Assembly: GCA_017305195.1 (NCBI GenBank)
Contig: JAFKMU010000035.1
Location: 1-64,000 of the forward strand
DNA length: 64,000 nucleotides
DNA from: Verrucomicrobiota bacterium
GTDB lineage: Bacteria; Verrucomicrobiota; Verrucomicrobiia; Chthoniobacterales; Terrimicrobiaceae
Direction: 5' to 3'
Of this stretch, positions 1 to 64,000 are shown piece by piece. The first letter of the stretch is position 1. Each line of letters opens with the position of its first letter. The notes beneath the pieces were generated by a model that worked only from the letters and a program-made list of their open reading frames with translations, made no database searches and had not been told where the DNA came from. The translations under genes were made by a program, and so were the position numbers.

Positions 1-135
1 CGCCATCTGGTGGAAAATACCTTTCTCCACCTCAAACGTTGGCGCGGCATCGCCACACGCTACACCAAGAATGCGGCCTCCTTCCTGGCCGCCGTTCACA
101 TCCGTTGCCTGGCTATCTGGCTTTCATTCTCGTGA
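1..135 (+). CDS. IS5-family transposase, C-terminal fragment
   Basis: Frame 1 from the first base gives 44 residues ending at a TGA at 133-135. The peptide contains RHLVENTFLHLKRWRGIATR, which fits the C-terminal end of DDE transposases of the IS5 family, where the catalytic glutamate lies in the V-E-N/R region. The 5' part of the gene is outside the window, so it cannot be judged whether the full transposase is intact. The gene and its downstream end sequence lie directly against the zincin-like gene at 201, so this element probably inserted there. Confidence 0.7.
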   Translation, partial: RHLVENTFLHLKRWRGIATRYTKNAASFLAAVHIRCLAIWLSFS

Positions 136-200
136 CGACACTATTTAGTCGGCGGTATTCCCGGCTTGGCCGGGAGGCATGGGTTTTGTCATAAGAGCCC
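1..200 (+). mobile_element. Right end of an IS5-family-like insertion sequence (partial)
   Basis: The window opens inside an insertion sequence. It contains the transposase C-terminus (1-135) followed by about 65 nt of non-coding end sequence. That end includes a perfect 8-bp inverted repeat, ggcatggg at 176-183 and cccatgcc at 198-205, which overlaps the start codon of the next gene. The exact element boundary is inferred near 200, because the left terminal repeat lies outside the window and no target-site duplication can be compared. Confidence 0.55.
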
Positions 201-890
201 ATGCCCCGGATCGTCCGCCGCACCAGCACCAAGGTGATCAACGGCGTCGTCTCGCCCAAGAACCGCGAGGACGTCTCCGAGCCGCGTCCCTATGAGATCA
301 TCCGCGAGCCCGCTGGCCGCGGCTTCCGGCATGTCGTTTCCGCACGGCAACTGGAGCAGTTCATCAGCATTATTCCCGAGGCGGATCAGCTTTTACAGGG
401 AGTGGAAAAGATCGTTCTCTCGGGCGGATCGGAGAAGGTTTACGGGTGGCACCGGGATCTCTGGAGGCGGAAAGTCGCCACCATCGAGCTCTGCGCCTGG
501 ACGAAAGCCATCTGGGCTCCGATGTCCATCCGCTATTTTCGGCAACATCAGCCATACATGGACGCTCTTGGGGTCACGTTCTCGCTGGAGGAAAAGCCCA
601 TTCGCTGCCGGTTTACCATGGCGCAGGCACGCGCTTTCAGCCTCCTCCATGTCTTCATGCACGAGCTCGGACATCATCAGGACTGGAAACACCGACGCGG
701 CGGTCGCATGAAAGGCCTTGAGGCTTATGCGGACGATTTTGCTCTCCGCTACTTTGACCTGCTGCTGCCACTCTATCGTAAAAAATTCGGCGACCCAGCG
801 GCCAATGCCGCACCGCCACCGCCAGCTCCCAAGCCTGCTCAGCCTCTGGGTAAGGACTGGGACCGTATGAACTTCACTCGCGTAATATAG
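201..890 (+). CDS. Zincin-like putative metalloprotease, possibly 5'-truncated by an IS
   Basis: The 229-residue protein has no family I can name. Residues 154-159 read HELGHH, a match to the HExxH zinc site of zincins. Downstream E174 in the stretch EAYADDFA could be the third ligand, as in gluzincin-like ExxAD motifs. There is no signal peptide or membrane segment, so it looks cytosolic. The tail (about 203-215) is Pro/Ala rich. The ATG has no Shine-Dalgarno, lies within an 8-bp inverted repeat at the presumed IS end, and an in-frame TAA occurs at 192-194. The native N-terminus may therefore have been lost or replaced by the insertion. Confidence 0.6.
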   Translation: MPRIVRRTSTKVINGVVSPKNREDVSEPRPYEIIREPAGRGFRHVVSARQLEQFISIIPEADQLLQGVEKIVLSGGSEKVYGWHRDLWRRKVATIELCAWTKAIWAPMSIRYFRQHQPYMDALGVTFSLEEKPIRCRFTMAQARAFSLLHVFMHELGHHQDWKHRRGGRMKGLEAYADDFALRYFDLLLPLYRKKFGDPAANAAPPPPAPKPAQPLGKDWDRMNFTRVI

Positions 891-965
891 ATCCGGTTTT
901 CAAAGATTCCGGACTTCTCTCGCTGTTCCTTCTCGGGGAAAACGCCGCCGCGCAAACACGCAAGG

Positions 966-1002
966 CCCCTTCTTCGCGTCCTTTGCGATCTTCTGTAAAA
1001 AT
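966..1002 (-). repeat. 9-nt-period dispersed repeat, copy A
   Basis: Read on the minus strand, the element begins atttttacagaag and continues in 9-nt units ending caaagg/gaagg. It is downstream of dnaB in the sense direction, 112 nt past the stop codon. It shares its first 13 bases exactly with copies B and C. The rest of 891-1113 holds only copies A and B and no gene I can support. Confidence 0.6.
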
Positions 1003-1067
1003 GTTTGCCCGGTTTCGCGGCACGCGCCTGAAGCTCGTAGCGTTCCGAGATTGCACGTTCCGCCCAA

Positions 1068-1100
1068 CCCTTTGCTGCCTTCGCTTCCTTCTGTAAAAAT
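1068..1100 (-). repeat. 9-nt-period dispersed repeat, copy B
   Basis: On the minus strand it starts atttttacagaagg and runs on with the units agcgaagg, cagcaaagg. It begins 13 nt after the dnaB stop codon in the sense direction, so it would be transcribed as the dnaB 3' UTR. It is one of nine related copies between 0.97 and 11.3 kb. Confidence 0.7.
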
Positions 1101-1113
1101 TCCGAAGTTCCGC

Positions 1114-2601
1114 CTACTTGCCCTCTTCCGGGCCCTGGGCGCGATCCTCGAATCGCGTGATCTGGCGGATGAAGGTGAGGGGGACGCCGCCGACCGGACC
1201 GTTACGCTGCTTGGCGATGATGAATTCGGCGTGGCCTTCCATTTCTTTGCGCTCCTCGTCGTCGTCGGCGTAGTAATCCTCACGCCAGAGCAGGCCGACG
1301 AGATCGGCATCCTGCTCGATGGAGCCGGATTCACGCAGATCGCTCAGGCGCGGGCGGCCCTTGCTTTCGCCTGTGCGGGACTCGGGGTTACGGTTGAGCT
1401 GGGCCAGCACGATGATCGGGATCTTGAGTTCCTTGGCCAGCGCCTTGATGCCGGAGGAGATTTCCGCCACCTCGATCTGGCGGTTTTCCTGGCCGCGCTT
1501 GGAGGGAGACTTGAGGAGCTGGAGGTAGTCGATGACGATCAGCTCGATGTTGTGCCGGTCCTTCAACCGGCGGGAACGCGCGCGCAGCTCCAGAATGCTC
1601 AGGCCCGGCGTGTCGTCGATGAACATCTTGCACTCGGCCAGCTTGGTCGTGGCCTGGATCAGGTTCTGCATGTCGTGCTTCCCGATGAAGCCGTTGCGGA
1701 TCTTGTTCAGGTCGACGCGAGCCAGCGAGCACAGCAGACGCTGCATGAGCTGCTGGGTGCTCATTTCCAGGCTGTACACGGCGACAGCCTTCCCGGCCTC
1801 GGTCGCCACGTGCTCGGCGATGTTCATGGCGAAGGCCGTCTTACCCATCGACGGACGGGCGGCGACGACGATCATTTCACCCGGATGCAAGCCGTTCGTC
1901 ATCTGGTCGAGGCCGCTGAAGCCCGAGGGCAGTCCGGTGAGCGCCCCGCGGTTCTGGAACATCTTCTCGATGCCGTCGAGGGCCTCCATCGCCAGTTCCT
2001 TCATCTCGGGAACCTTGGCTTTGAAGCGGTCGTCACCGATGGCCAGGATGCGGGCCTCGGCCTCATCCAGGAGGATTTCCACCGTACCCTGCTCCTCATA
2101 GGCGCGGGTGGTGTATTCCGTGCAGGTGCCGATGATCTCGCGCAGGAGAAATTTCTCGCGCAGAATCTCCAGATAATACGCCGCGTTGGCCGGCGTCGGG
2201 ACGAATGTGAATAACTCCGAGATCGCCGCCGCTCCGCCCACCTCGTCGAGCATGTGCTGGTCAGCCAGGAGTTGGGTGAGGGAAATGAGGTCGACCGGCT
2301 TGTTCGCCTCTCGCATCTCCACCAGCACGTTAAAAATGCGCGCGTGGGCGGGGTGATGGAAGTATTTCTCCCCCACCTGCTGCTGAATCACCTCGTCGAT
2401 GACTCGCGCGGGGGCGAGCATCATCGATCCCAGCAAGCCCTTTTCCGCATCAATGCTTTGCGGCAGGGCCCTGTGAATATCTGGTAAGTAACCTGCCTCT
2501 TTTTGCGAAAAAGACCGTCCTTTTTGACGGCCTTTTCCTGAGGCGGCCCCGTTGCTGGTGACGGGGTTCTCGGCGGACATTGCCGGAGAACCTTGGGCCA
2601 T
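1114..2601 (-). CDS. dnaB: Replicative DNA helicase DnaB
   Basis: The 495-residue protein is the hexameric 5'-3' helicase that unwinds DNA at the replication fork and recruits primase. The N-terminal primase-interaction domain starts around residue 43 (ALPQSIDAEKGLLGSMM), followed by the RecA-like domain with Walker A ARPSMGKTA at about 248-256 and Walker B VIDYLQLL near 360. The first 40 residues are a low-complexity basic extension, and an alternative ATG lies at 2580. It follows rplI by 15 nt, the common bacterial rplI-dnaB order. No intein or insertion is visible. Confidence 0.97.
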   Translation of the reverse strand: MAQGSPAMSAENPVTSNGAASGKGRQKGRSFSQKEAGYLPDIHRALPQSIDAEKGLLGSMMLAPARVIDEVIQQQVGEKYFHHPAHARIFNVLVEMREANKPVDLISLTQLLADQHMLDEVGGAAAISELFTFVPTPANAAYYLEILREKFLLREIIGTCTEYTTRAYEEQGTVEILLDEAEARILAIGDDRFKAKVPEMKELAMEALDGIEKMFQNRGALTGLPSGFSGLDQMTNGLHPGEMIVVAARPSMGKTAFAMNIAEHVATEAGKAVAVYSLEMSTQQLMQRLLCSLARVDLNKIRNGFIGKHDMQNLIQATTKLAECKMFIDDTPGLSILELRARSRRLKDRHNIELIVIDYLQLLKSPSKRGQENRQIEVAEISSGIKALAKELKIPIIVLAQLNRNPESRTGESKGRPRLSDLRESGSIEQDADLVGLLWREDYYADDDEERKEMEGHAEFIIAKQRNGPVGGVPLTFIRQITRFEDRAQGPEEGK

Positions 2602-2616
2602 CGTCCTGATGAGTGA

Positions 2617-3141
2617 CTAGCTCTTCGCGGTGCGCTTGCGAGCCTTGGCGCCTTCTTCAGCGCCCTCGGCGTCTTCCGTCTCGACCTTCGGCGTGACGAT
2701 GCTGATGCGCAGCTTGCCAGTCACGTCGGGGTGGAGCTTCACGGGCACCTCGTGGTCGCCGCTCTCCTTGATCGAACGATCGAGGTCGACAGCGTGCTTC
2801 GGCAGGTCAATGCCGAGCTCCTTGACCAGGCGGTCATGGATGTCCTTGGAGGTGACGGAACCAAAAGCCTTGCCGGTCTCGCCGGTTTCGAGGGTGAAAG
2901 AGAGATTCAGCTTGCCGATCTTGCTGGCGAGCTCTTCCGCTGCCGTGACTTCGCGAGCTTCACGCTCGGCGCGGATCGCGCGGAGGTGGTTGATCTTGCG
3001 AAGCGCGGTGGGCGTCACTTCGAGAGCTTTGCCCTGAGGGATAAGAAAATTACGAGCATACCCGCGGCGGACCTTCACGATATCGGCTTCCGCACCGAGA
3101 TTGGGGATGCTTGCTGTAAGAATGATTTCTGCGTTTGCCAT
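2617..3141 (-). CDS. rplI: 50S ribosomal protein L9
   Basis: This is a 174-residue large-subunit protein that binds 23S rRNA. Residues RRGYARNFLIPQGKA are the family signature of the N-terminal rRNA-binding domain. A helical linker and the C-terminal domain follow. The tail (EDAEGAEEGAKARKRTAKS) is a charged extension beyond the usual roughly 150 residues. The start at 3141 (MANAEI) is preferred over an in-frame upstream start at 3198, because it places the conserved strand at the N-terminus. It lies just upstream of dnaB and probably shares its transcript. Confidence 0.97.
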   Translation of the reverse strand: MANAEIILTASIPNLGAEADIVKVRRGYARNFLIPQGKALEVTPTALRKINHLRAIRAEREAREVTAAEELASKIGKLNLSFTLETGETGKAFGSVTSKDIHDRLVKELGIDLPKHAVDLDRSIKESGDHEVPVKLHPDVTGKLRISIVTPKVETEDAEGAEEGAKARKRTAKS

Positions 3142-3205
3142 AGGTGCCCGAGAGTTAATGCGGGAGGGAAAGCCTATCGTCCTGAACCGGGGAGTCAACC
3201 CGAAA

Positions 3206-4363
3206 TCACGCGAAATCGTAGAGCGCCTGCACCAGCCGCTGCGCCCGTGTCCTCGGCAGCACGCCTAACTCCATCTGGTTCATCACGTAGGCGAACCCGA
3301 TCCCCGTCTCCGGATCGGCAAAGGCAAGGCTGCCTCCCGCTCCGGGATGCCCGAAAGCCGTCATCGACGGACCATAGATCGCCCGCGTTTTGCGCCCTGC
3401 CTCGTCGCGCGGGTCCATCATGAACCCGGCGGAAAACGCGGTTTCCCTCAGCAGCGTCTGGTCCAGGCCGTTGGCCAGCGGAGTGCGGAACCACGCCAGC
3501 GCCTTGTCGGAATACATCGGGCCGTCGGCCCGCACGGCTCCGTTGGCGAGGAAACTGTAAAACTTTGCCAGCGCCCGTGCGCTCGCGATTCCGCCGAGGG
3601 AGGGGAGCTGCGCGGAGCGAATCGCCGGGGCATTCATCGCCGTTGGAGAAAGGGTGGATGCCGGGGTGCTGAAGGCTCGGCGGGTGAGGGAGTTCAGGTC
3701 AGCCAGAGCCTTGTTGAACGCTTCCTCCGTCCCTCCGTCGCTATGCGCCCGGGGTGGTAGCATCTGGGCCACACGGGAATGGTATTCCTCCGGCAGCCCG
3801 ATCCAGGCATCGAGTCCGAGCGGATCGCCAAAATGCGTCCGCCAGTACACGCTCACCGGGATGCCTGTTACCCGTCGTAGGATTTCATCGGCGACGAAGC
3901 CAAACGTGCGAGGCCCGTAGGCATGCGCTGTACCGGGCGGAATGACCGGAGCCTGTTTCTCGATGGCCGCGATCACACCGGGGTAATCCAGAAGCTGTAC
4001 GCTCCGGTCTTCCAGCGTCGACAACCCCGCACGATGCGAGAGCGCCTCCGCCAGGGTGATGGTTTCCTTCCCGTTCTGGCCAAATTCCGGCCAGATGAAG
4101 GCGACCCGCGTATCGAGATCAATACCCTCCTGATCGAGGGCATGGAGGACGCAGGCGCTGGCCAGCCCCTTGGTGGCCGACCAGATCAGACACAGTGTGT
4201 CCGACTCCCAGGGGAGCGTCTTCGCTCCATCGCGCCAGCCATGGCTGAGGCAGAGAATTTCCTCCCCGCCCTGCCAGACCGCCACCGACGCGCCAACGTC
4301 GTACCCAAGCGACTCGTTCCGCGCGAAAGCCTCGCGTACCCTCTCCAGAGCGACCGTATTCAC
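3206..4363 (-). CDS. Serine hydrolase, beta-lactamase class C / EstB-like esterase
   Basis: The 385-residue protein has the penicillin-binding-protein fold. S62-A-T-K65 is the SxxK nucleophile motif, Y149 in HAYGPRTFG fits the YxN-type second motif, and HPGAGG at 339-344 fits the HxG third motif. No signal peptide is visible, so a cytosolic esterase or D-peptidase-like hydrolase is more likely than a secreted beta-lactamase. The start is GTG, and its first bases overlap the TGA of the TPR gene (GTGA, 4360-4363), which implies translational coupling. The natural substrate cannot be told from sequence. Confidence 0.88.
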   Translation of the reverse strand: MNTVALERVREAFARNESLGYDVGASVAVWQGGEEILCLSHGWRDGAKTLPWESDTLCLIWSATKGLASACVLHALDQEGIDLDTRVAFIWPEFGQNGKETITLAEALSHRAGLSTLEDRSVQLLDYPGVIAAIEKQAPVIPPGTAHAYGPRTFGFVADEILRRVTGIPVSVYWRTHFGDPLGLDAWIGLPEEYHSRVAQMLPPRAHSDGGTEEAFNKALADLNSLTRRAFSTPASTLSPTAMNAPAIRSAQLPSLGGIASARALAKFYSFLANGAVRADGPMYSDKALAWFRTPLANGLDQTLLRETAFSAGFMMDPRDEAGRKTRAIYGPSMTAFGHPGAGGSLAFADPETGIGFAYVMNQMELGVLPRTRAQRLVQALYDFA

Positions 4364-4833
4364 TCCTTGAGCAAATTCTGCACCGCCTTCAGGTCCGGGT
4401 CGTATTTCGCGATTTCGCGGAATTTTTTATCCAGCTCGAAGCTCTTCTCCAGGTGACGTGAGGCCTCCTCAAGATTGCCGAGAACCGCGGCGTAGCAGCC
4501 GAGATTGTAATGGTAGGTCGGTTCCTTGAGCAGAATGGCCGGTCCGCCGAGCAGCATGTCCTTGGCTTCGCGGGTGCGGCCCATTTCATGCAGGCAAAAG
4601 GCGCTGTGGATGTACCCGGTGGTGCATTCCGGCCATACCTCGCGCAGGCGGGTGCAGACGTCGAGCGCATCGTCCCACTGCTTGTGGCGCATGAGGACAA
4701 ACAGGCGCATCTGGAGTACCTCCTCGCGGTCCTGGTCGTTGGTCGACAATTCGTTAAGCTCGCGGAGTGCGCTTTCTGGCATCTCGAGCTCGATGTAACC
4801 TTGCGCGGCTAAAAGGGAGCGTTCCAACGACAT
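4360..4833 (-). CDS. TPR-repeat protein
   Basis: This is a soluble 157-residue protein made of helical pairs. The segments around YHYNLGCYAAVLGNLEEASR and LEKSFELDKKFREI match the TPR consensus. The start MSLERSLL at 4833 was chosen because the upstream part of the frame is the shadow of the glycosyltransferase gene. The last codons overlap the GTG of the hydrolase, so the two are probably made together. It likely acts as a small interaction scaffold; no partner can be named. Confidence 0.82.
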   Translation of the reverse strand: MSLERSLLAAQGYIELEMPESALRELNELSTNDQDREEVLQMRLFVLMRHKQWDDALDVCTRLREVWPECTTGYIHSAFCLHEMGRTREAKDMLLGGPAILLKEPTYHYNLGCYAAVLGNLEEASRHLEKSFELDKKFREIAKYDPDLKAVQNLLKE

Positions 4834-4874
4834 TCTGAGCGAACTAAGAGCAATTTCCGCGCCTTGCAAAGAGA

Positions 4875-6257
4875 TTATCCCTGCTCGGCGTCGGGAAGTT
4901 CGGTTCCCGCCGTCCGCTGGGGCGTCCAGGTCATGCGATTGCGCAACAGCGCGACCCAGCCGAGGATCGCTCCGCTGTAGCGCAGCGGCTGAAAGAAAAA
5001 CGGCTCCAGCAGCGAGGCCGAGATGATGCGAAACGCCCAGCCTGGCGTCACGGGCCGCCGCAGCCAGCGCGCATAGAGAAAAAACGACAGGCTTTGCAGG
5101 CAGAGGTCGAGGACCAGCTTGGCCGCGATGAGTCCCAGTAGCGCATAGGCCACACGCGGAGAGTCCAGCAGCAGGACGACGAAGGTGAGTTGCGCGCCCG
5201 CGGAGAAAAAGGGCAGCAGGGTGTCGATTGTCTTGGCGGGCAGCAGGACGCCGCCCATCGTGCCGTAGCGCGGATTCGCCACCATGTCCTGGTTGCCGAA
5301 GAGCGTGGCCAGAAATCCGCCGAACCACCGCGACCGCTGTCGCCAGAAAAGCGGCGCCGTGGCCGGGGCGTCTGTCACCGCCTGCGCCGTCCCGATCACG
5401 CCGATGCGCCATTTTTTCCCGGAATCTCCCGCCTCCCGGTAAATGCGGAAGATCAGCTCGTAATCCTCCACCCAGCTCGCCGGATCAAAGAAACCGACCT
5501 TTTCGACGACCTCGCGGCGGTATGCGCCGAAGGCCCCCGAGACCATCTCCATCGCATCGATCCGGCTCCACGCCAGCCGCCACAGATAGGCGCGCATGTA
5601 CTCGGAGCGCTGGAAGTATTCAAACGCCCGAGCCAGGAACCCGCCCCGGCAGGCCGGGATAAGAACCCCGCAGGCCGCCGCCATCTCCGGGTCGCGGAAT
5701 TCCTCGCGGATCGCCTTGAGCGAATCCCACGTCGGCACCGTGTCGGCGTCGATCGTCACGATCACCTCGCCGCCGCAGCGGGGGATGAGTTCGTTGAGGG
5801 AGTTCGCCTTGCCCGACGAGGGCTTGGACCAGACGCGCAGGATGGGAAGGATGGAGGATTCGCCGAAGTGACCGTCCATCACCACGCCGTACCGCTCGGT
5901 GAGAAAAGCGACGGTGCCATCCGTCGAGCCATCGTCGATGACCCAGATCGTTTCGCCCGTGCGCATCTGCGGAATGAGCGCATCGAGGCAGGCGGAGATG
6001 ACGCTTTTCTCATTCCGGCAGGGAACGAGCACGGCTAGCTCCGGGGGTGGGACATGGTATGTCCGATGTGCCTCGGAACGCACCACCCCGCGCCAGGCCA
6101 GGGTCGTAATCGCGGTGAGCAGCACCGCATCGTAACTCAGGAAAAGAATGCCGATTGCCCAGGCCCACTCGTGGCGGGAGAAAAAGACCGCCGCGAGCGT
6201 TCCGACCAGCAACAGCAGGACGAAGCCGAAGAGGAGGCGGAACGGGAGAACACGCAT
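4875..6257 (-). CDS. Membrane glycosyltransferase family 2 (PgaC/HAS-like)
   Basis: The 460-residue processive-type glycosyltransferase uses a nucleotide sugar at the inner membrane. Two N-terminal transmembrane segments (about 7-27 and 31-57) precede a GT-A domain. The domain has VPCRNE at 78-83, DDGSTD at 108-113, the metal-binding DAD at 170-172, acceptor-site ED at 264-265 and QRSRW at 307-311. Several hydrophobic segments follow to the C-terminus. This order matches poly-N-acetylglucosamine, hyaluronan and cellulose-type synthases, so it may make an exopolysaccharide. No accessory pga or bcs genes adjoin it. Confidence 0.85.
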   Translation of the reverse strand: MRVLPFRLLFGFVLLLLVGTLAAVFFSRHEWAWAIGILFLSYDAVLLTAITTLAWRGVVRSEAHRTYHVPPPELAVLVPCRNEKSVISACLDALIPQMRTGETIWVIDDGSTDGTVAFLTERYGVVMDGHFGESSILPILRVWSKPSSGKANSLNELIPRCGGEVIVTIDADTVPTWDSLKAIREEFRDPEMAAACGVLIPACRGGFLARAFEYFQRSEYMRAYLWRLAWSRIDAMEMVSGAFGAYRREVVEKVGFFDPASWVEDYELIFRIYREAGDSGKKWRIGVIGTAQAVTDAPATAPLFWRQRSRWFGGFLATLFGNQDMVANPRYGTMGGVLLPAKTIDTLLPFFSAGAQLTFVVLLLDSPRVAYALLGLIAAKLVLDLCLQSLSFFLYARWLRRPVTPGWAFRIISASLLEPFFFQPLRYSGAILGWVALLRNRMTWTPQRTAGTELPDAEQG

Positions 6258-6296
6258 GCGTGCTCCCCTCCTACTACGCTCCGGCCCGTTGTCAAA

Positions 6297-7361
6297 TCAG
6301 GCGACCGTGATCTCCTTGGCGAGATAGACGTCCTGGATGGTGTTGAGGAGCTCGACGCCCTCGGCCATGGGACGCTGGAAGGCCTTGCGGCCCGAGATGA
6401 GGCCGGTGCCGCCCGCGCGCTTGTTCACCACGGCGGTGAAGGTCGCGTCGGCAAAGTCATGCGCTCCGCTCGCTCCACCCGAGTTGATGAGTCCGGCGCG
6501 GCCCATGTAGCAGTTTGCCACCTGATAGCGGCAGAGGTCGATCGGGTGATCGGTGGTCAGCTGGGTGTAGATGCGCTCGTCGAGCTTGCCGTAGCTGGAG
6601 CTGCCGGTGTTCAGCGCCTTGAAGCCGCCATTGTTCTCCGGGAGCTTCTGCTTGATGATGTCGGCCTGGATCGTCACGCCGAGGTGGTTGGCCTGGCCGG
6701 TGAGGTCTGCGGAGAGGTGGTAATCCTTGTCCTTGTTGAAGGCGGAATTGCGCAGGTAGCACCACAGCACCGTCGCCATTCCCAACTCGTGCGCGTAGGC
6801 GAAGCACTCGGCGATCTCCACGATCTCGTGGCTCGCGTCCTCGGAGCCAAAGTAAATCGTCGCACCCACCGCCGCCGCGCCCATGTCGTAGGCCTGGTCG
6901 ATTTTGCCAAAGAGGATTTCCTTGTGCTGGTTGGGGTAGGTGAGCAGTTCGTTGTGGTTGATCTTCACCAGGAAGGGGATCTTGTGCGCGTACTTGCGCG
7001 ACACGGAACCGAGCACGCCGAAAGTCGATGCCACCGCATTGCAACCGCCCTCCAGGGCGAGCTTCACGATGTTCTCGGAGTCAAAATAGATCGGGTTTTT
7101 GGCAAAGCTCGCGCCCGCCGAATGCTCGATGCCCTGGTCGACGGGGAGGATCGAGACATGCCCGGTGCCGGCGAGGCGGCCCGTGTTGTAGATCCAGTTC
7201 AGGTTGTTCAGGACACGCTGATTGCGGTCCGTGGAGGCAAAGATCCGGTCCACGAAGTCTCCGCCGGGCAGGTGGAGCAAGTCCTTCGAGATGGTCTTGC
7301 ATTCATGGTTGAGCAGATAGTCCGCCTTGTCCCCGAGATACTCCGTGATTTTTGTGTTCAT
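6297..7361 (-). CDS. fbaB: Class I fructose-bisphosphate aldolase (DhnA/FbaB type)
   Basis: This 354-residue enzyme cleaves fructose 1,6-bisphosphate to dihydroxyacetone phosphate and glyceraldehyde 3-phosphate in glycolysis, and acts in reverse in gluconeogenesis. It belongs to the archaeal/DhnA class I group, with a TIM barrel and Schiff-base lysine chemistry. Recognisable stretches are [24 protein letters not shown] and INSGGASG. The ATG at 7361 is preferred to an upstream in-frame start at 7403, which would add a basic non-conserved leader. No Shine-Dalgarno is visible. A 14-nt palindrome (7370-7383) lies just upstream of the start. Confidence 0.9.
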
Positions 7362-7443
7362 GTGTTGTGAAGGGTTGACCCTTCCCCCGCTACTCCACCC
7401 CATGCGACCTGTCCAGTAATTGCGCGTGCCAAATGCGAAACGT

Positions 7444-7487
7444 TGCCTGATTCCCGAGGGCGGGCGGATTCCCTCCCTTGTCAGGCA
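7444..7487 (+). promoter_or_regulatory. Nested hairpin in the yebC leader
   Basis: Perfect 7-nt arms tgcctga (7444-7450) and tcaggca (7481-7487) enclose a second perfect pair, gaggg (7456-7460) and ccctc (7471-7475). The structure lies 29 nt upstream of the yebC start in the 155-nt divergent region between fbaB and yebC. There is no T-run, so it is not a clear terminator. A leader regulatory role is only a suggestion. Confidence 0.35.
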
Positions 7488-7516
7488 CGGTCTGCCTTGC
7501 TAAACGAGAGCGACTT

Positions 7517-8248
7517 ATGGGTCGCCAATGGCTTCACGCTAAACGTGCCGTCGCCTCGCTGAAAAAGTCGCAGGCCACCGGAAAACTCGTCAAAGAAATC
7601 ATGGTCGCTGCGAAGGTCGGAGGCGCTGATCCCGAGGGAAACGCCCGTCTGGCTACCGCCGTGGAGAAGGCCCGCAAGGAGTCCGTCTCCCGCGACGTCA
7701 TCGAGCGCGCCATCAAGAAGGGCGCGGGTGTCGGCGACGAAAAGCTCGTGATGGAGCACATCCTTTTCGAGGGCTATGCCCCGCACAAGGTGCCTGTCAT
7801 CGTCGAGGTCTACACCGACAACAACAACCGCACCGCCCCGGAAATTCGCGTCCTTTTCAAGAAGGGCCAGCTCGGCACCTCCGGCAGCAACAAGTTCCTC
7901 TTCGACCACGTCGGTCTGGTCGAGGCCTACCATTCCGACACCAGCGCGGACATCGAAACCGCCGCCATCGAGGCCGGAGCCAATGACTTTGAGCCGCTGA
8001 CCCACCAGCAGAACGACGACATTCCCGCCGACAAGCTCGGCGCGCGCTTCATCACCGACCGCACCGCCACCGGTGCCGCGACCAAGTGGCTCACCGAAAA
8101 CGGCTGGACCGTCGTGACCAGCGAACTCGGCCACATCGCCAAGCAATTCCCGACCCTGACCGACGACCAGGCCGCCGAAGTCGGCGAGTTCCTCCAGACC
8201 CTCGACGACCACGACGACGTCCACCGCGTCTGGGCCGCAGTGAAGTAG
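7517..8248 (+). CDS. yebC: YebC/PmpR (TACO1) family protein
   Basis: The 243-residue protein has the three-domain TACO1/YebC fold. Members have been described as DNA-binding regulators and, more recently, as ribosome-associated factors relieving stalling. The N-terminus GRQWLHAKRAVASLKKS corresponds to the family's GHSKWxNIKHRK segment. The middle (EGYAPHKVPVIVEVYTDNNN) is the strongest family signature. The start at 7517 is chosen because it gives the standard MGRQW beginning and has gagag upstream. Its 3' end is followed by repeat copy C and the GxxExxY gene. Confidence 0.93.
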   Translation: MGRQWLHAKRAVASLKKSQATGKLVKEIMVAAKVGGADPEGNARLATAVEKARKESVSRDVIERAIKKGAGVGDEKLVMEHILFEGYAPHKVPVIVEVYTDNNNRTAPEIRVLFKKGQLGTSGSNKFLFDHVGLVEAYHSDTSADIETAAIEAGANDFEPLTHQQNDDIPADKLGARFITDRTATGAATKWLTENGWTVVTSELGHIAKQFPTLTDDQAAEVGEFLQTLDDHDDVHRVWAAVK

Positions 8249-8258
8249 CGGAAGACAG

Positions 8259-8292
8259 ATTTTTACAGAAGGAAGCGAAGGAAACGAAGGGG
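8259..8292 (+). repeat. 9-nt-period dispersed repeat, copy C (left flank of GxxExxY)
   Basis: The element begins atttttacagaagga and continues with agcgaagga and aacgaaggg, three 9-nt units in tandem. It starts 11 nt after the yebC stop, in sense orientation, and ends 14 nt before the GTG of the GxxExxY gene. Its purine-rich end supplies Shine-Dalgarno-like sequence for that start. It is inverted relative to copies D and E on the other side of the gene. Confidence 0.8.
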
Positions 8293-8305
8293 AAGGCAGA
8301 CGGGA

Positions 8306-8710
8306 GTGCATCCTTTGTTTTTGAAAGCCGACCGGCTCAGTCACGAGGTGATCGGGGCGGCGATTGAGGTTCACCGCGAGACGGGAAGCGGATTGCTGGA
8401 GAGCATCTATGAAAGATGCCTCGTGCATGAGCTTTCCATTCGCGGAATCTCCGCCGTCCAGCAGGCTCCCGTCGTCATCGAGTACAAGGGGCTGAAATTT
8501 GAGGAAACCCTCCGCCTCGACTTGCTGGTGGAGGGCTGCCTTCTGGTCGAACTTAAATCCGTTCAGGACGTCTTACCCGTCCACAAAGCCCAGCTCTTCA
8601 GCTACATGAAGCTGCTCAACGTCCCTCTCGGCCTCCTGATCAACTTCCACGAACCCAAGCTCACCAGCGGCATCCACCGCATGATGCTCCCGGGTTCCTC
8701 AGGGAAATAA
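8306..8710 (+). CDS. GxxExxY family protein, predicted PD-(D/E)XK nuclease
   Basis: The 134-residue protein carries the family motif G29-L-L-E32-S-I-Y35. The core fits RecB/Cas4-like nucleases: E21 in the first helix, D72 in LRLDLLVEG, the E82-L-K84 pair, and Q96-x3-Y100. All catalytic positions expected of an active enzyme are present, though I know of no demonstrated activity for the family. The start is GTG, with purine-rich sequence from repeat C just upstream. The gene lies between repeat C and the inverted copies D and E, separating yebC from ffh. No partner gene is adjacent. Confidence 0.85.
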   Translation: MHPLFLKADRLSHEVIGAAIEVHRETGSGLLESIYERCLVHELSIRGISAVQQAPVVIEYKGLKFEETLRLDLLVEGCLLVELKSVQDVLPVHKAQLFSYMKLLNVPLGLLINFHEPKLTSGIHRMMLPGSSGK

Positions 8711-8745
8711 ATCGACCGAGGATCTATTCTTTTCTGAGTCCTCTC

Positions 8746-8821
8746 ACGGCGAGCCGTCGAGCCACGACGCCCCAAAACCCTTTGCTTCCTTCGTTTCCTT
8801 CTGTTCGTTCCTGCCTTGGTT
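8746..8821 (-). repeat. Dispersed repeat copy D with upstream mini-hairpin (first tandem unit)
   Basis: The 9-nt-period core is at 8778-8804 (ccctttgcttcc... ending ttctgt), inverted relative to copy C with three mismatches over 27 nt. It is preceded by the mini-palindrome acggcgagccgt (8746-8757) and followed by a conserved tail ttcctgccttggtt. The whole unit recurs about 88 nt downstream as copy E. Confidence 0.75.
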
Positions 8822-8832
8822 TGAGTCCCGAT

Positions 8833-8910
8833 ACGGCGTTCCGTCATCTGCGAGGCGTGCATAATTCCTTTGCTTCCTTCGTTTCCTTCTGTTCAGTCCT
8901 GTCTTGAATT
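8833..8910 (-). repeat. Dispersed repeat copy E (second tandem unit, in the ffh leader)
   Basis: The core at 8867-8892 is identical to copy D over 26 nt. The preceding acggcgttccgt (8833-8844) and the following tcagtcctgtcttga also match D with few changes, making D and E a tandem duplication of about 88 nt. Copy E ends 18 nt before the ffh start codon and so lies in the ffh 5' leader. Confidence 0.75.
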
Positions 8911-10242
8911 ATGTTTTCCCGTCTTTCCGACAAATTGCAGGACGTCTTCAAGGACCTCCGCGGACATGGGCGCATCAGTGAGAAAAACATCACCGATGCG
9001 TTGCGCGATGTCCGGATGGCCCTGCTCGACGCCGACGTCCACTTCCAGGTCGCCAAGGACTTCATCGCCCGGGTCAAGGACAAGGCGATGGGCGAGGAGG
9101 TGCTGCGCAGCGTCACTCCCGGCCAGCAGATCGTCAAAATCTTCCAGGATGAGCTCACCGCCCTCCTCGGCGGCGATGCCGCTCCGCTGAATCTCACCAA
9201 GCCCGCCCGCATCCTCGTGGTCGGCCTCAACGGTGCGGGCAAAACGACCTCTTCCGCCAAGCTCGCCCGGCTCCTGAAATCCCAGGGCCGCGCTCCGCTG
9301 CTCATCGCCTGCGACTTGCACCGCCCTGCCGCCATTGCCCAGCTCGCCACCTTGGGCGAACAGGTTGGCGTCCCGGTTTATCAGCCCCAGGCGGGGGAAA
9401 CCGACGTGCTCAAGGTCGGTCGCGACGCCGTCGCATGGTGCAACCAGACCCCGGGAGACGTGCAGATTTACGATACCGCCGGCCGCCAGGATCTCGACGA
9501 GCCTCTGATTGAGGAATTGCGTCGCCTCAAGGAATTCCTTCAGCCTCAGGAGATTTTGATTGTTTGCGATGCCGCTACCGGCCAGCAGGCGGTCAACGTG
9601 GCCGAAAAGTTTCACGCCGCCCTCGGCCTCACCGGCATCATCCTGACCAAGCTCGATGGCGACGCTCGCGGCGGCGCCGCGCTCTCGTTGCGCGAGGTCA
9701 CCAAGCAGCCGATCAAGTTCGCCGGTGTCGGGGAGAAGATCGAGCAATTCGAGCAGTTTTACCCCGACCGCCTTGCCGGGCGCATCCTCGGCATGGGCGA
9801 CGTGGTCAGCCTCGTGGAGAAGGCCGCCGAGGTCATCAACGAGGACGATGCGCGCCGGATGGAGGAGAAACTTCGCAAGGCGACCTTCGACCTTGAGGAC
9901 TTCCTTCAGCAGTTCCGGATGCTCAAACGAATGGGCCCCCTGCAAAATGTCCTTGGCATGCTGCCGGGAATGGCTAATTTAAAAGGTTCCTCGATTGACG
10001 AAGGTCAGTTGAAACGGGTGGAGGCGATTATTCTCTCCATGACACCGCAGGAGCGAACGCGTCCGGACATCCTGAACGCACGACGCCGCCAGCGGGTCGC
10101 CCGTGGCAGCGGCACCACCGTGACCGAGGTAAACAACCTCATCCTGCGTTTCACCCAGATGCGCAAGATGATGAAAAATATGGGCCAGATGAAAAAACTG
10201 ATGGCCCAGGCCCGGAAGGGCGGAATGCTGGGAATGAACTAA
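8911..10242 (+). CDS. ffh: Signal recognition particle protein Ffh
   Basis: The 443-residue SRP54 GTPase binds signal sequences on nascent inner-membrane proteins and docks with FtsY. The N domain is followed by a G domain with P-loop VGLNGAGKTT, DTAGR and TKLDGDARGG. The Met-rich M domain occupies the last 130 residues, including MKNMGQMKKLMAQ. Length and domain order are normal. It leads the ffh-rpsP-khpA cluster found in many bacteria. Its leader is occupied by repeat copy E rather than an obvious Shine-Dalgarno. Confidence 0.97.
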   Translation: MFSRLSDKLQDVFKDLRGHGRISEKNITDALRDVRMALLDADVHFQVAKDFIARVKDKAMGEEVLRSVTPGQQIVKIFQDELTALLGGDAAPLNLTKPARILVVGLNGAGKTTSSAKLARLLKSQGRAPLLIACDLHRPAAIAQLATLGEQVGVPVYQPQAGETDVLKVGRDAVAWCNQTPGDVQIYDTAGRQDLDEPLIEELRRLKEFLQPQEILIVCDAATGQQAVNVAEKFHAALGLTGIILTKLDGDARGGAALSLREVTKQPIKFAGVGEKIEQFEQFYPDRLAGRILGMGDVVSLVEKAAEVINEDDARRMEEKLRKATFDLEDFLQQFRMLKRMGPLQNVLGMLPGMANLKGSSIDEGQLKRVEAIILSMTPQERTRPDILNARRRQRVARGSGTTVTEVNNLILRFTQMRKMMKNMGQMKKLMAQARKGGMLGMN

Positions 10243-10290
10243 ACCGCCCCCGCGGACCTAAAAACAACCATTTAAACCAACAGAGACATC

Positions 10291-10548
10291 ATGGCAGTTG
10301 CAATCCGACTCAAGCGCGAAGGCGCCCGTAATCACCCGTACTACAAAATCGTGGTGACCGATCAGCGCAGCCCGCGTGACGGAAAATTCATCGAGATCAT
10401 CGGCACCTACGACCCGAAAAAAGAGGGTGAGAACTTCTCCCTTTCGCTCGATCGTGCGGAATACTGGGTGGGTGTTGGCGCCCGTCCTTCGCAGACCGTT
10501 GGCAGCCTGATCAACAAGGCCCGCAAGAGCACCCCGGTCGCAGCCTAA
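10291..10548 (+). CDS. rpsP: 30S ribosomal protein S16
   Basis: This 85-residue primary binding protein of the 16S rRNA 5' domain begins MAVAIRLKREGARNHPYYKI, the typical family start, and includes PRDGKFIEIIGTYDP. Length is normal. It follows ffh by 48 nt and precedes khpA by 26 nt, the conserved arrangement in which S16, a KH protein and SRP are co-expressed. The usual next genes, rimM and trmD, are absent here. Confidence 0.97.
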   Translation: MAVAIRLKREGARNHPYYKIVVTDQRSPRDGKFIEIIGTYDPKKEGENFSLSLDRAEYWVGVGARPSQTVGSLINKARKSTPVAA

Positions 10549-10574
10549 GCTGCGGCCCTGTCATCGTCGGTCGC

Positions 10575-10805
10575 ATGGAGGAATTCCTGCGCTTCGTCAT
10601 TGGCAACCTCGTGGAGGCCCCCGAGGCGATCGTCCTTACCAAGACGGAAGTCGAGGACAGGGTGGTCTACCACCTGGCGCTCCGCAAGACCGACGTGCCC
10701 AAGATTATCGGCAAGGGTGGTCATACCATCCAGGCCATTCGTACCCTGCTCAGCGCAGCAGGGCACAAGCGTGGCGTGAAGGCCACGCTGGAGATCGTCG
10801 AGTGA
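10575..10805 (+). CDS. khpA: KH-domain RNA-binding protein KhpA
   Basis: This 76-residue single KH domain carries the GxxG loop as GKGG at residues 46-49 (IIGKGGHTIQAIRTLL). KhpA proteins bind RNA, often with KhpB/Jag, and influence cell division and small-RNA stability in Gram-positive bacteria. Here only the conserved rpsP linkage supports the assignment. The start ATGGAGGAATTC has no separate Shine-Dalgarno. The TGA overlaps the GTG of the following tiny lipoprotein gene by 4 nt. Confidence 0.92.
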   Translation: MEEFLRFVIGNLVEAPEAIVLTKTEVEDRVVYHLALRKTDVPKIIGKGGHTIQAIRTLLSAAGHKRGVKATLEIVE

Positions 10806-10930
10806 ACCCGCTGTTGGGGGTTGCACTCGCGTTTCTCATTGTTCTTGTCGCCGGCTGCGAGCGCCAGCCGGTGAAAGCGCAAAACGTCTTTCCCTCTCCC
10901 ACGCCGGGAGCCCCCGCCTGCTGCCACTGA
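10802..10930 (+). CDS. Small putative lipoprotein (42 aa)
   Basis: Translation from the GTG that overlaps the khpA stop (GTGA) gives a 42-residue peptide. A hydrophobic stretch LLGVALAFLIVLVAGC ends in a clear lipobox (L-V-A-G-C19). After cleavage only 24 residues remain, rich in Pro and ending APACCH. It would be a membrane-anchored lipoprotein of unknown role. The coupling to khpA and the intact lipobox argue that it is real, but no homology can be claimed. Confidence 0.6.
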   Translation: MNPLLGVALAFLIVLVAGCERQPVKAQNVFPSPTPGAPACCH

Positions 10931-10957
10931 GGCACCCTTTTCCAGGGCATTCCTTAA

Positions 10958-10985
10958 ACAGAAGGAAGCAAAGGAAACGAAGGGG
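10958..10985 (+). repeat. 9-nt-period dispersed repeat, copy F
   Basis: The copy consists of acagaagga, agcaaagga and aacgaagggg. It is in sense orientation 27 nt after the small lipoprotein stop. Immediately after it is the hairpin ggctgca-tg-tgcagcc. It belongs to the 418-nt gene-free stretch 10931-11348, in which I see only repeats. Confidence 0.75.
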
Positions 10986-11056
10986 GGCTGCATGTGCAGC
11001 CGTCCAGAGCCGAGACTTCCAGATACACTGAGAGATGGGGAACCAAGGCACTTCTT

Positions 11057-11084
11057 ACAGAAGGGCGCAAAGAACACAAAGGAG
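11057..11084 (+). repeat. 9-nt-period dispersed repeat, copy G
   Basis: The copy reads acagaaggg, cgcaaagaa, cacaaagg. Upstream, aaccaaggca (11041-11050) matches the reverse complement of the tail of copy D, so the conserved element extends beyond the 9-nt core. It has the same orientation as F. Confidence 0.65.
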
Positions 11085-11227
11085 AAGGCAAAATAGATTC
11101 TCCGACCATCAAGCCTTGGGAGAGGTGAAGTCCATTTCACGACGGGCGGCATTGGCACGTTGAAAAACAGCCACTGCGTAAGCGTCCTTGATGTGCAGTC
11201 GCCGCTTCGCCAGCACGCAATGCCAGA

Positions 11228-11296
11228 CCTTTGCGGTCTTTGCGACCTTCTGTGAAAGGCCTTCTGCCTTGTCCTTCGTTTCCTTTGCTTCGTTGG
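11228..11296 (-). repeat. Dispersed repeat copies H (11228-11253) and I (11267-11296)
   Basis: H reads cctttgcggtctttgcgaccttctgt, and I is a degenerate version around tccttcgtttcctttgc. Both are inverted relative to F and G and lie downstream of maf in its sense direction. Between G and H (11085-11227) there is no ORF, RNA or homology that I can support. Confidence 0.6.
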
Positions 11297-11348
11297 CTCC
11301 GCCTGTCTCGCAAAGCCTCGGCTCTGTTGAAAGCCTTCCGGCCTTCCG

Positions 11349-11954
11349 TCAGTCCTGCGGCTTGGGCGTGAGGGTTTGGGGGAAATGTTCTGTCAGGGCG
11401 TGGAGGACGCGCTCGATGGGGAGGCCGATGACGTTGCTCATCAGGCCCTCGATGCAGGTGATGAGGCGGCCGTTGTCTTCCTGGGCGGCGTAGGCTCCGG
11501 CCTTGTCCAGGGTGTGGACAGTGGCGAGATAGTCGTCGAGATCGACATCCTCCAGCGGGCGAAATTGCACGCGGGTGGCTTCGAGAAACCGGCACACGCG
11601 GTTGCTTTCCCGGTGCATCAGGCACACGCCGGTGAAGACCTCGTGAACGCGCCCGCAGAGCGTCGAGAGCATGGTGCGGGCCTCGTCGAGGTCGGCGGGT
11701 TTGCCAAAGACGCGATCATCCAGCGCCACGACGGTATCGGCCCCGAGGACGACGGCGTCGGGAATACGATGCGCGACCACGCCAGCCTTCAGCTCGGCAT
11801 TGGCGAGGCAGAGTTCACGCGCAGTCCATTCGATGCCCGAGAGCTCCTCGACCTGAGCGCTCTCGATGGAAAAGGCAAGACCGGCCTCGTCGAGGAGGTC
11901 CTTGCGGCGGGGGGAACCGGAGGCGAGGATGAGCCTAATAGGCTTCCTCTCCAT
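11349..11954 (-). CDS. maf: Maf/YhdE family nucleoside triphosphate pyrophosphatase
   Basis: The 201-residue cytosolic enzyme hydrolyses non-canonical or modified NTPs such as dTTP, UTP or m7GTP to monophosphates, as a house-cleaning function. The N-terminus RLILASGSPRRKDLL contains the SGSPRR signature (12-17), and LGADTVVALDD holds the catalytic Asp. The start MERKPIR at 11954 was chosen because everything upstream in the frame lacks similarity. It overlaps the 3' end of the small membrane protein gene by 20 nt. The subfamily substrate cannot be decided. Confidence 0.93.
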   Translation of the reverse strand: MERKPIRLILASGSPRRKDLLDEAGLAFSIESAQVEELSGIEWTARELCLANAELKAGVVAHRIPDAVVLGADTVVALDDRVFGKPADLDEARTMLSTLCGRVHEVFTGVCLMHRESNRVCRFLEATRVQFRPLEDVDLDDYLATVHTLDKAGAYAAQEDNGRLITCIEGLMSNVIGLPIERVLHALTEHFPQTLTPKPQD

Positions 11955-12228
11955 TGGAGAGCCCGGTATCGCGGCGGATGCTCGCGAGGCGGCGTTCCAT
12001 GCTCCGGTTGGACACGGGAGAGGTTTTACTGATGATCCCGGCCACGAAGGGCAGGATCGTCGCGGCACCCGCACCGATGAGCGCGAGGGCCGTGCGTTGA
12101 CGGGCCGTGCGGCCCAGCTTATCGGCCAGGAGCAGGCCGACGCCAAAACCCACCGCCGCCTGGGAAATGGCGACGATGCTGGTCACGGGGACATTTTCCC
12201 CGAATTTGTTGAGAGAGATGGAAGACAT
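11935..12228 (-). CDS. Small membrane protein of unknown function (97 aa)
   Basis: The 97-residue protein has two predicted membrane segments, about 14-35 (TSIVAISQAAVGFGVGLLLA) and 45-66. Its charged C-terminal tail includes RSMERRLASIRRDTG. I do not recognise the family. It is divergent from ruvX with 50 nt between the starts, and its 3' end overlaps the maf start by 20 nt, so it probably forms a transcription unit with maf. An inner-membrane location is inferred only from the hydrophobic segments. Confidence 0.65.
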   Translation of the reverse strand: MSSISLNKFGENVPVTSIVAISQAAVGFGVGLLLADKLGRTARQRTALALIGAGAATILPFVAGIISKTSPVSNRSMERRLASIRRDTGLSNGEEAY

Positions 12229-12278
12229 GGTACGTGCTTGCGCAACGTAGGATTGTGGTATCGGATTTTCAACTGGAA

Positions 12279-12704
12279 ATGGAAACGAAGAAATATCTCG
12301 GTGTGGACCCCGGTGACGCGCGCTGCGGCGTGGCGATCAGCGACGATCTCGCCATGCTGGCTCACCCGCTGGAAACCATCGATGTCCGCAAGGGCGACCC
12401 TGTCGCCCGGATCGCGGAGATCGTCAACGAACGCTCCGTCGTCGGGGTCGTGGTCGGCGTCCCTCGCAACATGGACGGCAGCTTCGGCCCCGCCGCCGAG
12501 AAGTCCCGCGTCTTTATCGAGGCGCTGAAGGGGAAGGTCTCCTGCCGGGTTATCGCCTGGGATGAGCGCCTCACCACGGTCTCCGCCCAGCGCGCGCTGC
12601 GCGAGTCGGGCCGCAAGGCGAAGGACCAGAAGAACATCATCGACCAGGCTGCCGCGCAGATCATCCTCCAGGGCTGGCTGGATTCCCAGGCCGCATGCGG
12701 CTGA
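12279..12704 (+). CDS. ruvX: Putative Holliday junction resolvase RuvX/YqgF
   Basis: The 141-residue RNase H-fold protein begins METKKYLGVDPGDARCGVA, with the first catalytic Asp in DPG. VVGVPRNMDGSFG, IAWDERLTT and NIIDQAAAQIIL follow in family order. YqgF proteins act in pre-16S rRNA 5' maturation and have been described as Holliday junction resolvases. The ATG at 12279 is preferred over an in-frame start at 12234, because it puts the first beta strand at the N-terminus. It overlaps truA by 10 nt. Confidence 0.93.
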   Translation: METKKYLGVDPGDARCGVAISDDLAMLAHPLETIDVRKGDPVARIAEIVNERSVVGVVVGVPRNMDGSFGPAAEKSRVFIEALKGKVSCRVIAWDERLTTVSAQRALRESGRKAKDQKNIIDQAAAQIILQGWLDSQAACG

Positions 12705-13474
12705 AGCTCGTCATTTCGTACGACGGCGCACCCTTCGCCGGCTGGCAGAGCCAGGTCGGAGGCGATGCCGTGCAGGACGTGATCGAGGCGGCCTTTCGCA
12801 AGATCGTCGGCGACCGTGTGATCGTGCAGGGATCGGGCCGCACCGATGCGGGCGTGCATGCTCTGGCGCAGGTCGCTCATGCCGAGGCGCCGGACGATTC
12901 GCTCCCCCTCGACGCGTGGCTTCGTGCGCTCAATGCCAACCTGCCGCCCGGCGTCCGCATCATGCGCGTCACCCGGGCGGCAAAGGACTTTCACGCCCGC
13001 TTCTCCGCCACGGGCAAGGTTTACCGGTATCTCATTCGCAACGGTCAGGTGCTGCCTCCGCTGGAGCTGGGTCGCGTCTGGCATGTGGCCTCGCCGCTGG
13101 CATTGGGCGATCTTCGCGCCGCTGCGGAAATCTTCGTGGGAGAGCATGATTTCGCCGCCTTTGCCGCGAATCGAGGCGGCCTCATCCACAGCACCGTACG
13201 GCGGATCACCTCGATCACGATCACAGAAAAGGCGGGGCTTTTTTCGCTGCGCTTCGAGGGCGGGGGATTTCTTTACAAGATGGTGCGCATGCTCACCGCC
13301 GCGGTGGTGCGCCATGCCCAAGGGAAAGCGTCGCTCGACGACTTGCGCGCCATCCTGCGCGACGGCTCGCCCAAGTGGAACCACGTCGCGCCCGCGGAAG
13401 GGCTGTATTTGGAGAAGGTGCTCTACTCCGGCACGCCTAAGTCCCGGCAGGCGGAACGGTCTGGGCTGGTTTGA
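12695..13474 (+). CDS. truA: tRNA pseudouridine(38-40) synthase TruA
   Basis: This 259-residue enzyme isomerises U38-U40 in tRNA anticodon arms. The catalytic Asp is D51 within GSGRTDAGVHALAQ. FHARFSATGKVYRYLI and FLYKMVRMLTAAV are further family blocks. Its start lies inside the end of ruvX, implying coupling. The 3' end overlaps the convergent STN-like gene by 38 nt, which is a sizeable overlap for two protein-coding 3' ends. Confidence 0.95.
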   Translation: MRLKLVISYDGAPFAGWQSQVGGDAVQDVIEAAFRKIVGDRVIVQGSGRTDAGVHALAQVAHAEAPDDSLPLDAWLRALNANLPPGVRIMRVTRAAKDFHARFSATGKVYRYLIRNGQVLPPLELGRVWHVASPLALGDLRAAAEIFVGEHDFAAFAANRGGLIHSTVRRITSITITEKAGLFSLRFEGGGFLYKMVRMLTAAVVRHAQGKASLDDLRAILRDGSPKWNHVAPAEGLYLEKVLYSGTPKSRQAERSGLV

Positions 13475-13958
13475 CCTTCAGAGCGTAATTGTCGTAGTCG
13501 ATCTCGAGGCCTGCCATCTCGGCGATGTAGCGCAGCGCTTCGGTAGCCGGGACGTTTTGCAGAGAAAGTGTGACTTTGCCCGGGAAATCGGAGGGCACCA
13601 TCCAGACCAGGCTCACATTCTGTTTTCCTTCCGTGAGCGCCTTGATGCGTTGCACTACGTATTCCACGCTCTCCTTGGCCGTGACGTCGGTGAACTCCAC
13701 CTTGGGAAGGATGACTTTCTTCAACGCGCCCTGCAGGCCGGAGTCGCTCGCCTTGAGTTTCATCGCAGTCACGCGCGCGTAATTCTGCGCGGTGGTATCC
13801 TTGGGATTCTGCGCCAGAGCGGCGTCGAAGAGCATGCGGGCGTTCTCGTAATCGCCTTTCTTGAAGGCCGCGATGCCCTCGGTGACCATCGGGTTTTGCG
13901 GGGTCTGGGCAAAGGAGCACTGGAGGGCGAGGAGGACCGCGAGGAGACCTCGTTTCAT
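13437..13958 (-). CDS. Periplasmic protein with TPR-like and STN/secretin-N-like domain
   Basis: The 173-residue protein starts with a signal peptide (MKRGLLAVLLALQCSFAQ). A TPR-like helical hairpin follows (EGIAAFKKGDYENARMLFDAAL). The C-terminal part, PGKVTLSLQNVPATEALRYI and EMAGLEIDYDNYALKV, fits the STN/secretin N0-type fold seen in secretins and TonB-dependent transporters. No pore domain follows, so it would be a soluble periplasmic accessory protein. The start at 13958 was chosen for the signal peptide. No secretin gene is nearby. Confidence 0.72.
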   Translation of the reverse strand: MKRGLLAVLLALQCSFAQTPQNPMVTEGIAAFKKGDYENARMLFDAALAQNPKDTTAQNYARVTAMKLKASDSGLQGALKKVILPKVEFTDVTAKESVEYVVQRIKALTEGKQNVSLVWMVPSDFPGKVTLSLQNVPATEALRYIAEMAGLEIDYDNYALKVKPAQTVPPAGT

Positions 13959-14044
13959 GAGGCGCAGTCTACCTCGGAATTTCCCAAAGATCAACGTGCG
14001 GGCATTCTTGATTGACCGTGCTCATCTGCTACCGTGCGCGGGTA

Positions 14045-15145
14045 ATGCGGAGCATCGTAACGGTTTGCGGCTTGTTGTTTTTTGTCATGGCCGCCCTGGC
14101 CCCCTCCGCCCGCGCCCAGATGACCGAGGAGCAGAAACGCCAGCTCTTCCTCCAGGCACGGGAGGATATCCGCCCCGTGCCCGCCGCCTCCTCCACCCCG
14201 CGTCCCAAGCCCCGCGCCACCAGCACGCCGCGCCCCGCCCCGACTCCCACGCCGAAGCCGAAACCCACCCCCGCGCCTGAGGAGGAAGAACCGGCCCCGA
14301 CTCCCAAAAAGCAGGTGAAGGAGGAAGAAGAGCCGGCCAGACCTTCGAAAACCGAGCCGGACAAGGACGAAAGCACTCCGGCACCCACGCCAAAGAAAAT
14401 CTCCCGCGAGGAGGCGGAACCTCCTCTGCCGCCGCAGAAACCCGCGCGGGAAGAATCCACTCCCGCTCCCGAAAAACCCTCGGAAGAGGATATCAAGCCC
14501 GCGGCTGGCGGACAGGTGCCGCAGGGCAAGACCCCGGGCGGGGTGCCGCTCAATGCACCCATCGTCATCGAGAAATCCGGACTCGAAGCCGACCAGGGCG
14601 AGCAGCCTCCCGCCAAGAACATCGGCGGCTGGTTCAAACGCTGGAAATACCTGACTCCCTCTGTACGCCGCGCCATCGACCAGGCCAGGGTCAAGAAAGG
14701 GCGCTGGAAATACATCATCGTGCACAACAGCGGCACGCGGCAGGGCAATGCCCGCATCTTTGATCTCTATCACCGGCGCGTCCGCAAGATGCAGAACGGC
14801 CTCGCCTACCATTTCGTCATCGGCAACGGCACCTCCTCCGGCGACGGCGAGATTGAGATCGGGGACCGCTGGCGCAGGCAGATCAATGGCGGCCACGTCG
14901 CCAGCGATTACCTCAACGATATCTCCATAGGCATCTGCCTTGTCGGCGACCTGAATCGCGACCGCCCGACCAAGGCCCAGATGGCCGCTCTCGACGAACT
15001 CCTCGTGTACCTCCGCGGCCGCGTCGGCAAGGTCAAGGGCAAGCCCGCCACCGTGCTGCCCCACAAGGTCATCAACCCCAAACCGACGGACTGCCCGGGC
15101 GACAAGTTTGATTACAAATGGCTGAAGCAAAAGTTCGGGTCGTAA
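14045..15145 (+). CDS. Secreted N-acetylmuramoyl-L-alanine amidase (PGRP/Amidase_2) with Pro-rich linker
   Basis: The 366-residue protein opens with a signal peptide (MRSIVTVCGLLFFVMAALAPSARA). A long low-complexity Pro/Thr/Glu linker (about residues 40-165) is followed by an Amidase_2-type domain. The zinc-site candidates are H in YIIVHNSGT, H in LPHKVINP and C in TDCPGD, the pattern of AmpD/PGRP amidases. It probably cuts the amide between MurNAc and the stem peptide in the periplasm or at the surface. The start at 14045 gives the signal peptide. The linker may span or bind the envelope. Confidence 0.85.
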   Translation: MRSIVTVCGLLFFVMAALAPSARAQMTEEQKRQLFLQAREDIRPVPAASSTPRPKPRATSTPRPAPTPTPKPKPTPAPEEEEPAPTPKKQVKEEEEPARPSKTEPDKDESTPAPTPKKISREEAEPPLPPQKPAREESTPAPEKPSEEDIKPAAGGQVPQGKTPGGVPLNAPIVIEKSGLEADQGEQPPAKNIGGWFKRWKYLTPSVRRAIDQARVKKGRWKYIIVHNSGTRQGNARIFDLYHRRVRKMQNGLAYHFVIGNGTSSGDGEIEIGDRWRRQINGGHVASDYLNDISIGICLVGDLNRDRPTKAQMAALDELLVYLRGRVGKVKGKPATVLPHKVINPKPTDCPGDKFDYKWLKQKFGS

Positions 15146-15158
15146 CGTATAACCAGGG

Positions 15159-16022
15159 ATGAGAATCGGGATTTCGGGGGCATCGGGGTTCATTGGGGCC
15201 GAGCTTTGCGAGCATGCGTCCCAACGGCACGACATCATCAAATTCTCCCGTCGGGCGCGGGGTGACAAACGGCTTTGGTCGATCCGGAGTAAACCGGATT
15301 TATCCGGCCTCGATGCCGTCATCAATCTCGCCGGCGAATCCATCATGGGACTCTGGACTCCGGACAAACGCCTCAGGATTCGTGACAGCCGCGTCCTGGG
15401 GACACGGCGGCTAGTCGAGGCGATGGCTGGCGAAGGCAATACAGTGAAGACCCTGGTAAATGCCTCCGCCATCGGATTCTACGGCGATACCGGGGAGAAT
15501 CTGGCCGACGAATCCTCGCCTGCCGGACGCGGGTTTCTCGCCGATGTGTGCCAGCGCTGGGAGGCCGAGGCCCACCATGCCGAGCAATACGGGGTGCGGG
15601 TGGTCTGTGTACGCGTCGGATTTGTGCTCGGCAAGGGCGGTGCGATGAACCTCATCAAGCCGGTTTTTTCCTTCGGCCTCGGGGGCAATCTCGGGTCGGG
15701 CCGCCAGTGGATGAGCGGCGTTCATGTGAAGGATGTGGCCGGGGCGTTTCTCTGGGCGTTGGAGAAAGACGATCTCAAAGGGCCGGTCAATGCCGTATTG
15801 CCCGAGCCCTTTCGCAATGCCGAGTTCACGCGCCAGCTGGCCCACGCCCTGCATCGCCCGGCTTTCCTCCCGGCTCCGGCTTTTGCCATGAGGCTGGCTC
15901 TTGGGCGTCTCTCCAGCCTGCTGCTCGACAGTTCGCGCGTCGTGCCGCGGAAACTGAAGGAGAGCGGCTACCGTTACCGGTATCCCAGCCTGTCCAGCGC
16001 CCTGATGGGCTGTCTGGAATAG
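15159..16022 (+). CDS. TIGR01777-family NAD-dependent epimerase-like protein
   Basis: The 287-residue extended short-chain dehydrogenase fold has the nucleotide-binding loop GISGASGFIGAEL at the N-terminus. NLAGESIMGLWTPDKRLRIR is the signature of the TIGR01777 (YfcH/SDR39U1) subfamily. SAIGFYGDTGE corresponds to the catalytic region, where Tyr is followed by G rather than the usual YxxxK. The biological substrate of this subfamily is unknown. It follows the amidase by 13 nt and may share its transcript. Confidence 0.88.
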   Translation: MRIGISGASGFIGAELCEHASQRHDIIKFSRRARGDKRLWSIRSKPDLSGLDAVINLAGESIMGLWTPDKRLRIRDSRVLGTRRLVEAMAGEGNTVKTLVNASAIGFYGDTGENLADESSPAGRGFLADVCQRWEAEAHHAEQYGVRVVCVRVGFVLGKGGAMNLIKPVFSFGLGGNLGSGRQWMSGVHVKDVAGAFLWALEKDDLKGPVNAVLPEPFRNAEFTRQLAHALHRPAFLPAPAFAMRLALGRLSSLLLDSSRVVPRKLKESGYRYRYPSLSSALMGCLE

Positions 16023-16031
16023 GGCGACGGA

Positions 16032-16505
16032 TCAGGCGAGCTTGCGCTCGACGGCACGGAACCCCGTGAGTGCGCCCGCTTTGTCTCGGATCGGCTCGAC
16101 CGAAATCTCCACCCGATAGAGGGAACCGTTCTTGTGGTAGTTCACCAGGCGTGCCACGCAAGCCTCTCCCTGGCGCACCGCCCGCCGGAGCACCTCCACC
16201 TGGGCCGGGTCAGTCTCAGGGCCTTGGAGAAGGCTGCCGGGCTTTTTGCCACGGATCTCGGGGAAACTATAGCCGCACAGGCTGGTAAAGGCGGGATTGA
16301 TCGCGACGATGCGGCCCTCGGCGTCGGTCTCCACGCGCGGGGGTTCCGCGTCAACACGCTCGATCACCCGGGAGCGCAGGGCTGCGGGAGGAGGCACTGC
16401 TGCCGCATGCTCCCGCAGGTCGCTGGCCAGCCGGGCCAGTCCATGGCCGGAGGCCGGACTGCTGGAGCCGCTTGCTTCATTGAGGAAAGACGAGACGGAG
16501 ATCAT
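16032..16505 (-). CDS. Stand-alone LOV-like PAS domain protein lacking the photoactive cysteine
   Basis: The 157-residue protein has a disordered N-terminus, then a PAS domain (about 55-157). NPAFTSLCGYSFPEIRGKK, then LLQGPETDPAQVEVLR and VNYHKNGSLYRVEISVEPIR, fit LOV-type PAS proteins. In true LOV photoreceptors the GxNCRFLQ helix carries the flavin-adduct Cys. Here the equivalent stretch is GKKPGSLLQ with P89, so no blue-light adduct can form. No output domain is attached. It ends the long minus-strand run that begins with the Ser/Thr kinase. Confidence 0.82.
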   Translation of the reverse strand: MISVSSFLNEASGSSSPASGHGLARLASDLREHAAAVPPPAALRSRVIERVDAEPPRVETDAEGRIVAINPAFTSLCGYSFPEIRGKKPGSLLQGPETDPAQVEVLRRAVRQGEACVARLVNYHKNGSLYRVEISVEPIRDKAGALTGFRAVERKLA

Positions 16506-16561
16506 CGGACACGCAACGATTGGAAATGCCAGATGGATGCAGCCAAGTCAACCGAAGGGGA

Positions 16562-17002
16562 TCAGTCGCGGTGGTAGGGGAGCCCGGCCTTGATCGTGCA
16601 GGCCCGGTAAATCTGTTCCAGGGCAACGACTAGCGCCAGTTCATGCTGGAGCGTGCCGGTGGTGAGCGACCAGACGAGATCGGCTTTTTCCCGCACGGCG
16701 GGGATCAATCCATCCGCACCACCCACGATGAGGGCGCACGGTTTTTTGGGATGCAGCTCGATTTTTTCCAATTCTGCGGAAAAAGCCCGGCTGGTGAACA
16801 TCTTTCCGCGTTCATCCATGACGAGCCGGAAGCATCCCTCGCTTTTCTCCAGCAGAGCCTTGCCCTCCTTGTCTTGGGTCGAGGCTTTGACCGTCTCTAC
16901 CTCGACGGAGCCGAAGTTTCGCAGGCGCGAGAGGTACTCCTCGATGCCGTCTCGGGCGTAGGAAAGACGCGGTTTGCCGACGGCCACGATGCGCCAGCGC
17001 AT
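16562..17002 (-). CDS. rlmH: 23S rRNA (pseudouridine1915-N3)-methyltransferase RlmH
   Basis: This 146-residue SPOUT methyltransferase modifies helix 69 of 23S rRNA using S-adenosylmethionine. The family blocks ALIVGGADGL and LALVVALEQIYRACTIKAG, with GLPYHRD at the end, form the knotted cofactor site and conserved C-terminus (xxPYHR/K). Length is close to the usual 155. It sits 6 nt downstream of lipA. Confidence 0.94.
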   Translation of the reverse strand: MRWRIVAVGKPRLSYARDGIEEYLSRLRNFGSVEVETVKASTQDKEGKALLEKSEGCFRLVMDERGKMFTSRAFSAELEKIELHPKKPCALIVGGADGLIPAVREKADLVWSLTTGTLQHELALVVALEQIYRACTIKAGLPYHRD

Positions 17003-17008
17003 GGCGGG

Positions 17009-17905
17009 CTATTTCTTCTTGGCCTGGACCGGGTTGAAGTCGGCGGCGTGGTACGAACTGCGCACCAGCGGACCGCTGGCCACGAACTCGAAGCCCTTGT
17101 TGCGGGCGATGTCGCCGTAAAGCTGGAAGGTCTCGGGGCTGACGTACTCGACCACCGGCAGGTGCTGCGGGGTGGGGCGGAGGTACTGGCCGAGCGTGAG
17201 CACGGTGACATTGGCCTCGCGCAGGTCGTCCATGGCCTGGAAAATCTCGGTCTCCGTCTCGCCGAGGCCAAGCATGAGGCCGCTCTTGGTGATGGCCTCG
17301 GGGTCCATCTCACGCACGCGGCGCAGCACGTCGAGCGAGAGGCGGTACTTGGCGCGGGAGCGGACCATCGGGGTCAGGCGCTCCACGGTTTCCAGATTAT
17401 GGTTGAAAATGTTCGGCTTGGCGTCGACCACGACGCGGATCGGGTCGTCCTTGCCGTTGAAGTCCGGCGTGAGCACCTCGACGATGATATCGGGATCGAC
17501 GCCGCGGATGGCCTCGATGGTGCGGGCAAAGTGCAGGGCGCCTCCGTCGGCCACGTCGTCGCGGGCGACGGCGGTGATGACGACATGCTTGAGCTTGAGG
17601 CGTCGGATCGCCTCGGCCACGCGCTGGGGCTCGTCCTCCTCAAGGGGGAGGGGTTTGGCGGTGGCGACGGCGCAAAACCCGCAGGCGCGGGTGCAGCGTT
17701 CGCCAGCGATCATGAAAGTGGCGGTGCCGTGGCTCCAGCATTCCCAACGGTTCGGGCACTGGGCGCTCTCGCAGACCGTATGCAGCTTCAGGTCGGAAAC
17801 GAGTGTCTTCGTCGAGAAAAAGACGGGGTTCGACGGCAATCGTACCTTGATCCAATCCGGCTTTTTGGCTTGGTGAAGCTCGGGATTAATCTTGGGCGCT
17901 GGCAT
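17009..17905 (-). CDS. lipA: Lipoyl synthase LipA
   Basis: This 298-residue radical SAM enzyme inserts two sulfurs into the octanoyl chain on the E2 and GcvH proteins. The auxiliary cluster motif is CESAQCPNRWEC, and the radical SAM cluster is CTRACGFC (CX3CX2C). The ATG at 17905 is chosen over an in-frame TTG at 17914. No lipB accompanies it; the octanoyl source gene must lie elsewhere. It is part of the recR-lipA-rlmH string with short gaps (34 nt and 6 nt). Confidence 0.96.
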   Translation of the reverse strand: MPAPKINPELHQAKKPDWIKVRLPSNPVFFSTKTLVSDLKLHTVCESAQCPNRWECWSHGTATFMIAGERCTRACGFCAVATAKPLPLEEDEPQRVAEAIRRLKLKHVVITAVARDDVADGGALHFARTIEAIRGVDPDIIVEVLTPDFNGKDDPIRVVVDAKPNIFNHNLETVERLTPMVRSRAKYRLSLDVLRRVREMDPEAITKSGLMLGLGETETEIFQAMDDLREANVTVLTLGQYLRPTPQHLPVVEYVSPETFQLYGDIARNKGFEFVASGPLVRSSYHAADFNPVQAKKK

Positions 17906-17939
17906 AGGGTGCAAAGAATCGGCGCAATCGGCGGGGGTG

Positions 17940-18548
17940 TCAAACCCTGAGGGAATTTCTTCCCGCCAGGGCCCGCTGCAAGGTGAGGGGATCGGCGTGC
18001 TCCAGCCCGCCGCCAGCGGGGAGACCGTGGGCGATGCGTGTGAGTTTTACCTCAAGGCCGGTGAGGATTTCGGCGACGTAGTTCGTCGTGGCCTCGCCCT
18101 CCACATCGGCGCTGAGAGCCAGGATGACCTCGGTCGGCAGATCCTCGGCGATGCGTTTGAGGAGTTCCGCGATGCGCAGGTCTTCCGGTCCGACATTGTC
18201 GAGAGGAGCGAGCCGTCCGCCCAGGACATGGTATCTGCCCCGGAAGAATCCCGTGCGCTCGATGGGCAGGATGTCGGTGGCGTTTTCCACCACGCAAATC
18301 TCCGGCTGGCGCGTCTCGTCGCGGCAGATTTCGCAGAGTTCCTCGGTGGCGAAGAACCCGCACTGCGCGCAAGGCTTCAGGTGCTCGGCGGCTTCCCGCA
18401 GGCTCTCGGCCAGCTCGATCGGCTTGGCGTCCTTGGCGGCGGTGAGCCACAGGGCGATGCGCTCCGCGCTGCGCGGCCCGATGCCGGGCAGGAGCCGGAG
18501 CTGGCGGGCGAGCTGGCGGAAGGGTTCGGGATAGTCGACCGGCCGCAT
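17940..18548 (-). CDS. recR: Recombination protein RecR
   Basis: The 202-residue protein works with RecF and RecO to load RecA at gaps. It has a helix-hairpin-helix (LRLLPGIGPRSAERIAL), a four-cysteine zinc finger (CAQCGFFATEELCEIC) and a Toprim domain with GGRLAPLDNVGPEDL. Length is normal. The usual dnaX-ybaB neighbours are absent. Instead it follows the cyclase-like gene by 25 nt. Confidence 0.96.
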   Translation of the reverse strand: MRPVDYPEPFRQLARQLRLLPGIGPRSAERIALWLTAAKDAKPIELAESLREAAEHLKPCAQCGFFATEELCEICRDETRQPEICVVENATDILPIERTGFFRGRYHVLGGRLAPLDNVGPEDLRIAELLKRIAEDLPTEVILALSADVEGEATTNYVAEILTGLEVKLTRIAHGLPAGGGLEHADPLTLQRALAGRNSLRV

Positions 18549-18573
18549 GAGAGACAGGTACGGCGAGGCGGGA

Positions 18574-19836
18574 TCAGGCTCCGAAGAGGCTCATCTCCCC
18601 CTTGGCAGCCTCGTCCTCACTGCGGCGGGAACGCTCCACGCGCTGGATGTAGTAGTCGAGCGCGGGGTCGGGAATGCCGGTGATGCGGGCCTTGGAAAAT
18701 TCCTCGATCGCTTTCTCCCACTTCTTGTCGCGGACGTAGATGACGCCGCGCCAGAAGTGGTCGCGGCTGCGTTCGCGCTCGGGCGAGAGGCTGTGCTTTG
18801 GGGCGAGGATTTCGTAAAGCTCCACGCGGCGGCGCTCTCCGGCGGCCTTGAGCACCTCGATGGGGCGAGCTTCAAAGGTGTCGGACGCCTGCTCAAAGGT
18901 CTCGGGACCGACCAGGATGCGGCACCCGTAGGTGGCGCAGGCGGCGCAGAGGCGGCGGGCAAATTCCACGGCGGGACCGGCCACGCTGAAGTTCGCGAGG
19001 CGGCTGCCCCCGTAGGCGGCGGCGATCATTTCGCCGGAGTTCACGCCGATGCGGAAGTCGAACCGGCGCTGCCAGGTGGCGTCGCATTCGCGGTTCAGGT
19101 TGTCCAGGCGGATCATCAGGTCGAGCGCGGCGCGGCAGGCGCGGGAAGCGTGCTTTTCATCCGGCAGCGGAGTGCCGAAGACGACGCGCAGGCTCTCGCC
19201 CGTGCATTCGTCCAGGTAGCCGCCGACCTCGACGAGGTAATCGGAGGCGGTCTGGAGATAGAGGTTGGTCATCGCCGCATAGTCCTCGGGCGAAAGGAGT
19301 TCCATCAGCTCGCGGTGATTCTGCACCTCGCAGACGATCACCGTGCCCTCGGTGAGCGTACCGGGGAAACTGACGGGTTCATAGCCGTTGACGAGCTGGT
19401 TGAAGACCGAGCGCGAGATGCGCTGGCCAAAGAGCCGCTCGAGGATCTTCTTGCGCGATCCGCTGCCGCTGCGGCCATAGATCACGCCCACGATGTACGC
19501 GATGAGCACCGCAAAGACGCTCGGGAAGGGGGAGAAAAAGACATTGTACAGCGAGAGCACCTTGGACCCCGTAAGCAGGAGCAGGATCGTGGCGACGGCC
19601 ACGATCGTCTTGAGCGAAGGGCGAGTGATATCCACCGTCGTCCAGGCAATGGCGTAGCTAAAGAACGCCATGAGCAGGATCTGCGCGAGCACGGGTACGG
19701 TGGTCGCATGCTTCAGCGCGTAGATTTTGTCGAGGATGAGGTCGGGGGTGGTGGAAACCCAGCCGGCAGCGAAGAGCACGGTCACGATGGCCGTGCTGAT
19801 GGTGCCGATAAGAATGGTTGCCTTAAGGTATCTCAT
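18574..19836 (-). CDS. Membrane-anchored class III cyclase-homology protein with altered catalytic residues
   Basis: The 420-residue protein has three to four N-terminal membrane segments (about 5-25, 48-66, 76-92, 106-122), then a cyclase-homology domain (about 160-345) and a helical tail. In active adenylate/guanylate cyclases two aspartates bind metal, and Lys/Asp or Glu/Cys pairs select the base. Here the first metal position is E170 (VIVCEVQNH), the second is E214 (DECTGES), and the NxxxR region reads AVEFARRL. These changes predict loss or alteration of activity. ATGA overlap with the ClpX-like gene implies coupling. Confidence 0.78.
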
Positions 19837-21407
19837 GTTGCGGAATCAGGTTGCGGCTGCCGGTAGGATGCCACCACCCACTCGCTCAACACGCCGTCGG
19901 GATGGTCCACCGCCCGTGACGGCACGGAGAATTCGATGCGACCGCTGTTTCTCTTTATCAGAGTAAGACCAAATTGGTAGTCCTTAAAAGCGCGCTCGCA
20001 AAACTCCCGCACTCCGATGTTCTCCTCTCCGGTCCGGATGATGATGCGCGCGACGGCCTCCTCCTCGAAGGTCAGGCGCAGCCCGTGCTCGGCGGAAAAG
20101 CGGTCGGCAAACTCGGTGACAATGGCCTGCAGGGCCTTTTCGCGCTCGGCATGCCCGGCTCGCAAAAGCTCCTCCAGAGCGGCCTTCGGGTCGTCGATCA
20201 GGGCGGCTGTCACGGTGAACGACCGCACGCCGGAACCCGGCAGCTCAAATTTGAAGTCACGGAAAATCCGCTCGCACACGGTCAGCAGTCCGCGCGCTCC
20301 GGTCCCCTCATGGGCCGCCCGGGAGGCGATGCGGCGCAGGGCGTCGTCCTCAAAATAAACCTCCAGTCCGTAGGCGTGGAACGCCCGCTCGTACTGGCGA
20401 ATGATGCTGCCCTCGGAGCGCTTGAGGATTTCAAACAGATCGTCCTCGCTGAGCGGATCGCAGATCACGCGCACGGGCAGGCGGCCGACGAACTCCGGCT
20501 CCATGCCGTAGTCGACGAGGTCGCGGGTCTCCGCCGCGCGGAGCAGGTCGGAGCCTTCGGGCTGTCTGGCCGGTTCCGCAGAGAAACCGATCTGGGCGTG
20601 GCGGAGCCTGCGGGCGACGCGGTCGCCGAGTTTGTCAAAAGCGCCGGAGACGATGAAAAGGACGTGGCGGGTGTTGATCGAGTCGCGCGCGACCTTGCCC
20701 TTGCGCTGAAACTCCATCGCAGCCTGCAGCTGGGCCTGGAGGTCGTTGGCGCTGCGGAGGGGGACCTCGGTTTCCTCCATGAGCTTGAGGAGGGCGGTCT
20801 GCACGCCGCGCCCGCTCACGTCGCGGCCCATCGACTCGCCGCTGCTGGCGATCTTGTCGATCTCGTCGATGTAGACGATGCCATACTGGGCGAGGGAGAG
20901 GTTGCCGTCGGCCTTGTGGACGAGTTCGCGGATCAGGTCCTCCACGTCGCCGCCGACATAGCCGGTCTCGCTGAATTTCGTCGCGTCGGCCTTCACGAAC
21001 GGCACGCCGATGAGGTCGGCGATGTGCTTGACGAGGTAGGTCTTGCCGACGCCGGTTGGGCCGATGATGACCACGTTTTGCTTGGCGTACTCCACTCTGG
21101 CCGCCTCCTCGGGCGGGAGGGATGCGGCGTATTTTGCGTGGTGGTAGTGGTCGCAGACGGCGATGGCCAGGGCCTTCTTGGCGTCGGCCTGCTGGATGAC
21201 GAACCGGTCGAGGTGCTGCTTGATGTCCTTGGGCCGGTGATTGAAGTCAAACTCGACCTTGTCCGTGTCGGGCTCCGCGCCCTCGCCGTTCGGGACGGGT
21301 TCGGCCTGCACACCCGGGTTGGCGGGAGTTCCGCCGAGGCTGGCGCGGAGGAATTCCTGGAGTTTTTGCTGGAGTTGCTCGGGTGAAGGAAGATTCGGTT
21401 CGCTCAT
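19833..21407 (-). CDS. ClpX-like AAA+ unfoldase without zinc finger, duplicated C-terminal domain
   Basis: The 524-residue AAA+ protein has Walker A GPTGVGKT (116-123), pore loop GYVG (149-152), Walker B VYIDEIDK (178-185), an IGF loop (273-275) like that used by ClpX to bind ClpP, GRLPV (308-312) and sensor-2 GARG (370-373). The N-terminal four-Cys zinc domain of ClpX is missing. The small C-terminal domain (about 340-415) is followed by a recognisable second copy (about 432-512). It likely unfolds selected substrates, possibly for ClpP. It sits between a kinase gene (15-nt gap) and the cyclase-like gene (4-nt overlap). Confidence 0.85.
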
Positions 21408-21422
21408 GGAAAGGCGGGAAAA

Positions 21423-23441
21423 TTACGGTTTTGCGCCCTTCACCTTCAGCTCACTTTCGATCTCCTGCAAACGCTCCGCGATTTTATTGCCGGTGGTGAT
21501 TGAGGACTGGGCGTCCTTTACCTGGGACAGCAGTTTTTGCGCGTCGCTGGCTGTCTTCACCTTTTCCAGGCTGGTCTGGATGCTGGAGAGCAGCGCGTAG
21601 TCTTTCACGTAAGGCTCGGCCAGCTTCTTGTAGTCGGTGATCCAGTCGTAGCGGGGAGCGACGCCGGTGCTCCGGGAAAACGTGCGGAAAAGCGGGCCGC
21701 CGTCGTCAAACTGACCCAGGACCCAGTCGTGCATGGCGAAGCAGAGAAGGCCGAACGCCTCGTAGTTCTGGTTGGAGTAAACCCGGTCGATCTCGCTGGC
21801 GATCGTCGACTTCGGGCTCGCCAGAGTGCGCGCCGCCTCGACAAAAAAGCTGGCCAGCGGCGCCTGCTCGGACTCGGAGGAGAACGGCCCGGCCTTGGCG
21901 ATCTTGTTGAACACAGCGGCCGCAGCTTCCGCCTCGTCGCCCGCCATGAGGGCCAGCCCTTGGTTCATCAATGCCCAGTTCTTGAGCGGCTGGGGGATGC
22001 CGCTGGCTTCCGCAAGGCGCTGAAATTCCTCCCCGGCCTCGGTGAACTGCCGGTTGTTCATCAGCTTCACGCCTTCGCGGAGGGACTTCCACCCCTCGGC
22101 TTCGTCAAATTTCGACCCGGCGGTCTGGCTGCTCGACGCGCCGACGTCGGCGAGCCGGTCGCCGAAGAGCTTGTCGCGGAAGACCCAGAGCAGGACGCCC
22201 ACGATGATGATGGTGGCGATGAGCCCGAGGCTGAGGTAGGCGGAGAGGTTGCGCGTTTCCTGCGTCTCCATGACCACGCGGGCCTTGGGCTGCTGCGGTT
22301 TTTGCGTGCGCTCGAGCAGCTTGTGACGGGCGTAGGAAAGGTGGTCGATCAGCTCGCGGTACGACGGGTAGCGGTCCTCCCTGTCCTTGGCCAGCATGCG
22401 GTTGATCACATAGGCCGTCTCGCTGGAGACGTCGGGCGCGAAGGATTGCAGGCTGACCGGCTGGCTCTTGAGCTGTTTCAGCGCCACCATGGAGGCGGTC
22501 TCCGCCTCGTAAGGCGGGCGTCCGGCCAGGGCATGGAACAGCGTGCCCCCGAGACTGTAAATGTCGCTGCGGAAATCCTCGGGCTGGTTGTCGAGCTTCT
22601 CCGGGGCGATGTAGTACGGAGTCCCCCAGATTTCGCCTCGCACGGAAGCCGCCTCGTCCATGACCACGGCAAGACCGAAGTCCACCAGCTTGGCCGTGTG
22701 CGGATCGGAGAAAAGGATGTTGCCCGGCTTGATATCGCGGTGGATGAGGCCCTTTTCGAGCCCCGCCTCCAGGCCCTCCGCGATCTGGATGCCGACATTG
22801 AGCACCTGAAGCTCCGGCACGCGGTGCTGGAGCGTCATGAGCTGGTCCAGCGAACCCTTCTCGACCAGCTCCATCGCGAGATAGAACTGCCCGTGGTCCT
22901 GGCCGAAGGAGAAAATCTTCACCACATGCGGGTGGTTGATCGAGGCGGTGATGCGGGCCTCCTGCTCGAGTTTTGCCTGTTCCTCGGCATTGGCGGCGCA
23001 TTCCTTCTTGAGAATCTTGAGGGCGACCTGCCGATGGAGGTTGCAATCGAGGGAGCGGAACACCGCGCCCATGCCGCCCTCGCCGATGTGCTCGATGAGC
23101 TGGAAATTGTTGAACTGCCGGCGCGCCCGGAGATTCTGGCCGCAACTCGGGCAGTAAATCTTGGCAAAAGGCTCCTGCGTGGTGACATCCATCAGGGTGC
23201 CGCAACTCGGGCAGGCCTCCAGCAACTGGCCTGGTACCTGTTCCTCGACCGGCACGGTCTCCAGGATGGGCGGTTCGGCGGGAGCTTCCGCCTCCGCGGC
23301 GGGTTCCTCCTCGGGAGCGTCGGCAGATTCAGGTGCAATTTCCGCTTCCGGTAACGTACCTTCTCCGGCTAGGTTCTCGACCTCTTCCTGGGGGTTGTCG
23401 ACCTGTTCGCCCTGCGATTCGCCACTTTTTTCGCTTAACAT
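21423..23441 (-). CDS. Transmembrane serine/threonine protein kinase with N-terminal zinc ribbon
   Basis: The 672-residue protein has an acidic N-terminus, a zinc ribbon (C77, C80, C97, C100), then a PASTA-less PknB-type kinase domain. The glycine loop is GEGGMG (120-125), the ATP lysine is K142, HRDIKPGN starts at 234, DFG is at 254-256, and IAPEK is present. One membrane helix (about 401-420) leads to an extracytoplasmic helical region of some 230 residues, with TPR-like segments. All catalytic residues are intact. It is the first gene of a minus-strand run with the ClpX-like and cyclase-like genes, and is divergent from rluD. Confidence 0.92.
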   Translation of the reverse strand: MLSEKSGESQGEQVDNPQEEVENLAGEGTLPEAEIAPESADAPEEEPAAEAEAPAEPPILETVPVEEQVPGQLLEACPSCGTLMDVTTQEPFAKIYCPSCGQNLRARRQFNNFQLIEHIGEGGMGAVFRSLDCNLHRQVALKILKKECAANAEEQAKLEQEARITASINHPHVVKIFSFGQDHGQFYLAMELVEKGSLDQLMTLQHRVPELQVLNVGIQIAEGLEAGLEKGLIHRDIKPGNILFSDPHTAKLVDFGLAVVMDEAASVRGEIWGTPYYIAPEKLDNQPEDFRSDIYSLGGTLFHALAGRPPYEAETASMVALKQLKSQPVSLQSFAPDVSSETAYVINRMLAKDREDRYPSYRELIDHLSYARHKLLERTQKPQQPKARVVMETQETRNLSAYLSLGLIATIIIVGVLLWVFRDKLFGDRLADVGASSSQTAGSKFDEAEGWKSLREGVKLMNNRQFTEAGEEFQRLAEASGIPQPLKNWALMNQGLALMAGDEAEAAAAVFNKIAKAGPFSSESEQAPLASFFVEAARTLASPKSTIASEIDRVYSNQNYEAFGLLCFAMHDWVLGQFDDGGPLFRTFSRSTGVAPRYDWITDYKKLAEPYVKDYALLSSIQTSLEKVKTASDAQKLLSQVKDAQSSITTGNKIAERLQEIESELKVKGAKP

Positions 23442-23485
23442 TCGCTCCTGGGGTAGGTGATTTAACCTTCCACTTAATACCTTTC

Positions 23486-24421
23486 ATGGGCAATCCGCAA
23501 AAAAATTCTCCCCCGGAAATCGTCTTTGACGGCACGGAGCCGGAATATCTGATCGAAGGCGGCGACGCCGGGCTGCGGCTGGACGTATTCCTCGCCCTGC
23601 GCCTTCCTGACTTTTCCCGCTCGCGACTCCAGTCTCTCATCAAGACCGGGTACGTCCTCCTGAATGGCGCTCCGGCTCGTCCCTCCGAGACCCTGAGGGC
23701 GGGGGATCGCATCGTCTGGAAAGCCCCGGCAGCCATCGAGTGCCAGTCGGCCCAGCCCGAGGAGATCGCCCTGGATATCCTCTACGAGGACGACGACATC
23801 ATCGTGGTCAACAAGCCGCCGGGCATGGTCGTCCACCCCGGCGCCGGGCATGTCGACGGCACGCTGGTTTCCGCCCTGCTGCACCATTGCGGCAGCCTGT
23901 CCGTCATCGGCGGCGAGGAGCGCCCGGGCATCGTGCATCGTCTCGACAAGGAGACCAGCGGCTGCCTCGTCGTGGCCAAGAATGATGTCGCCCACCGCGT
24001 GCTGGCGGAGCAATTTGCCGACCGGGGCGTGGAAAAGGTCTACCTCGCCGTGGTCGATGGCGTGCCGAAGCGCACCTTTGGCACCATCGATCAGCCCATC
24101 CGCCGCCACCCGGTGAACCGCCAGATGATGGCCATCGCGAGAAACGGCCGGGGCCGTCTCGCCCTCACCGAATACAAGGTGCTGGGCAAGCGGGACAACG
24201 TCTCGCTGGTCGAGTGCCATCCGAAAACAGGCCGCACCCACCAGATCCGCGTCCACCTGAAGTTCCTCGGCAATCCCGTGGCAGGCGATCCGGTCTATGG
24301 TAAGCGAGGCGCCTGGGACCGGCACCTCCTCCACGCCTGGAAGCTTTCGTTCGATCATCCCGTGAGCGGGGAGCGGCTTTCTTTCGAGGCGCCGCCGCCG
24401 GAGGAGTTTCGATTCGCTTGA
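23486..24421 (+). CDS. rluD: 23S rRNA pseudouridine synthase RluD/RluA family
   Basis: The 311-residue protein has an N-terminal S4 RNA-binding domain (DVFLALRLPDFSRSRLQSLI) and a RluA-type catalytic domain. The catalytic Asp is in GIVHRLDKETSG, and KTGRTHQIRVHL is the second signature. It isomerises uridines of 23S rRNA; by overall similarity RluD is the best guess. The ATG at 23486 is taken rather than an in-frame start at 23333, which would run into the divergent kinase gene. Confidence 0.9.
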   Translation: MGNPQKNSPPEIVFDGTEPEYLIEGGDAGLRLDVFLALRLPDFSRSRLQSLIKTGYVLLNGAPARPSETLRAGDRIVWKAPAAIECQSAQPEEIALDILYEDDDIIVVNKPPGMVVHPGAGHVDGTLVSALLHHCGSLSVIGGEERPGIVHRLDKETSGCLVVAKNDVAHRVLAEQFADRGVEKVYLAVVDGVPKRTFGTIDQPIRRHPVNRQMMAIARNGRGRLALTEYKVLGKRDNVSLVECHPKTGRTHQIRVHLKFLGNPVAGDPVYGKRGAWDRHLLHAWKLSFDHPVSGERLSFEAPPPEEFRFA

Positions 24422-24455
24422 ACCTCTCCCGTTCCGGTCTAGACTGGCGCGCTCC

Positions 24456-25976
24456 ATGAAACTCCCTCAGGCAACCTTCATTGCGGCGGCATTGGTCTGT
24501 CAGGCTGGCGTGGCGCAGGCCGATACGCTGGACGTTTCGTTGCCGAAAGCCGTCCAGTACGCGCTGGCGAAGAATTTTCGCATCAAGGTGGAGGAGTTTT
24601 CGCCCAAGATCGCCAAGGCGAGGGAGGTGAGCTCGACCGGGAAGTTTGACCCTGTGCTGGAGGCGTCCTACACCTACAGCCACAGCGAGCAGGAGCTTCG
24701 CACCTTGAGCAACAATCTCATCGATCCCGTGTCGCTGCCCGGGGGCGAGGACCCGTCGCTCTTCGCCCGCACCACGGGCCAGGAGGCGGATATCTCGGTG
24801 GCGGGACTCACGCCCACCGGACTGACCTACGACATCGGCCCTTCGTTGACGATCAACGACAACACCCAGCGCGACCCTCAGTACACGAGCTACAACACGT
24901 TTCTCGGCTTCTCCGTCACGCAGCCGCTCCTGAAGAACTTCGGCACCGACGTCAACCTCGCCAGCGTGCGCGTGGCCCGGGCCGACCAGGCCATCTCCCA
25001 GTGGCAACTCCGCCAGCAGGTCATGGACGTCGTCACCGACACCATCACGACCTATACCGAACTGTACTTCTCCATCGAGAATCTCGGCGTGGAGGAGCGG
25101 TCCCGCGATCTCTCGTCCCAACTCGTCAACGACAACGAAAAGCGTGCCGAGATTGGCGTGATGTCGCCGCTGGACGTGATGCAGGCCAAGGCCGATCTCG
25201 CCGCCCGCGAGGAGCGTGTGCTCGTCGCCGAGCGCGAGGTGAAGAACAATGAAAACTTCCTCAAGCAGCTCGTCACCGATGAGATTTCCGGCCTGCTCGA
25301 CACGGATGTCGAGGTTTCCCAGCCGGTCCTGCCCGATGTCGGCGACATCAACCGCAAAAAGGACATCGCCCGCGCTTTTGAACTGCGGCCCGATTACCGC
25401 CAGCTCTTGCTCAGCATCCAGAAGCGCCAGATCAACGTCGTTTTCACCCGCAACCAAAGCCTTCCCCAGCTCGATCTCACGGGCAGCCTGGGGCTCAACG
25501 GCATCGACACGAATTTCCTCTCCAGCGTCCAGCGCGCCAGCGGCGTGAACGGCAGCAACCGCAATACGGCCTGGGACATCGGGGCAATTTTCAGCCTCCC
25601 CATCCCGAACCGCGAGGCCAAGGGCGACCTGGAGGTGGCCAAGCTCCAAACCCTCCAGGCTCTGGTGGACCTCAAGCGCCTTGAGCAGGCGATCATTGTC
25701 GAGGCTGATAATGCCGCCGGGGAGATCGACACCACCCGCAAGCGCATCGAGGCCAGCCGCGTGGCGCGGGAATTTGCCCAGATGACGCTCGACGCCGCGC
25801 AGGCCCGCCTCGCCAGCGGCACGTCGACGACCTTCGAGGTGCTGCAGTTTCAGCGGGATTTCGCCACGGCGCAGGTGAACGAATTGCGCGCCCGGGCGGA
25901 TTTTATCATCGCCGTCGCCCGGTACGCGAGGCTCACGGGATCGACGCTGGAGCGCAATCGCATCATTCTCGATTGA
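24456..25976 (+). CDS. TolC-family outer membrane efflux protein
   Basis: The 506-residue protein has a signal peptide (MKLPQATFIAAALVCQAGVAQA) and the OEP repeat architecture of TolC: amphipathic helices with NVALASARVARAD-like segments (NLASVRVARADQ), ERSRDLSSQLVNDNEKRAEI, and GTSTTFEVLQFQRDFATAQ near the end. It would form a trimeric outer-membrane channel for efflux or type I secretion. No membrane-fusion or inner-membrane pump gene is adjacent, so its partner is unknown. It follows rluD by 34 nt. Confidence 0.9.
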   Translation: MKLPQATFIAAALVCQAGVAQADTLDVSLPKAVQYALAKNFRIKVEEFSPKIAKAREVSSTGKFDPVLEASYTYSHSEQELRTLSNNLIDPVSLPGGEDPSLFARTTGQEADISVAGLTPTGLTYDIGPSLTINDNTQRDPQYTSYNTFLGFSVTQPLLKNFGTDVNLASVRVARADQAISQWQLRQQVMDVVTDTITTYTELYFSIENLGVEERSRDLSSQLVNDNEKRAEIGVMSPLDVMQAKADLAAREERVLVAEREVKNNENFLKQLVTDEISGLLDTDVEVSQPVLPDVGDINRKKDIARAFELRPDYRQLLLSIQKRQINVVFTRNQSLPQLDLTGSLGLNGIDTNFLSSVQRASGVNGSNRNTAWDIGAIFSLPIPNREAKGDLEVAKLQTLQALVDLKRLEQAIIVEADNAAGEIDTTRKRIEASRVAREFAQMTLDAAQARLASGTSTTFEVLQFQRDFATAQVNELRARADFIIAVARYARLTGSTLERNRIILD

Positions 25977-25995
25977 CGCCCTACTTGCGAAGGAA

Positions 25996-26017
25996 GCCCG
26001 TCGGCACTAAAACGGGC
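25996..26017 (+). promoter_or_regulatory. Hairpin abutting the thiG start codon
   Basis: Arms gcccgt (25996-26001) and acgggc (26012-26017) flank a 10-nt loop, and the ATG of thiG is 2 nt beyond. The 43-nt gap after the tolC-like gene is too short for a TPP riboswitch. The hairpin could end upstream transcription or mask ribosome access. Confidence 0.4.
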
Positions 26018-26019
26018 GG

Positions 26020-26805
26020 ATGAGTGGCACATTGAAAATCGCAGACCGGGAATTCAACTCACGTCTCCTCATGGGGACGGGGAAGTTTTCCTCCAATGAG
26101 GTCATGCGCGACGCCCTCGACGCCAGCGGATGTGAGATCGTGACGGTCGCCCTCCGGCGCGCCGATCTCTCGGGCAAAAACGATCCCTTCGCCAATATTC
26201 TGGAATTCATCGACCCGCAGCGCTACCTGCTCCTGCCCAATACGAGCGGAGCGAACACCGCCGAGGAAGCCGTGCGTCTCGCCCGTCTCGCCGTCGCCGC
26301 CGGGCTGCCAAGATGGGTGAAGCTCGAGATTCATCCCGACCCGCACTACCTCCTGCCCGATCCCATCGAGACGCTGAAAGCCGCCGAGGTGCTGGTGAAG
26401 GAGGGCTTCACCGTCCTGCCGTACATCAACGCCGACCCCGTGCTGGCCAAGCGCCTCCAGGATGTCGGCACCGCCACGGTCATGCCTCTGGGCGCTCCCA
26501 TCGGCAGCAATCGCGGCATCGAAACCCGCGCCCAGATCGAGATCATCATCAGCCAGGCCACCGTGCCGGTGGTGGTGGATGCCGGTATCGGCGCTCCCAG
26601 CCATGCCGCCGAGGCGCTGGAGCTCGGCGCGGATGCCGTGCTCGTCAATACCGCCGTCGCTGCTGCGGGGAACCCCATCGCGATGGCCCGGGCCTTCCGC
26701 AAGGCGGTCGAGGCCGCCCGCGAGGCCGTCGAGGCCGGATTGCCGACCCAGCTCGACCACGCCGAGGCTACGAGTCCGCTCTCGACTTTCCTGCAAAGCG
26801 CTTAG
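26020..26805 (+). CDS. thiG: Thiazole synthase ThiG
   Basis: The 261-residue TIM-barrel enzyme forms the thiazole phosphate of thiamine from deoxyxylulose phosphate, dehydroglycine and ThiS thiocarboxylate. The Schiff-base lysine lies in WVKLEIHPD, and [29 protein letters not shown] and [12 protein letters not shown] are family blocks. No thiS, thiF, thiO or thiH is adjacent, so the pathway genes are dispersed. It is followed by mutS after 22 nt. Confidence 0.97.
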
Positions 26806-26827
26806 TAAATCACGAGCTCTCCACGCC

Positions 26828-29293
26828 GTGGCCGAAGACAAGCAAACCCCCATGATGAAGCAGTATCTCGCCGCCCGGCGGGAACTGCCGCCGCGCACGA
26901 TCCTCCTGTTTCGTCTCGGGGATTTCTACGAGATGTTCGGCGAGGATGCGAAGGAGGCGTCGGCCATTCTCAATGTCGCGCTGACCAAGCGCGGCGAGAT
27001 GCCCATGTGCGGCGTGCCGTCGCACTCGGCCCGGGGGTACATCGAAAAGCTGGTCAAAAGCGGCTGGCGTGTCGCCCTCTGCGACCAGGTGGGCGAGGTG
27101 CAGGCGGGCAAGCTCGTCCGCCGCGAGCTGACCCAGGTGCTCAGCGCGGGTACGCTCGATGATTTCGGCCTTGATGACCGCAAGCCGAATTACCTCGCCG
27201 CCATCTGCCAGCGCAAGGACGGCATCGGGCTGGCATATTGCGAGCTCAGCACGGGGGAGTTTCGCGTGGCAGAATTGCCGGACCTCGCCTCGGTTCTCAA
27301 CGAACTCGCCCGCGTCTCCCCGGCGGAAACCATCGCGCCTTCGCATCAGGAGGAGTTCTTTCGCGGCGTGGCCGGGGTGAACTTCCTCGACGGCTATATT
27401 TTCGAACCCGAACCGGCCGCAGAGGTGCTGCTGGAGCACTTCCAGGTTCACTCGCTCGATGGCTTTGGCGTGGCGGAAATGCGCGCGGCCGTGGGCGCGG
27501 CGGGGGCGCTCCTGCATTACCTGACCCGCCAGATGAGGCGCAGCGCCTCGCATCTCCGGCGGCTCCAAGCCTACCAGACCAGTCAATACCTCGTCCTTGA
27601 CGCCGTGACACAGGCTCACCTCGATCTGGTGGAGTCGCGCGGCGGTCGTGGCATGACACTCCTGGGCGTGCTCGATCGCGCCGTGACCCCGATGGGCGCG
27701 CGTATGATCCGCGAGTGGATACTCCATCCCTTGCGCGACGCGGAGTCGATCAATGCCCGCCAGCAGTCCATCGCCCGGCTGCTGGAGGATTCGCTTCAGC
27801 TGGGAAAACTCCGCGAGCATCTCGGCTCGATCCGCGACCTCGAGCGCGCCGCCTCGCGGCTCAACGGCTCCTCCGGCAACGCCCGCGATCTCGCTGCGCT
27901 CGGCGCTTCTCTGGCGCTCGTTCCCGCCGTCGCTGACGCTGCGCGCTCGATCGGCAGCCCGTTGATCGAATCGCTGTCTGATCGTCTTTCCCCGCTGCCC
28001 GAGCTGGTGGAAAGCATCGCCCGTGCCGTGGTGGAGGAGCCTCCCGCGCTGCTGCGGGATGGCGGGTTTGTCCGCGATGGCTTCGATCCCGCGCTGGACG
28101 AGCTTCGCTCGGCCTCCCGCGAGGGCAAGGACTGGATCGCCAGCCTCCAGGAGCGCGAGATCACCCGCACGGGGATCAAGTCTCTCAAGGTGCGCTTCAC
28201 CTCCGTCTTCGGCTATTTCCTTGAGATCACCAAAGCCAATCTCCCGTCGGTCCCCGACGACTACGTGCGCAAGCAGACGACGGTAAATGGAGAGCGCTTC
28301 ATTACGCCCGAGCTCAAGGAGATCGAAAACAAGATCCTCGGCGCGGACGAACGCGCCAAGGCCCGCGAGGCAGAGATTTTCCAGGAACTTCGCGCCCTCG
28401 TGGTCGGTCATCTTGCCGCCATTCAAGAGACAGCCTCTTCGCTGGCGGCGCTCGATGCGCTGGGTTCGCTCGCCGAGACGGCGCGGCAGCTGCATTACTG
28501 CCGACCTGTCGTGGATGATTCCGGCGTACTGGAGATCGTGGAGGGGCGACATCCGATCCTGGACTTTCAATCCACCGGCGAGCGGTTTGTACCCAATGAC
28601 ACCTCGCTCGACACCGACGGCCACCGCTTTGCGATCATCACGGGGCCGAACATGGCGGGTAAATCCACCTACATCCGGCAGGTGGCCCTCCTCACGCTCA
28701 TGGCCCAGATCGGCAGTTACCTGCCTGCGCAATCCGCACACGTCGGACTGGTCGATCGCATCTTCACCCGTGTCGGCGCGAGCGATGATCTCACCAAGGG
28801 GCAGAGCACCTTCATGGTTGAGATGAACGAGACGGCGAACATCCTCAACAACGCCACCAGCCGCAGCCTTGTCATCCTGGACGAGATCGGTCGCGGTACG
28901 TCGACTTTCGATGGTCTCTCCATCGCCTGGAGCGTGGCCGAGCATCTGCACGACATCATCGGATGCCGCACGCTCTTTGCCACCCACTACCACGAGATCA
29001 CCGACCTCGAGCGCACCCGCTCCGGGGTGCTCAATCTCAATGTCGCCGTGCGCGAGTGGAACGACCAGGTCATCTTCCTGCGCAAGATTCTCGAAGGCCG
29101 CGCCGACCAGAGCTATGGCATCCAGGTCGCCCGGCTGGCCGGTTTGCCCGATGTCGTCCTGAACCGGGCGAAGGAAATCCTCAACAACCTGGAAAAGGCG
29201 GAACTCAACGCTGAGGGCGAGCCGGTTATTGCCCGCTCCCGCCGGAAAAAGGCGGCGATTCAGGCCGGGCTCGATCAGCTGGATCTCATCTAG
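26828..29293 (+). CDS. mutS: DNA mismatch repair protein MutS
   Basis: This 821-residue mismatch-recognition ATPase has the mismatch-wedge motif in RLGDFYEMFGEDA. The clamp and connector domains follow, and the ABC ATPase reads GPNMAGKSTYIRQ, then STFMVEM and VILDEIGRGTSTFDG. GTG at 26828 gives the usual start AEDKQTPMMKQYL; an ATG lies at 26852. Longer readings of the frame belong to the thiG shadow. No mutL is present in the window. Confidence 0.97.
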   Translation: MAEDKQTPMMKQYLAARRELPPRTILLFRLGDFYEMFGEDAKEASAILNVALTKRGEMPMCGVPSHSARGYIEKLVKSGWRVALCDQVGEVQAGKLVRRELTQVLSAGTLDDFGLDDRKPNYLAAICQRKDGIGLAYCELSTGEFRVAELPDLASVLNELARVSPAETIAPSHQEEFFRGVAGVNFLDGYIFEPEPAAEVLLEHFQVHSLDGFGVAEMRAAVGAAGALLHYLTRQMRRSASHLRRLQAYQTSQYLVLDAVTQAHLDLVESRGGRGMTLLGVLDRAVTPMGARMIREWILHPLRDAESINARQQSIARLLEDSLQLGKLREHLGSIRDLERAASRLNGSSGNARDLAALGASLALVPAVADAARSIGSPLIESLSDRLSPLPELVESIARAVVEEPPALLRDGGFVRDGFDPALDELRSASREGKDWIASLQEREITRTGIKSLKVRFTSVFGYFLEITKANLPSVPDDYVRKQTTVNGERFITPELKEIENKILGADERAKAREAEIFQELRALVVGHLAAIQETASSLAALDALGSLAETARQLHYCRPVVDDSGVLEIVEGRHPILDFQSTGERFVPNDTSLDTDGHRFAIITGPNMAGKSTYIRQVALLTLMAQIGSYLPAQSAHVGLVDRIFTRVGASDDLTKGQSTFMVEMNETANILNNATSRSLVILDEIGRGTSTFDGLSIAWSVAEHLHDIIGCRTLFATHYHEITDLERTRSGVLNLNVAVREWNDQVIFLRKILEGRADQSYGIQVARLAGLPDVVLNRAKEILNNLEKAELNAEGEPVIARSRRKKAAIQAGLDQLDLI

Positions 29294-29309
29294 GGCGCGA
29301 GGCGCGGGA

Positions 29310-30653
29310 ATGTTTTTCGTTGCCGCCTCCGGCGGTTCCTGCCCTTCTTGTCGTGTGAAACTTGAAGTGCGGCGCAATCTCTCCCAGATCGCCGGAACCG
29401 CCCTCATTGGCTTGTGTGCTGGTCTCGTGGCGGTCTTTTTCCATATCGCAATGGAGCGGGTATTTGATTACCTCATCTGGACTCCCTCCACCGAAAATCC
29501 CTGGTGGTTTGGCTATACGACGATCTTTCTCATGGTCTCGGGCGCGGCATTGACGGGTGTCCTCATCTCGCGCTTCGCTCCCGATGCTCCCGGCAGCGGC
29601 ATTCCCCAGGTGAAGGCGGCCTATCATTCCGGGCGCCTGGATTTTTCCTGGAACCTGATCTGGGTGAAATTCCTCGGCGGCGTGCTTTCGATCGGAACGG
29701 GTTCCAGTCTGGGCCGCGAAGGCCCCACCATTCACATCGGCGCGGCCGTCGCCAGCAAGGTTGCCAATCTGCTGGGCGAGGACAAGGCGGCCAAGGCCAA
29801 CGCCGTCTGCGCGGGTTCCGCCGCGGGGCTTTCCGCGGCATTCAACAGCCCGCTCGCGGGCGTCACGCTCGTGCTGGAGGAAATCGCCGGCGGCAAGAAC
29901 CAGCACAAGTTTGCCGGTCGTTCGCTCCTGGCGGCTGCTCTCGCTGCCAGCGTGGTCTTTTTCCTGAGCCACGATCAGGCCTCTCTCCCGATCGGCAAAG
30001 ATCTGCTGATCTCCTGGAAAGTCATGGCCTTGTCTCCCGTCGTGGCGGTATTCGCGGGTTTTTGCGGACTCGCGTTCCAGTACTTTACGCTCGGTCTGCG
30101 CAACCGCATGAAACACATCAAGCTGCCCATGCCCTTCAAACTGGCCCTGGGCGCCTTTTTCGCCGGTCTGGTGGCGTTGCTGTGCTTCCGCCTTGTGGGT
30201 TATGTCGGGGTCTTCGCCCTCGGTGAGGTGACTCTGCAAAAGGCGCTCAATCACGAGGTGATCTGGCAGGCTGCGCTCGTCCTCCTGGTCGGCAAGCTGA
30301 TCGCCACGAGCCTGTGCTACGGCACGGGCGGCTGCGGCGGGATCTTTGCTCCCATGGTTTTCTTTGGTGCGATGGCTGGTCTCGTGGTCGCAGGGGTTGC
30401 GACTCCTTTCATGCACCTCACTCCGGATGATCAAGTCCTCCTCGCCCTGGTCGGCATCACCGGCACGCTCGCCGCGGTCGTTCGCGCCCCCATCACCTCG
30501 ATCCTCATCGTGATGGAGATGACCTGGCAGATTCATGTGTTGCCCGCTCTCATGATTGCGGCGGTGATCGCTGTCTTTCTCAATCGCACCTGCTTCCAGG
30601 CGAACTTCTACGATGCCGCGCTCCAGCAGGACGGCATCAAGATCCCGGATTGA
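29310..30653 (+). CDS. CLC-type chloride channel / Cl-/H+ exchanger
   Basis: The membrane protein of about 447 residues has the CLC selectivity motifs GSGIPQ, GREGP (with the gating Glu) and GGIFAP, plus about ten hydrophobic helices (for example LSQIAGTALIGLCAGLVAV). The preserved Glu of GREGP is compatible with channel or exchanger behaviour. There are no C-terminal CBS domains. The ATG at 29310 is uncertain; a GTG (VKLEVRRN) a little downstream would begin closer to the first helix. It is 16 nt after mutS. Confidence 0.9.
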   Translation: MFFVAASGGSCPSCRVKLEVRRNLSQIAGTALIGLCAGLVAVFFHIAMERVFDYLIWTPSTENPWWFGYTTIFLMVSGAALTGVLISRFAPDAPGSGIPQVKAAYHSGRLDFSWNLIWVKFLGGVLSIGTGSSLGREGPTIHIGAAVASKVANLLGEDKAAKANAVCAGSAAGLSAAFNSPLAGVTLVLEEIAGGKNQHKFAGRSLLAAALAASVVFFLSHDQASLPIGKDLLISWKVMALSPVVAVFAGFCGLAFQYFTLGLRNRMKHIKLPMPFKLALGAFFAGLVALLCFRLVGYVGVFALGEVTLQKALNHEVIWQAALVLLVGKLIATSLCYGTGGCGGIFAPMVFFGAMAGLVVAGVATPFMHLTPDDQVLLALVGITGTLAAVVRAPITSILIVMEMTWQIHVLPALMIAAVIAVFLNRTCFQANFYDAALQQDGIKIPD

Positions 30654-30655
30654 TC

Positions 30656-31342
30656 ATGGCGGCGGGCATCGTCCTCATCACGGGCGCTTCGCGCGGCATC
30701 GGGCGTGGGCTGGCGGCGAAATTTGCCGCGGAAGGCTGGCAGGTGCTGGCTGCCGCCCGCCGCACCTCGGATGTCCCGCGCGATCCGGCCATTCATGCGG
30801 TCCCTCTGGATGTGCTTTCCGACGATTCCGTGAGGGAGGCTGCTGAGACGATAGCGGCTGGCTTCCCGCATATCGACGTGCTCGTCAACAATGCCGCTGT
30901 CTTTCCGGGTGATGGCAACGAGCGATTGGAAGACACGCCCCTGGAGTGGTTTGAGGAAGCCTTTGCCGCCAATGTCGTCGGCGTGGCCAGGGTCACACGC
31001 GCCTTTCTCCCGCTTTTGCGGAAGTCTGCCTCTGCCCGCATCATCAACATCTCTTCGGGGGCGGGTACGATCTCGGAAAAGACCGATGCGGACTACTATC
31101 CCTACAGTGTTTCCAAGGCGGCGCTGAACATGCTTACGCGTGCCATGGCGGCGGAATACCGGGGGGAGAAGATCCCGGTTTATGCCCTCAGCCCGGGATG
31201 GGTGAAGACGGAAATGGGCGGCTCCAATGCGCCATTAAGCGTGGAGGAGTCCGCAGGGTCCCTGTTTCGGACGATGACCCGGCTCGGGCTGGATAAAAGC
31301 GGCGGCTTCTTCGGGCGCGACGGCGAAGTTTATCCCTGGTAA
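30656..31342 (+). CDS. Short-chain dehydrogenase/reductase
   Basis: The 228-residue classical SDR has the cofactor loop TGASRGIGRGL, NNAA (VNNAAVFPG), the catalytic Ser in INISSGAG, YxxxK as Y-S-V-S-K, and LSPGWVKTEMGG. Arg within the AARR motif suggests NADP(H) preference. The ATG at 30656 follows the CLC stop by 2 nt; the TTG at 30650 overlapping that stop is less likely. The substrate cannot be inferred. Confidence 0.92.
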   Translation: MAAGIVLITGASRGIGRGLAAKFAAEGWQVLAAARRTSDVPRDPAIHAVPLDVLSDDSVREAAETIAAGFPHIDVLVNNAAVFPGDGNERLEDTPLEWFEEAFAANVVGVARVTRAFLPLLRKSASARIINISSGAGTISEKTDADYYPYSVSKAALNMLTRAMAAEYRGEKIPVYALSPGWVKTEMGGSNAPLSVEESAGSLFRTMTRLGLDKSGGFFGRDGEVYPW

Positions 31343-31345
31343 CGC

Positions 31346-31687
31346 TCAGGCGTTTCGCAGAGAGCGCACCTCGGTGACGGCCTGTTCAAAGCTCTGCGTC
31401 GCATCGCCCAGCAGGGCGCTGGCGTCAGCGAGTGAACCGGCCTTCGCACTTTGCTCCAGGGTTGCCGCCGCACGGCTCACGCCCACGAACCCAAAGTTCG
31501 CGGAACTTCCCTTGATCTGGTGTGCGACCTTCGCGGCAGCCACGGCGTCTCCAGCCAGCACCTTGTCCCGCAGTTGCGAAAGCAGGGCCGGCATTTCCGA
31601 GACAAATTCCCGGTAGATCTCCACAAAATCTGGGGTGAAACCGTCGGCGATCATGTCGAGTTGTTCCCAATCGATCAGCGCAGACAT
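31346..31687 (-). CDS. Orphan histidine phosphotransfer (HPt) domain protein
   Basis: The 113-residue protein is a single HPt four-helix domain, with phospho-accepting H56 in AHQIKGSSANFGF. It shuttles phosphate between receiver domains in multistep phosphorelays. It lies tail to tail with the SDR gene (3 nt apart) and has no kinase neighbour. The hybrid kinase at the end of the Wsp-like operon, about 14 kb away, needs such a partner for its C-terminal receiver, making it a candidate. Confidence 0.88.
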   Translation of the reverse strand: MSALIDWEQLDMIADGFTPDFVEIYREFVSEMPALLSQLRDKVLAGDAVAAAKVAHQIKGSSANFGFVGVSRAAATLEQSAKAGSLADASALLGDATQSFEQAVTEVRSLRNA

Positions 31688-31730
31688 CGTGGTCGGAGTA
31701 TGCGATGGGATGCTCTAAGGCTCAAGCAGT

Positions 31731-32336
31731 TTAAGTGCAATCGTCTGTCCGGATGATCTGTGGCCATAAGGCCTTTGCAGATAAGCTCTTGGATAGCATT
31801 CTGAGATATTTCGGCCGGGAGATTTCCCGGGCGCCGAAGCGTTTCAGGTGGGGAGTCACCCACTGGGTGTCGAGAAGTTGAAAGCCTCCGCTTCGCAGGC
31901 GCTCCACGAGGCGGACGAGCGCCACCTTGGATGCTCCGGTGACGCGGTGAAACATCGACTCGCCAAAAAACGCCGCCCCGAGACGCACGCCGTACAGGCC
32001 ACCGGCCAGCTTTCCGTCGCGCCAGACCTCCACGGAGTGCGCGGCGCCGATGCGATGGAGGGCGACGTAGCTGCGGATGAGCGTTTCGTCGATCCAGGTC
32101 TCCTCGCGCTCCCCGCAGGCGCGCATCACGGTCTCAAAGGCGGTATCGATGCGGATCTCCCAGGCGGGGTCCTCCAGAGTTTTTCGGGCGCCATGGGGGA
32201 TGTGAAAGTCGTCGAGCGGCACGATGCCGCGGGGATCGGGGGAGAAACACCGGATCGACCCATCCGCCATGGCCATGGGGAACCAACCGGAGGCATACAA
32301 ACCAAGAAGCTGCTCCGGCGGAATGATAGTTGCCAT
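31731..32336 (-). CDS. aat: Leucyl/phenylalanyl-tRNA-protein transferase Aat
   Basis: This 201-residue GNAT-fold enzyme transfers Leu or Phe from tRNA to N-terminal Arg/Lys of proteins, marking them for ClpAP/ClpS degradation by the N-end rule. The blocks GLYASGWFPMA, WFSPxxRG-like CFSPDPRGIVPL, WIDETLIRSY, GLYGVRLGAAFFGESMFHR and LLDTQW are diagnostic. The start at 32336 (MATIIPPEQL) is preferred to an upstream in-frame one. It is divergent from a small lipoprotein gene. Confidence 0.95.
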   Translation of the reverse strand: MATIIPPEQLLGLYASGWFPMAMADGSIRCFSPDPRGIVPLDDFHIPHGARKTLEDPAWEIRIDTAFETVMRACGEREETWIDETLIRSYVALHRIGAAHSVEVWRDGKLAGGLYGVRLGAAFFGESMFHRVTGASKVALVRLVERLRSGGFQLLDTQWVTPHLKRFGAREISRPKYLRMLSKSLSAKALWPQIIRTDDCT

Positions 32337-32365
32337 ACGAGGGTCGTCCTTTCTAATATCCGCGC

Positions 32366-32542
32366 GTGAGATGCGTGACAATTCTTATGGGCATTATGTC
32401 CCTGCTCTTCGTAGGCGGCTGTTCCGTAGCGGAACAGGACGTTAGCGACGTGGGGCAGCAATTCCAGCAAGGCATTCAGGGTCAGGGACGTATCGTGCCA
32501 AATAATCCTACGGCCGACAGCTTCGGCTCCGACTACCAGTAA
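32366..32542 (+). CDS. Small putative lipoprotein (58 aa) upstream of guaA
   Basis: Starting at GTG, the 58-residue peptide has a hydrophobic leader ([16 protein letters not shown]) with lipobox G-G-C19. The mature part of about 40 residues is Gln-, Gly- and Asp-rich (for example [17 protein letters not shown]), ending SDYQ. Alternative GTG/ATG codons lie a few residues in. It is probably a lipidated envelope protein of unknown role. It is 29 nt from the aat start on the other strand and 26 nt before guaA. Confidence 0.62.
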
Positions 32543-32568
32543 CCCAGCATCTCCGCTCCACAACTCTC

Positions 32569-34143
32569 ATGTCCGTTTCATCCTCCACACCCGAGGACAA
32601 GATCGTCATTCTCGATTTCGGGTCCCAATACACGCAAGTCATCGCCCGCCGCATCCGCGAGTGCCACGTTTACTCGGAGATCGTTCCGTTCACGACGAGT
32701 GCCGCGCAGATCAAGAAGCTCGCGCCCAAGGGCATCATCCTTTCCGGCGGCCCGGCCAGTGTCTACGCCAAGGGCGCGCCCAAGGCGGACAAGGGAATCT
32801 ACAAGCTCGGCATCCCGATCCTGGGCATCTGCTATGGCATGCAGCTCGTCTCGCGTGACCTGGGCGGTCAAGTCGAGCGCTCCGCCCGTCGTGAATACGG
32901 CCCGGGCAGCCTGAAGGTTGACCGTCGTTCCGATCTCTTCCACGACCTTCCCGCCACCCTCGACGTCTGGAACAGCCATGGCGACAAGGTGACGAAGATG
33001 CCCGAGGGCTTTCGCGCCATCGGCAAGACGGAGAACTCTCCGCACGCTGTCATCGCCGACCCGAAGCGCAAGATTTTCTGCCTCCAGTTTCACCCCGAGG
33101 TGGCGCACACGCCGAAGGGCAAGGAGATCATCCAGAACTTTGTCCATCGTATCGCGGGCTGCAAGCCGAGCTGGACGATGGGCTCCTTCATCGAGCGCAT
33201 CTGCCAGCAGATCCGCGAGCAGGTGGGTGATGGTCAGGTCATTCTCGGCCTCAGCGGCGGGGTGGACTCCTCGGTCGCGGCGGCCCTTATTCACAAGGCC
33301 ATCGGCGACCAGCTCATCTGCATCTTTGTCGATAACGGCCTGCTTCGCGCCCGGGAAACCGCGGCGGTGGAAAAGCTCTTCCGCGACAATTTCCACATCC
33401 GCATGAAGACCATCGACGCGTCGGCGATCTTCCTGAAGAAGCTCAAGGGCGTCACCGACCCGGAGAAGAAGCGCAAGATCATCGGCAACGAGTTCATCAA
33501 GGTCTTCGAGGCTGCCGCCCGCGATCTCAAGAAGTCCTCGCCCGGCAAATACCGCTTCCTCGCCCAGGGCACCCTGTATCCCGACGTGATCGAGAGCGTC
33601 TCGATCTCCGGCAATCCGGCGGCCCTGATCAAGAGCCACCACAATGTCGGCGGCCTGCCCGAGCGCATGAAGTTTGAGCTCGTGGAGCCCCTCCGTCAGC
33701 TCTTCAAGGACGAGGTGCGCGAGGTGGGTGCCGAGCTTGGTCTGCCCAAGGAGGTCGTGCATCGCCAGCCCTTCCCGGGTCCGGGTCTCGCCGTGCGCGT
33801 GCTCGGCGACATCACGGAGGAAAAGCTCCGTATGGTGCGCGAGGCCGATGCCATCGTGCTCGAGGAGATGAAGGCCAGCGGGTGGTATTACAAGGTGTGG
33901 CAGTCCTTCGCCGTCCTGCTCCCGGTTCGGTCCGTGGGCGTGATGGGCGACGAGCGCACCTATGAAAACACCATCGCCCTCCGCGTGGTGGAGAGCCGCG
34001 ATGGCATGACCGCCGACTGGGTGCGCGTGCCGTATGATATCCTCGCCCGCATCTCGACTCGTGTCATTAACGAGGTCGATGGCGTGAATCGCGTCTGCTA
34101 CGACATTTCCAGCAAACCCCCCGCCACCATCGAATGGGAGTAA
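32569..34143 (+). CDS. guaA: GMP synthase (glutamine-hydrolysing)
   Basis: The 524-residue enzyme converts XMP to GMP. The N-terminal class I glutamine amidotransferase has the nucleophile Cys in GICYGMQL and the His-Glu partner in FHPEVAHT. The ATP pyrophosphatase has SGGVDSS (PP-loop), and the C-terminal dimer domain ends KPPATIEWE. No guaB is adjacent. The last 10 nt overlap coaD. Confidence 0.98.
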
Positions 34144-34619
34144 CCCGCGCCATCTATCCCGGCAGTTTCGATCCGATCACGCTCGGCCATCTGGATATCA
34201 TCCTCCGGGCTCGTCGGATGTTTGACTCCGTGGTCGTGGCGGTCGCCTGCAACGAGGCGAAACAGCCCTTGTTCACTGAGGTGGAGCGCATTGCGATGGT
34301 CGAGGAGGCCCTCGGGGGCGCTCCCGGCATCGAGGTGCGTCAGCTCGACGGTCTGCTCGTGGATTTTGCGCGCGACCAGGAGGCCTACGTCATCGTGCGC
34401 GGCCTGCGGGCCGTGTCGGACTTCGAGTTTGAGTTCCAGATGGCCCTGATGAACCGGCGGCTGGAGCCCCGGCTCGAGACGATCTTCCTCACCCCAAAGG
34501 AGGATTACACCTATCTCAGCTCCCGCATCGTCAAGGAAGTGGCCAGGCTCGGGGGCGATGTGCGCCCTTTCGTGCCGCCCAATGTTGTGCGGTTGCTCAA
34601 GGAGAAGTATTCTAGATAA
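34134..34619 (+). CDS. coaD: Phosphopantetheine adenylyltransferase CoaD
   Basis: The 161-residue enzyme makes dephospho-CoA from 4'-phosphopantetheine and ATP. The nucleotidyltransferase T-x-G-H motif is in [14 protein letters not shown], and the second block is [16 protein letters not shown]. It overlaps the guaA stop by 10 nt and shares the A of TAATG with the DUF177 gene, so the three are coupled. Confidence 0.97.
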
Positions 34620-35068
34620 TGAAAGTTCACCTGCACCAGATCCCCCAGGGCAGCACTTTGCTGATCGAGGGGGAGGAGGATGCGTCGTTCCTCGGCCTCG
34701 AGGAGGCGGATGCCAAGGCCCTGTCGCCTGTCCGTTACGCGCTCGATGTCGGCCTGTCCGAGGGCGGGCTGTTTGCCACCGGGTGGCTGGAGGTGGAGGT
34801 CGAGCTCCGATGCGTCGCCTGCCTCGAAACTTTCCCCACAAAGGTCCGGATCGACCCTTTTGCCCTCCAAAAAGAGTTGGATGGACGAGAGTTGGTTGAC
34901 TTGACGGAGGAAATTCGAGAAGATATTCATCTTGCCCTTCCCTCGTACCCACGATGTGATGCCGAGGGGGAAAGGGCGTGTCCAGCCAGCTTTCCGCGGG
35001 CGTCTGCAACCGAGTCGTCAGGCGCTGTTGCTTGGGATGCCTTGGACAAACTGAAAAATAAAGACTGA
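34619..35068 (+). CDS. DUF177 (YceD) family protein
   Basis: The 149-residue protein carries the DUF177 pattern, with CVAC (two cysteines in VELRCVACLETF) and a later pair near CDAEGERACP. YceD-type proteins are encoded next to rpmF in very many bacteria and have been linked to 23S rRNA biogenesis in plants and Escherichia coli. Here that link is conserved, because rpmF follows 2 nt after the stop. The acidic segment LVDLTEEIREDI is also typical. Confidence 0.9.
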   Translation: MKVHLHQIPQGSTLLIEGEEDASFLGLEEADAKALSPVRYALDVGLSEGGLFATGWLEVEVELRCVACLETFPTKVRIDPFALQKELDGRELVDLTEEIREDIHLALPSYPRCDAEGERACPASFPRASATESSGAVAWDALDKLKNKD

Positions 35069-35070
35069 TT

Positions 35071-35256
35071 ATGGGAGTTCCTAAACGTAAAACCTCAAAG
35101 ATGCGCCTTCGCACCCGCAAGGCCGCCAATCGCTGGCATGCGCCGAAGCTTTCGAAGTGCCCGCAGTGCGGCGCCGCCGCGCGTTCCCACACCGCTTGCC
35201 CGGCTTGCGGATATTACAAGGGACGCCAGGTCCTGACCGTCGACGCTGCTGAATAA
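35071..35256 (+). CDS. rpmF: 50S ribosomal protein L32
   Basis: The 61-residue protein starts MGVPKRKTSKMRLRTRKAAN, the usual L32 beginning, with a four-cysteine zinc ribbon (CPQC and CPAC, 13 residues between the pairs). It is therefore the zinc-containing C+ form. It lies in the standard DUF177-rpmF-plsX-fabH order that joins ribosome and fatty-acid synthesis genes. Confidence 0.97.
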   Translation: MGVPKRKTSKMRLRTRKAANRWHAPKLSKCPQCGAAARSHTACPACGYYKGRQVLTVDAAE

Positions 35257-35311
35257 GTAGTTCACGGCGCGCCATGGCTGGTTTGTTCAGCACAGTCGCA
35301 AAAATTGATCA

Positions 35312-35332
35312 AGGGGCCGCTCGTCGGCCCCT
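35312..35332 (+). terminator. GC-rich hairpin between rpmF and plsX
   Basis: Perfect 8-bp arms aggggccg (35312-35319) and cggcccct (35325-35332) surround a 5-nt loop. The T content downstream (cctctttc) is modest. It may end rpmF transcription or shape the plsX leader, since the plsX ATG is only 9 nt further on. Confidence 0.5.
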
Positions 35333-35341
35333 CCTCTTTCA

Positions 35342-36361
35342 ATGAGGCTGGCTCTGGATGCCATGGGGGGTGATTATGCCCCCGCGAACCCCGTTGCGGG
35401 CGTCGTCCAGGCGCTGCGTCAGTATCCTGATTTTACCGTCATTCTTGTCGGCGACGAGGCCAAGGTCCGTGCGGAGGTAGCGAAGCACGACCTGAGCGGA
35501 GTCGCCGATCGCGTCTCGTACCATCATGCCTCGCAGGTCGTGGAGATGGGGGAGAGCGGTCTCGAGAGCGTCCGGAAGAAGAAGGACTCCTCGGTCAGCC
35601 GAGCGGTTGATCTCATCAAGGAAGGGAAGGCGGATGCCGTGGTATCCGCCGGTCATACCGGCGCGCTCGTCGCTGCCGCGACGATCAAGCTGCGTACGCT
35701 GAGCGGGATTCATCGTCCCGGTCTGGCGGTCGTGATCCCGGCCGATCCCAAGGGCTTTCTGCTCATCGACGCCGGAGCCAATATCGATCCCGCCCCCGAG
35801 CACATCGTGGGCTACTCGATCATGGGCAGCATCTACGTGCGCGAGATTCTCGGATACAAGGAGCCGCGCGTGGGCCTGATGTCCATCGGCACCGAGGCGA
35901 GCAAAGGCAACGAATTTACCAAATCCTGCTACGAGCTTCTCGAGCAGGCGCCCATCAACTTTGCCGGAAACGTCGAGGGACATGGGCTTTTCAAAGACCC
36001 CGTCGAGGTCGTCGTCTGCGACGGCTTTGTGGGCAACATCCTCCTCAAGACCGTGGAAGGCCTGGCCAAGTCGCTCTTCCAGTGGATCAAGAAGGAGATC
36101 ATCAAATCTCCCGTCCGCATGCTGGGCGCGTGGCTGACCAAGGGCGCGTTCCTGGCGATTCGCAAGCAGACCAGCACCGACGAGTATGGCGGCAGCCCGC
36201 TCCTCGGCGTCAACGGCGTCTGCATCAAGGCGCACGGCAACTCCTCTCCTACGGCCATCAAGAATGCGGTGCGCGTTGCGCGCGAATTTGTTGCCCAACG
36301 GGTCAATGAGCGCATAGTAGAGGCCATAGACACCCATCATGAAAAACTCGCCGCGCAGTAA
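35342..36361 (+). CDS. plsX: Phosphate acyltransferase PlsX
   Basis: The 339-residue enzyme converts acyl-ACP to acyl-phosphate for PlsY in phospholipid synthesis. MRLALDAMGGDYAPANPV is the family N-terminus. SAGHTGALVAAA, LLIDAGANIDP, and CDGFVGNILLKTVEG also fit. It overlaps fabH by 23 nt, consistent with coupled expression of membrane lipid genes. Confidence 0.97.
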   Translation: MRLALDAMGGDYAPANPVAGVVQALRQYPDFTVILVGDEAKVRAEVAKHDLSGVADRVSYHHASQVVEMGESGLESVRKKKDSSVSRAVDLIKEGKADAVVSAGHTGALVAAATIKLRTLSGIHRPGLAVVIPADPKGFLLIDAGANIDPAPEHIVGYSIMGSIYVREILGYKEPRVGLMSIGTEASKGNEFTKSCYELLEQAPINFAGNVEGHGLFKDPVEVVVCDGFVGNILLKTVEGLAKSLFQWIKKEIIKSPVRMLGAWLTKGAFLAIRKQTSTDEYGGSPLLGVNGVCIKAHGNSSPTAIKNAVRVAREFVAQRVNERIVEAIDTHHEKLAAQ

Positions 36362-37355
36362 AGTGCGCCAGCCCTCCCGCTCCGTTTCCATCGTCGGAAC
36401 CGGCAGCTATGTCCCCGAGAAGGTCCTGACCAATGCGGACCTCGAAAAGCTGGTCGACACCACGGATGAGTGGATCGTCTCCCGCACGGGAATCAAGGAG
36501 CGCCGTATCGCGGCCGAGGGAGAATTCACCAGCCACATGGCGACCAAGGCCGCCCAACGTGCCATGGAGCAGGCGGGAGTGACGGCGGAGGAGATTCAGC
36601 TCATCGTCGTGGCCACGGTCACGCCAGACACCTTTTTCCCCTCGACGGCCTGTCACGTCCAGCGTCAGCTGGGTGCGAAAAACGCGGCGTGTTTCGACAT
36701 TTCCGCGGCCTGCTCCGGGTTTCTCTACGGCATCGAGGTCGCCCAGCAGTTCATTAGCAACCACACCTACGAGACCATCCTCGTCATCGGGGCGGATCGT
36801 CTCAGCTCGATCGTCAACTGGAATGACCGCAACACCTGTGTGCTCTTCGGCGACGGCGCGGGTGCGGCCATCCTGCGCTATCGGGCGGATTCCCATGGCG
36901 TGATCAACACCTTCATGGGCAGTGATGGAAACTACGGCGACATCCTGCACATGCCCGGCGGCGGTTGCGCCGTGCCGATCACGGCGGAGAACGTCGACCA
37001 GCGCCTGAACACCCTGCACATGAATGGTCGTGAGACCTTCAAGCAGGCGGTGATTTCCATGATGACGGCGGCCAATACCGCTCTCGACCGCGCCGGTCTC
37101 AAGGTGGAGGACCTCACCTGCGTGATCCCTCACCAGGCCAATCTCCGCATCATCGAGGCCCTGGCCGACCGCATGGACCTGCCGCTGGAGCGATTCCACA
37201 TGAATCTCGACAAGTATGGCAACACGTCCGCTGCGGCGGTCGCCATCGCCCTCGACGAGGCCAACCGCCTCGGTCGCTTCAAGGTCGGCGATTACATCCT
37301 CATGGTGGTCTTTGGCGGTGGTCTGACCTACGCCAGTTCCGTCGTCCAGTGGTAG
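36339..37355 (+). CDS. fabH: 3-oxoacyl-ACP synthase III FabH
   Basis: The 338-residue enzyme condenses acetyl-CoA with malonyl-ACP to start fatty-acid synthesis. The active-site Cys is C125 in SAACSGFLYG. The His is in VIPHQANLRI and the Asn in YGNTSAAAV. The first about 14 residues (MKNSPRSKVRQPSR) are a basic extension. FabD, FabG and ACP are not adjacent; the next gene is tatD. Confidence 0.97.
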   Translation: MKNSPRSKVRQPSRSVSIVGTGSYVPEKVLTNADLEKLVDTTDEWIVSRTGIKERRIAAEGEFTSHMATKAAQRAMEQAGVTAEEIQLIVVATVTPDTFFPSTACHVQRQLGAKNAACFDISAACSGFLYGIEVAQQFISNHTYETILVIGADRLSSIVNWNDRNTCVLFGDGAGAAILRYRADSHGVINTFMGSDGNYGDILHMPGGGCAVPITAENVDQRLNTLHMNGRETFKQAVISMMTAANTALDRAGLKVEDLTCVIPHQANLRIIEALADRMDLPLERFHMNLDKYGNTSAAAVAIALDEANRLGRFKVGDYILMVVFGGGLTYASSVVQW

Positions 37356-37409
37356 AGCGGGGGGCTTTCCGCCCTCGCTTCCCATCGAAAGATGTGCCAG
37401 CTTTAGTCC

Positions 37410-38258
37410 ATGCTCATCGATACCCACGCGCATCTCGATTACCCGGACTTTCAGCAGGACCTCGACGAGGTGCTGGCTCGTGCCGCCAATGAAGGAGTGA
37501 CGCGGGTCATCACGATCGGCACCGGGCTTGAGAGCAGCGCCCGGGCAATCGCGCTGGCGGAGAAGTACCCGCAGGTCTATGCCGTGGTGGGGGTGCACCC
37601 CACCAATGTCCTGGAAGAGGTCCCGGATTTTCTGCCCGCCCTGCGCGAACTCGCCCGGCACCCGAAGGTCGCCGCCATCGGCGAGACCGGTCTCGATTAC
37701 CACCGGCTGCCCAGCGAAGCGCTCCAGTCCTCCCCCGCGCTGGCCGCCCTCCAGGCCGAGAGCCCCGAGGATGCCCAGGCTGCCGTGATGGATGGGGCGT
37801 ATAAATCGGCCCAGGCCGACGCTTTCCGAGCCCAGCTCGACCTCGCGGTGGAACTCGGCCTCAATGTCGTCATTCATCAGCGTGACGCCTGGGACGATAC
37901 CCTCGACCTTCTCCAACCCTACACGGGCAAGGTGCGTGGCGTTTACCATTGCTTTGGCAATTTTCCCGATCAGGCCCGCCAGATTCTCGATCTCGGACAT
38001 CTCGTGTCTTTCACCGGCATTGTGACCTTTAAGAACGCAGGCCTGGCTCGGGAATGCGCCGTGACGTTGCCGTTGGACAAGTTCATGGTGGAGACAGACT
38101 GCCCCTACCTCGCCCCGGTTCCATATCGGGGAAAGCGGTGTGAGCCGGCCCATACCCGGCTCGTGGCGGAAAAGATTGCTGCCGAACGGGGGATCTCCCT
38201 GCAGGATCTGGCCTCCGCAACCACCCAGACGGCGGAAGGGTTTTTTCGTCTGAAATAG
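37410..38258 (+). CDS. tatD: TatD-family metal-dependent hydrolase with an unusual insertion
   Basis: The 282-residue TIM-barrel hydrolase has metal-site motifs DTHAHLD (residues 4-10), GETGLDYHR near 91-99, VIHQRDA, and the later His/Asp in ETDCPYLAPVP. TatD proteins are Mg-dependent DNases involved in repair. Between the GLDYH motif and the helix FRAQLDLAVELG, roughly residues 100-137, lies an Ala/Ser/Gln-rich insertion not usual in the family. The lead-in gap after fabH is 54 nt. Confidence 0.93.
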   Translation: MLIDTHAHLDYPDFQQDLDEVLARAANEGVTRVITIGTGLESSARAIALAEKYPQVYAVVGVHPTNVLEEVPDFLPALRELARHPKVAAIGETGLDYHRLPSEALQSSPALAALQAESPEDAQAAVMDGAYKSAQADAFRAQLDLAVELGLNVVIHQRDAWDDTLDLLQPYTGKVRGVYHCFGNFPDQARQILDLGHLVSFTGIVTFKNAGLARECAVTLPLDKFMVETDCPYLAPVPYRGKRCEPAHTRLVAEKIAAERGISLQDLASATTQTAEGFFRLK

Positions 38259-38308
38259 ACTGCAACGTTGCGCTATCTCCGCTGAATCGTTAGGGTGGTA
38301 AGATAGTT

Positions 38309-40039
38309 ATGCGTTGGACTATCAACCGCCAGATCGCTGCGGGTTATGCGATTTCCCTCCTCTTCGTCATCGCTCTGGGCGTCACTGCGTACTGGACGTC
38401 ACACCAGATGCTCGATGCGTTCAATCAGAGACGGAATGCGACGCAGATCATTATCGCTTCCGATCAGATCCTGAATCTGGTTCAGGATGCGGAAAACGGA
38501 CAACGTGGCTACTTGCTCACGGGGGCCGAGCCTTACCTGGAACCCTATCGATCAGCGGTGTCTCGTCTTCCTTCCGCACTCGATACCCTCAAGCGTCTGG
38601 TGGAAAAATCGGTCATCGGGCAGGAGGGAGTCGCGGAATTGCAGATGGCAGTGAGTGACAATCTGGCGGAGCTCGCTCGCACGATCGATCTGAGACGGGC
38701 GTCGCAAGACGCCGCCGCGCTGCAGATTGTCAATCAGGGTGCGGGCAAGGAAGCGATGGAGCGCATTCGCCAGCGGTTGGACGCCATCAAGCAGGCGCAA
38801 CTCAATGAGCAGGTAGCACGCAACGACGAGGCGCAAGGCGCCGCTGCATTTCTGCTCGATGTGCTCGCGATCGGCATCCCGCTGTCTGTCGGTGTCATGA
38901 TTTTCTCAGGCATAGTGACCTCGAGGCGTGTTCTCAGGCCCGTCGAGGAGATTACCGAGGCGGCCCGTTTGGTTTCTGAGGGAGACCTTGAGGTGAAGCT
39001 TCCCGAGAAATCCAAGCTCGAGGAAATTCATGCCCTTACGCGTTCCTTTGAGAGAATGGTGGCGTCTCTGCGGCAGTCGGCAAACCTGAGCGAGCGCCTT
39101 GCCTCCGGCGATCTGACGGTCGAGGTCAAGCCGCTCTCCGACAAGGATGTGGTCGGCAAATCGCAGGCTGGCATGGTCACCAAGCTTTCCGACCTGATCG
39201 AGCAGGTGCAGCGCTCTGGCGTGCAGGTGAACTCGTCCGCCGTGCAGATCGCCGCCGCCTCGAAGCAGCAGCAAAGCACGGCCAGCGAGATGGCCTCCAC
39301 GACGACGGAGATCAGCGCCACGTCCAGGGAGATCAGCGTGACTGCTGCCGAGCTGCTAAAGGCGGCTGATAATATGAACGAGGTTTGCCAGCGACTGGTG
39401 GGGCTCGCCGTCGATGGGAAAGAGGGGCTGCAGCGGATGGATCAGGTCATGCGGCATATCATCGATGCCTCAGTTGCGATTACCGCGCGGTTTGGCGAGA
39501 TGAACGATCGTGCAGGAACCATCAACTCGGTCGTTACCACCATCACCAAGGTCGCCGACCAGACCAATCTCCTCTCGCTCAATGCCGCCATCGAGGCTGA
39601 GAAAGCGGGGGAATACGGGCGGGGTTTTTCCGTGGTCGCCTCCGAGATCCGCCGACTTGCCGACCAGACGGCAGCCTCCACGCTCGACATCGAGCAGATG
39701 GTCAAGGAGATGCTCGCCTCGGTCTCGGCCGGCGTGATGGGGATGGACAAGTTCTCGGAGGAGGTGCGCCGCAATGCCCATGAGGTGACTGATGTCACCC
39801 GCCAGATCGACGGCATGATCGAGCAGGTCCAGTTGCTTGCTCCCAGCGTCGAGTCGGTCTACGAGGGCATGCGTACCCAGACCCAGGGCTCGGCCCAGAT
39901 CAGTGAGGCGCTTGTCCAGTTGGGTGATGCGGCACGGCAGACGGCGGATGCCATCCGGGATTCCAACAGGGCGGTGGAGCAGCTCAACGAGGCGACGGGA
40001 GGCCTTCAGAAGGCGGTTTCCCGGTTCAAACTGCGGTAA
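38309..40039 (+). CDS. Methyl-accepting chemotaxis protein with CHASE3 sensor (WspA-like)
   Basis: The 576-residue chemoreceptor has a membrane helix (about 10-29), then a periplasmic CHASE3-type domain ([20 protein letters not shown]) and a second membrane helix (about 183-206). HAMP and a cytoplasmic signalling coil follow, with [20 protein letters not shown] at the tip. It heads the Wsp-type operon in the position of WspA, which senses surface contact in Pseudomonas. That ligand role is inferred only from position. The next gene starts 1 nt after its stop. Confidence 0.9.
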
Positions 40040-40040
40040 T

Positions 40041-40502
40041 ATGCATTATGTCGTTTGCCGCGTCGGAGACGACACCTACGCCTTGGAGGCTGGTACGGTC
40101 GACAAGGTGCTGCCCTATGCCGCCCTCAAGCCACTGCCCGGTGCGGTCCGGGGACTCGTCGGCGTGCTGAATTACCAGGGGCAGTCCGTTCCCGTGGTCG
40201 ATCTCGGTCTGCTCTTTCAGGGGGTTCCCACGCCGGAGGCCTTTGGTTCCCGTATCATCCTGAGTCAGGTGGCCGGGCTGCGTTCCGGGCGGCTGGGAAT
40301 CCTGGTCGGATGCGTCGAGGGGATATCGGTTGTTCCGGAAGAGTCCTTCATTTCCCCCGGAGCCTCGGCCGATCCGAGCCTGGGGGATGTTTCGCCTGCG
40401 GGCGGTTCATTTATTCAGCGCATCGAGTTGCCTTCGGTATTGCCTGATGATGTTCTTGAAAGCCTCGACTGGTGCGAGGCAGGGGAGGCGGCATGGGCGT
40501 GA
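40041..40502 (+). CDS. CheW-like coupling protein (WspB-like)
   Basis: The 153-residue CheW-domain protein starts MHYVVCRVGDDTYALEAG and includes GLVGVLNYQGQSVPVVDLG, the SH3-like core that bridges receptor and CheA. The start immediately follows the receptor stop (TAATATG). The last 10 nt overlap the CheR gene. It is the first of two CheW proteins in the operon, as in canonical wsp loci. Confidence 0.9.
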   Translation: MHYVVCRVGDDTYALEAGTVDKVLPYAALKPLPGAVRGLVGVLNYQGQSVPVVDLGLLFQGVPTPEAFGSRIILSQVAGLRSGRLGILVGCVEGISVVPEESFISPGASADPSLGDVSPAGGSFIQRIELPSVLPDDVLESLDWCEAGEAAWA

Positions 40503-41671
40503 TCGACCAGATCGCAGATTATGTGAACGAGCATGCCGGATTTGAAACGTCCGGAGCGGGCCGCCAGCAGTTGGTCAAAGCCATCGAGCGCCGGAACGCC
40601 CCTGATGGATCGCTGGAGGATTATCTGTTGAAACTGCAGTCGTCGCCGGCGGAATTGCGGTCGCTCCTGGAAGACTTCGTGGTGCCGGAGACATTTTTCT
40701 TCCGTTATGAAGAGTCGTTTCGCGTTCTAGCCCAATGGGCGGTTCAGCGGAAAACGCGTCCGCTTCGCATCCTGAGCGCGGCCTGTTCGACGGGTGAGGA
40801 ACCGTACTCTGTTGCGTTTGCTCTCCTCGAGGCTGGGTGGAAGCCCCGGGATTTTCAGGTCGAAGCCTTCGACCTGAGCGACTCTGCGATCCAGACAGCC
40901 CGCGCAGGCGTCTTCCGGTCAAACTCCTTTCGTGGGAAAATCGGTCCGTGGCGGGACCGTTTCTTCGAGCCCGTCGGGGTGGGATGGCGGGTGCGCAGTC
41001 AATACCTCGGGTTGATCGATTTTCGCCGCTCGAATCTCCTGCTCATGGAGGACGTGGCCTGCTGGGACGCGATCTTTTGCCGCAACGTGATGATCTATTT
41101 TGATGATCCCAGCCGGCAGCGAGTCTCCGATCTGCTCCATCGCGCATTAAAGCCGGACGGGATGCTTTTTCTCGGGCCGGCTGAGCCCGCGGCGATGGCG
41201 GCCTACGGGTGGCGGACGACCGGGATGGAAATGAGCTTCACCGTAACGGCGACGAACGATCCGGCGATGGCCCCCTCGGCGATCAAGCCCAAGCCGATCA
41301 TGCTCGCACCCCGTCGCCGCGCCATTGGCTATTCCGCCCCGCGCTTCACGACTGATGCCGTGCCTCCGGAGATGACGGTCGAGGATGCTCGGAAGCTGGC
41401 CGACCAGGGGCGGGTCAACGATGCTCGCGAACTGCTGCGCCGGGTGCTTGCAGCCAGGCCGGACGACGCGGGAGGGCGATTCCTCCTTGGGTTGATCGAG
41501 GAATCCCTGGGCAATGTCGCCGAGGCCGAGGCCCAGTACCGGCAGGCGCTTTACCTGGAACCTGCGCACCAGGAAGCAATGCATCACATGGCACTGCTCC
41601 TGCGAAAACAGGGGCGCTCTGACGCTGCCGGGCGGTTCGAGCGCCGCGTCGCCAAGAGGATGTCCTCATGA
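40493..41671 (+). CDS. CheR methyltransferase with C-terminal TPR (WspC-like)
   Basis: The 392-residue protein has the CheR N-terminal helical domain, then a SAM-binding methyltransferase with ILSAACSTGEEPYSVAF and CRNVMIYFD. A linker follows, then TPR repeats (LADQGRVNDARELLRRVLAA and NVAEAEAQYRQALYLEP). TPR-tailed CheR is characteristic of WspC. It methylates receptor glutamates. The ATG at 40493 has a strong Shine-Dalgarno (aggggagg). It overlaps the next gene by 4 nt. Confidence 0.92.
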   Translation: MGVIDQIADYVNEHAGFETSGAGRQQLVKAIERRNAPDGSLEDYLLKLQSSPAELRSLLEDFVVPETFFFRYEESFRVLAQWAVQRKTRPLRILSAACSTGEEPYSVAFALLEAGWKPRDFQVEAFDLSDSAIQTARAGVFRSNSFRGKIGPWRDRFFEPVGVGWRVRSQYLGLIDFRRSNLLLMEDVACWDAIFCRNVMIYFDDPSRQRVSDLLHRALKPDGMLFLGPAEPAAMAAYGWRTTGMEMSFTVTATNDPAMAPSAIKPKPIMLAPRRRAIGYSAPRFTTDAVPPEMTVEDARKLADQGRVNDARELLRRVLAARPDDAGGRFLLGLIEESLGNVAEAEAQYRQALYLEPAHQEAMHHMALLLRKQGRSDAAGRFERRVAKRMSS

Positions 41672-42213
41672 AGCAGGATTACACCGCCCGGCTCCTGCCT
41701 GCGGAACTGCGCGCGGAATGGGCCGCCGACATCGCGCGGCCTCCCGAGATCGCGAAGGACCACTCGAAAGGGCAGCGCCTGCTGGTTGCGCTCGTGGGAG
41801 GTGACTGGCTCGGATTTCCTCCGGATCTCGTCTCGGCTACGCTGCCGGCCGGATCGGTGCGTCGCATTCCACACCGCGTGGCGGGAAATATCGAAGGGCT
41901 GTTCAATGCGGATGGACGCGTCATCGTATGCGTGAATCTTGAGCGGCTCCTCAAAACTTCCCCCTCCAGTTCCGGGGATGAGGCTGGCGCGCGAATGCTG
42001 ATCCTGCAGTGGCGGCGCACACAGGTCGCGGTGCGGGTGCGCTCCGCGCTGGGACTGGAGGAGATTGACTTGTCCGCGCTCCAAAGACTGCGTGATGACG
42101 CCAGTGCATCGCTCGCGGGGGTGAGCCGAGGTGTCGCCATTCATGCCGCCCGGCCAGTGGTGTGCCTTGATGGAGAGCGTCTGGTTGCGAGCCTGCAGGA
42201 GGCCATCGAATGA
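41668..42213 (+). CDS. Second CheW-domain protein (WspD-like)
   Basis: The 181-residue CheW-like protein has an N-terminal extension (EWAADIARPPEIAKDHSKG) before the CheW core (LLVALVGGDWLGFPPDL, NIEGLFNADGRVIVCVNLE). It occupies the WspD position between CheR and CheA. It overlaps both neighbours by 4 nt (ATGA). It is the more divergent of the two CheW proteins. Confidence 0.82.
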   Translation: MKQDYTARLLPAELRAEWAADIARPPEIAKDHSKGQRLLVALVGGDWLGFPPDLVSATLPAGSVRRIPHRVAGNIEGLFNADGRVIVCVNLERLLKTSPSSSGDEAGARMLILQWRRTQVAVRVRSALGLEEIDLSALQRLRDDASASLAGVSRGVAIHAARPVVCLDGERLVASLQEAIE

Positions 42214-44390
42214 AAGGCGACGATCTGAGCGGGTATTCCATGGAAGAGCTGTTCCGTGCGGAGGCCGAGCAGCAGTGCGCGATTCTTTCGGATACTCTTC
42301 TCCGGCTGGAGAAAGCCAGCGACGTGGCTCCGCTTCTCGAAATCCTGATGCGGGCGGCGCATTCCTTGAAGGGGGCGGCACGCATCGTGGGCAATGATGG
42401 CGCGGTGCGGGTGGCTCATGCGATGGAGGACCTCTTCGTCAAGGGACAGAAGGCCAATGCCGCCCCGGTCGCCGGGACGGTTGATGTGTTGTTGAGCGGA
42501 GTCGATCTGTTGCGGGACTTGAGCATCGCTCCCGAGCGGGACGATGGAGCCGAGCGCATAGAGCGCTTTCTCAGTGAGTGTGTGGAATCTGTTTCCGTCC
42601 CCTTACCGGGCCCGTCCGTACCTGCACCGGAGCCGGTCCCCGCTGTTTCCCTGCCGGAGCCGGAGCATGCGAAGAAAGATGTCAGGCTTGATGCGGAGCG
42701 GCTCGACAACCTGCTGGCGCTGGCCGGGCAGGCGGTGGTGTCGGCTGCCGAGACCGGGCCGGGAGTGACGGGGGTGCGCGCGGCGCTCCGTTCTCTGCAA
42801 ACGGTCCTGGGTGAGATTCGCAATTCCGACCTTACGGAGAGGCAGCGACAGTTGCTGCGGCAGGCTGGTGCATTGACTTCATCCTGCCAGTCGCTGGCAG
42901 CCGAGGAGAGCGAGCGGCGCGATCTGCACGATCGCCATCTGCTGCAACTCTGCGGTCGCATTTATCGGGAAACACTCTCCTGCCGCATGCGCCCCTTTGG
43001 CGACGTCGCCGGAGCGTTGCGCCGGCTTGTTCGTGACCTCGCCCGGGATCTGGGCAAGGAGGTCGATCTGGTCATCCTGGGCGAAGATACCGAGGTGGAC
43101 CGCGACATGATCGACCGCTTTGAGGGTGCGCTTTCGCATTTGATCCGCAACGCCCTGGACCATGGACTGGAAACTCCGGCCGAACGTCTCTCGGCTGGGA
43201 AGACCCCGTCCGGGCGGCTGGAGATCACCGCCCATCATCATGCGGGCTGGCTCAGGGTTTCCGTGGCCGATGATGGCCGGGGCATGAGTGTCGAGACCAT
43301 CCGCCAGGCGGTCATCCGGCGTGGGTTCTCCGCTGAGGAGAATGCCCGGCAGATGAGCGATCAGGAGCTTTCCGAGTTTCTTCTCCTGCCTGGTTTTTCC
43401 CTCAGCGAGCGCGTCACGGAAATCTCCGGGCGTGGCGTCGGCCTCGATGCCGTACGCTCGATGGCCTATGAGGTCGGGGGATCGATCCGCCTGGGGCAAA
43501 GTGCGATGGGGGGATTCCTGTGCGAGATCATTCTGCCGGTGGCCCTCTCCCTTGTCCGCGCCGCGGTGGTCGAGGTGGCAGGCGAGCGGTATGCGTTTCC
43601 GCTCGCGAGGATTGAGCGCATCGTGGAGGTCACTCGGGCCGACGTACATCCCATCGGCGGCATTCAGCATGTTTTCCTCGATGGGGAGAAGGTGGAGATT
43701 TTTAGCGCGGCGCAGGTGCTGGAGTTGGGGGCGGGAGACGTCGTCGGCGATGCGATCAACCTCGTGATCATTCCCTCCGGGCAGGGACGCATCGGCCTCG
43801 CTGTCGATCGTCTGCTTGGGATGAAGGAGCTTTCGCTGCAGCGTCTCGACGGCCGGCTGGGCCGCACGCAGGATGTCAGCTCCGCCGCCTTGCTCGAGGA
43901 CGGGGAAATCGTCATCGTCCTCGACATTAATGACCTGTCTGTGACCGTCGCAAACTTCTCGTCTGCTTCCCAGCAACGCTCGCTTTTCCCAGAGGACCGG
44001 ACCGACCCGGGCCACCGCATCCTGGTGGCGGACGACTCGCTCACGGTGCGCGAACTCGAGCGCAAGCTCCTCGTCGGCCAGGGTTACGAAGTCGATACCG
44101 CCGTGGATGGAGCCGATGCCTGGAATGCCCTGCGCACGGGGAAATACGATCTGCTGGTGACCGATATCGATATGCCTCGGCTCGATGGCTTCGAACTCGT
44201 GAAGCGCGTCCGCGGTAATGCTCAACTCCGCGATCTCCCTGTCATCGTCATGTCCTACAAGGAACGGGAGGAGGACCGCGTCCGGGGCCTGGAAGCCGGG
44301 GCGGATTATTATCTTACGAAGTCCAGTTATCAGGACGAGTCCATCCTGGGAGCGGTGCGCGAGTTGCTCGGGCATTCGTCGGCGGTATGA
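42210..44390 (+). CDS. Hybrid CheA histidine kinase with C-terminal receiver (WspE-like)
   Basis: The 726-residue protein has HPt H51 (RAAHSLKGAARIVG), a dimerisation region, and an HATPase with HLIRNALDHGLETP and DDGRGMS. A CheW-like regulatory domain follows, and the C-terminal receiver reads ILVADDSLTVREL, TDIDMPRLDG, and Lys in LTKSSY. The P2 domain is not evident. This HPt-kinase-CheW-REC order is that of WspE. It would phosphorylate the methylesterase and the terminal response regulator. Confidence 0.93.
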   Translation: MKGDDLSGYSMEELFRAEAEQQCAILSDTLLRLEKASDVAPLLEILMRAAHSLKGAARIVGNDGAVRVAHAMEDLFVKGQKANAAPVAGTVDVLLSGVDLLRDLSIAPERDDGAERIERFLSECVESVSVPLPGPSVPAPEPVPAVSLPEPEHAKKDVRLDAERLDNLLALAGQAVVSAAETGPGVTGVRAALRSLQTVLGEIRNSDLTERQRQLLRQAGALTSSCQSLAAEESERRDLHDRHLLQLCGRIYRETLSCRMRPFGDVAGALRRLVRDLARDLGKEVDLVILGEDTEVDRDMIDRFEGALSHLIRNALDHGLETPAERLSAGKTPSGRLEITAHHHAGWLRVSVADDGRGMSVETIRQAVIRRGFSAEENARQMSDQELSEFLLLPGFSLSERVTEISGRGVGLDAVRSMAYEVGGSIRLGQSAMGGFLCEIILPVALSLVRAAVVEVAGERYAFPLARIERIVEVTRADVHPIGGIQHVFLDGEKVEIFSAAQVLELGAGDVVGDAINLVIIPSGQGRIGLAVDRLLGMKELSLQRLDGRLGRTQDVSSAALLEDGEIVIVLDINDLSVTVANFSSASQQRSLFPEDRTDPGHRILVADDSLTVRELERKLLVGQGYEVDTAVDGADAWNALRTGKYDLLVTDIDMPRLDGFELVKRVRGNAQLRDLPVIVMSYKEREEDRVRGLEAGADYYLTKSSYQDESILGAVRELLGHSSAV

Positions 44391-45387
44391 TGCGCATCGC
44401 CATCGTCAATGATTCTCCCGTCGCGGTGGCCATGCTGCGCGACGTCGTGGAGGGAGAGGAGGGGTTTGCCGAAGCCTGGGTGGCGGTCGATGGGGCCGAG
44501 GCGGTGGAAAAATGCCGCACCGACCTGCCGGATATCATTCTCATGGACCTCTTCATGCCGGGGCTCGGGGGAGTCGAGGCCACCCGGCAGATCATGCGAG
44601 AGACGCCATGCCCGATCCTGGTGGTCACGGGGTCCGTGGATGTCAATGTCTCGACGGTGTTTGAAGCCATGGGCGCGGGCGCGATCGATGCCGTCAGCAC
44701 GCCGTCCTTTGGCGCAGCGGAAGCCCGCCGCATCCTGGTGGAGAAAATTCGTTCGGTCGCTACCATTGCGACCCCTTCGTCGATCCATAGGCGGCATCCG
44801 CTCGCGGCGCGGAGAGGGCGCGCGGCGGATTCCTGCGTGCTCATCGGAGCCTCCGCCGGGGGGCCGGCCGCCTTGATGACGATCCTGGAGCAGTTGCCTG
44901 CCTCCCTGCCGGTCGCCATCGTGATTGTCCAGCATATCGACGAGCGATTTGATTCCGAGCTGGCATCGTGGCTCGATGCGCGGTCTCCGCTACCGGTACG
45001 TCTGGCAGAGGATGGTGAGGAGCCAGTCGCCGGTGAGGTGCTCGTGGCCAAGGGTGGGCGTCACCTCATCTTCAGCTATCACCGGCTTCGCTACACCGAC
45101 ACGCCTGATCTTTCCTATCAGCCCTCCGTCGACGTACTCTTTGAGAGTGCCGCAGCGCATGGTCCTTCCCGGCTCCTGGGCATCATCCTGACCGGAATGG
45201 GACGCGATGGAGCGCGCGGCCTCAAGCGCCTCGCCACATCCGGTCACCTGACCATCGCTCAGGATGAAGCCACGGCCGCCATTTATGGAATGCCCCGCGC
45301 AGCCGCCGAAAACGGGGCTGCCCGGGAGATTCTGCCCCTTGATCGCATCGCCAGCCGTATTGAGGCCTGGAGCAACTCGCCAATCCC

Positions 45388-45391
<4 letters not shown>
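44387..45391 (+). CDS. CheB methylesterase / response regulator (WspF-like)
   Basis: The 334-residue protein has an N-terminal receiver ([14 protein letters not shown] and [10 protein letters not shown] with the phospho-Asp) and a C-terminal CheB domain. The catalytic Ser is in [11 protein letters not shown], the His in IVQHIDERF, and the Asp in [12 protein letters not shown]. In Pseudomonas wsp loci, loss of WspF locks the output on. It overlaps CheA and the hybrid kinase by 4 nt each. Confidence 0.94.
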
Positions 45392-47091
<1,700 letters not shown>

Positions 47092-47095
47092 CGCC

Positions 47096-47587
47096 ATGCC
47101 CTCATTTGACGTAGTTTCCGAAGTTGACCGCATGGAGGTCAAAAACGCGGTCGATCAATCGCTGCGCGAGCTTTCCTCGCGGTTTGATTTCAAAGGCCTC
47201 ACCACCACCATCGAGATCGATCCCAAGACGGGATCGATCCTGCTTACGGTCGACGATGGAGCCCAGATGAAGGCGCTCCGCGAAATCGTCATCGGCAAGC
47301 TGGCCAAGCGCAATATCGACCTGCGCAACATCGAGCAGAAGGACCCCGACATCTCGCCTCTCGGCCATTCCCGGCAGGAACTCGCGATCAAGCAGGGGCT
47401 CGATGGCGACAAGGCCAAGGAGATCAACAAGGCGATCAAGGCGCTCAATCTCAAGGTGCAGGCCTCGCTGCAGGATCGCCAGATCCGCGTGACCGGAGGC
47501 AAGCGCGACGACCTCCAGAAGGTCATCGCCGCCCTGCGCGCGGGCGACTATGGAGTCGCCCTTGCGTTCAAGAATTTCCGCGACTGA
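47096..47587 (+). CDS. yajQ: YajQ-family nucleotide-binding protein
   Basis: The 163-residue protein has the two ferredoxin-like halves of YajQ, starting MPSFDVVSEVDRMEVKNAVDQ and containing DFKGLTTTIEID and LQDRQIRVTGGKRDDLQ. Members bind c-di-GMP in Xanthomonas and Pseudomonas strains, and in others other nucleotides or RNA. The ATG at 47096 was chosen for the standard family start; the gene begins 4 nt after the Wsp-like hybrid kinase, so it probably belongs to the same transcript. It is convergent and adjacent to pyrF. Confidence 0.93.
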   Translation: MPSFDVVSEVDRMEVKNAVDQSLRELSSRFDFKGLTTTIEIDPKTGSILLTVDDGAQMKALREIVIGKLAKRNIDLRNIEQKDPDISPLGHSRQELAIKQGLDGDKAKEINKAIKALNLKVQASLQDRQIRVTGGKRDDLQKVIAALRAGDYGVALAFKNFRD

Positions 47588-48289
47588 TTACGCCGAGGCG
47601 ATTTCCTCGGTGATGGACTGCGCAGCGGCGCGGGGATCGGCTGCTCCCGTGATGGGACGGCCGACCACGAGATAGCTCGCTCCGGCGCGAATTGCCTCCG
47701 CCGGGGTCATCACGCGCTGCTGGTCGCCTTTGTCTCCGCCAGCGGGGCGCACACCGGGCGTGACGATGGTGAGTTCATTGCCATAGGTGGCTCGCAGGAC
47801 GGGCAACTCCAGCGGGCTGCACACGATGCCTCGGGCTCCATTGTCGTAGCCGAGACGCACGAGGCGGCTGACCTGGGATTCCACGTGATCGTTTACGCCG
47901 ACGCCTTCGAGTTGCGCCTGGTCAAAGCTGGTCAGCACCGTCACGCCGAGGATGAGCATGCCGGAGTCGCCGACGGCCGATTGTGCTGCGGCAATCATTT
48001 TGGCTCCGCCGCCGAGGTGGATCGTAGTCATATCGACACCCAGTTTGGCGGCGGAAGCGACGGCTTCCTTCGCTGTATTGGGGATGTCGTGAAACTTCAG
48101 GTCGAGGAAGACCCGGTACCCGCGCGCCTTGAGTTCCCGCACGATGGACGGGCCCTCGGCGGTGAAAAGCTGGAGGCCGACCTTGATCCAGGAGACCGCA
48201 TCGCCCAGGCGGTCGAGGAGTTGGTACGTGGAGGAGGCGTCTGGGGCGTCCAGAGCGACGATGAATTTTTCTTTAGCGGAAGCAGACAT
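47588..48289 (-). CDS. pyrF: Orotidine 5'-phosphate decarboxylase
   Basis: The 233-residue TIM-barrel enzyme makes UMP from OMP. The catalytic KxxD pair lies in DLKFHDIPNT. TPGVRPAGGDKGDQQRV and YLVVGRPITGA form the phosphate site. The start at 48289 (MSASAKEKF) is chosen over an upstream in-frame one. It is divergent from ispE by 20 nt. pyrD is at 60 kb, so the pathway genes are scattered. Confidence 0.97.
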   Translation of the reverse strand: MSASAKEKFIVALDAPDASSTYQLLDRLGDAVSWIKVGLQLFTAEGPSIVRELKARGYRVFLDLKFHDIPNTAKEAVASAAKLGVDMTTIHLGGGAKMIAAAQSAVGDSGMLILGVTVLTSFDQAQLEGVGVNDHVESQVSRLVRLGYDNGARGIVCSPLELPVLRATYGNELTIVTPGVRPAGGDKGDQQRVMTPAEAIRAGASYLVVGRPITGAADPRAAAQSITEEIASA

Positions 48290-48309
48290 TGGCACAGGAT
48301 GCGCGCGCC

Positions 48310-49146
48310 ATGAAGCTGCGCGCACCGGCGAAAGTCAACCTGCAACTCCGCATCCTCGGTCGCCGCGAGGACGGATTCCACGATATCGAGACCCTCATGG
48401 TCCCGATTTCCCTCGCGGACGAGATCACCATCGAGACCTCCATCGGGCGCACGGTGAAGGTGCGGAGCAGCGACCCGACCCTGCCGACCGGAGACTCGAA
48501 CCTCGCGGTCAAGGCCGCTCAGATTTTCTCCGAGGCCACGGGGCTGAAATTTGCCGCCCATATCGAGATCGAGAAGCGCGTGCCGATGGGCGCGGGGCTC
48601 GGCGGGGGCAGCAGTGACGCCGCCGCCGTGCTGGTCGCGCTGGATACGCTTTTTGAGACGCGGATGAGCGCTCCCGATCTGGAGCAGCTCGCCAGTCGCA
48701 TCGGGTCGGACATTCCGTTTTTCATTCGCACCCTGCCGGCCTGGTGCCGGGGACGGGGCGAGATCATCGAGCCGACGGAGATTCCCGAGACGCTCCCGCT
48801 TTTACTGATCAAGCCGCCTTTCGGCGTGCCAACGCCATGGGCTTACAAACGCTGGCGCGACTCGCATTCGCTGCCGGGAGAGTGGGAGACGGAGGCTGAC
48901 CTCGGGTGGATTCGCATCGTGAATTCGCTGGAGCGACCCGTGTTTGAGAAGTTTCTCTTTCTGCCCATCCTGCGTCGCTGGCTCATGGAGCAGCCCGAGG
49001 TGCGCGCCGCGGCGATGTCGGGCTCGGGATCGACCGTTTTCGCCATTCTCAACGAAGCCGTCGACGGACCGGCGATTGAGGCGCGGGTGAAGGAATACTT
49101 TGGCGGCAATCTCTGGACCGCTCTCTGCCACACTGGCGCGGAGTAG
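48310..49146 (+). CDS. ispE: 4-diphosphocytidyl-2-C-methyl-D-erythritol kinase IspE
   Basis: The 278-residue GHMP kinase phosphorylates CDP-methylerythritol in the MEP isoprenoid pathway. APAKVNLQLRIL, then PMGAGLGGGSSDAAAVL (ATP loop) and AAMSGSGSTVFAI are the three GHMP motifs. The ATG at 48310 is the natural start; an upstream TTG in frame is unlikely. Other MEP genes are not nearby. Confidence 0.96.
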   Translation: MKLRAPAKVNLQLRILGRREDGFHDIETLMVPISLADEITIETSIGRTVKVRSSDPTLPTGDSNLAVKAAQIFSEATGLKFAAHIEIEKRVPMGAGLGGGSSDAAAVLVALDTLFETRMSAPDLEQLASRIGSDIPFFIRTLPAWCRGRGEIIEPTEIPETLPLLLIKPPFGVPTPWAYKRWRDSHSLPGEWETEADLGWIRIVNSLERPVFEKFLFLPILRRWLMEQPEVRAAAMSGSGSTVFAILNEAVDGPAIEARVKEYFGGNLWTALCHTGAE

Positions 49147-49149
49147 GAA

Positions 49150-51687
49150 CTACTCGAAACGCACCGCGATGGCCGGGCGGATATTCGCCGCACGCCAGGC
49201 CGGGAAGAGCGCGGCGATGAGGGCGGCGGGAATGAGCCACAGCGGCGTGGTGATGATCGGGCCGAGCGGATAGGTGAGTTCGATCGACCAGCCGAAGAAG
49301 GCCTTGTTCACCACCCAGGTCAGCACCATGGCGAGCGCCATGCCGGAGACGACGCCGCAGATCGTGGCGGTTACGCCGATCAATCCCGCCTCGCCGAGAA
49401 AGATCCCAAGCACCTGAGGACGCGATGCTCCGATGGCGCGGAGCACGCCGACCTCGCGTTCCCGCTCCATCACGAGCACGCTAAGCGAGAAGAGCACGCC
49501 GATGATGGCCACGATCACCGCGATGCCTCGCAGCACGGAGGTCACGGCAAACGTCTGGTCAAAAATCTCGAAGACGCGCTGGCGGAGAGACTGGTTGTTG
49601 TACACGACGAATTGCCCTTCGTCGCCAAAGGTGGCGCGGAATCGCTGCGCGACGGCATCGCGGTTTTCCTTCACGCGGATGCCCATCGAGTGCCAGCGCT
49701 CATCGTGCCAGAATTTCTGGAAGAGCGAATTTTGCATCATGATCACGCCGCGCTCATTGGTGAAATCGCGGAAGACTCCGCAGACGGTGAACTGCTGGTC
49801 TCCCGAGGGCGTGGGCAGGGTGATCGTGTCCCCGGTGCTGATGCGGTAACGGGTGTACAGGCTTTCTGAAACTGCGACGGCCTGACCGCTGAGAAACTTT
49901 TCGCGCGCGTCCGGCCACGAGCCGGGGAGGAACTCGAGGTCTCCGCGTCCTTTTCCATCGAGGACGGTCAGCCCGATCTGGTGGCCCTGCCAGCGGACGG
50001 TCATTTCTCGGAAGGCGGAAACCTCCAGCGTCTCCGGTTGCGAGCGCGCCCAGTCGAGGGCGTTGGCGGGCAGGTAGGACTCAAAGCCGCCGACATCATT
50101 TGCCGCCGGGGAGATGTAGAGATCGGCCTGGAGGGTGTGGGTGATCCACTTGGCCACGCTGGCGCGGAAGGAGTGGATCATCACCGAGACGCTGATGGTC
50201 AGAGCCACCGCCGAGGCGAGTGAGGCGATCGTCACGGCGTTGCGGTGCATGGCGCGCACGAGGTGATCGGAGGCCATGCGCAGATAGACTCCGCGACCTC
50301 GGAAGGCGGCGGCCACACCGGCCGCGAGCCAGGGTACGACCAGGGCAAACCCCGCGAGCACCGCGCCTGCGCTGAGGAAGGGCAGCCAGCGCGAACCGAG
50401 TTTCAGGGAGAGTGCGCCGGAAAGGAATGCAACGAACAGGATGACTGCGGCGGCAGCAAGGCGCCATGGACGGCGGGGCGCGAGCTGCTCAACGGCTGCA
50501 CCCGGGTGTAACACCTTGGCGGGATCGCAGGTGGCCGCCTCCGAGGCGGGTCGCCACGCGGCCACGAGGGACGCGCCAATACCGACGGCGAACCCGAGCA
50601 CGACCTGGCTGGGAGCGAGGGAATTCGTGCCCAGGCGGACGACCTCGTAAAGGCTGGAGACGCTTTGTTCGATGGGTGAAGCGACAAGGCTGGCGAGCAC
50701 GGGGCCGAGCACGATGCCGAGGGCGGAGCCAAGCAGCGCCTCGTAGGCGGCCTCACCGAGGAAAAGCAGGCGTACCTCCGTGCGGGTGGCTCCACAGGCG
50801 CGGAGTATGGCGATTTCGGGCCGCCGACGCACGACGGATGCGCTCACGCTGTTATAGATGAGGAGCATGCCGACGAAGAGCGAGACGAGGCTCATTGCCG
50901 TGAGATTGAGCTGGAAGGACCCGAGCAGCGACTCGACCTCGCGGGTGCGCGTGACTGGTGGAGCCACGATCACGTCGGCGGGGACCAGCGACTTGAGTTC
51001 CACAGTGACCCGGGCCTCGTCTTTCGGGGAATCAAGGAGGATCTGGATGGAGGAAAGATGACCGGATTTGCCGAGGAGTTCCTGGGCCCAGCCGATGTCC
51101 ATCGCCGCGACGCGCGGGTCGGCTCCAGCGAGATTATGACTGGCGGCGAAGGTGAACGCGGGCTTGAGTTCGCGCCGTGTACTGCCGGCGAGCACGGGGA
51201 TATTGCCATCGCGCATGGCTGGAGCGAGCGCGGTGAGCTGATCCTGCTGGATGGCGATGGCCTCGGGATCGGCCAGCCATTTGTCAAAATCCAGCGGTTC
51301 ACGGTTGGCTCCCTGCAGGTCGAAGGCAAACAGGTCGCGCCCGGTAAACGGATCGACGCCGAGGATGCGGAGATACTCTCCGGGAAGATCGGGAACCACC
51401 ACCAGCCCCTCGACGATCGGCGTGGCGGCACGCACTCCGGAAACGGCCTGCACCTTGGGAAATACCTCCTCGGGAATGTCGCCGCGAATCTCAAGATCGG
51501 CTTTTCCCGTGGTCAGCTCGGCGGCGCTGCGAAAGCTCTGGAGCGCATTGCGGTTCGCCGCCTGGATGGCCAGGAACACGGCGACGCCGAGCGCGATGCT
51601 GAAGACATTCAGCAGTGTCAGCGCCGGACGCCGCCAGGACGGGCGCACGATCTGTCTCCAGAAAAGCGCTCCGAAGCGCGGCGTCAT
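49150..51687 (-). CDS. FtsX/LolC-like ABC transporter permease (two FtsX domains)
   Basis: This 845-residue MacB/YbbP-like permease has an N-terminal membrane helix (about 20-42) followed by a periplasmic core, a first FtsX helix bundle, then a second periplasmic section and final helices ending ALFPAWRAANIRPAIAVRFE. Such proteins act with an ABC ATPase in lipoprotein release or antimicrobial export. No ATPase is adjacent, so its partner is unknown. It overlaps glnD by 4 nt. Confidence 0.88.
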   Translation of the reverse strand: MTPRFGALFWRQIVRPSWRRPALTLLNVFSIALGVAVFLAIQAANRNALQSFRSAAELTTGKADLEIRGDIPEEVFPKVQAVSGVRAATPIVEGLVVVPDLPGEYLRILGVDPFTGRDLFAFDLQGANREPLDFDKWLADPEAIAIQQDQLTALAPAMRDGNIPVLAGSTRRELKPAFTFAASHNLAGADPRVAAMDIGWAQELLGKSGHLSSIQILLDSPKDEARVTVELKSLVPADVIVAPPVTRTREVESLLGSFQLNLTAMSLVSLFVGMLLIYNSVSASVVRRRPEIAILRACGATRTEVRLLFLGEAAYEALLGSALGIVLGPVLASLVASPIEQSVSSLYEVVRLGTNSLAPSQVVLGFAVGIGASLVAAWRPASEAATCDPAKVLHPGAAVEQLAPRRPWRLAAAAVILFVAFLSGALSLKLGSRWLPFLSAGAVLAGFALVVPWLAAGVAAAFRGRGVYLRMASDHLVRAMHRNAVTIASLASAVALTISVSVMIHSFRASVAKWITHTLQADLYISPAANDVGGFESYLPANALDWARSQPETLEVSAFREMTVRWQGHQIGLTVLDGKGRGDLEFLPGSWPDAREKFLSGQAVAVSESLYTRYRISTGDTITLPTPSGDQQFTVCGVFRDFTNERGVIMMQNSLFQKFWHDERWHSMGIRVKENRDAVAQRFRATFGDEGQFVVYNNQSLRQRVFEIFDQTFAVTSVLRGIAVIVAIIGVLFSLSVLVMEREREVGVLRAIGASRPQVLGIFLGEAGLIGVTATICGVVSGMALAMVLTWVVNKAFFGWSIELTYPLGPIITTPLWLIPAALIAALFPAWRAANIRPAIAVRFE

Positions 51688-54416
51688 CCGATGGGCCGGA
51701 TCGCCGCGCGGCGCAGCAGCTTCATGATGCGCTTCATGGCGTTTTCATCCGTCAGCTTCAGACCGTCCTTCACCGTCACGTAAAAACTGTCGATGGCGAC
51801 CTCCATCTCCGTGGTGACTCGGGACAGCTCGATGTTGACCCCGGCTTCGCCAAAGGCGCGGAGCAGATCATACAGGAGGCCGAGGCGATCGGGGGTCTGG
51901 ATGTCGATGAGCGTGTAGTTCGGGTGCGAGATGTTGTCGACGTTGATCTTGCTCGGCAGCTCGGCCTCCTGCGACATGCGGTAGCTGCGCATGCGGGTGT
52001 CCTTGCGGATCAGCGAGGAGAAATCGTAGTCCTCCACCGCGAGCGAATCCTGCAGGCAGCTTTCCACTCGGGCATAGTCCTTGGGATTCGTCACCGGGGT
52101 GAGCTGTGTGGTGCAGACGCGGAAGATGTCGATGGCGAGGTTGTCGCCGCGCGTGAAGATGTCCGCGCTCAGGATGTTCAGTTGCGCGGAGAGAAACGCT
52201 CCTGCGATGCGCTCGAGCAGGCGCGGCCGGTCCCAGCCGCACACCCAGACCTCGCTGTGGCCGAGGTCGGGCTTGGGAATCCACTTGAAGCACGGGGCGA
52301 GGGCGTCGACGCCGTCCTTCTTGAGATGCGTCTCGATGAAAGAGCGGAAAATCTTGAGGTGCTGCGCGATCTGGTCCGCGTCGAACATCTGCAAATACCG
52401 GTCGGGCATGTGCGCGAAGTGCGCGACGATTTCCTCGCCGTAGTCCTTCGGCAGCTTGGCTTTCACCGCGATCTTCAGCTCGCCGCGATCCTTCTTCAGG
52501 CGCTCCAGCGCCTCGTGACCGCCCTCGAGGTAATCACTCGTCCGGCGGTAGAGAATCCACACCAGGCCTTCCTTCCAGTCGGACCAGTTCTGGTCGCTGG
52601 TACCCATGCCGTCGGCGAGGGTGAGGAGCATGAGGGCGTCGAGATTGGCGCGATTGCCGACGATGCGGGCAAATTCCTCGATCGTCGCCGGGTCGTCCAG
52701 ATTGCGGTTCTGCGCGGTGGACGAGAGCTCGTAGTGCGAGTTCACCAGTGTGATGAGCATGCGGCGGCGCTCGGAGGAGAGCTGGAGGCGGCGGGCCACC
52801 TTCTGGGCCAGGATCGCGCTTGCGTCCTCGTGGTGGCGCTGGTTGGCGGCCTTGCCCACGTCGTGCAGCAAGATCGCCAGATAGAGCATGCCCGGGTCTT
52901 CCAGCTTCTGGAAAAGCGAGCGGTAGCCGCGAAATTTCTCCTCCTCGGCAAAGAGCAGCGCGTCGAGCTTCTCGATGCAGACCAGCGTATGCTCGTCGGC
53001 CGTGTAGCGGTGATAAAACTCGTGCTGCACCAGACAGGTGAGGGGAGCGAACTCCGGAACCAGCCGCGCGAGGAAACCGAGGTCGTGCATCTCGCGCAGG
53101 ATGCGGCCCACCTCGCCCTTGCGGGAGAGGATGGCGAGGAACGTCTCGCGTGTTGCCCGGGAGTACTGGAATGTCCGGTCGACAAGGCGCAGCCTGCGAC
53201 GAAGGGAATCGGTCAGTTCGGGGCTCAACTCCAGTTTGCGGACCTGGATGTGCAGAAAGGCGCGGATGATGCGAAACACGTCCTCGGCAAAGGTCTCGCG
53301 GTTCTCCGCGTACAGCTTGCCATTGCGGGAGATGAAGCCGTCGAATTTCTCCACCTTCGGTTTCAACAGACCGAGCAGGGCGGAACCCTTTTCCGGCACG
53401 AGCTTCATGCGCTCGATGGCAGAGTCGGTGATGAGATGGATCTCGCGGGTCTTTGTGTAGTACTCGCGCATGAACGCCTCCACCCGGCGGAGGATGTGGC
53501 GTTGCGGGTAGTTGAAGTCCGACGCGACGCGGCCCTGGAGCTGGAGCGTGAGCCCGTCCTGAGGGCGGCCCGTCACGTAATGCATCTCCGTGCGGACGCG
53601 GAGCAGGAAATCGTAGGCCTTTTCCAGCGCGCGGCGTTCGGGTTCGCGCAGGTACTTGTGTTCGGCGAGCTTGGCCGTCGTCATCACGCGTTCCTTGAAG
53701 TAGCCGATCCAGAGGATGTTCTGGTAATCGCGCAGGCCGCCGATGCCGTTCTTCACGTTGGGCTCCTGCATGAAGACGCTGTTGCCGTTCTTTTCGTGGA
53801 CTTCCTTCTGATTCGCGAGACGCCAGGCAAAATACTCGGCCTCCTTGCCCTCCACGCACTCGGCGACGAAGCGTTCCTTGAATTCGTTGAACAACTCGCG
53901 ATTGCCTGTGAGGTAGCGGCACTCGAGCATCGAGGTTTTCGTCACGAGGTCCGAGTTCGCCTGCTTGATGGCCTGCGGGATCGAGCGCGTCGAGTGCCCG
54001 ACCTTGTACCCGATGTCCCACAATGCCGTGAGCGTCATTCGTATTGCCTCCTCCGTCACCTTGGAGACCTGGGCGCGGGGCAGGAGAAACATGATGTCGA
54101 TGTCGCTGCTCGGCGTCAGTTCGCGGCGGCCATAGCCGCCGAAGGCTGCGACCACCACGCTGTCCGGGAGTCCCTTGGGCGCGACCGAGCGTACGATGCC
54201 GTCGAAGAGCTCGCGAAAGAGGATGTCGACAAGGTCGGAACGCTGGCGGGCCACCTCACGGCCGCCGCCGCCGGACTTGTGCCAGATGCGCAGCCGGTGT
54301 TCCTCGATTTTGCGGAAACCGCGGAAGATTTCGATCGAGTCGTCCTTCTTCTTTCGGGCCTTCTCCTGGAGTGACTTTGCGGCCTGCTCCAAGGCCCGTT
54401 CCTTCGGGGTGATCAT
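51684..54416 (-). CDS. glnD: PII uridylyltransferase/uridylyl-removing enzyme GlnD
   Basis: The 910-residue sensor modifies PII in response to glutamine. The nucleotidyltransferase signature is GGYGRRELTPSSDID (93-107), with D105 and D107. The HD domain carries LLHDVGKAAN, and two ACT domains close the protein (RPRLLERIAGAFLS and DRLGLLYDLLRAFGEAGV). Length is usual. It is flanked by an OmpA-like gene and an ABC permease, each overlapping by 4 nt, an unusual setting for a nitrogen regulator. Confidence 0.96.
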   Translation of the reverse strand: MITPKERALEQAAKSLQEKARKKKDDSIEIFRGFRKIEEHRLRIWHKSGGGGREVARQRSDLVDILFRELFDGIVRSVAPKGLPDSVVVAAFGGYGRRELTPSSDIDIMFLLPRAQVSKVTEEAIRMTLTALWDIGYKVGHSTRSIPQAIKQANSDLVTKTSMLECRYLTGNRELFNEFKERFVAECVEGKEAEYFAWRLANQKEVHEKNGNSVFMQEPNVKNGIGGLRDYQNILWIGYFKERVMTTAKLAEHKYLREPERRALEKAYDFLLRVRTEMHYVTGRPQDGLTLQLQGRVASDFNYPQRHILRRVEAFMREYYTKTREIHLITDSAIERMKLVPEKGSALLGLLKPKVEKFDGFISRNGKLYAENRETFAEDVFRIIRAFLHIQVRKLELSPELTDSLRRRLRLVDRTFQYSRATRETFLAILSRKGEVGRILREMHDLGFLARLVPEFAPLTCLVQHEFYHRYTADEHTLVCIEKLDALLFAEEEKFRGYRSLFQKLEDPGMLYLAILLHDVGKAANQRHHEDASAILAQKVARRLQLSSERRRMLITLVNSHYELSSTAQNRNLDDPATIEEFARIVGNRANLDALMLLTLADGMGTSDQNWSDWKEGLVWILYRRTSDYLEGGHEALERLKKDRGELKIAVKAKLPKDYGEEIVAHFAHMPDRYLQMFDADQIAQHLKIFRSFIETHLKKDGVDALAPCFKWIPKPDLGHSEVWVCGWDRPRLLERIAGAFLSAQLNILSADIFTRGDNLAIDIFRVCTTQLTPVTNPKDYARVESCLQDSLAVEDYDFSSLIRKDTRMRSYRMSQEAELPSKINVDNISHPNYTLIDIQTPDRLGLLYDLLRAFGEAGVNIELSRVTTEMEVAIDSFYVTVKDGLKLTDENAMKRIMKLLRRAAIRPIG

Positions 54417-55393
54417 TTCGTTCGGATTACGATTTCCACTCGGCGGTTGATCTGTTGTTCCTCGATCGAGCCACCGGGCACGATGAGCCGTGTCTTCCCA
54501 AATCCCTGCGCCGTCACGCGATCGGCTGGAATGTTCATCCTCGCGATGAGCCAGGCCTTCACGCTATCCGCACGGCGCTGGCTGAGATCCATGTTGTAGG
54601 CGTCGGACCCGAAGGTATCCGAGTGCCCCTCGATCTGAAAGACGGCCTGCGGGTTGCGGCGGATGAGCTCGCCGAGCTTCTCCAGGCTGGCCAGCGACTC
54701 GGGCCGGAGATCGGCCTCGTTGTAGCCAAAGAGCAGGTCTGTCGGCATGAGGATCGGCGCGGTTTCCGCCGTGAGCGGGCCGGTCTGGGCCAGGAGCGAG
54801 TCGAGATTGCTGAACCCCGGGGCGTTGCGTCCGGCTTCGGCGCCGGTCTGGGCAATGGCGCGACCGGTCATGGTGTCGGGAGCGAGGAGATCACTCACTG
54901 CCGCACCGCCTGCAGGCTTTTCATTGAGGAGGGCCTGCTGGATTGCCTTCGGGTCTTCCAGTGCGCTCTGGGTGCCATTTTTTTGTGCTTCGGCCAGCGT
55001 GCGCTCCATCGTGGTCGCGGCGGCGGTGGGCTTCTCGGAGAGAATCTGCTGGTCGATCTTTGGCGCGGTGGGCTGGCCGGGATTCTGCGACATCATCTTT
55101 TCAAAGGCCGGGGCCTCGTCGGGCAGCTTCACCGCATCCGGCGCCATGGCGACCTGCTTTTTCTCGGCGGGCTCGGGCTTGAGGAGTTCCTCGTCAATTT
55201 GCGCTCGCTCGATGCGGAAGGTGCGCGGCACCACTTTTTCGTAGACTTCCTTCTCGGATTTCACCACCGGCGTAAGGCGGGCCCAGTAGAGCAAACCGAC
55301 ATGCAGGAGGATCGACAGGATCAACGCAGGGATGATCCATCGCTGGAAACTGGAGGGTGAATCTCCCTCCCGATAATCCTCCGCCATTGTCAT
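54413..55393 (-). CDS. TonB-like N-terminus fused to an OmpA-type peptidoglycan-binding domain
   Basis: The 326-residue protein has a short cytosolic tail, one membrane helix (about 20-40, WIIPALILSILLHVGLLYWA) reminiscent of TonB, a disordered periplasmic linker (45-210) and an OmpA C-terminal domain. The domain has FQIEGHSDTFGSDAYNMDLS, RADSVKAWLI and NRRVEIVI, with Asp/Arg residues that bind diaminopimelate. It would tether the inner membrane to the cell wall. ATGA overlap couples it to glnD. Confidence 0.85.
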   Translation of the reverse strand: MTMAEDYREGDSPSSFQRWIIPALILSILLHVGLLYWARLTPVVKSEKEVYEKVVPRTFRIERAQIDEELLKPEPAEKKQVAMAPDAVKLPDEAPAFEKMMSQNPGQPTAPKIDQQILSEKPTAAATTMERTLAEAQKNGTQSALEDPKAIQQALLNEKPAGGAAVSDLLAPDTMTGRAIAQTGAEAGRNAPGFSNLDSLLAQTGPLTAETAPILMPTDLLFGYNEADLRPESLASLEKLGELIRRNPQAVFQIEGHSDTFGSDAYNMDLSQRRADSVKAWLIARMNIPADRVTAQGFGKTRLIVPGGSIEEQQINRRVEIVIRTK

Positions 55394-55469
55394 AGCCCTT
55401 CAGGATAGATTCGCCCCGTGGCGAATTCAATCTGGAACGATGCCTCCTGGTCATTTAGGACTTCGCTCA

Positions 55470-56030
55470 ATGAAGTTGTCCGATAGGGGTAGGAAAGTGC
55501 TGGGCGAATTCAAGGCAATGCCCGGCAAGATCATCGCTCTGAAGGACAAACCGCATGCCATCGCCGGCGGCGTCGCCATTGGGATGTTCATGGGGTTTAC
55601 CCCGCTCTTCGGGCTGAAGACCGTGCTGTGTCTCGCCCTGGCCTATATTTTTCGCGTCAATCCCATCGCCGCGGTCATCGCGGTTTCGCTCCACGATATC
55701 GTGACCCCGCTCTGGCCGGTGTTGCTCAAGATCGAGTACGATATCGGTGTCTTTGTGCTCAGCCATCTCGGGCAGATGCACGGTATCCCGGCGAAAACCC
55801 ATGGCCTGCATTTGAAACTCGGGCAGATGCTGGAGTGGACGACGTTTCTCAATGTCGGCCTGCCGTTGCTCGTCGGATCGCTCTTTCTGGCCGCCCCTGC
55901 GGCTGCCATCAGCTATGGCATCACTCTTGGTCTGCTGGAGCGTCGCCTGCGCCGGGAGAGAGCCCGGGAAGCTCAGGAAAAGCTGGAATCCGAGTCCGAC
56001 AAGGACCCGGAAGTTTTTCGGGAAGACTGA
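55470..56030 (+). CDS. DUF2062 membrane protein
   Basis: The 186-residue protein fits DUF2062. PHAIAGGVAIGMFMGFTPL and GLKTVLCLALAYIFRVNPIA form the first hydrophobic core, and a second is near FLNVGLPLLVGSLFLAAPA. A charged tail follows. The family is an inner-membrane protein group of unknown function, sometimes fused to glycosyltransferases. The ATG at 55470 is chosen; an in-frame start at 55440 is possible. Confidence 0.85.
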   Translation: MKLSDRGRKVLGEFKAMPGKIIALKDKPHAIAGGVAIGMFMGFTPLFGLKTVLCLALAYIFRVNPIAAVIAVSLHDIVTPLWPVLLKIEYDIGVFVLSHLGQMHGIPAKTHGLHLKLGQMLEWTTFLNVGLPLLVGSLFLAAPAAAISYGITLGLLERRLRRERAREAQEKLESESDKDPEVFRED

Positions 56031-56069
56031 GCCCGCTCCTCGACCTGATCCTTTTCCCTTGCCGTGAGG

Positions 56070-56097
56070 GGGGCGATTGGCCCTAAATCGTCGCCCC
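56070..56097 (+). promoter_or_regulatory. Hairpin abutting the hisG start codon
   Basis: Arms ggggcga (56070-56076) and tcgcccc (56091-56097) are followed by tttc, with the hisG ATG 4 nt after the stem. The short T-run makes it a weak terminator at best. Similar hairpin-before-ATG arrangements occur at plsX and thiG. Confidence 0.4.
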
Positions 56098-56101
56098 TTT
56101 C

Positions 56102-56977
56102 ATGTCACAGATCCTTACACTTGGCCTGCCCTCCGGCAGCCTGATGGAGTCGACGATCGACCTTTTCGACAAGGCCGGTTTCTCGATCTCCACTTCCAAG
56201 CGGTCCTACCGGCCGTCCGTCGACGACCCTGAGCTCGGGCTTCGCCTGCTCCGCGCCCAGGAAATCAGCCGCTATGTCGAGCATGGGTATCTGGACGCGG
56301 GTCTCACCGGCCGCGACTGGGTGGCCGAGAATGCCTCCGACGTCCACGAGATCATCGAACTGCCTTTCAGCAAAGCCACCGCCCGCCCGACCCGCTGGGT
56401 GCTCGTCGTACCGGAGGCCTCCGAGATTCATTCCGTGAAGGATCTCGAGGGCAAGCGTGTCGCCACCGAGGCCGTCGGCCTGACCCGGCGGTTCTTTGAA
56501 AAAGCCGGGGTGAACGTCGAGATCGAGTTCTCCTGGGGTGCGACCGAAGTGAAGGTTCCCGATCTCGTCGACGCCATCGTCGACATTACGGAGACCGGCT
56601 CCTCGCTCCGCGCCAACAAGCTGCGCATCGTCGAGACGCTCATGGAGTCCTTCCCCGTTCTCGTCGCCAACAAGCAGGCCTGGGCCGACCCGGTGAAGCG
56701 CGCGAAGCTCGAAAATATGGCGCTTCTCCTCAAGGGAGCCCTCAACGCGCGCGACCTCGTCGGACTCAAGATGAATTTACCCGATGCAAATTTGAAGAAT
56801 TTGCTTGAGGCGCTGCCTGCGTTGCGAAATCCTACAGTTTCGCCCTTGGCCCAGTCTGGATGGGTTGCTGTCGAAACGATCATTGAAGAAAAGGTCGTTC
56901 GCGAGATCATTCCCAGACTTAAAGCCCTTGGTGCGGAGGGGATTATCGAATATCCGCTCAACAAGGTAGTCTACTAG
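56102..56977 (+). CDS. hisG: ATP phosphoribosyltransferase HisG (long form)
   Basis: The 291-residue enzyme catalyses the first step of histidine synthesis. [20 protein letters not shown] opens it, and [16 protein letters not shown] is the PRPP-binding signature. The C-terminal ACT-like regulatory domain (from about 215, ending [10 protein letters not shown]) marks the long form that does not need HisZ and is inhibited by histidine. It stands alone, and hisC is about 6 kb away. Confidence 0.96.
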
Positions 56978-56999
56978 TTTAGAAGTACATTCACTGTTC

Positions 57000-57104
57000 A
57001 TGGGTTCACTTAAAAAGAAAAGAAAGGCGAAGATCGCGAAGCACAAGCGTCGCAAGCGCATGCGCGAAAATCGTCACAAGAAGCGGTTGCGCTACAAGTC
57101 CTAG
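57000..57104 (+). CDS. AURKAIP1/COX24-domain small ribosomal protein (bS22/mS38-like)
   Basis: Translation from ATG gives 34 residues: MGSLKKKRKAKIAKHKRRKR followed by a second basic stretch ending LRYKS. The strongly basic KKKRKxKIxKHKxRKRxRxxRxKKR pattern is that of COX24/AURKAIP1 proteins (mS38), whose bacterial relatives bind 16S rRNA near the decoding centre. It lies 22 nt after hisG and 17 nt before the TPR gene. It is shorter than most gene callers accept. Confidence 0.85.
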   Translation: MGSLKKKRKAKIAKHKRRKRMRENRHKKRLRYKS

Positions 57105-57121
57105 CGGATAAAGTCTCCGCC

Positions 57122-58867
57122 ATGAACAGGTGTGGATGTCCCAGAGCCTCCCAGAGAGTGCTTTGGCTGGCATCCTCCCTTGTTTTTGGAGGCTTTATTC
57201 TCGTCGCAGGCCCGATCCGGGCTGCCGATGCCGATCTCGTTCCGGCGGATATGCCCCACACGGCACCCGATCTGAACGAGAAGGGCAGGCGGCAGGCCGA
57301 CGCGCTCGCGTATTTCATGTCCGGCATCTTCGAAGAGGAGAGTGCCGGCCCTGAAAAGGCTCTCGAAAGCAAGCGGAAGGTCCTCGACCTCGATCCCGGC
57401 TGCTCGGAACTCGCCATTGAGGTGGCATACGAGTATCTGCGCCGTGGAGAGACGGCCGAGGCCACCAGCGTGCTGAAGGATGCCATCGCCGCGAAGCGCA
57501 AGGCCTTGGCCCCGTACCTCGCCCTGTCGACGATCTACCTGCGTCATTTACAAAAGCCGGAGCTTGCCGCGCGCTACGCGCAGCAGGCGGTCGACATCGC
57601 GCCCGAAAACGCCGATGGCTACGAACTCCTCTGGGAGACGTACCAGAGCCAGGGCATGTCCGCGAAGGCCCAGCTCGTCCTCGATCGCGCGGCGAAGTCC
57701 AAGAGCACCGATCCCGATTTCTGGCTCTCCCTCGCGGAGATGACAGCTCGCGGCGCGGCGCGGGACAATGTGCCGCCAGACGGCGCGACAGTCGCACAAA
57801 TCAACCGATTCCTCGATCAGGCCGCCTCGCTCGGCGGCGACAAGCTGGACGTTGCCTCCAAGTTGGGCGACCTCTACGTCATCTCCCGCCAGACCGACAA
57901 GGCGATCCCGTACTACAAGCGAGTCATCGAGCTGCGCTCGGATTCCGTTGGCACCCGGGAGAAGCTGGCCCGCTGCTATCTGGAAACCGCCCAGGTCGAG
58001 CCTGCCATCGAGCAGTTCGAGGCCGTCGTGGCGGCCAATCCGCTCAGTCTGGAGAGCTACGTCATCCTCACCGATCTTTATACGAAGAGCGGTGACTATT
58101 CCAAAGCGCTGGTCAATGCCCGGCAGACCGTGGTGATCGAGCCCGGCAACATCGACCGCTATTCCGTCGTCGTTGACCTCCTTTACCGCATGAAGCGGTT
58201 TGACGAAATGGCGGCCACCCTCGCAGAAGCCCGCCGAAATTTTCCCCGTGTCGCCCGCATCACGCATCTCTATGCCGTTTCGCTCAGCCAGGCCGGGAAG
58301 CACGATGCTGCCGTGAAGGCCTTTGCCGAGGCGGAGAAGGAGGCGGAAAACAGTCAGCCCGACCTGCTCGATGCCCGCTTTTACTTCGACTACGGCGGGG
58401 CCGCCGAGCGCGCGGGCAATCACGAGCTCGCCGCCACCATGCTCAAGAAGAGCATCGACCTCGACCCGGCCAACGCCGGAGAGGCGTACAATTATCTCGG
58501 CTACATGTGGGTCGATCTCGGCAAAAACCTTGATGAGGCGGAGTTCCTGATCCGGCGCGCCCTAGCGATGGAGCCCTCCAATGGCGCGTACATCGACAGC
58601 CTGGGCTGGCTTTACTACCACCAGGGCAAATACCAGGAGGCGCTCACGGAACTGCTTCGCGCCGCCGAGGCCCTGCCGGAGCCGGACCCGACCGTTTACG
58701 GCCACGTCGCCGACGCCTATCACAAGCTCGGCAAGACGGCCGAGGCCGTCCTCTACTGGCAGAAGGCTCTGGCGCTCGACCCGGAGAACAAGGAGTTCAT
58801 CGCCAAGCTCGACGAGGCCTCGAAGAAGGTCGCCGAGCAGCCCGAAAAAAAACCAGCCGGCCACTAG
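57122..58867 (+). CDS. Exported TPR-repeat protein
   Basis: The 581-residue protein has a signal peptide (VLWLASSLVFGGFILVAGPIRAADA) and then about a dozen tetratricopeptide repeats to the end, for example KAIPYYKRVIELRSDSVGTR and KTAEAVLYWQKALALDPENK. It would be a soluble periplasmic scaffold of unknown partners. The tail is Lys/Pro rich (EKKPAGH). Its last codons overlap the minus-strand terminator of mqnD. Confidence 0.85.
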   Translation: MNRCGCPRASQRVLWLASSLVFGGFILVAGPIRAADADLVPADMPHTAPDLNEKGRRQADALAYFMSGIFEEESAGPEKALESKRKVLDLDPGCSELAIEVAYEYLRRGETAEATSVLKDAIAAKRKALAPYLALSTIYLRHLQKPELAARYAQQAVDIAPENADGYELLWETYQSQGMSAKAQLVLDRAAKSKSTDPDFWLSLAEMTARGAARDNVPPDGATVAQINRFLDQAASLGGDKLDVASKLGDLYVISRQTDKAIPYYKRVIELRSDSVGTREKLARCYLETAQVEPAIEQFEAVVAANPLSLESYVILTDLYTKSGDYSKALVNARQTVVIEPGNIDRYSVVVDLLYRMKRFDEMAATLAEARRNFPRVARITHLYAVSLSQAGKHDAAVKAFAEAEKEAENSQPDLLDARFYFDYGGAAERAGNHELAATMLKKSIDLDPANAGEAYNYLGYMWVDLGKNLDEAEFLIRRALAMEPSNGAYIDSLGWLYYHQGKYQEALTELLRAAEALPEPDPTVYGHVADAYHKLGKTAEAVLYWQKALALDPENKEFIAKLDEASKKVAEQPEKKPAGH

Positions 58868-58885
58868 GTCAGCAGCCGGCTGGTT
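58845..58885 (-). terminator. Intrinsic terminator of mqnD, overlapping the TPR gene 3' end
   Basis: Perfect 11-bp arms aaccagccggc (58851-58861) and gccggctggtt (58875-58885) are followed, on the minus strand, by eight T (complement of the A-run at 58845-58852). It lies 25 nt after the mqnD stop and encodes the last codons of the convergent TPR gene. Confidence 0.88.
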
Positions 58886-58909
58886 GGTAAGTTCTGTCTG
58901 TCGGGTGCG

Positions 58910-59794
58910 TTACTCGACAAACTCCAGGTGCTCGATCGTCGGGATCAATCCCGCGTCGGCAGCTTCCTTGAGAAACTGGTGCACGGCTTTGCGGCCGAGG
59001 TCGCCGTAATCCAGCGTGAAGTCGTTGACGTACATGCCGATGAACTGGTCCGCGAGCGGGATGTCCATGCCGCGGGCGTGGGCCATGCTGTGCACGACCG
59101 CCGGGCGGCGATGCTCCAGGCCGTAGGCGATGCTTTCGCGCAGGATGTCGCTCAGCTCGTGGCGCACCTCGGGCGGGAAGTCCTTGCGGACGACGTTGCC
59201 GCCGAGCGGGAGCGGGATGCCGCCGCGTGTGCGCTTCCACCATTCGCCGAGGTCGACCACGAGCTTGAGGCCCTCATTGGCAAAGGTGAGCTGGCCCTCG
59301 TGGATGATGAGACCCACGTCGGCCTTGCCGGATTTCACGGCATCGAAGATTTCGTCGAAGGGCACCACGACGTAATTGAAACCCTTGCCGAGATAAAGCT
59401 GGGCGGCGAGGAAGGCGCTCGTCATCAGGCCGGGGATCGCGATCTTCTTGCCGAGGAGCCACTGCTTGCGGGCCTCGTCGTCCGCGTCATCGGCCAGTCC
59501 CACGGTCGAGGGCGTGACAAACATCGGGCCGTAGCCGTCGCCCATGCTGGCGCCGCTGGGCAGGAGGGCATACTTGTCGAGCACGTAGGCCAGCGCGTGG
59601 ATGGAGACGGCGGTGATGTTCAGCTCGCCGCGGGTCGCGCGCTCGTTGAGCGTCTGGATGTCCTGCAGGATGTGCTCAAACTTGTAGCCGCGCTGGTCGA
59701 TTTTGTTTTCCTTCATCGCATAGAACATGAAGGCGTCGTCCGGATCGGGAGAGTGGCCGAGCGTGAGGGTGATCGATTTCCAGTCTGTCGTCAT
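58910..59794 (-). CDS. mqnD: 1,4-dihydroxy-6-naphthoate synthase MqnD (futalosine pathway)
   Basis: The 294-residue enzyme converts cyclic dehypoxanthine futalosine to 1,4-dihydroxy-6-naphthoate for menaquinone. LTLGHSPDPDDAFMFYAM is the family N-terminus. AIPGLMTSAFLAAQLYLG, GLIIHEGQLTFANEGL and PLPLGGNVVRKD are the other blocks. The start at 59794 (MTTDWK) is chosen over an in-frame upstream one. Only this pathway gene is in the window. Confidence 0.95.
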   Translation of the reverse strand: MTTDWKSITLTLGHSPDPDDAFMFYAMKENKIDQRGYKFEHILQDIQTLNERATRGELNITAVSIHALAYVLDKYALLPSGASMGDGYGPMFVTPSTVGLADDADDEARKQWLLGKKIAIPGLMTSAFLAAQLYLGKGFNYVVVPFDEIFDAVKSGKADVGLIIHEGQLTFANEGLKLVVDLGEWWKRTRGGIPLPLGGNVVRKDFPPEVRHELSDILRESIAYGLEHRRPAVVHSMAHARGMDIPLADQFIGMYVNDFTLDYGDLGRKAVHQFLKEAADAGLIPTIEHLEFVE

Positions 59795-59814
59795 AAAGTG
59801 ATGTGGTGGAGGCG

Positions 59815-60810
59815 TTACGCAGCCGCGCGGCATATGGCGCGGATCAATTGCGGCCCGCGGTAAATGAAGCCTGTGTAGATTTGAACGAGGCTGGCCCCAG
59901 CGTCAAACTTCTCCTTGCCGGAATCTCCGTCCATCACGCCGCCGGAGGCGATGATCGGGAGCTTCGTTTTCTTCTTCAGGTCGCGCAGGAGCTGGCTGGC
60001 GCGGGTGCGCAGCGGCTGACCGCTCAGGCCGCCGGTTTCGTCGCGGAAGCCCGCCAGGGCGCTGTGGTCGATGGTGGTATTCGTCGCGATGAGGCCGGAG
60101 ACATTTTCCTCCTCGGCCATGGCGGCGATCTCAAAAGCCTGCTCGTCCGCGAGATCGGGGGCGATTTTCACCAGCAGCGGGATCTTCGCGTCCTCGGAGC
60201 GAATGGCCCGCACGATGTCACGCAGCAGGCCTGTCTCCTGGAGGTTGCGCAAGCCGGGGGTGTTGGGCGAACTGACGTTGATGACAAAATAATCGCCGAA
60301 GGCGCGCAGACGGCGAAAGCTGGTCAGGTAATCCTCAGGCGCTCCCTCCAGCGGGGTGATCTTCGACTTGCCGATGTTCACACCCACGGGGATGCGCGGC
60401 CATTCGCCCGCTTCCTTCAGGCGGGTGAGACGGCGGGCGATCTCCTCGGAGCCGTCGTTGTTGAACCCCATTCGGTTCACGAGCGCTCCGAGCGGCGGAT
60501 AGCGGAAAATGCGCGGCTTCGGATTGCCCGGCTGGGCGTGCGCGGTGATCGTGCCGATCTCGACGAAGCCAAAACCGAGCGCCTCCCAGCCTGCGAGCGA
60601 GGTGGCGTTTTTATCCATGCCGGCGGCGAGGCCGACGGGGTTGGGGAAGGTGATGCCGAAGACCTCGCGCGGCTGCGCCGGGGCGGGGCCGAAGATGAGC
60701 TGCAGGACCTGTGGCGGGATGGTGGCGAGCTGGTCGAGGGCGAAATGGTGCGCCGTTTCCGGATCCATCCGGAACATGACGGGGCGCAGGACCGATTCGT
60801 AGATATTCAT
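59815..60810 (-). CDS. pyrD: Dihydroorotate dehydrogenase (quinone), class 2
   Basis: The 331-residue flavoprotein oxidises dihydroorotate and passes electrons to quinone at the inner membrane. The N-terminal helix region ([20 protein letters not shown]) is the class 2 membrane-contact extension. [13 protein letters not shown] contains the catalytic Ser typical of class 2. The ATG at 60810 overlaps the mnmE stop (ATGA), so the two are coupled. With menaquinone synthesis next door, the electron acceptor is likely menaquinone. Confidence 0.95.
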
Positions 60811-62132
60811 TTTCCGATGCAAAAGGTGCTGAAAATTTCCCCGAGGATTTCCTCGGTGTCGGCGAGTCCGACGACCTCGCCCACGGCCTGCAGGGCCTCG
60901 CGGAGCGGCAGGGCGACCAGCTCGGGATCGCGCCCGGCGGCGAGATCGTCCGTGGCCTGGGCCAGCGCCTTTTGGGCTCGGACGAGGCAGCTCTGGTGCC
61001 GGGCGTTGATGGCCGCGAGGGTGGGGGATTCGACATTTGCCCCCCGTGTGCGGGCCACGATGGCGTCGACCAGGTCGCGTATGCCCTCACCCGTGGTGCA
61101 GGAAACCGGCTGGGCTTGGACGGGAAAGCCGTCGCGGCTGGCGAGGAGGTCGACTTTGTTGAAAACGACCAGCTCGTTTTCCGTGCCGGTAAGGTCGCTG
61201 GTTTCCGTCGCGTCGATCACGCGCACGATCACGTCGGCGTTTTCCATGGCGCGGCGGGCGCGCTCGACGCCTTCACGCTCGATTACATCATCCGTCTCGC
61301 GCAGGCCCGCCGTGTCCGTAATGCGGAAGGGCAGACCATGCAGGCTGGCGAATTCCTCGATCGTGTCACGCGTCGTGCCGGGAATCGCACTCACGATGGC
61401 GCGTTCAAAGCCGAGGAGACGGTTAAGCAGACTGGATTTCCCGGCATTCGGCGCGCCGCAGAGCACGAGGCGCACGCCTTCGCGCAGGATGCGGCCCTCT
61501 TCCGCCGTGTCGAGCAGGGCGGTGATGCGCTCCTGGATCGTGGTAATGTCGCGGAGCAAATCGGCGCCCACATGCGGGTCGATTCCCTCCTCGGGAAAGT
61601 CAATATACGCCTCGAGGTGCGCCACCACGGCGAGCACCCGGGCGCGAATGGCCTCGATCTCGTCGCCGAGACGGCCGCGCAGTTGCTCCTGCGCCGCCTT
61701 GAGGGCGCGGGGTGTGCTGGCGCGGATCACGTCCATCACGGCCTCGGCCTGGGTGAGGTCCATCTTGCCATTGATAAAGGCGCGTTGGGTGAACTCCCCC
61801 GGCTCCGCCGCGCGCGCACCGGCCTCCAGCACCGCCTCGTACAGGCGGGAACTGACCAGCGCGCCGCCGTGGCCGTGAATCTCGGCCATGTTTTCCCCAG
61901 TATAGCTGCGGGGCGCGGCAAAGACGGCGAGCAGGCCCTCGTCGAGCTTTTCTCCGTCGCGATGAAATGAGCCGAAATGCAGTACGCGCTCGGCGAGCGC
62001 GGCTCCGGCCTTGCGCGGGCGGAAAATGCTCTCCGCCACGCGAATGGCGTCCGGCCCCGAGACACGGATCACCGCGATGGCTCCCTCTCCGGGAGGCGTC
62101 GAGATCGCGGCGATGGTGTCCTCGGCCAGCAC
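60807..62132 (-). CDS. mnmE: tRNA uridine-5-carboxymethylaminomethyl modification GTPase MnmE
   Basis: The 441-residue GTPase works with MnmG on wobble U34 of tRNA. The formyl-THF-binding N-terminus is DTIAAISTPPGEGAIAVIR. The G domain has GAPNAGKSSLLNRL, the G2 threonines in GTTRDT, DTAGLRET and NKVD. The C-terminus ends FCIGK, with the invariant Cys. The usual mnmG/parA neighbourhood is missing. Confidence 0.97.
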   Translation of the reverse strand: MLAEDTIAAISTPPGEGAIAVIRVSGPDAIRVAESIFRPRKAGAALAERVLHFGSFHRDGEKLDEGLLAVFAAPRSYTGENMAEIHGHGGALVSSRLYEAVLEAGARAAEPGEFTQRAFINGKMDLTQAEAVMDVIRASTPRALKAAQEQLRGRLGDEIEAIRARVLAVVAHLEAYIDFPEEGIDPHVGADLLRDITTIQERITALLDTAEEGRILREGVRLVLCGAPNAGKSSLLNRLLGFERAIVSAIPGTTRDTIEEFASLHGLPFRITDTAGLRETDDVIEREGVERARRAMENADVIVRVIDATETSDLTGTENELVVFNKVDLLASRDGFPVQAQPVSCTTGEGIRDLVDAIVARTRGANVESPTLAAINARHQSCLVRAQKALAQATDDLAAGRDPELVALPLREALQAVGEVVGLADTEEILGEIFSTFCIGK

Positions 62133-62133
62133 G

Positions 62134-63255
62134 TCAGGCGTTCGCCAGTTGCTTCTGCGCGAGCTGTCCCTGGGCGGCGAGGTTTTTCAACTCCGCGATG
62201 AACCGCTCGTTCTGCTCCTTCGTGCCGACAGAGACACGCACCCACTCGGGCAGCTTGTAGCTGCGCATGGCGCGCACGATGATGCCCTTGCGCAGGAGCG
62301 CCTGGAAAACCGCGTCGCCATCGCCCACGCGCACGAGGACGAAATTCGCAAAGCTCGGCACGTACTCCAGCCCGAGCTTTTCAAACTCGTCCTGGAAATA
62401 CGCCCGCCCCTCGTGGGTCAGTTCGCGGGTGCGGCGCATGTGATCGTCGTCGCGCAATCCGGCCTCCGCTCCCGCCTGGGCGATGCCATTGGCATTGAAC
62501 GGCTGGCGGGTCTTTTGCAGGACCTCCGCGACTTCCTTCGGCGCGAGGCCGTAGCCGATGCGGAGATTGGCGAGACCCTGGATCTTGGAAAACGTGCGCA
62601 TCACCACGACATGGCGGCCCTCGCGGACGTACTTCAGGACGTCCGGCGGATTGTCGACAAACTCGTAGTACGCCTCGTCAAAGATCACCAGCACGTGATC
62701 CGGCACCTTGGCCATGAAGCGGTCGATCGCTTCCTGGCCGACCATCGTGCCGGTCGGATTGTTCGGATTCGTGATGAAAATCTGGCGTGTGCGCGGTGTG
62801 ATCGCCGCCGCCATGGCGTCGAGGTCGTGGGTGTAGCCGGGGTCTGGCACCTCGACCGAACGCGCGCCGAAGAGCTGCGACATCAGGCTGTAGACCGCAA
62901 AGGCGTGGCGCGCCGTGATCACCTCGTCGCCGGGACGCAGGAAAGCGTGGCCGATGAATTCGATGATCTCGTTCGAGCCATTGCCGAGAACGACATTGGA
63001 GCGGTCCAGGCCGAGCTTGTCGGCGATGGCCCCGCGCAGCGCCCAGCCGCCGCCATCCGGGTAGAAATGGGCGCGTTCCAGCGCGTCGCGCATGGCGTCG
63101 AGCGCCTTGGGCGAGGGGCCGAGCGGATTCTCGTTCGAGGCGAGTTTGATGATATCGGAGGGTTGCAAGCCCATCTCGCGCGCCAGTTCCTCCACCGGCT
63201 TGCCGGGTTCGTAGGCGACGAGCTTCAACACATGCTCATGGGCGGTATTCCACAT
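62134..63255 (-). CDS. hisC: Histidinol-phosphate aminotransferase HisC
   Basis: The 373-residue PLP enzyme transaminates imidazole-acetol phosphate in histidine synthesis. LASNENPLGPSPKAL is the family N-terminus, with FITNPNNPTGT, DEAYYEF and the PLP lysine in RTFSKIQGLANLRIGYG. The ATG at 63255 is taken; a GTG at 63267 in frame is also possible. It is 1 nt from the mnmE start, so hisC, mnmE and pyrD form one transcription unit. Confidence 0.94.
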   Translation of the reverse strand: MWNTAHEHVLKLVAYEPGKPVEELAREMGLQPSDIIKLASNENPLGPSPKALDAMRDALERAHFYPDGGGWALRGAIADKLGLDRSNVVLGNGSNEIIEFIGHAFLRPGDEVITARHAFAVYSLMSQLFGARSVEVPDPGYTHDLDAMAAAITPRTRQIFITNPNNPTGTMVGQEAIDRFMAKVPDHVLVIFDEAYYEFVDNPPDVLKYVREGRHVVVMRTFSKIQGLANLRIGYGLAPKEVAEVLQKTRQPFNANGIAQAGAEAGLRDDDHMRRTRELTHEGRAYFQDEFEKLGLEYVPSFANFVLVRVGDGDAVFQALLRKGIIVRAMRSYKLPEWVRVSVGTKEQNERFIAELKNLAAQGQLAQKQLANA

Positions 63256-63300
63256 ACAAAACTTCACATTACGGGGCGGCGGGGTAATTTACCAGCGCTG

Positions 63301-63741
63301 ATGAAAATCGCCGTCATCGCCGATACCCACGGAAAATTCCCCGCCCACGTCGCCGAGGCCATCTCCGCCGCCGACGAAATCTGGCATCTGGGGGATTTTT
63401 GCGACCTCAATGCCCTCAACGCGGTCAAGGAACTCGGCCGCCCCTTCTACGGTGTGCTGGGCAACAACGACTACACGCTCGACCTCCCGGAAAAGCTCCT
63501 CCTCGAGCGCCATGGCCGCACCTTTCTGCTCATCCACATCCCGCCCGCCCCGGCCCGCATCGGCGGAGCGGATTTCCTCCTCCACGGCCACACCCACGTG
63601 CCCCGCGACGAAATGGTGAATACCACCCGAGTCCTCAACCCCGGCACCATCGGCAAGCCCAACCACGGAGCCCCCTGCTCCTGGGCATGGCTGACCGTCC
63701 TCGACGACGGCTCGATCGAGTGGGAGGTTTTGCTGGTTTAG
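63301..63741 (+). CDS. Metallophosphoesterase, MJ0936/YfcE family
   Basis: The 146-residue protein has all metal-site motifs of the calcineurin-like fold: D-x-H in ADTHGKFP, GDxxD in LGDFCDLNA, GNND, and H-x-H in LLHGHTHVPRD. Family members are phosphodiesterases of broad specificity, some manganese dependent. It is divergent from hisC by 45 nt and short but complete. The natural substrate is unknown. Confidence 0.93.
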   Translation: MKIAVIADTHGKFPAHVAEAISAADEIWHLGDFCDLNALNAVKELGRPFYGVLGNNDYTLDLPEKLLLERHGRTFLLIHIPPAPARIGGADFLLHGHTHVPRDEMVNTTRVLNPGTIGKPNHGAPCSWAWLTVLDDGSIEWEVLLV

Positions 63742-63765
63742 GCGGAATATCGCCGCACGAGAGCT

Positions 63766-63873
63766 GTAGGGGTGGCGTCCCGCCGCCCCGCTCGCAGGGC
63801 CGACTGAAAATAATAGGTCGCGAAGAGAGGATTTTTCACTCGACCGCGCAGGCCAGCGGGACGCTGGCCCTAC
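63766..63873. repeat. REP-like inverted pair of GC-rich palindromes
   Basis: The first unit (63766-63789) has imperfect arms ggggtggcg and cgccgcccc around tcc. The second (63851-63869) has perfect arms ggccagcg and cgctggcc around gga. Read on the opposite strand the second begins gtagggccagcgtcccgc, which parallels the first, gtaggggtggcgtcccgc. They lie inverted about 60 nt apart between the phosphoesterase gene and the truncated gene at the right edge. Confidence 0.7.
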
Positions 63874-63883
63874 CTCGTTGCGG

Positions 63884-64000
63884 TTAGGCGGGCATCTTGT
63901 CCTGGTCGATGCAGATCCAGTTCTCGTCCTCGTACATCTTTGCGACGGCTGAGCTGTCCTCGATGATCACGTGGATGCGCTGGAGGTGATCGATATCCAC
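63884..64000 (-). CDS. C-terminal fragment of an unidentified gene (window edge)
   Basis: From the right edge, the minus strand reads in frame to a TAA at 63884-63886, giving 38 residues: VDIDHLQRIHVIIEDSSAVA, then an acidic/aromatic end with DENWICIDQDKMPA. The rest of the gene lies beyond the window. It has no recognisable domain, and only the intact reading frame supports it. Confidence 0.5.
   Translation of the reverse strand: MDIDHLQRIHVIIEDSSAVAKMYEDENWICIDQDKMPA

Follow-up and report, generated by a model that had tools for sequence, protein, structure and literature searches.

A predicted RecB/Cas4-type nuclease of the GxxExxY family encoded between inverted short-period repeats: a candidate one-gene element resembling REP/RAYT

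The window, a 64,000-nucleotide stretch of DNA from a Verrucomicrobiota bacterium, carries a small gene (8306-8710, forward strand) that begins with a GTG codon and encodes a GxxExxY protein of 134 residues, the domain being specified by nucleotides 8336-8683. The flanking host genes lie on the same strand, yebC upstream (7517-8248) and ffh downstream (8911-10242). These are the direct neighbours of the gene; neither cas1, cas2 nor a CRISPR array adjoined it. There is one GxxExxY gene in the genome from which the window was taken (G000, 5.11 Mb in 75 contigs).

Short repeats bound the gene on both sides. The left arm, repeat C (8259-8300, forward strand, ATTTTTACAGAAGGAAGCGAAGGAAACGAAGGGG...), contains a 27-nt core of three 9-nt units (8265-8291), while two right arms, repeat D (8778-8818, core 8778-8804) and repeat E (8866-8906, core 8866-8892), lie on the reverse strand. 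Repeats D and E form a direct pair (93% identity over 40 nt, 88 nt apart). Repeat C is inverted relative to D and E, as the sequence-only reading had proposed; the upstream ACAGAAGGAAGCGAAGGAAACGAAGGG and the downstream reverse complement ACAGAAGGAAACGAAGGAAGCAAAGGG differ at 3 of 27 nt, and the alignment of the inverted arms in the window scored 39, compared to 23 for the best of 100 shuffles. The Shine-Dalgarno function suggested for the purine-rich 3' end of C is plausible, in that its inner end holds GGGGAAGG (8289-8296, forward strand), which ends 9 nt before the GTG at 8306. The repeat was also correctly described as dispersed, since the pattern AAGGNNGCNAAGGNNNCNAAG had 37 exact matches in the 5.1 Mb genome and the reversed pattern had none. 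The description "purine-rich" with a 9-nt period is accurate at this locus but does not extend to the family, in which sequences are diverse and periods range from 8 to 10. Two related types, A (AAGGAAGCGAAGGAAACGAAG) and B (AAGGTCGCAAAGGACACAAAG), were found in the genome, often as inverted sets. At one locus (L032, G000:C57:31000-44500), composite arrays of types A and B, joined by a GCGAGACAGGCGAAGCC module, are present in many copies within a few kb.

Profile searches matched the gene product to PF13366 (E = 1e-38) and TIGR04256 (E = 2.9e-41), with scores above the curated cut-offs (132.7 bits vs 22 and 140.5 bits vs 35, respectively). PF13366 was the only match in the domain search, and the HUH Y1 transposase domain of the REP/RAYT system was not found. 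The protein has the GxxExxY signature and the D, ExK and QxxxY catalytic residues. In an alignment of 101 GxxExxY sequences, G29, E32, D72, K84 and N113 were invariant and Y35, E82, Q96 and Y100 were near-invariant, so that the active-site and signature residues originally picked out from the one sequence proved to be the conserved columns of the family. No cysteine was present among these invariant or near-invariant columns, and the catalytic site was intact in nearly all copies. The AlphaFold model (pLDDT 93) had as its best structural match Cas4 SSO0001 (4ic1, Z 9.0 over 100 residues; next match 7.9), which fits the presence of the RecB-type nuclease motifs D, ExK and QxxxY. When the Protein Data Bank was searched with a profile, the sole match was T7 endonuclease I, with an E value of about 1, and it was set aside. 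Judged by its modelled fold and its motifs, the GxxExxY protein is a predicted RecB/Cas4-type PD-(D/E)XK nuclease.

The inverted arms are a general feature of the family. A total of 80 GxxExxY loci was drawn from bacterial genomes that included Verrucomicrobia, Planctomycetes, Desulfo- and other proteobacteria, Cyanobacteria, Bacteroidetes, Chloroflexi, Acidobacteria, Chlamydiae and others, and 77 were scored by aligning the 220 nt upstream of the gene with the reverse complement of the 220 nt downstream. A score of at least 30, the threshold adopted, was obtained at 69 of the 77 loci, compared to 5 of 757 control positions taken from these loci. Among relatives retrieved by profile search, 77 of 86 loci scored at least 28. 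The density of the three-unit motif was 5.0 per kb up to 250 bp from the gene and 0.25 per kb farther out, a 20-fold enrichment, and the motif was predominantly oriented inward (158 vs 35). The statement in the original reading that such repeats accompany GxxExxY genes elsewhere was thus borne out. In the non-subscription literature searched, the association was not described.

The arms consist of three tandem units of 8-10 nt, the best period over 153 loci being 9 in 76, 8 in 39 and 10 in 18. The unit sequences include CACGGAG, CGCAGAT, ACAGGAT, ACAGAAT, CACTAAT, CACCAAG, ACGAAGG and others; the arms read ACC[AG]C..GAG or ACAGAAGG, and the GTAG/CGTC-tagged palindrome of REP was not found. The median span from outer edge to outer edge was 507 bp. 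The elements are tightly packed between genes, with a median of 7 nt from the upstream stop codon to the arm, and 44 of 75 lie between co-oriented genes. At several loci (L053, L164 and similar), the upstream gene has its stop codon within or at the outer end of the arm (TTGACC/TTAACC).

The class of repeat follows the clade of the protein. When repeat class was compared with protein identity over 150 loci, the fraction of pairs sharing a class was 4-9% where the proteins were less than 40% identical, rose to 65% at 60-70% identity and reached 100% above 85%. The closest protein from another genome (below 70% identity) shared the class in 100 of 138 cases, compared to a mean of 43.6 and a maximum of 64 in 1000 permutations of the labels. 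The permutation ignores the tree and neighbours may include orthologous insertions, which makes the strength of the correlation uncertain, not its existence. Since only 16 of 69 pairs of within-genome paralogs shared a class, the repeat tracks the protein clade rather than the host genome. On this comparison of sequences, the gene and its cognate repeat co-evolve, which lends indirect support to the original suggestion that the nuclease would act on the repeat.

The unit can be seen at a gene junction with an ATGA stop-start overlap. Four congeners (G003, G012, G014 and G015) carry the gene and both arms there as a cassette of ~455 bp, the same junction is uninterrupted in nine congeners, which have neither the gene nor a repeat, and one genome (G007) has a scar of about 40 nt. 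The cassette has the sequence CATGATC (7 nt) at either side, with CATGAAC as the left copy in two genomes, and neither host gene is disrupted as a result. Because nine independent precise deletions are unlikely, insertion is the simpler explanation at this site. That the gene and both repeats move as one unit, suspected from the window, is directly supported by the four genomes with both and the nine with neither; empty sites that keep the repeats had been named as the evidence that would count against it, and these nine were clean. Over all loci, direct repeats at the arm edges were in no excess over shuffles, and the possible 7-nt target duplication was seen at the one site only. A copy in G015 (L303, G015:C8:204300-205320), with a Y to H change in GxxExxY and other changes, is probably decaying.

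At the yebC-ffh site, G000 and a sister species, G001, have the same cassette (90.8% nucleotide identity), the gene in G001 (L169) being frameshifted with both repeat arms intact. A third species, G002, has a different cassette in the same place; its GxxExxY gene is 67.9% identical to that of G000 in nucleotide sequence, whereas the flanking yebC and ffh genes are 95.1% and 94.5% identical, and the arms are of type A in G000 and type B in G002. Similarly, at the purL site, which is used in five species, the flanks are 93-96% identical and the cassettes 71-83%, so that both sites point to an exchange of cassettes. The purL and L205 sites could not be used as empty sites because the upstream gene or the content differs.

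Gene-less copies of the resident repeat type, counted genome-wide by pattern searches, number dozens per genome. The GAG pattern had 35-45 copies in G003, G010, G012 and G016, with none for the reversed pattern; it is absent from the genus of the window, where the AAG type, with the reverse distribution, prevails. Many gene-less copies are short inverted pairs of 70-230 bp with the same TTGACC/TTCACC outer ends. Two sites lie in the window, one on the reverse strand (972-1100) composed of type B (972-1002) and type A (1070-1100) and conserved in position in G001 and G002, the other (10958-11294) an inverted set of A (10958-10985) and B (11057-11084) on the forward strand with B (11229-11259) and A (11272-11294) on the reverse strand. 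Gene-less sites in the genus are kept at orthologous places in 3 of 3 species, and the repeats there seem less diverged than the intervening DNA. In G045 (L292-L297), GAG-type inverted pairs enclose CAGAT- or AAG-type inverted pairs, an arrangement suggestive of the insertion of one element into another. A few gene-less copies suggested a palindromic target such as terminator loops, a possibility discarded when no symmetry was found beyond about 11 nt outside the arms.

A second family has the same architecture. Genes for four-helix-bundle proteins (TIGR02436, 23S IVP-like) in the same genomes have inverted arms with a 7-nt period at 26 of 30 loci, compared to 0 of 60 control positions, and the identity at a lag of 7 was 0.63. 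These loci (L250-L279 in relatives, G000:C46:25952 and C22:81549 in the genome of the window) have units such as GGAAGTC, TTTTCAG, TTGCAGA, CGAAAGT and others. At L051 and its orthologs L186 and L187 (G000:C15:72500-74000), GACTTCC/GGAAGTC repeats of 7-nt period lie beside a 9-nt-period site, so both repeat systems share one genome. The TIGR02436 proteins are not nucleases, and the flanked protein may therefore be a repeat-binding factor rather than a mobiliser; the common arm design thus lowers confidence in the mobilisation step and raises the interest of the class.

Our preferred interpretation, which we consider probable though well short of secure, is that the locus is a minimal one-gene element, mobile or formerly mobile, in which a GxxExxY nuclease is encoded between inverted arms made of its own recognition units, in the manner of REP/RAYT. 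Several protein units would bind the tandem 8-10-nt sites side by side on DNA and the nuclease would nick or cut at or near the arms; break, repair or strand exchange could then insert, replace or copy the cassette and spawn the gene-less inverted pairs. The logic of movement would be that thought to apply to RAYT transposases acting on REP sequences, with another enzyme. In the genus of the window the element is old: the gene-less repeats have stayed in position across species, and the single-copy gene is already broken in one sister species. Four observations count against the mobile-element interpretation, 1) the most similar within-genome pair in the genomes examined has only 67% protein identity, so that recent copying within a genome was not seen, 2) the arm edges show no general excess of target-site duplication, 3) the gene-less repeats are stable at orthologous sites in the genus, and 4) arms of this design also flank the TIGR02436 genes, so that the protein between them need not be the mobiliser. 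The lack of near-identical paralogs and the stability of the repeats show that movement within genomes is now rare. Carriage as a typical passenger of conjugative elements or phages was rejected, because GxxExxY is nearly absent from plasmids (8 of 72,556 records) and was found in no phage or viral contig.

Several other explanations were weighed. The repeats may themselves be the mobile or amplifying entity, driven by another enzyme or by replication slippage and repair, with the GxxExxY and four-helix-bundle proteins as passengers or as repeat-binding regulators evolving with the repeat. The inverted 7-nt-period architecture around TIGR02436 genes, which encode no nuclease, and the great excess of gene-less copies over genes are in keeping with this scheme, but it accounts poorly for a catalytic site intact in nearly all GxxExxY copies and for repeats tightly concentrated around the gene, and we regard it as rather unlikely. 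Slightly less credence is given to a homing-type cassette, whose nuclease would cut alleles lacking the cassette at a fixed chromosomal site, so that the cassette is copied in by repair and spreads between strains at one site and not within a genome. Homing would explain the use of the same sites in several species (three for yebC-ffh, five for purL) by cassettes far more diverged than their flanks, the missing near-identical paralogs and the clean empty alleles at the ATGA junction. However, homing does not predict inverted copies of the cognate repeat that are scattered without a gene and would be targets themselves, and the empty ATGA-junction site has no repeat to recognise.

An RNA role, in which the arms of the transcript would form a long stem to be cut in the way that RNase III cuts 23S rRNA intervening sequences, allowing the cassette to sit in operons, with the repeats kept for pairing, seems improbable. 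The arms could pair, and the tight gene junctions would suit such a role. Nevertheless, G-U pairs are not favoured over A-C among the mismatches between the arms (194 G/A vs 224 A/G; 83 vs 108), a stem does not need a short tandem period, and RecB/Cas4 folds are DNases. The missing wobble bias led us to reject an RNA stem as the selected form and indicates that recognition is probably at the DNA level; the initial suggestion that RNA could be the target of the nuclease is accordingly disfavoured. Coincidence, whether a common intergenic repeat that merely flanks GxxExxY or the codon periodicity of an upstream coding stretch, is barely credible. The upstream repeat does fall in an open frame at some loci (e.g. 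TTEDTESTEE), but the control positions, the motif enrichment near the gene, the inverted copy downstream and the empty sites without repeats all oppose it, and codon periodicity was dismissed on the periods of 8 or 10 (57 of 153 loci) and the non-coding downstream arm.

Among known systems, REP/RAYT (TnpA-REP, REPINs) is the nearest in organization, one gene flanked by an inverted pair of dispersed intergenic repeats with which it co-evolves; the RAYT gene evolves faster than its neighbours, and the presence of a gene type goes with the abundance of its cognate repeat (PMC2817692). GxxExxY loci share the inverted flanking repeats, the co-evolution, the faster-evolving gene and the match of resident type to repeat abundance. 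They differ in the enzyme, a predicted PD-(D/E)XK RecB/Cas4-type nuclease rather than an IS200/IS605-related HUH tyrosine transposase, in arms built of tandem 8-10-nt units rather than GTAG-tagged palindromes, and in the far greater number of sequence classes. Insertion sequences with MITEs likewise have terminal inverted repeats, gene-less short inverted copies and precise insertion, but GxxExxY loci lack a DDE or HUH transposase, a general target duplication and near-identical copies within a genome. Nucleases of the Cas4/RecB family have the closest fold (4ic1) and the D..ExK..QxxxY motifs in common with GxxExxY, which, unlike Cas4, has no conserved Fe-S cysteines and no adjacent cas genes and is bounded by its own repeats. 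The Rpn/PDDEXK_2 (Transposase_31) proteins, PD-(D/E)XK nucleases of another family, have been proposed to promote recombination; we know of no cognate short-period arms associated with them. The 23S rRNA intervening sequence is a one-gene element of about 430 bp that is removed from the RNA by RNase III (PMC4990558). Intervening sequences of this kind carry the S23/IVP four-helix protein (TIGR02436), the chromosomal genes of which also had inverted short-period arms in the present analysis, but with a period of 7 and a product that is not a nuclease and has no sequence relation to GxxExxY.

Most likely, then, the locus is a REP/RAYT-like element with an unrelated nuclease, and there is a real chance that it represents a new class of element. 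A broader proposal, which we advance tentatively and hold to be less than even in likelihood, is that the GxxExxY (period 9) and four-helix-bundle (period 7) cassettes form two branches of a hitherto undescribed class of one-gene elements that extends over much of the bacteria; such elements would be bounded by inverted short-period arrays read by the encoded protein and would move by a mechanism unlike that of any known transposase family. If the preferred interpretation is correct, a function would be assigned to GxxExxY, a widespread family of small bacterial genes annotated as uncharacterised, a very widespread and unnamed class of intergenic repeat such as ACCACAGAGGACACAGAG would be explained, and the REP/RAYT strategy would have arisen a second time, with a Cas4/RecB-like nuclease. 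Because there are many protein clades, each with its own repeat, the code by which the nuclease would recognise DNA can be tested directly, and GxxExxY proteins may be of use as small sequence-specific cutters.
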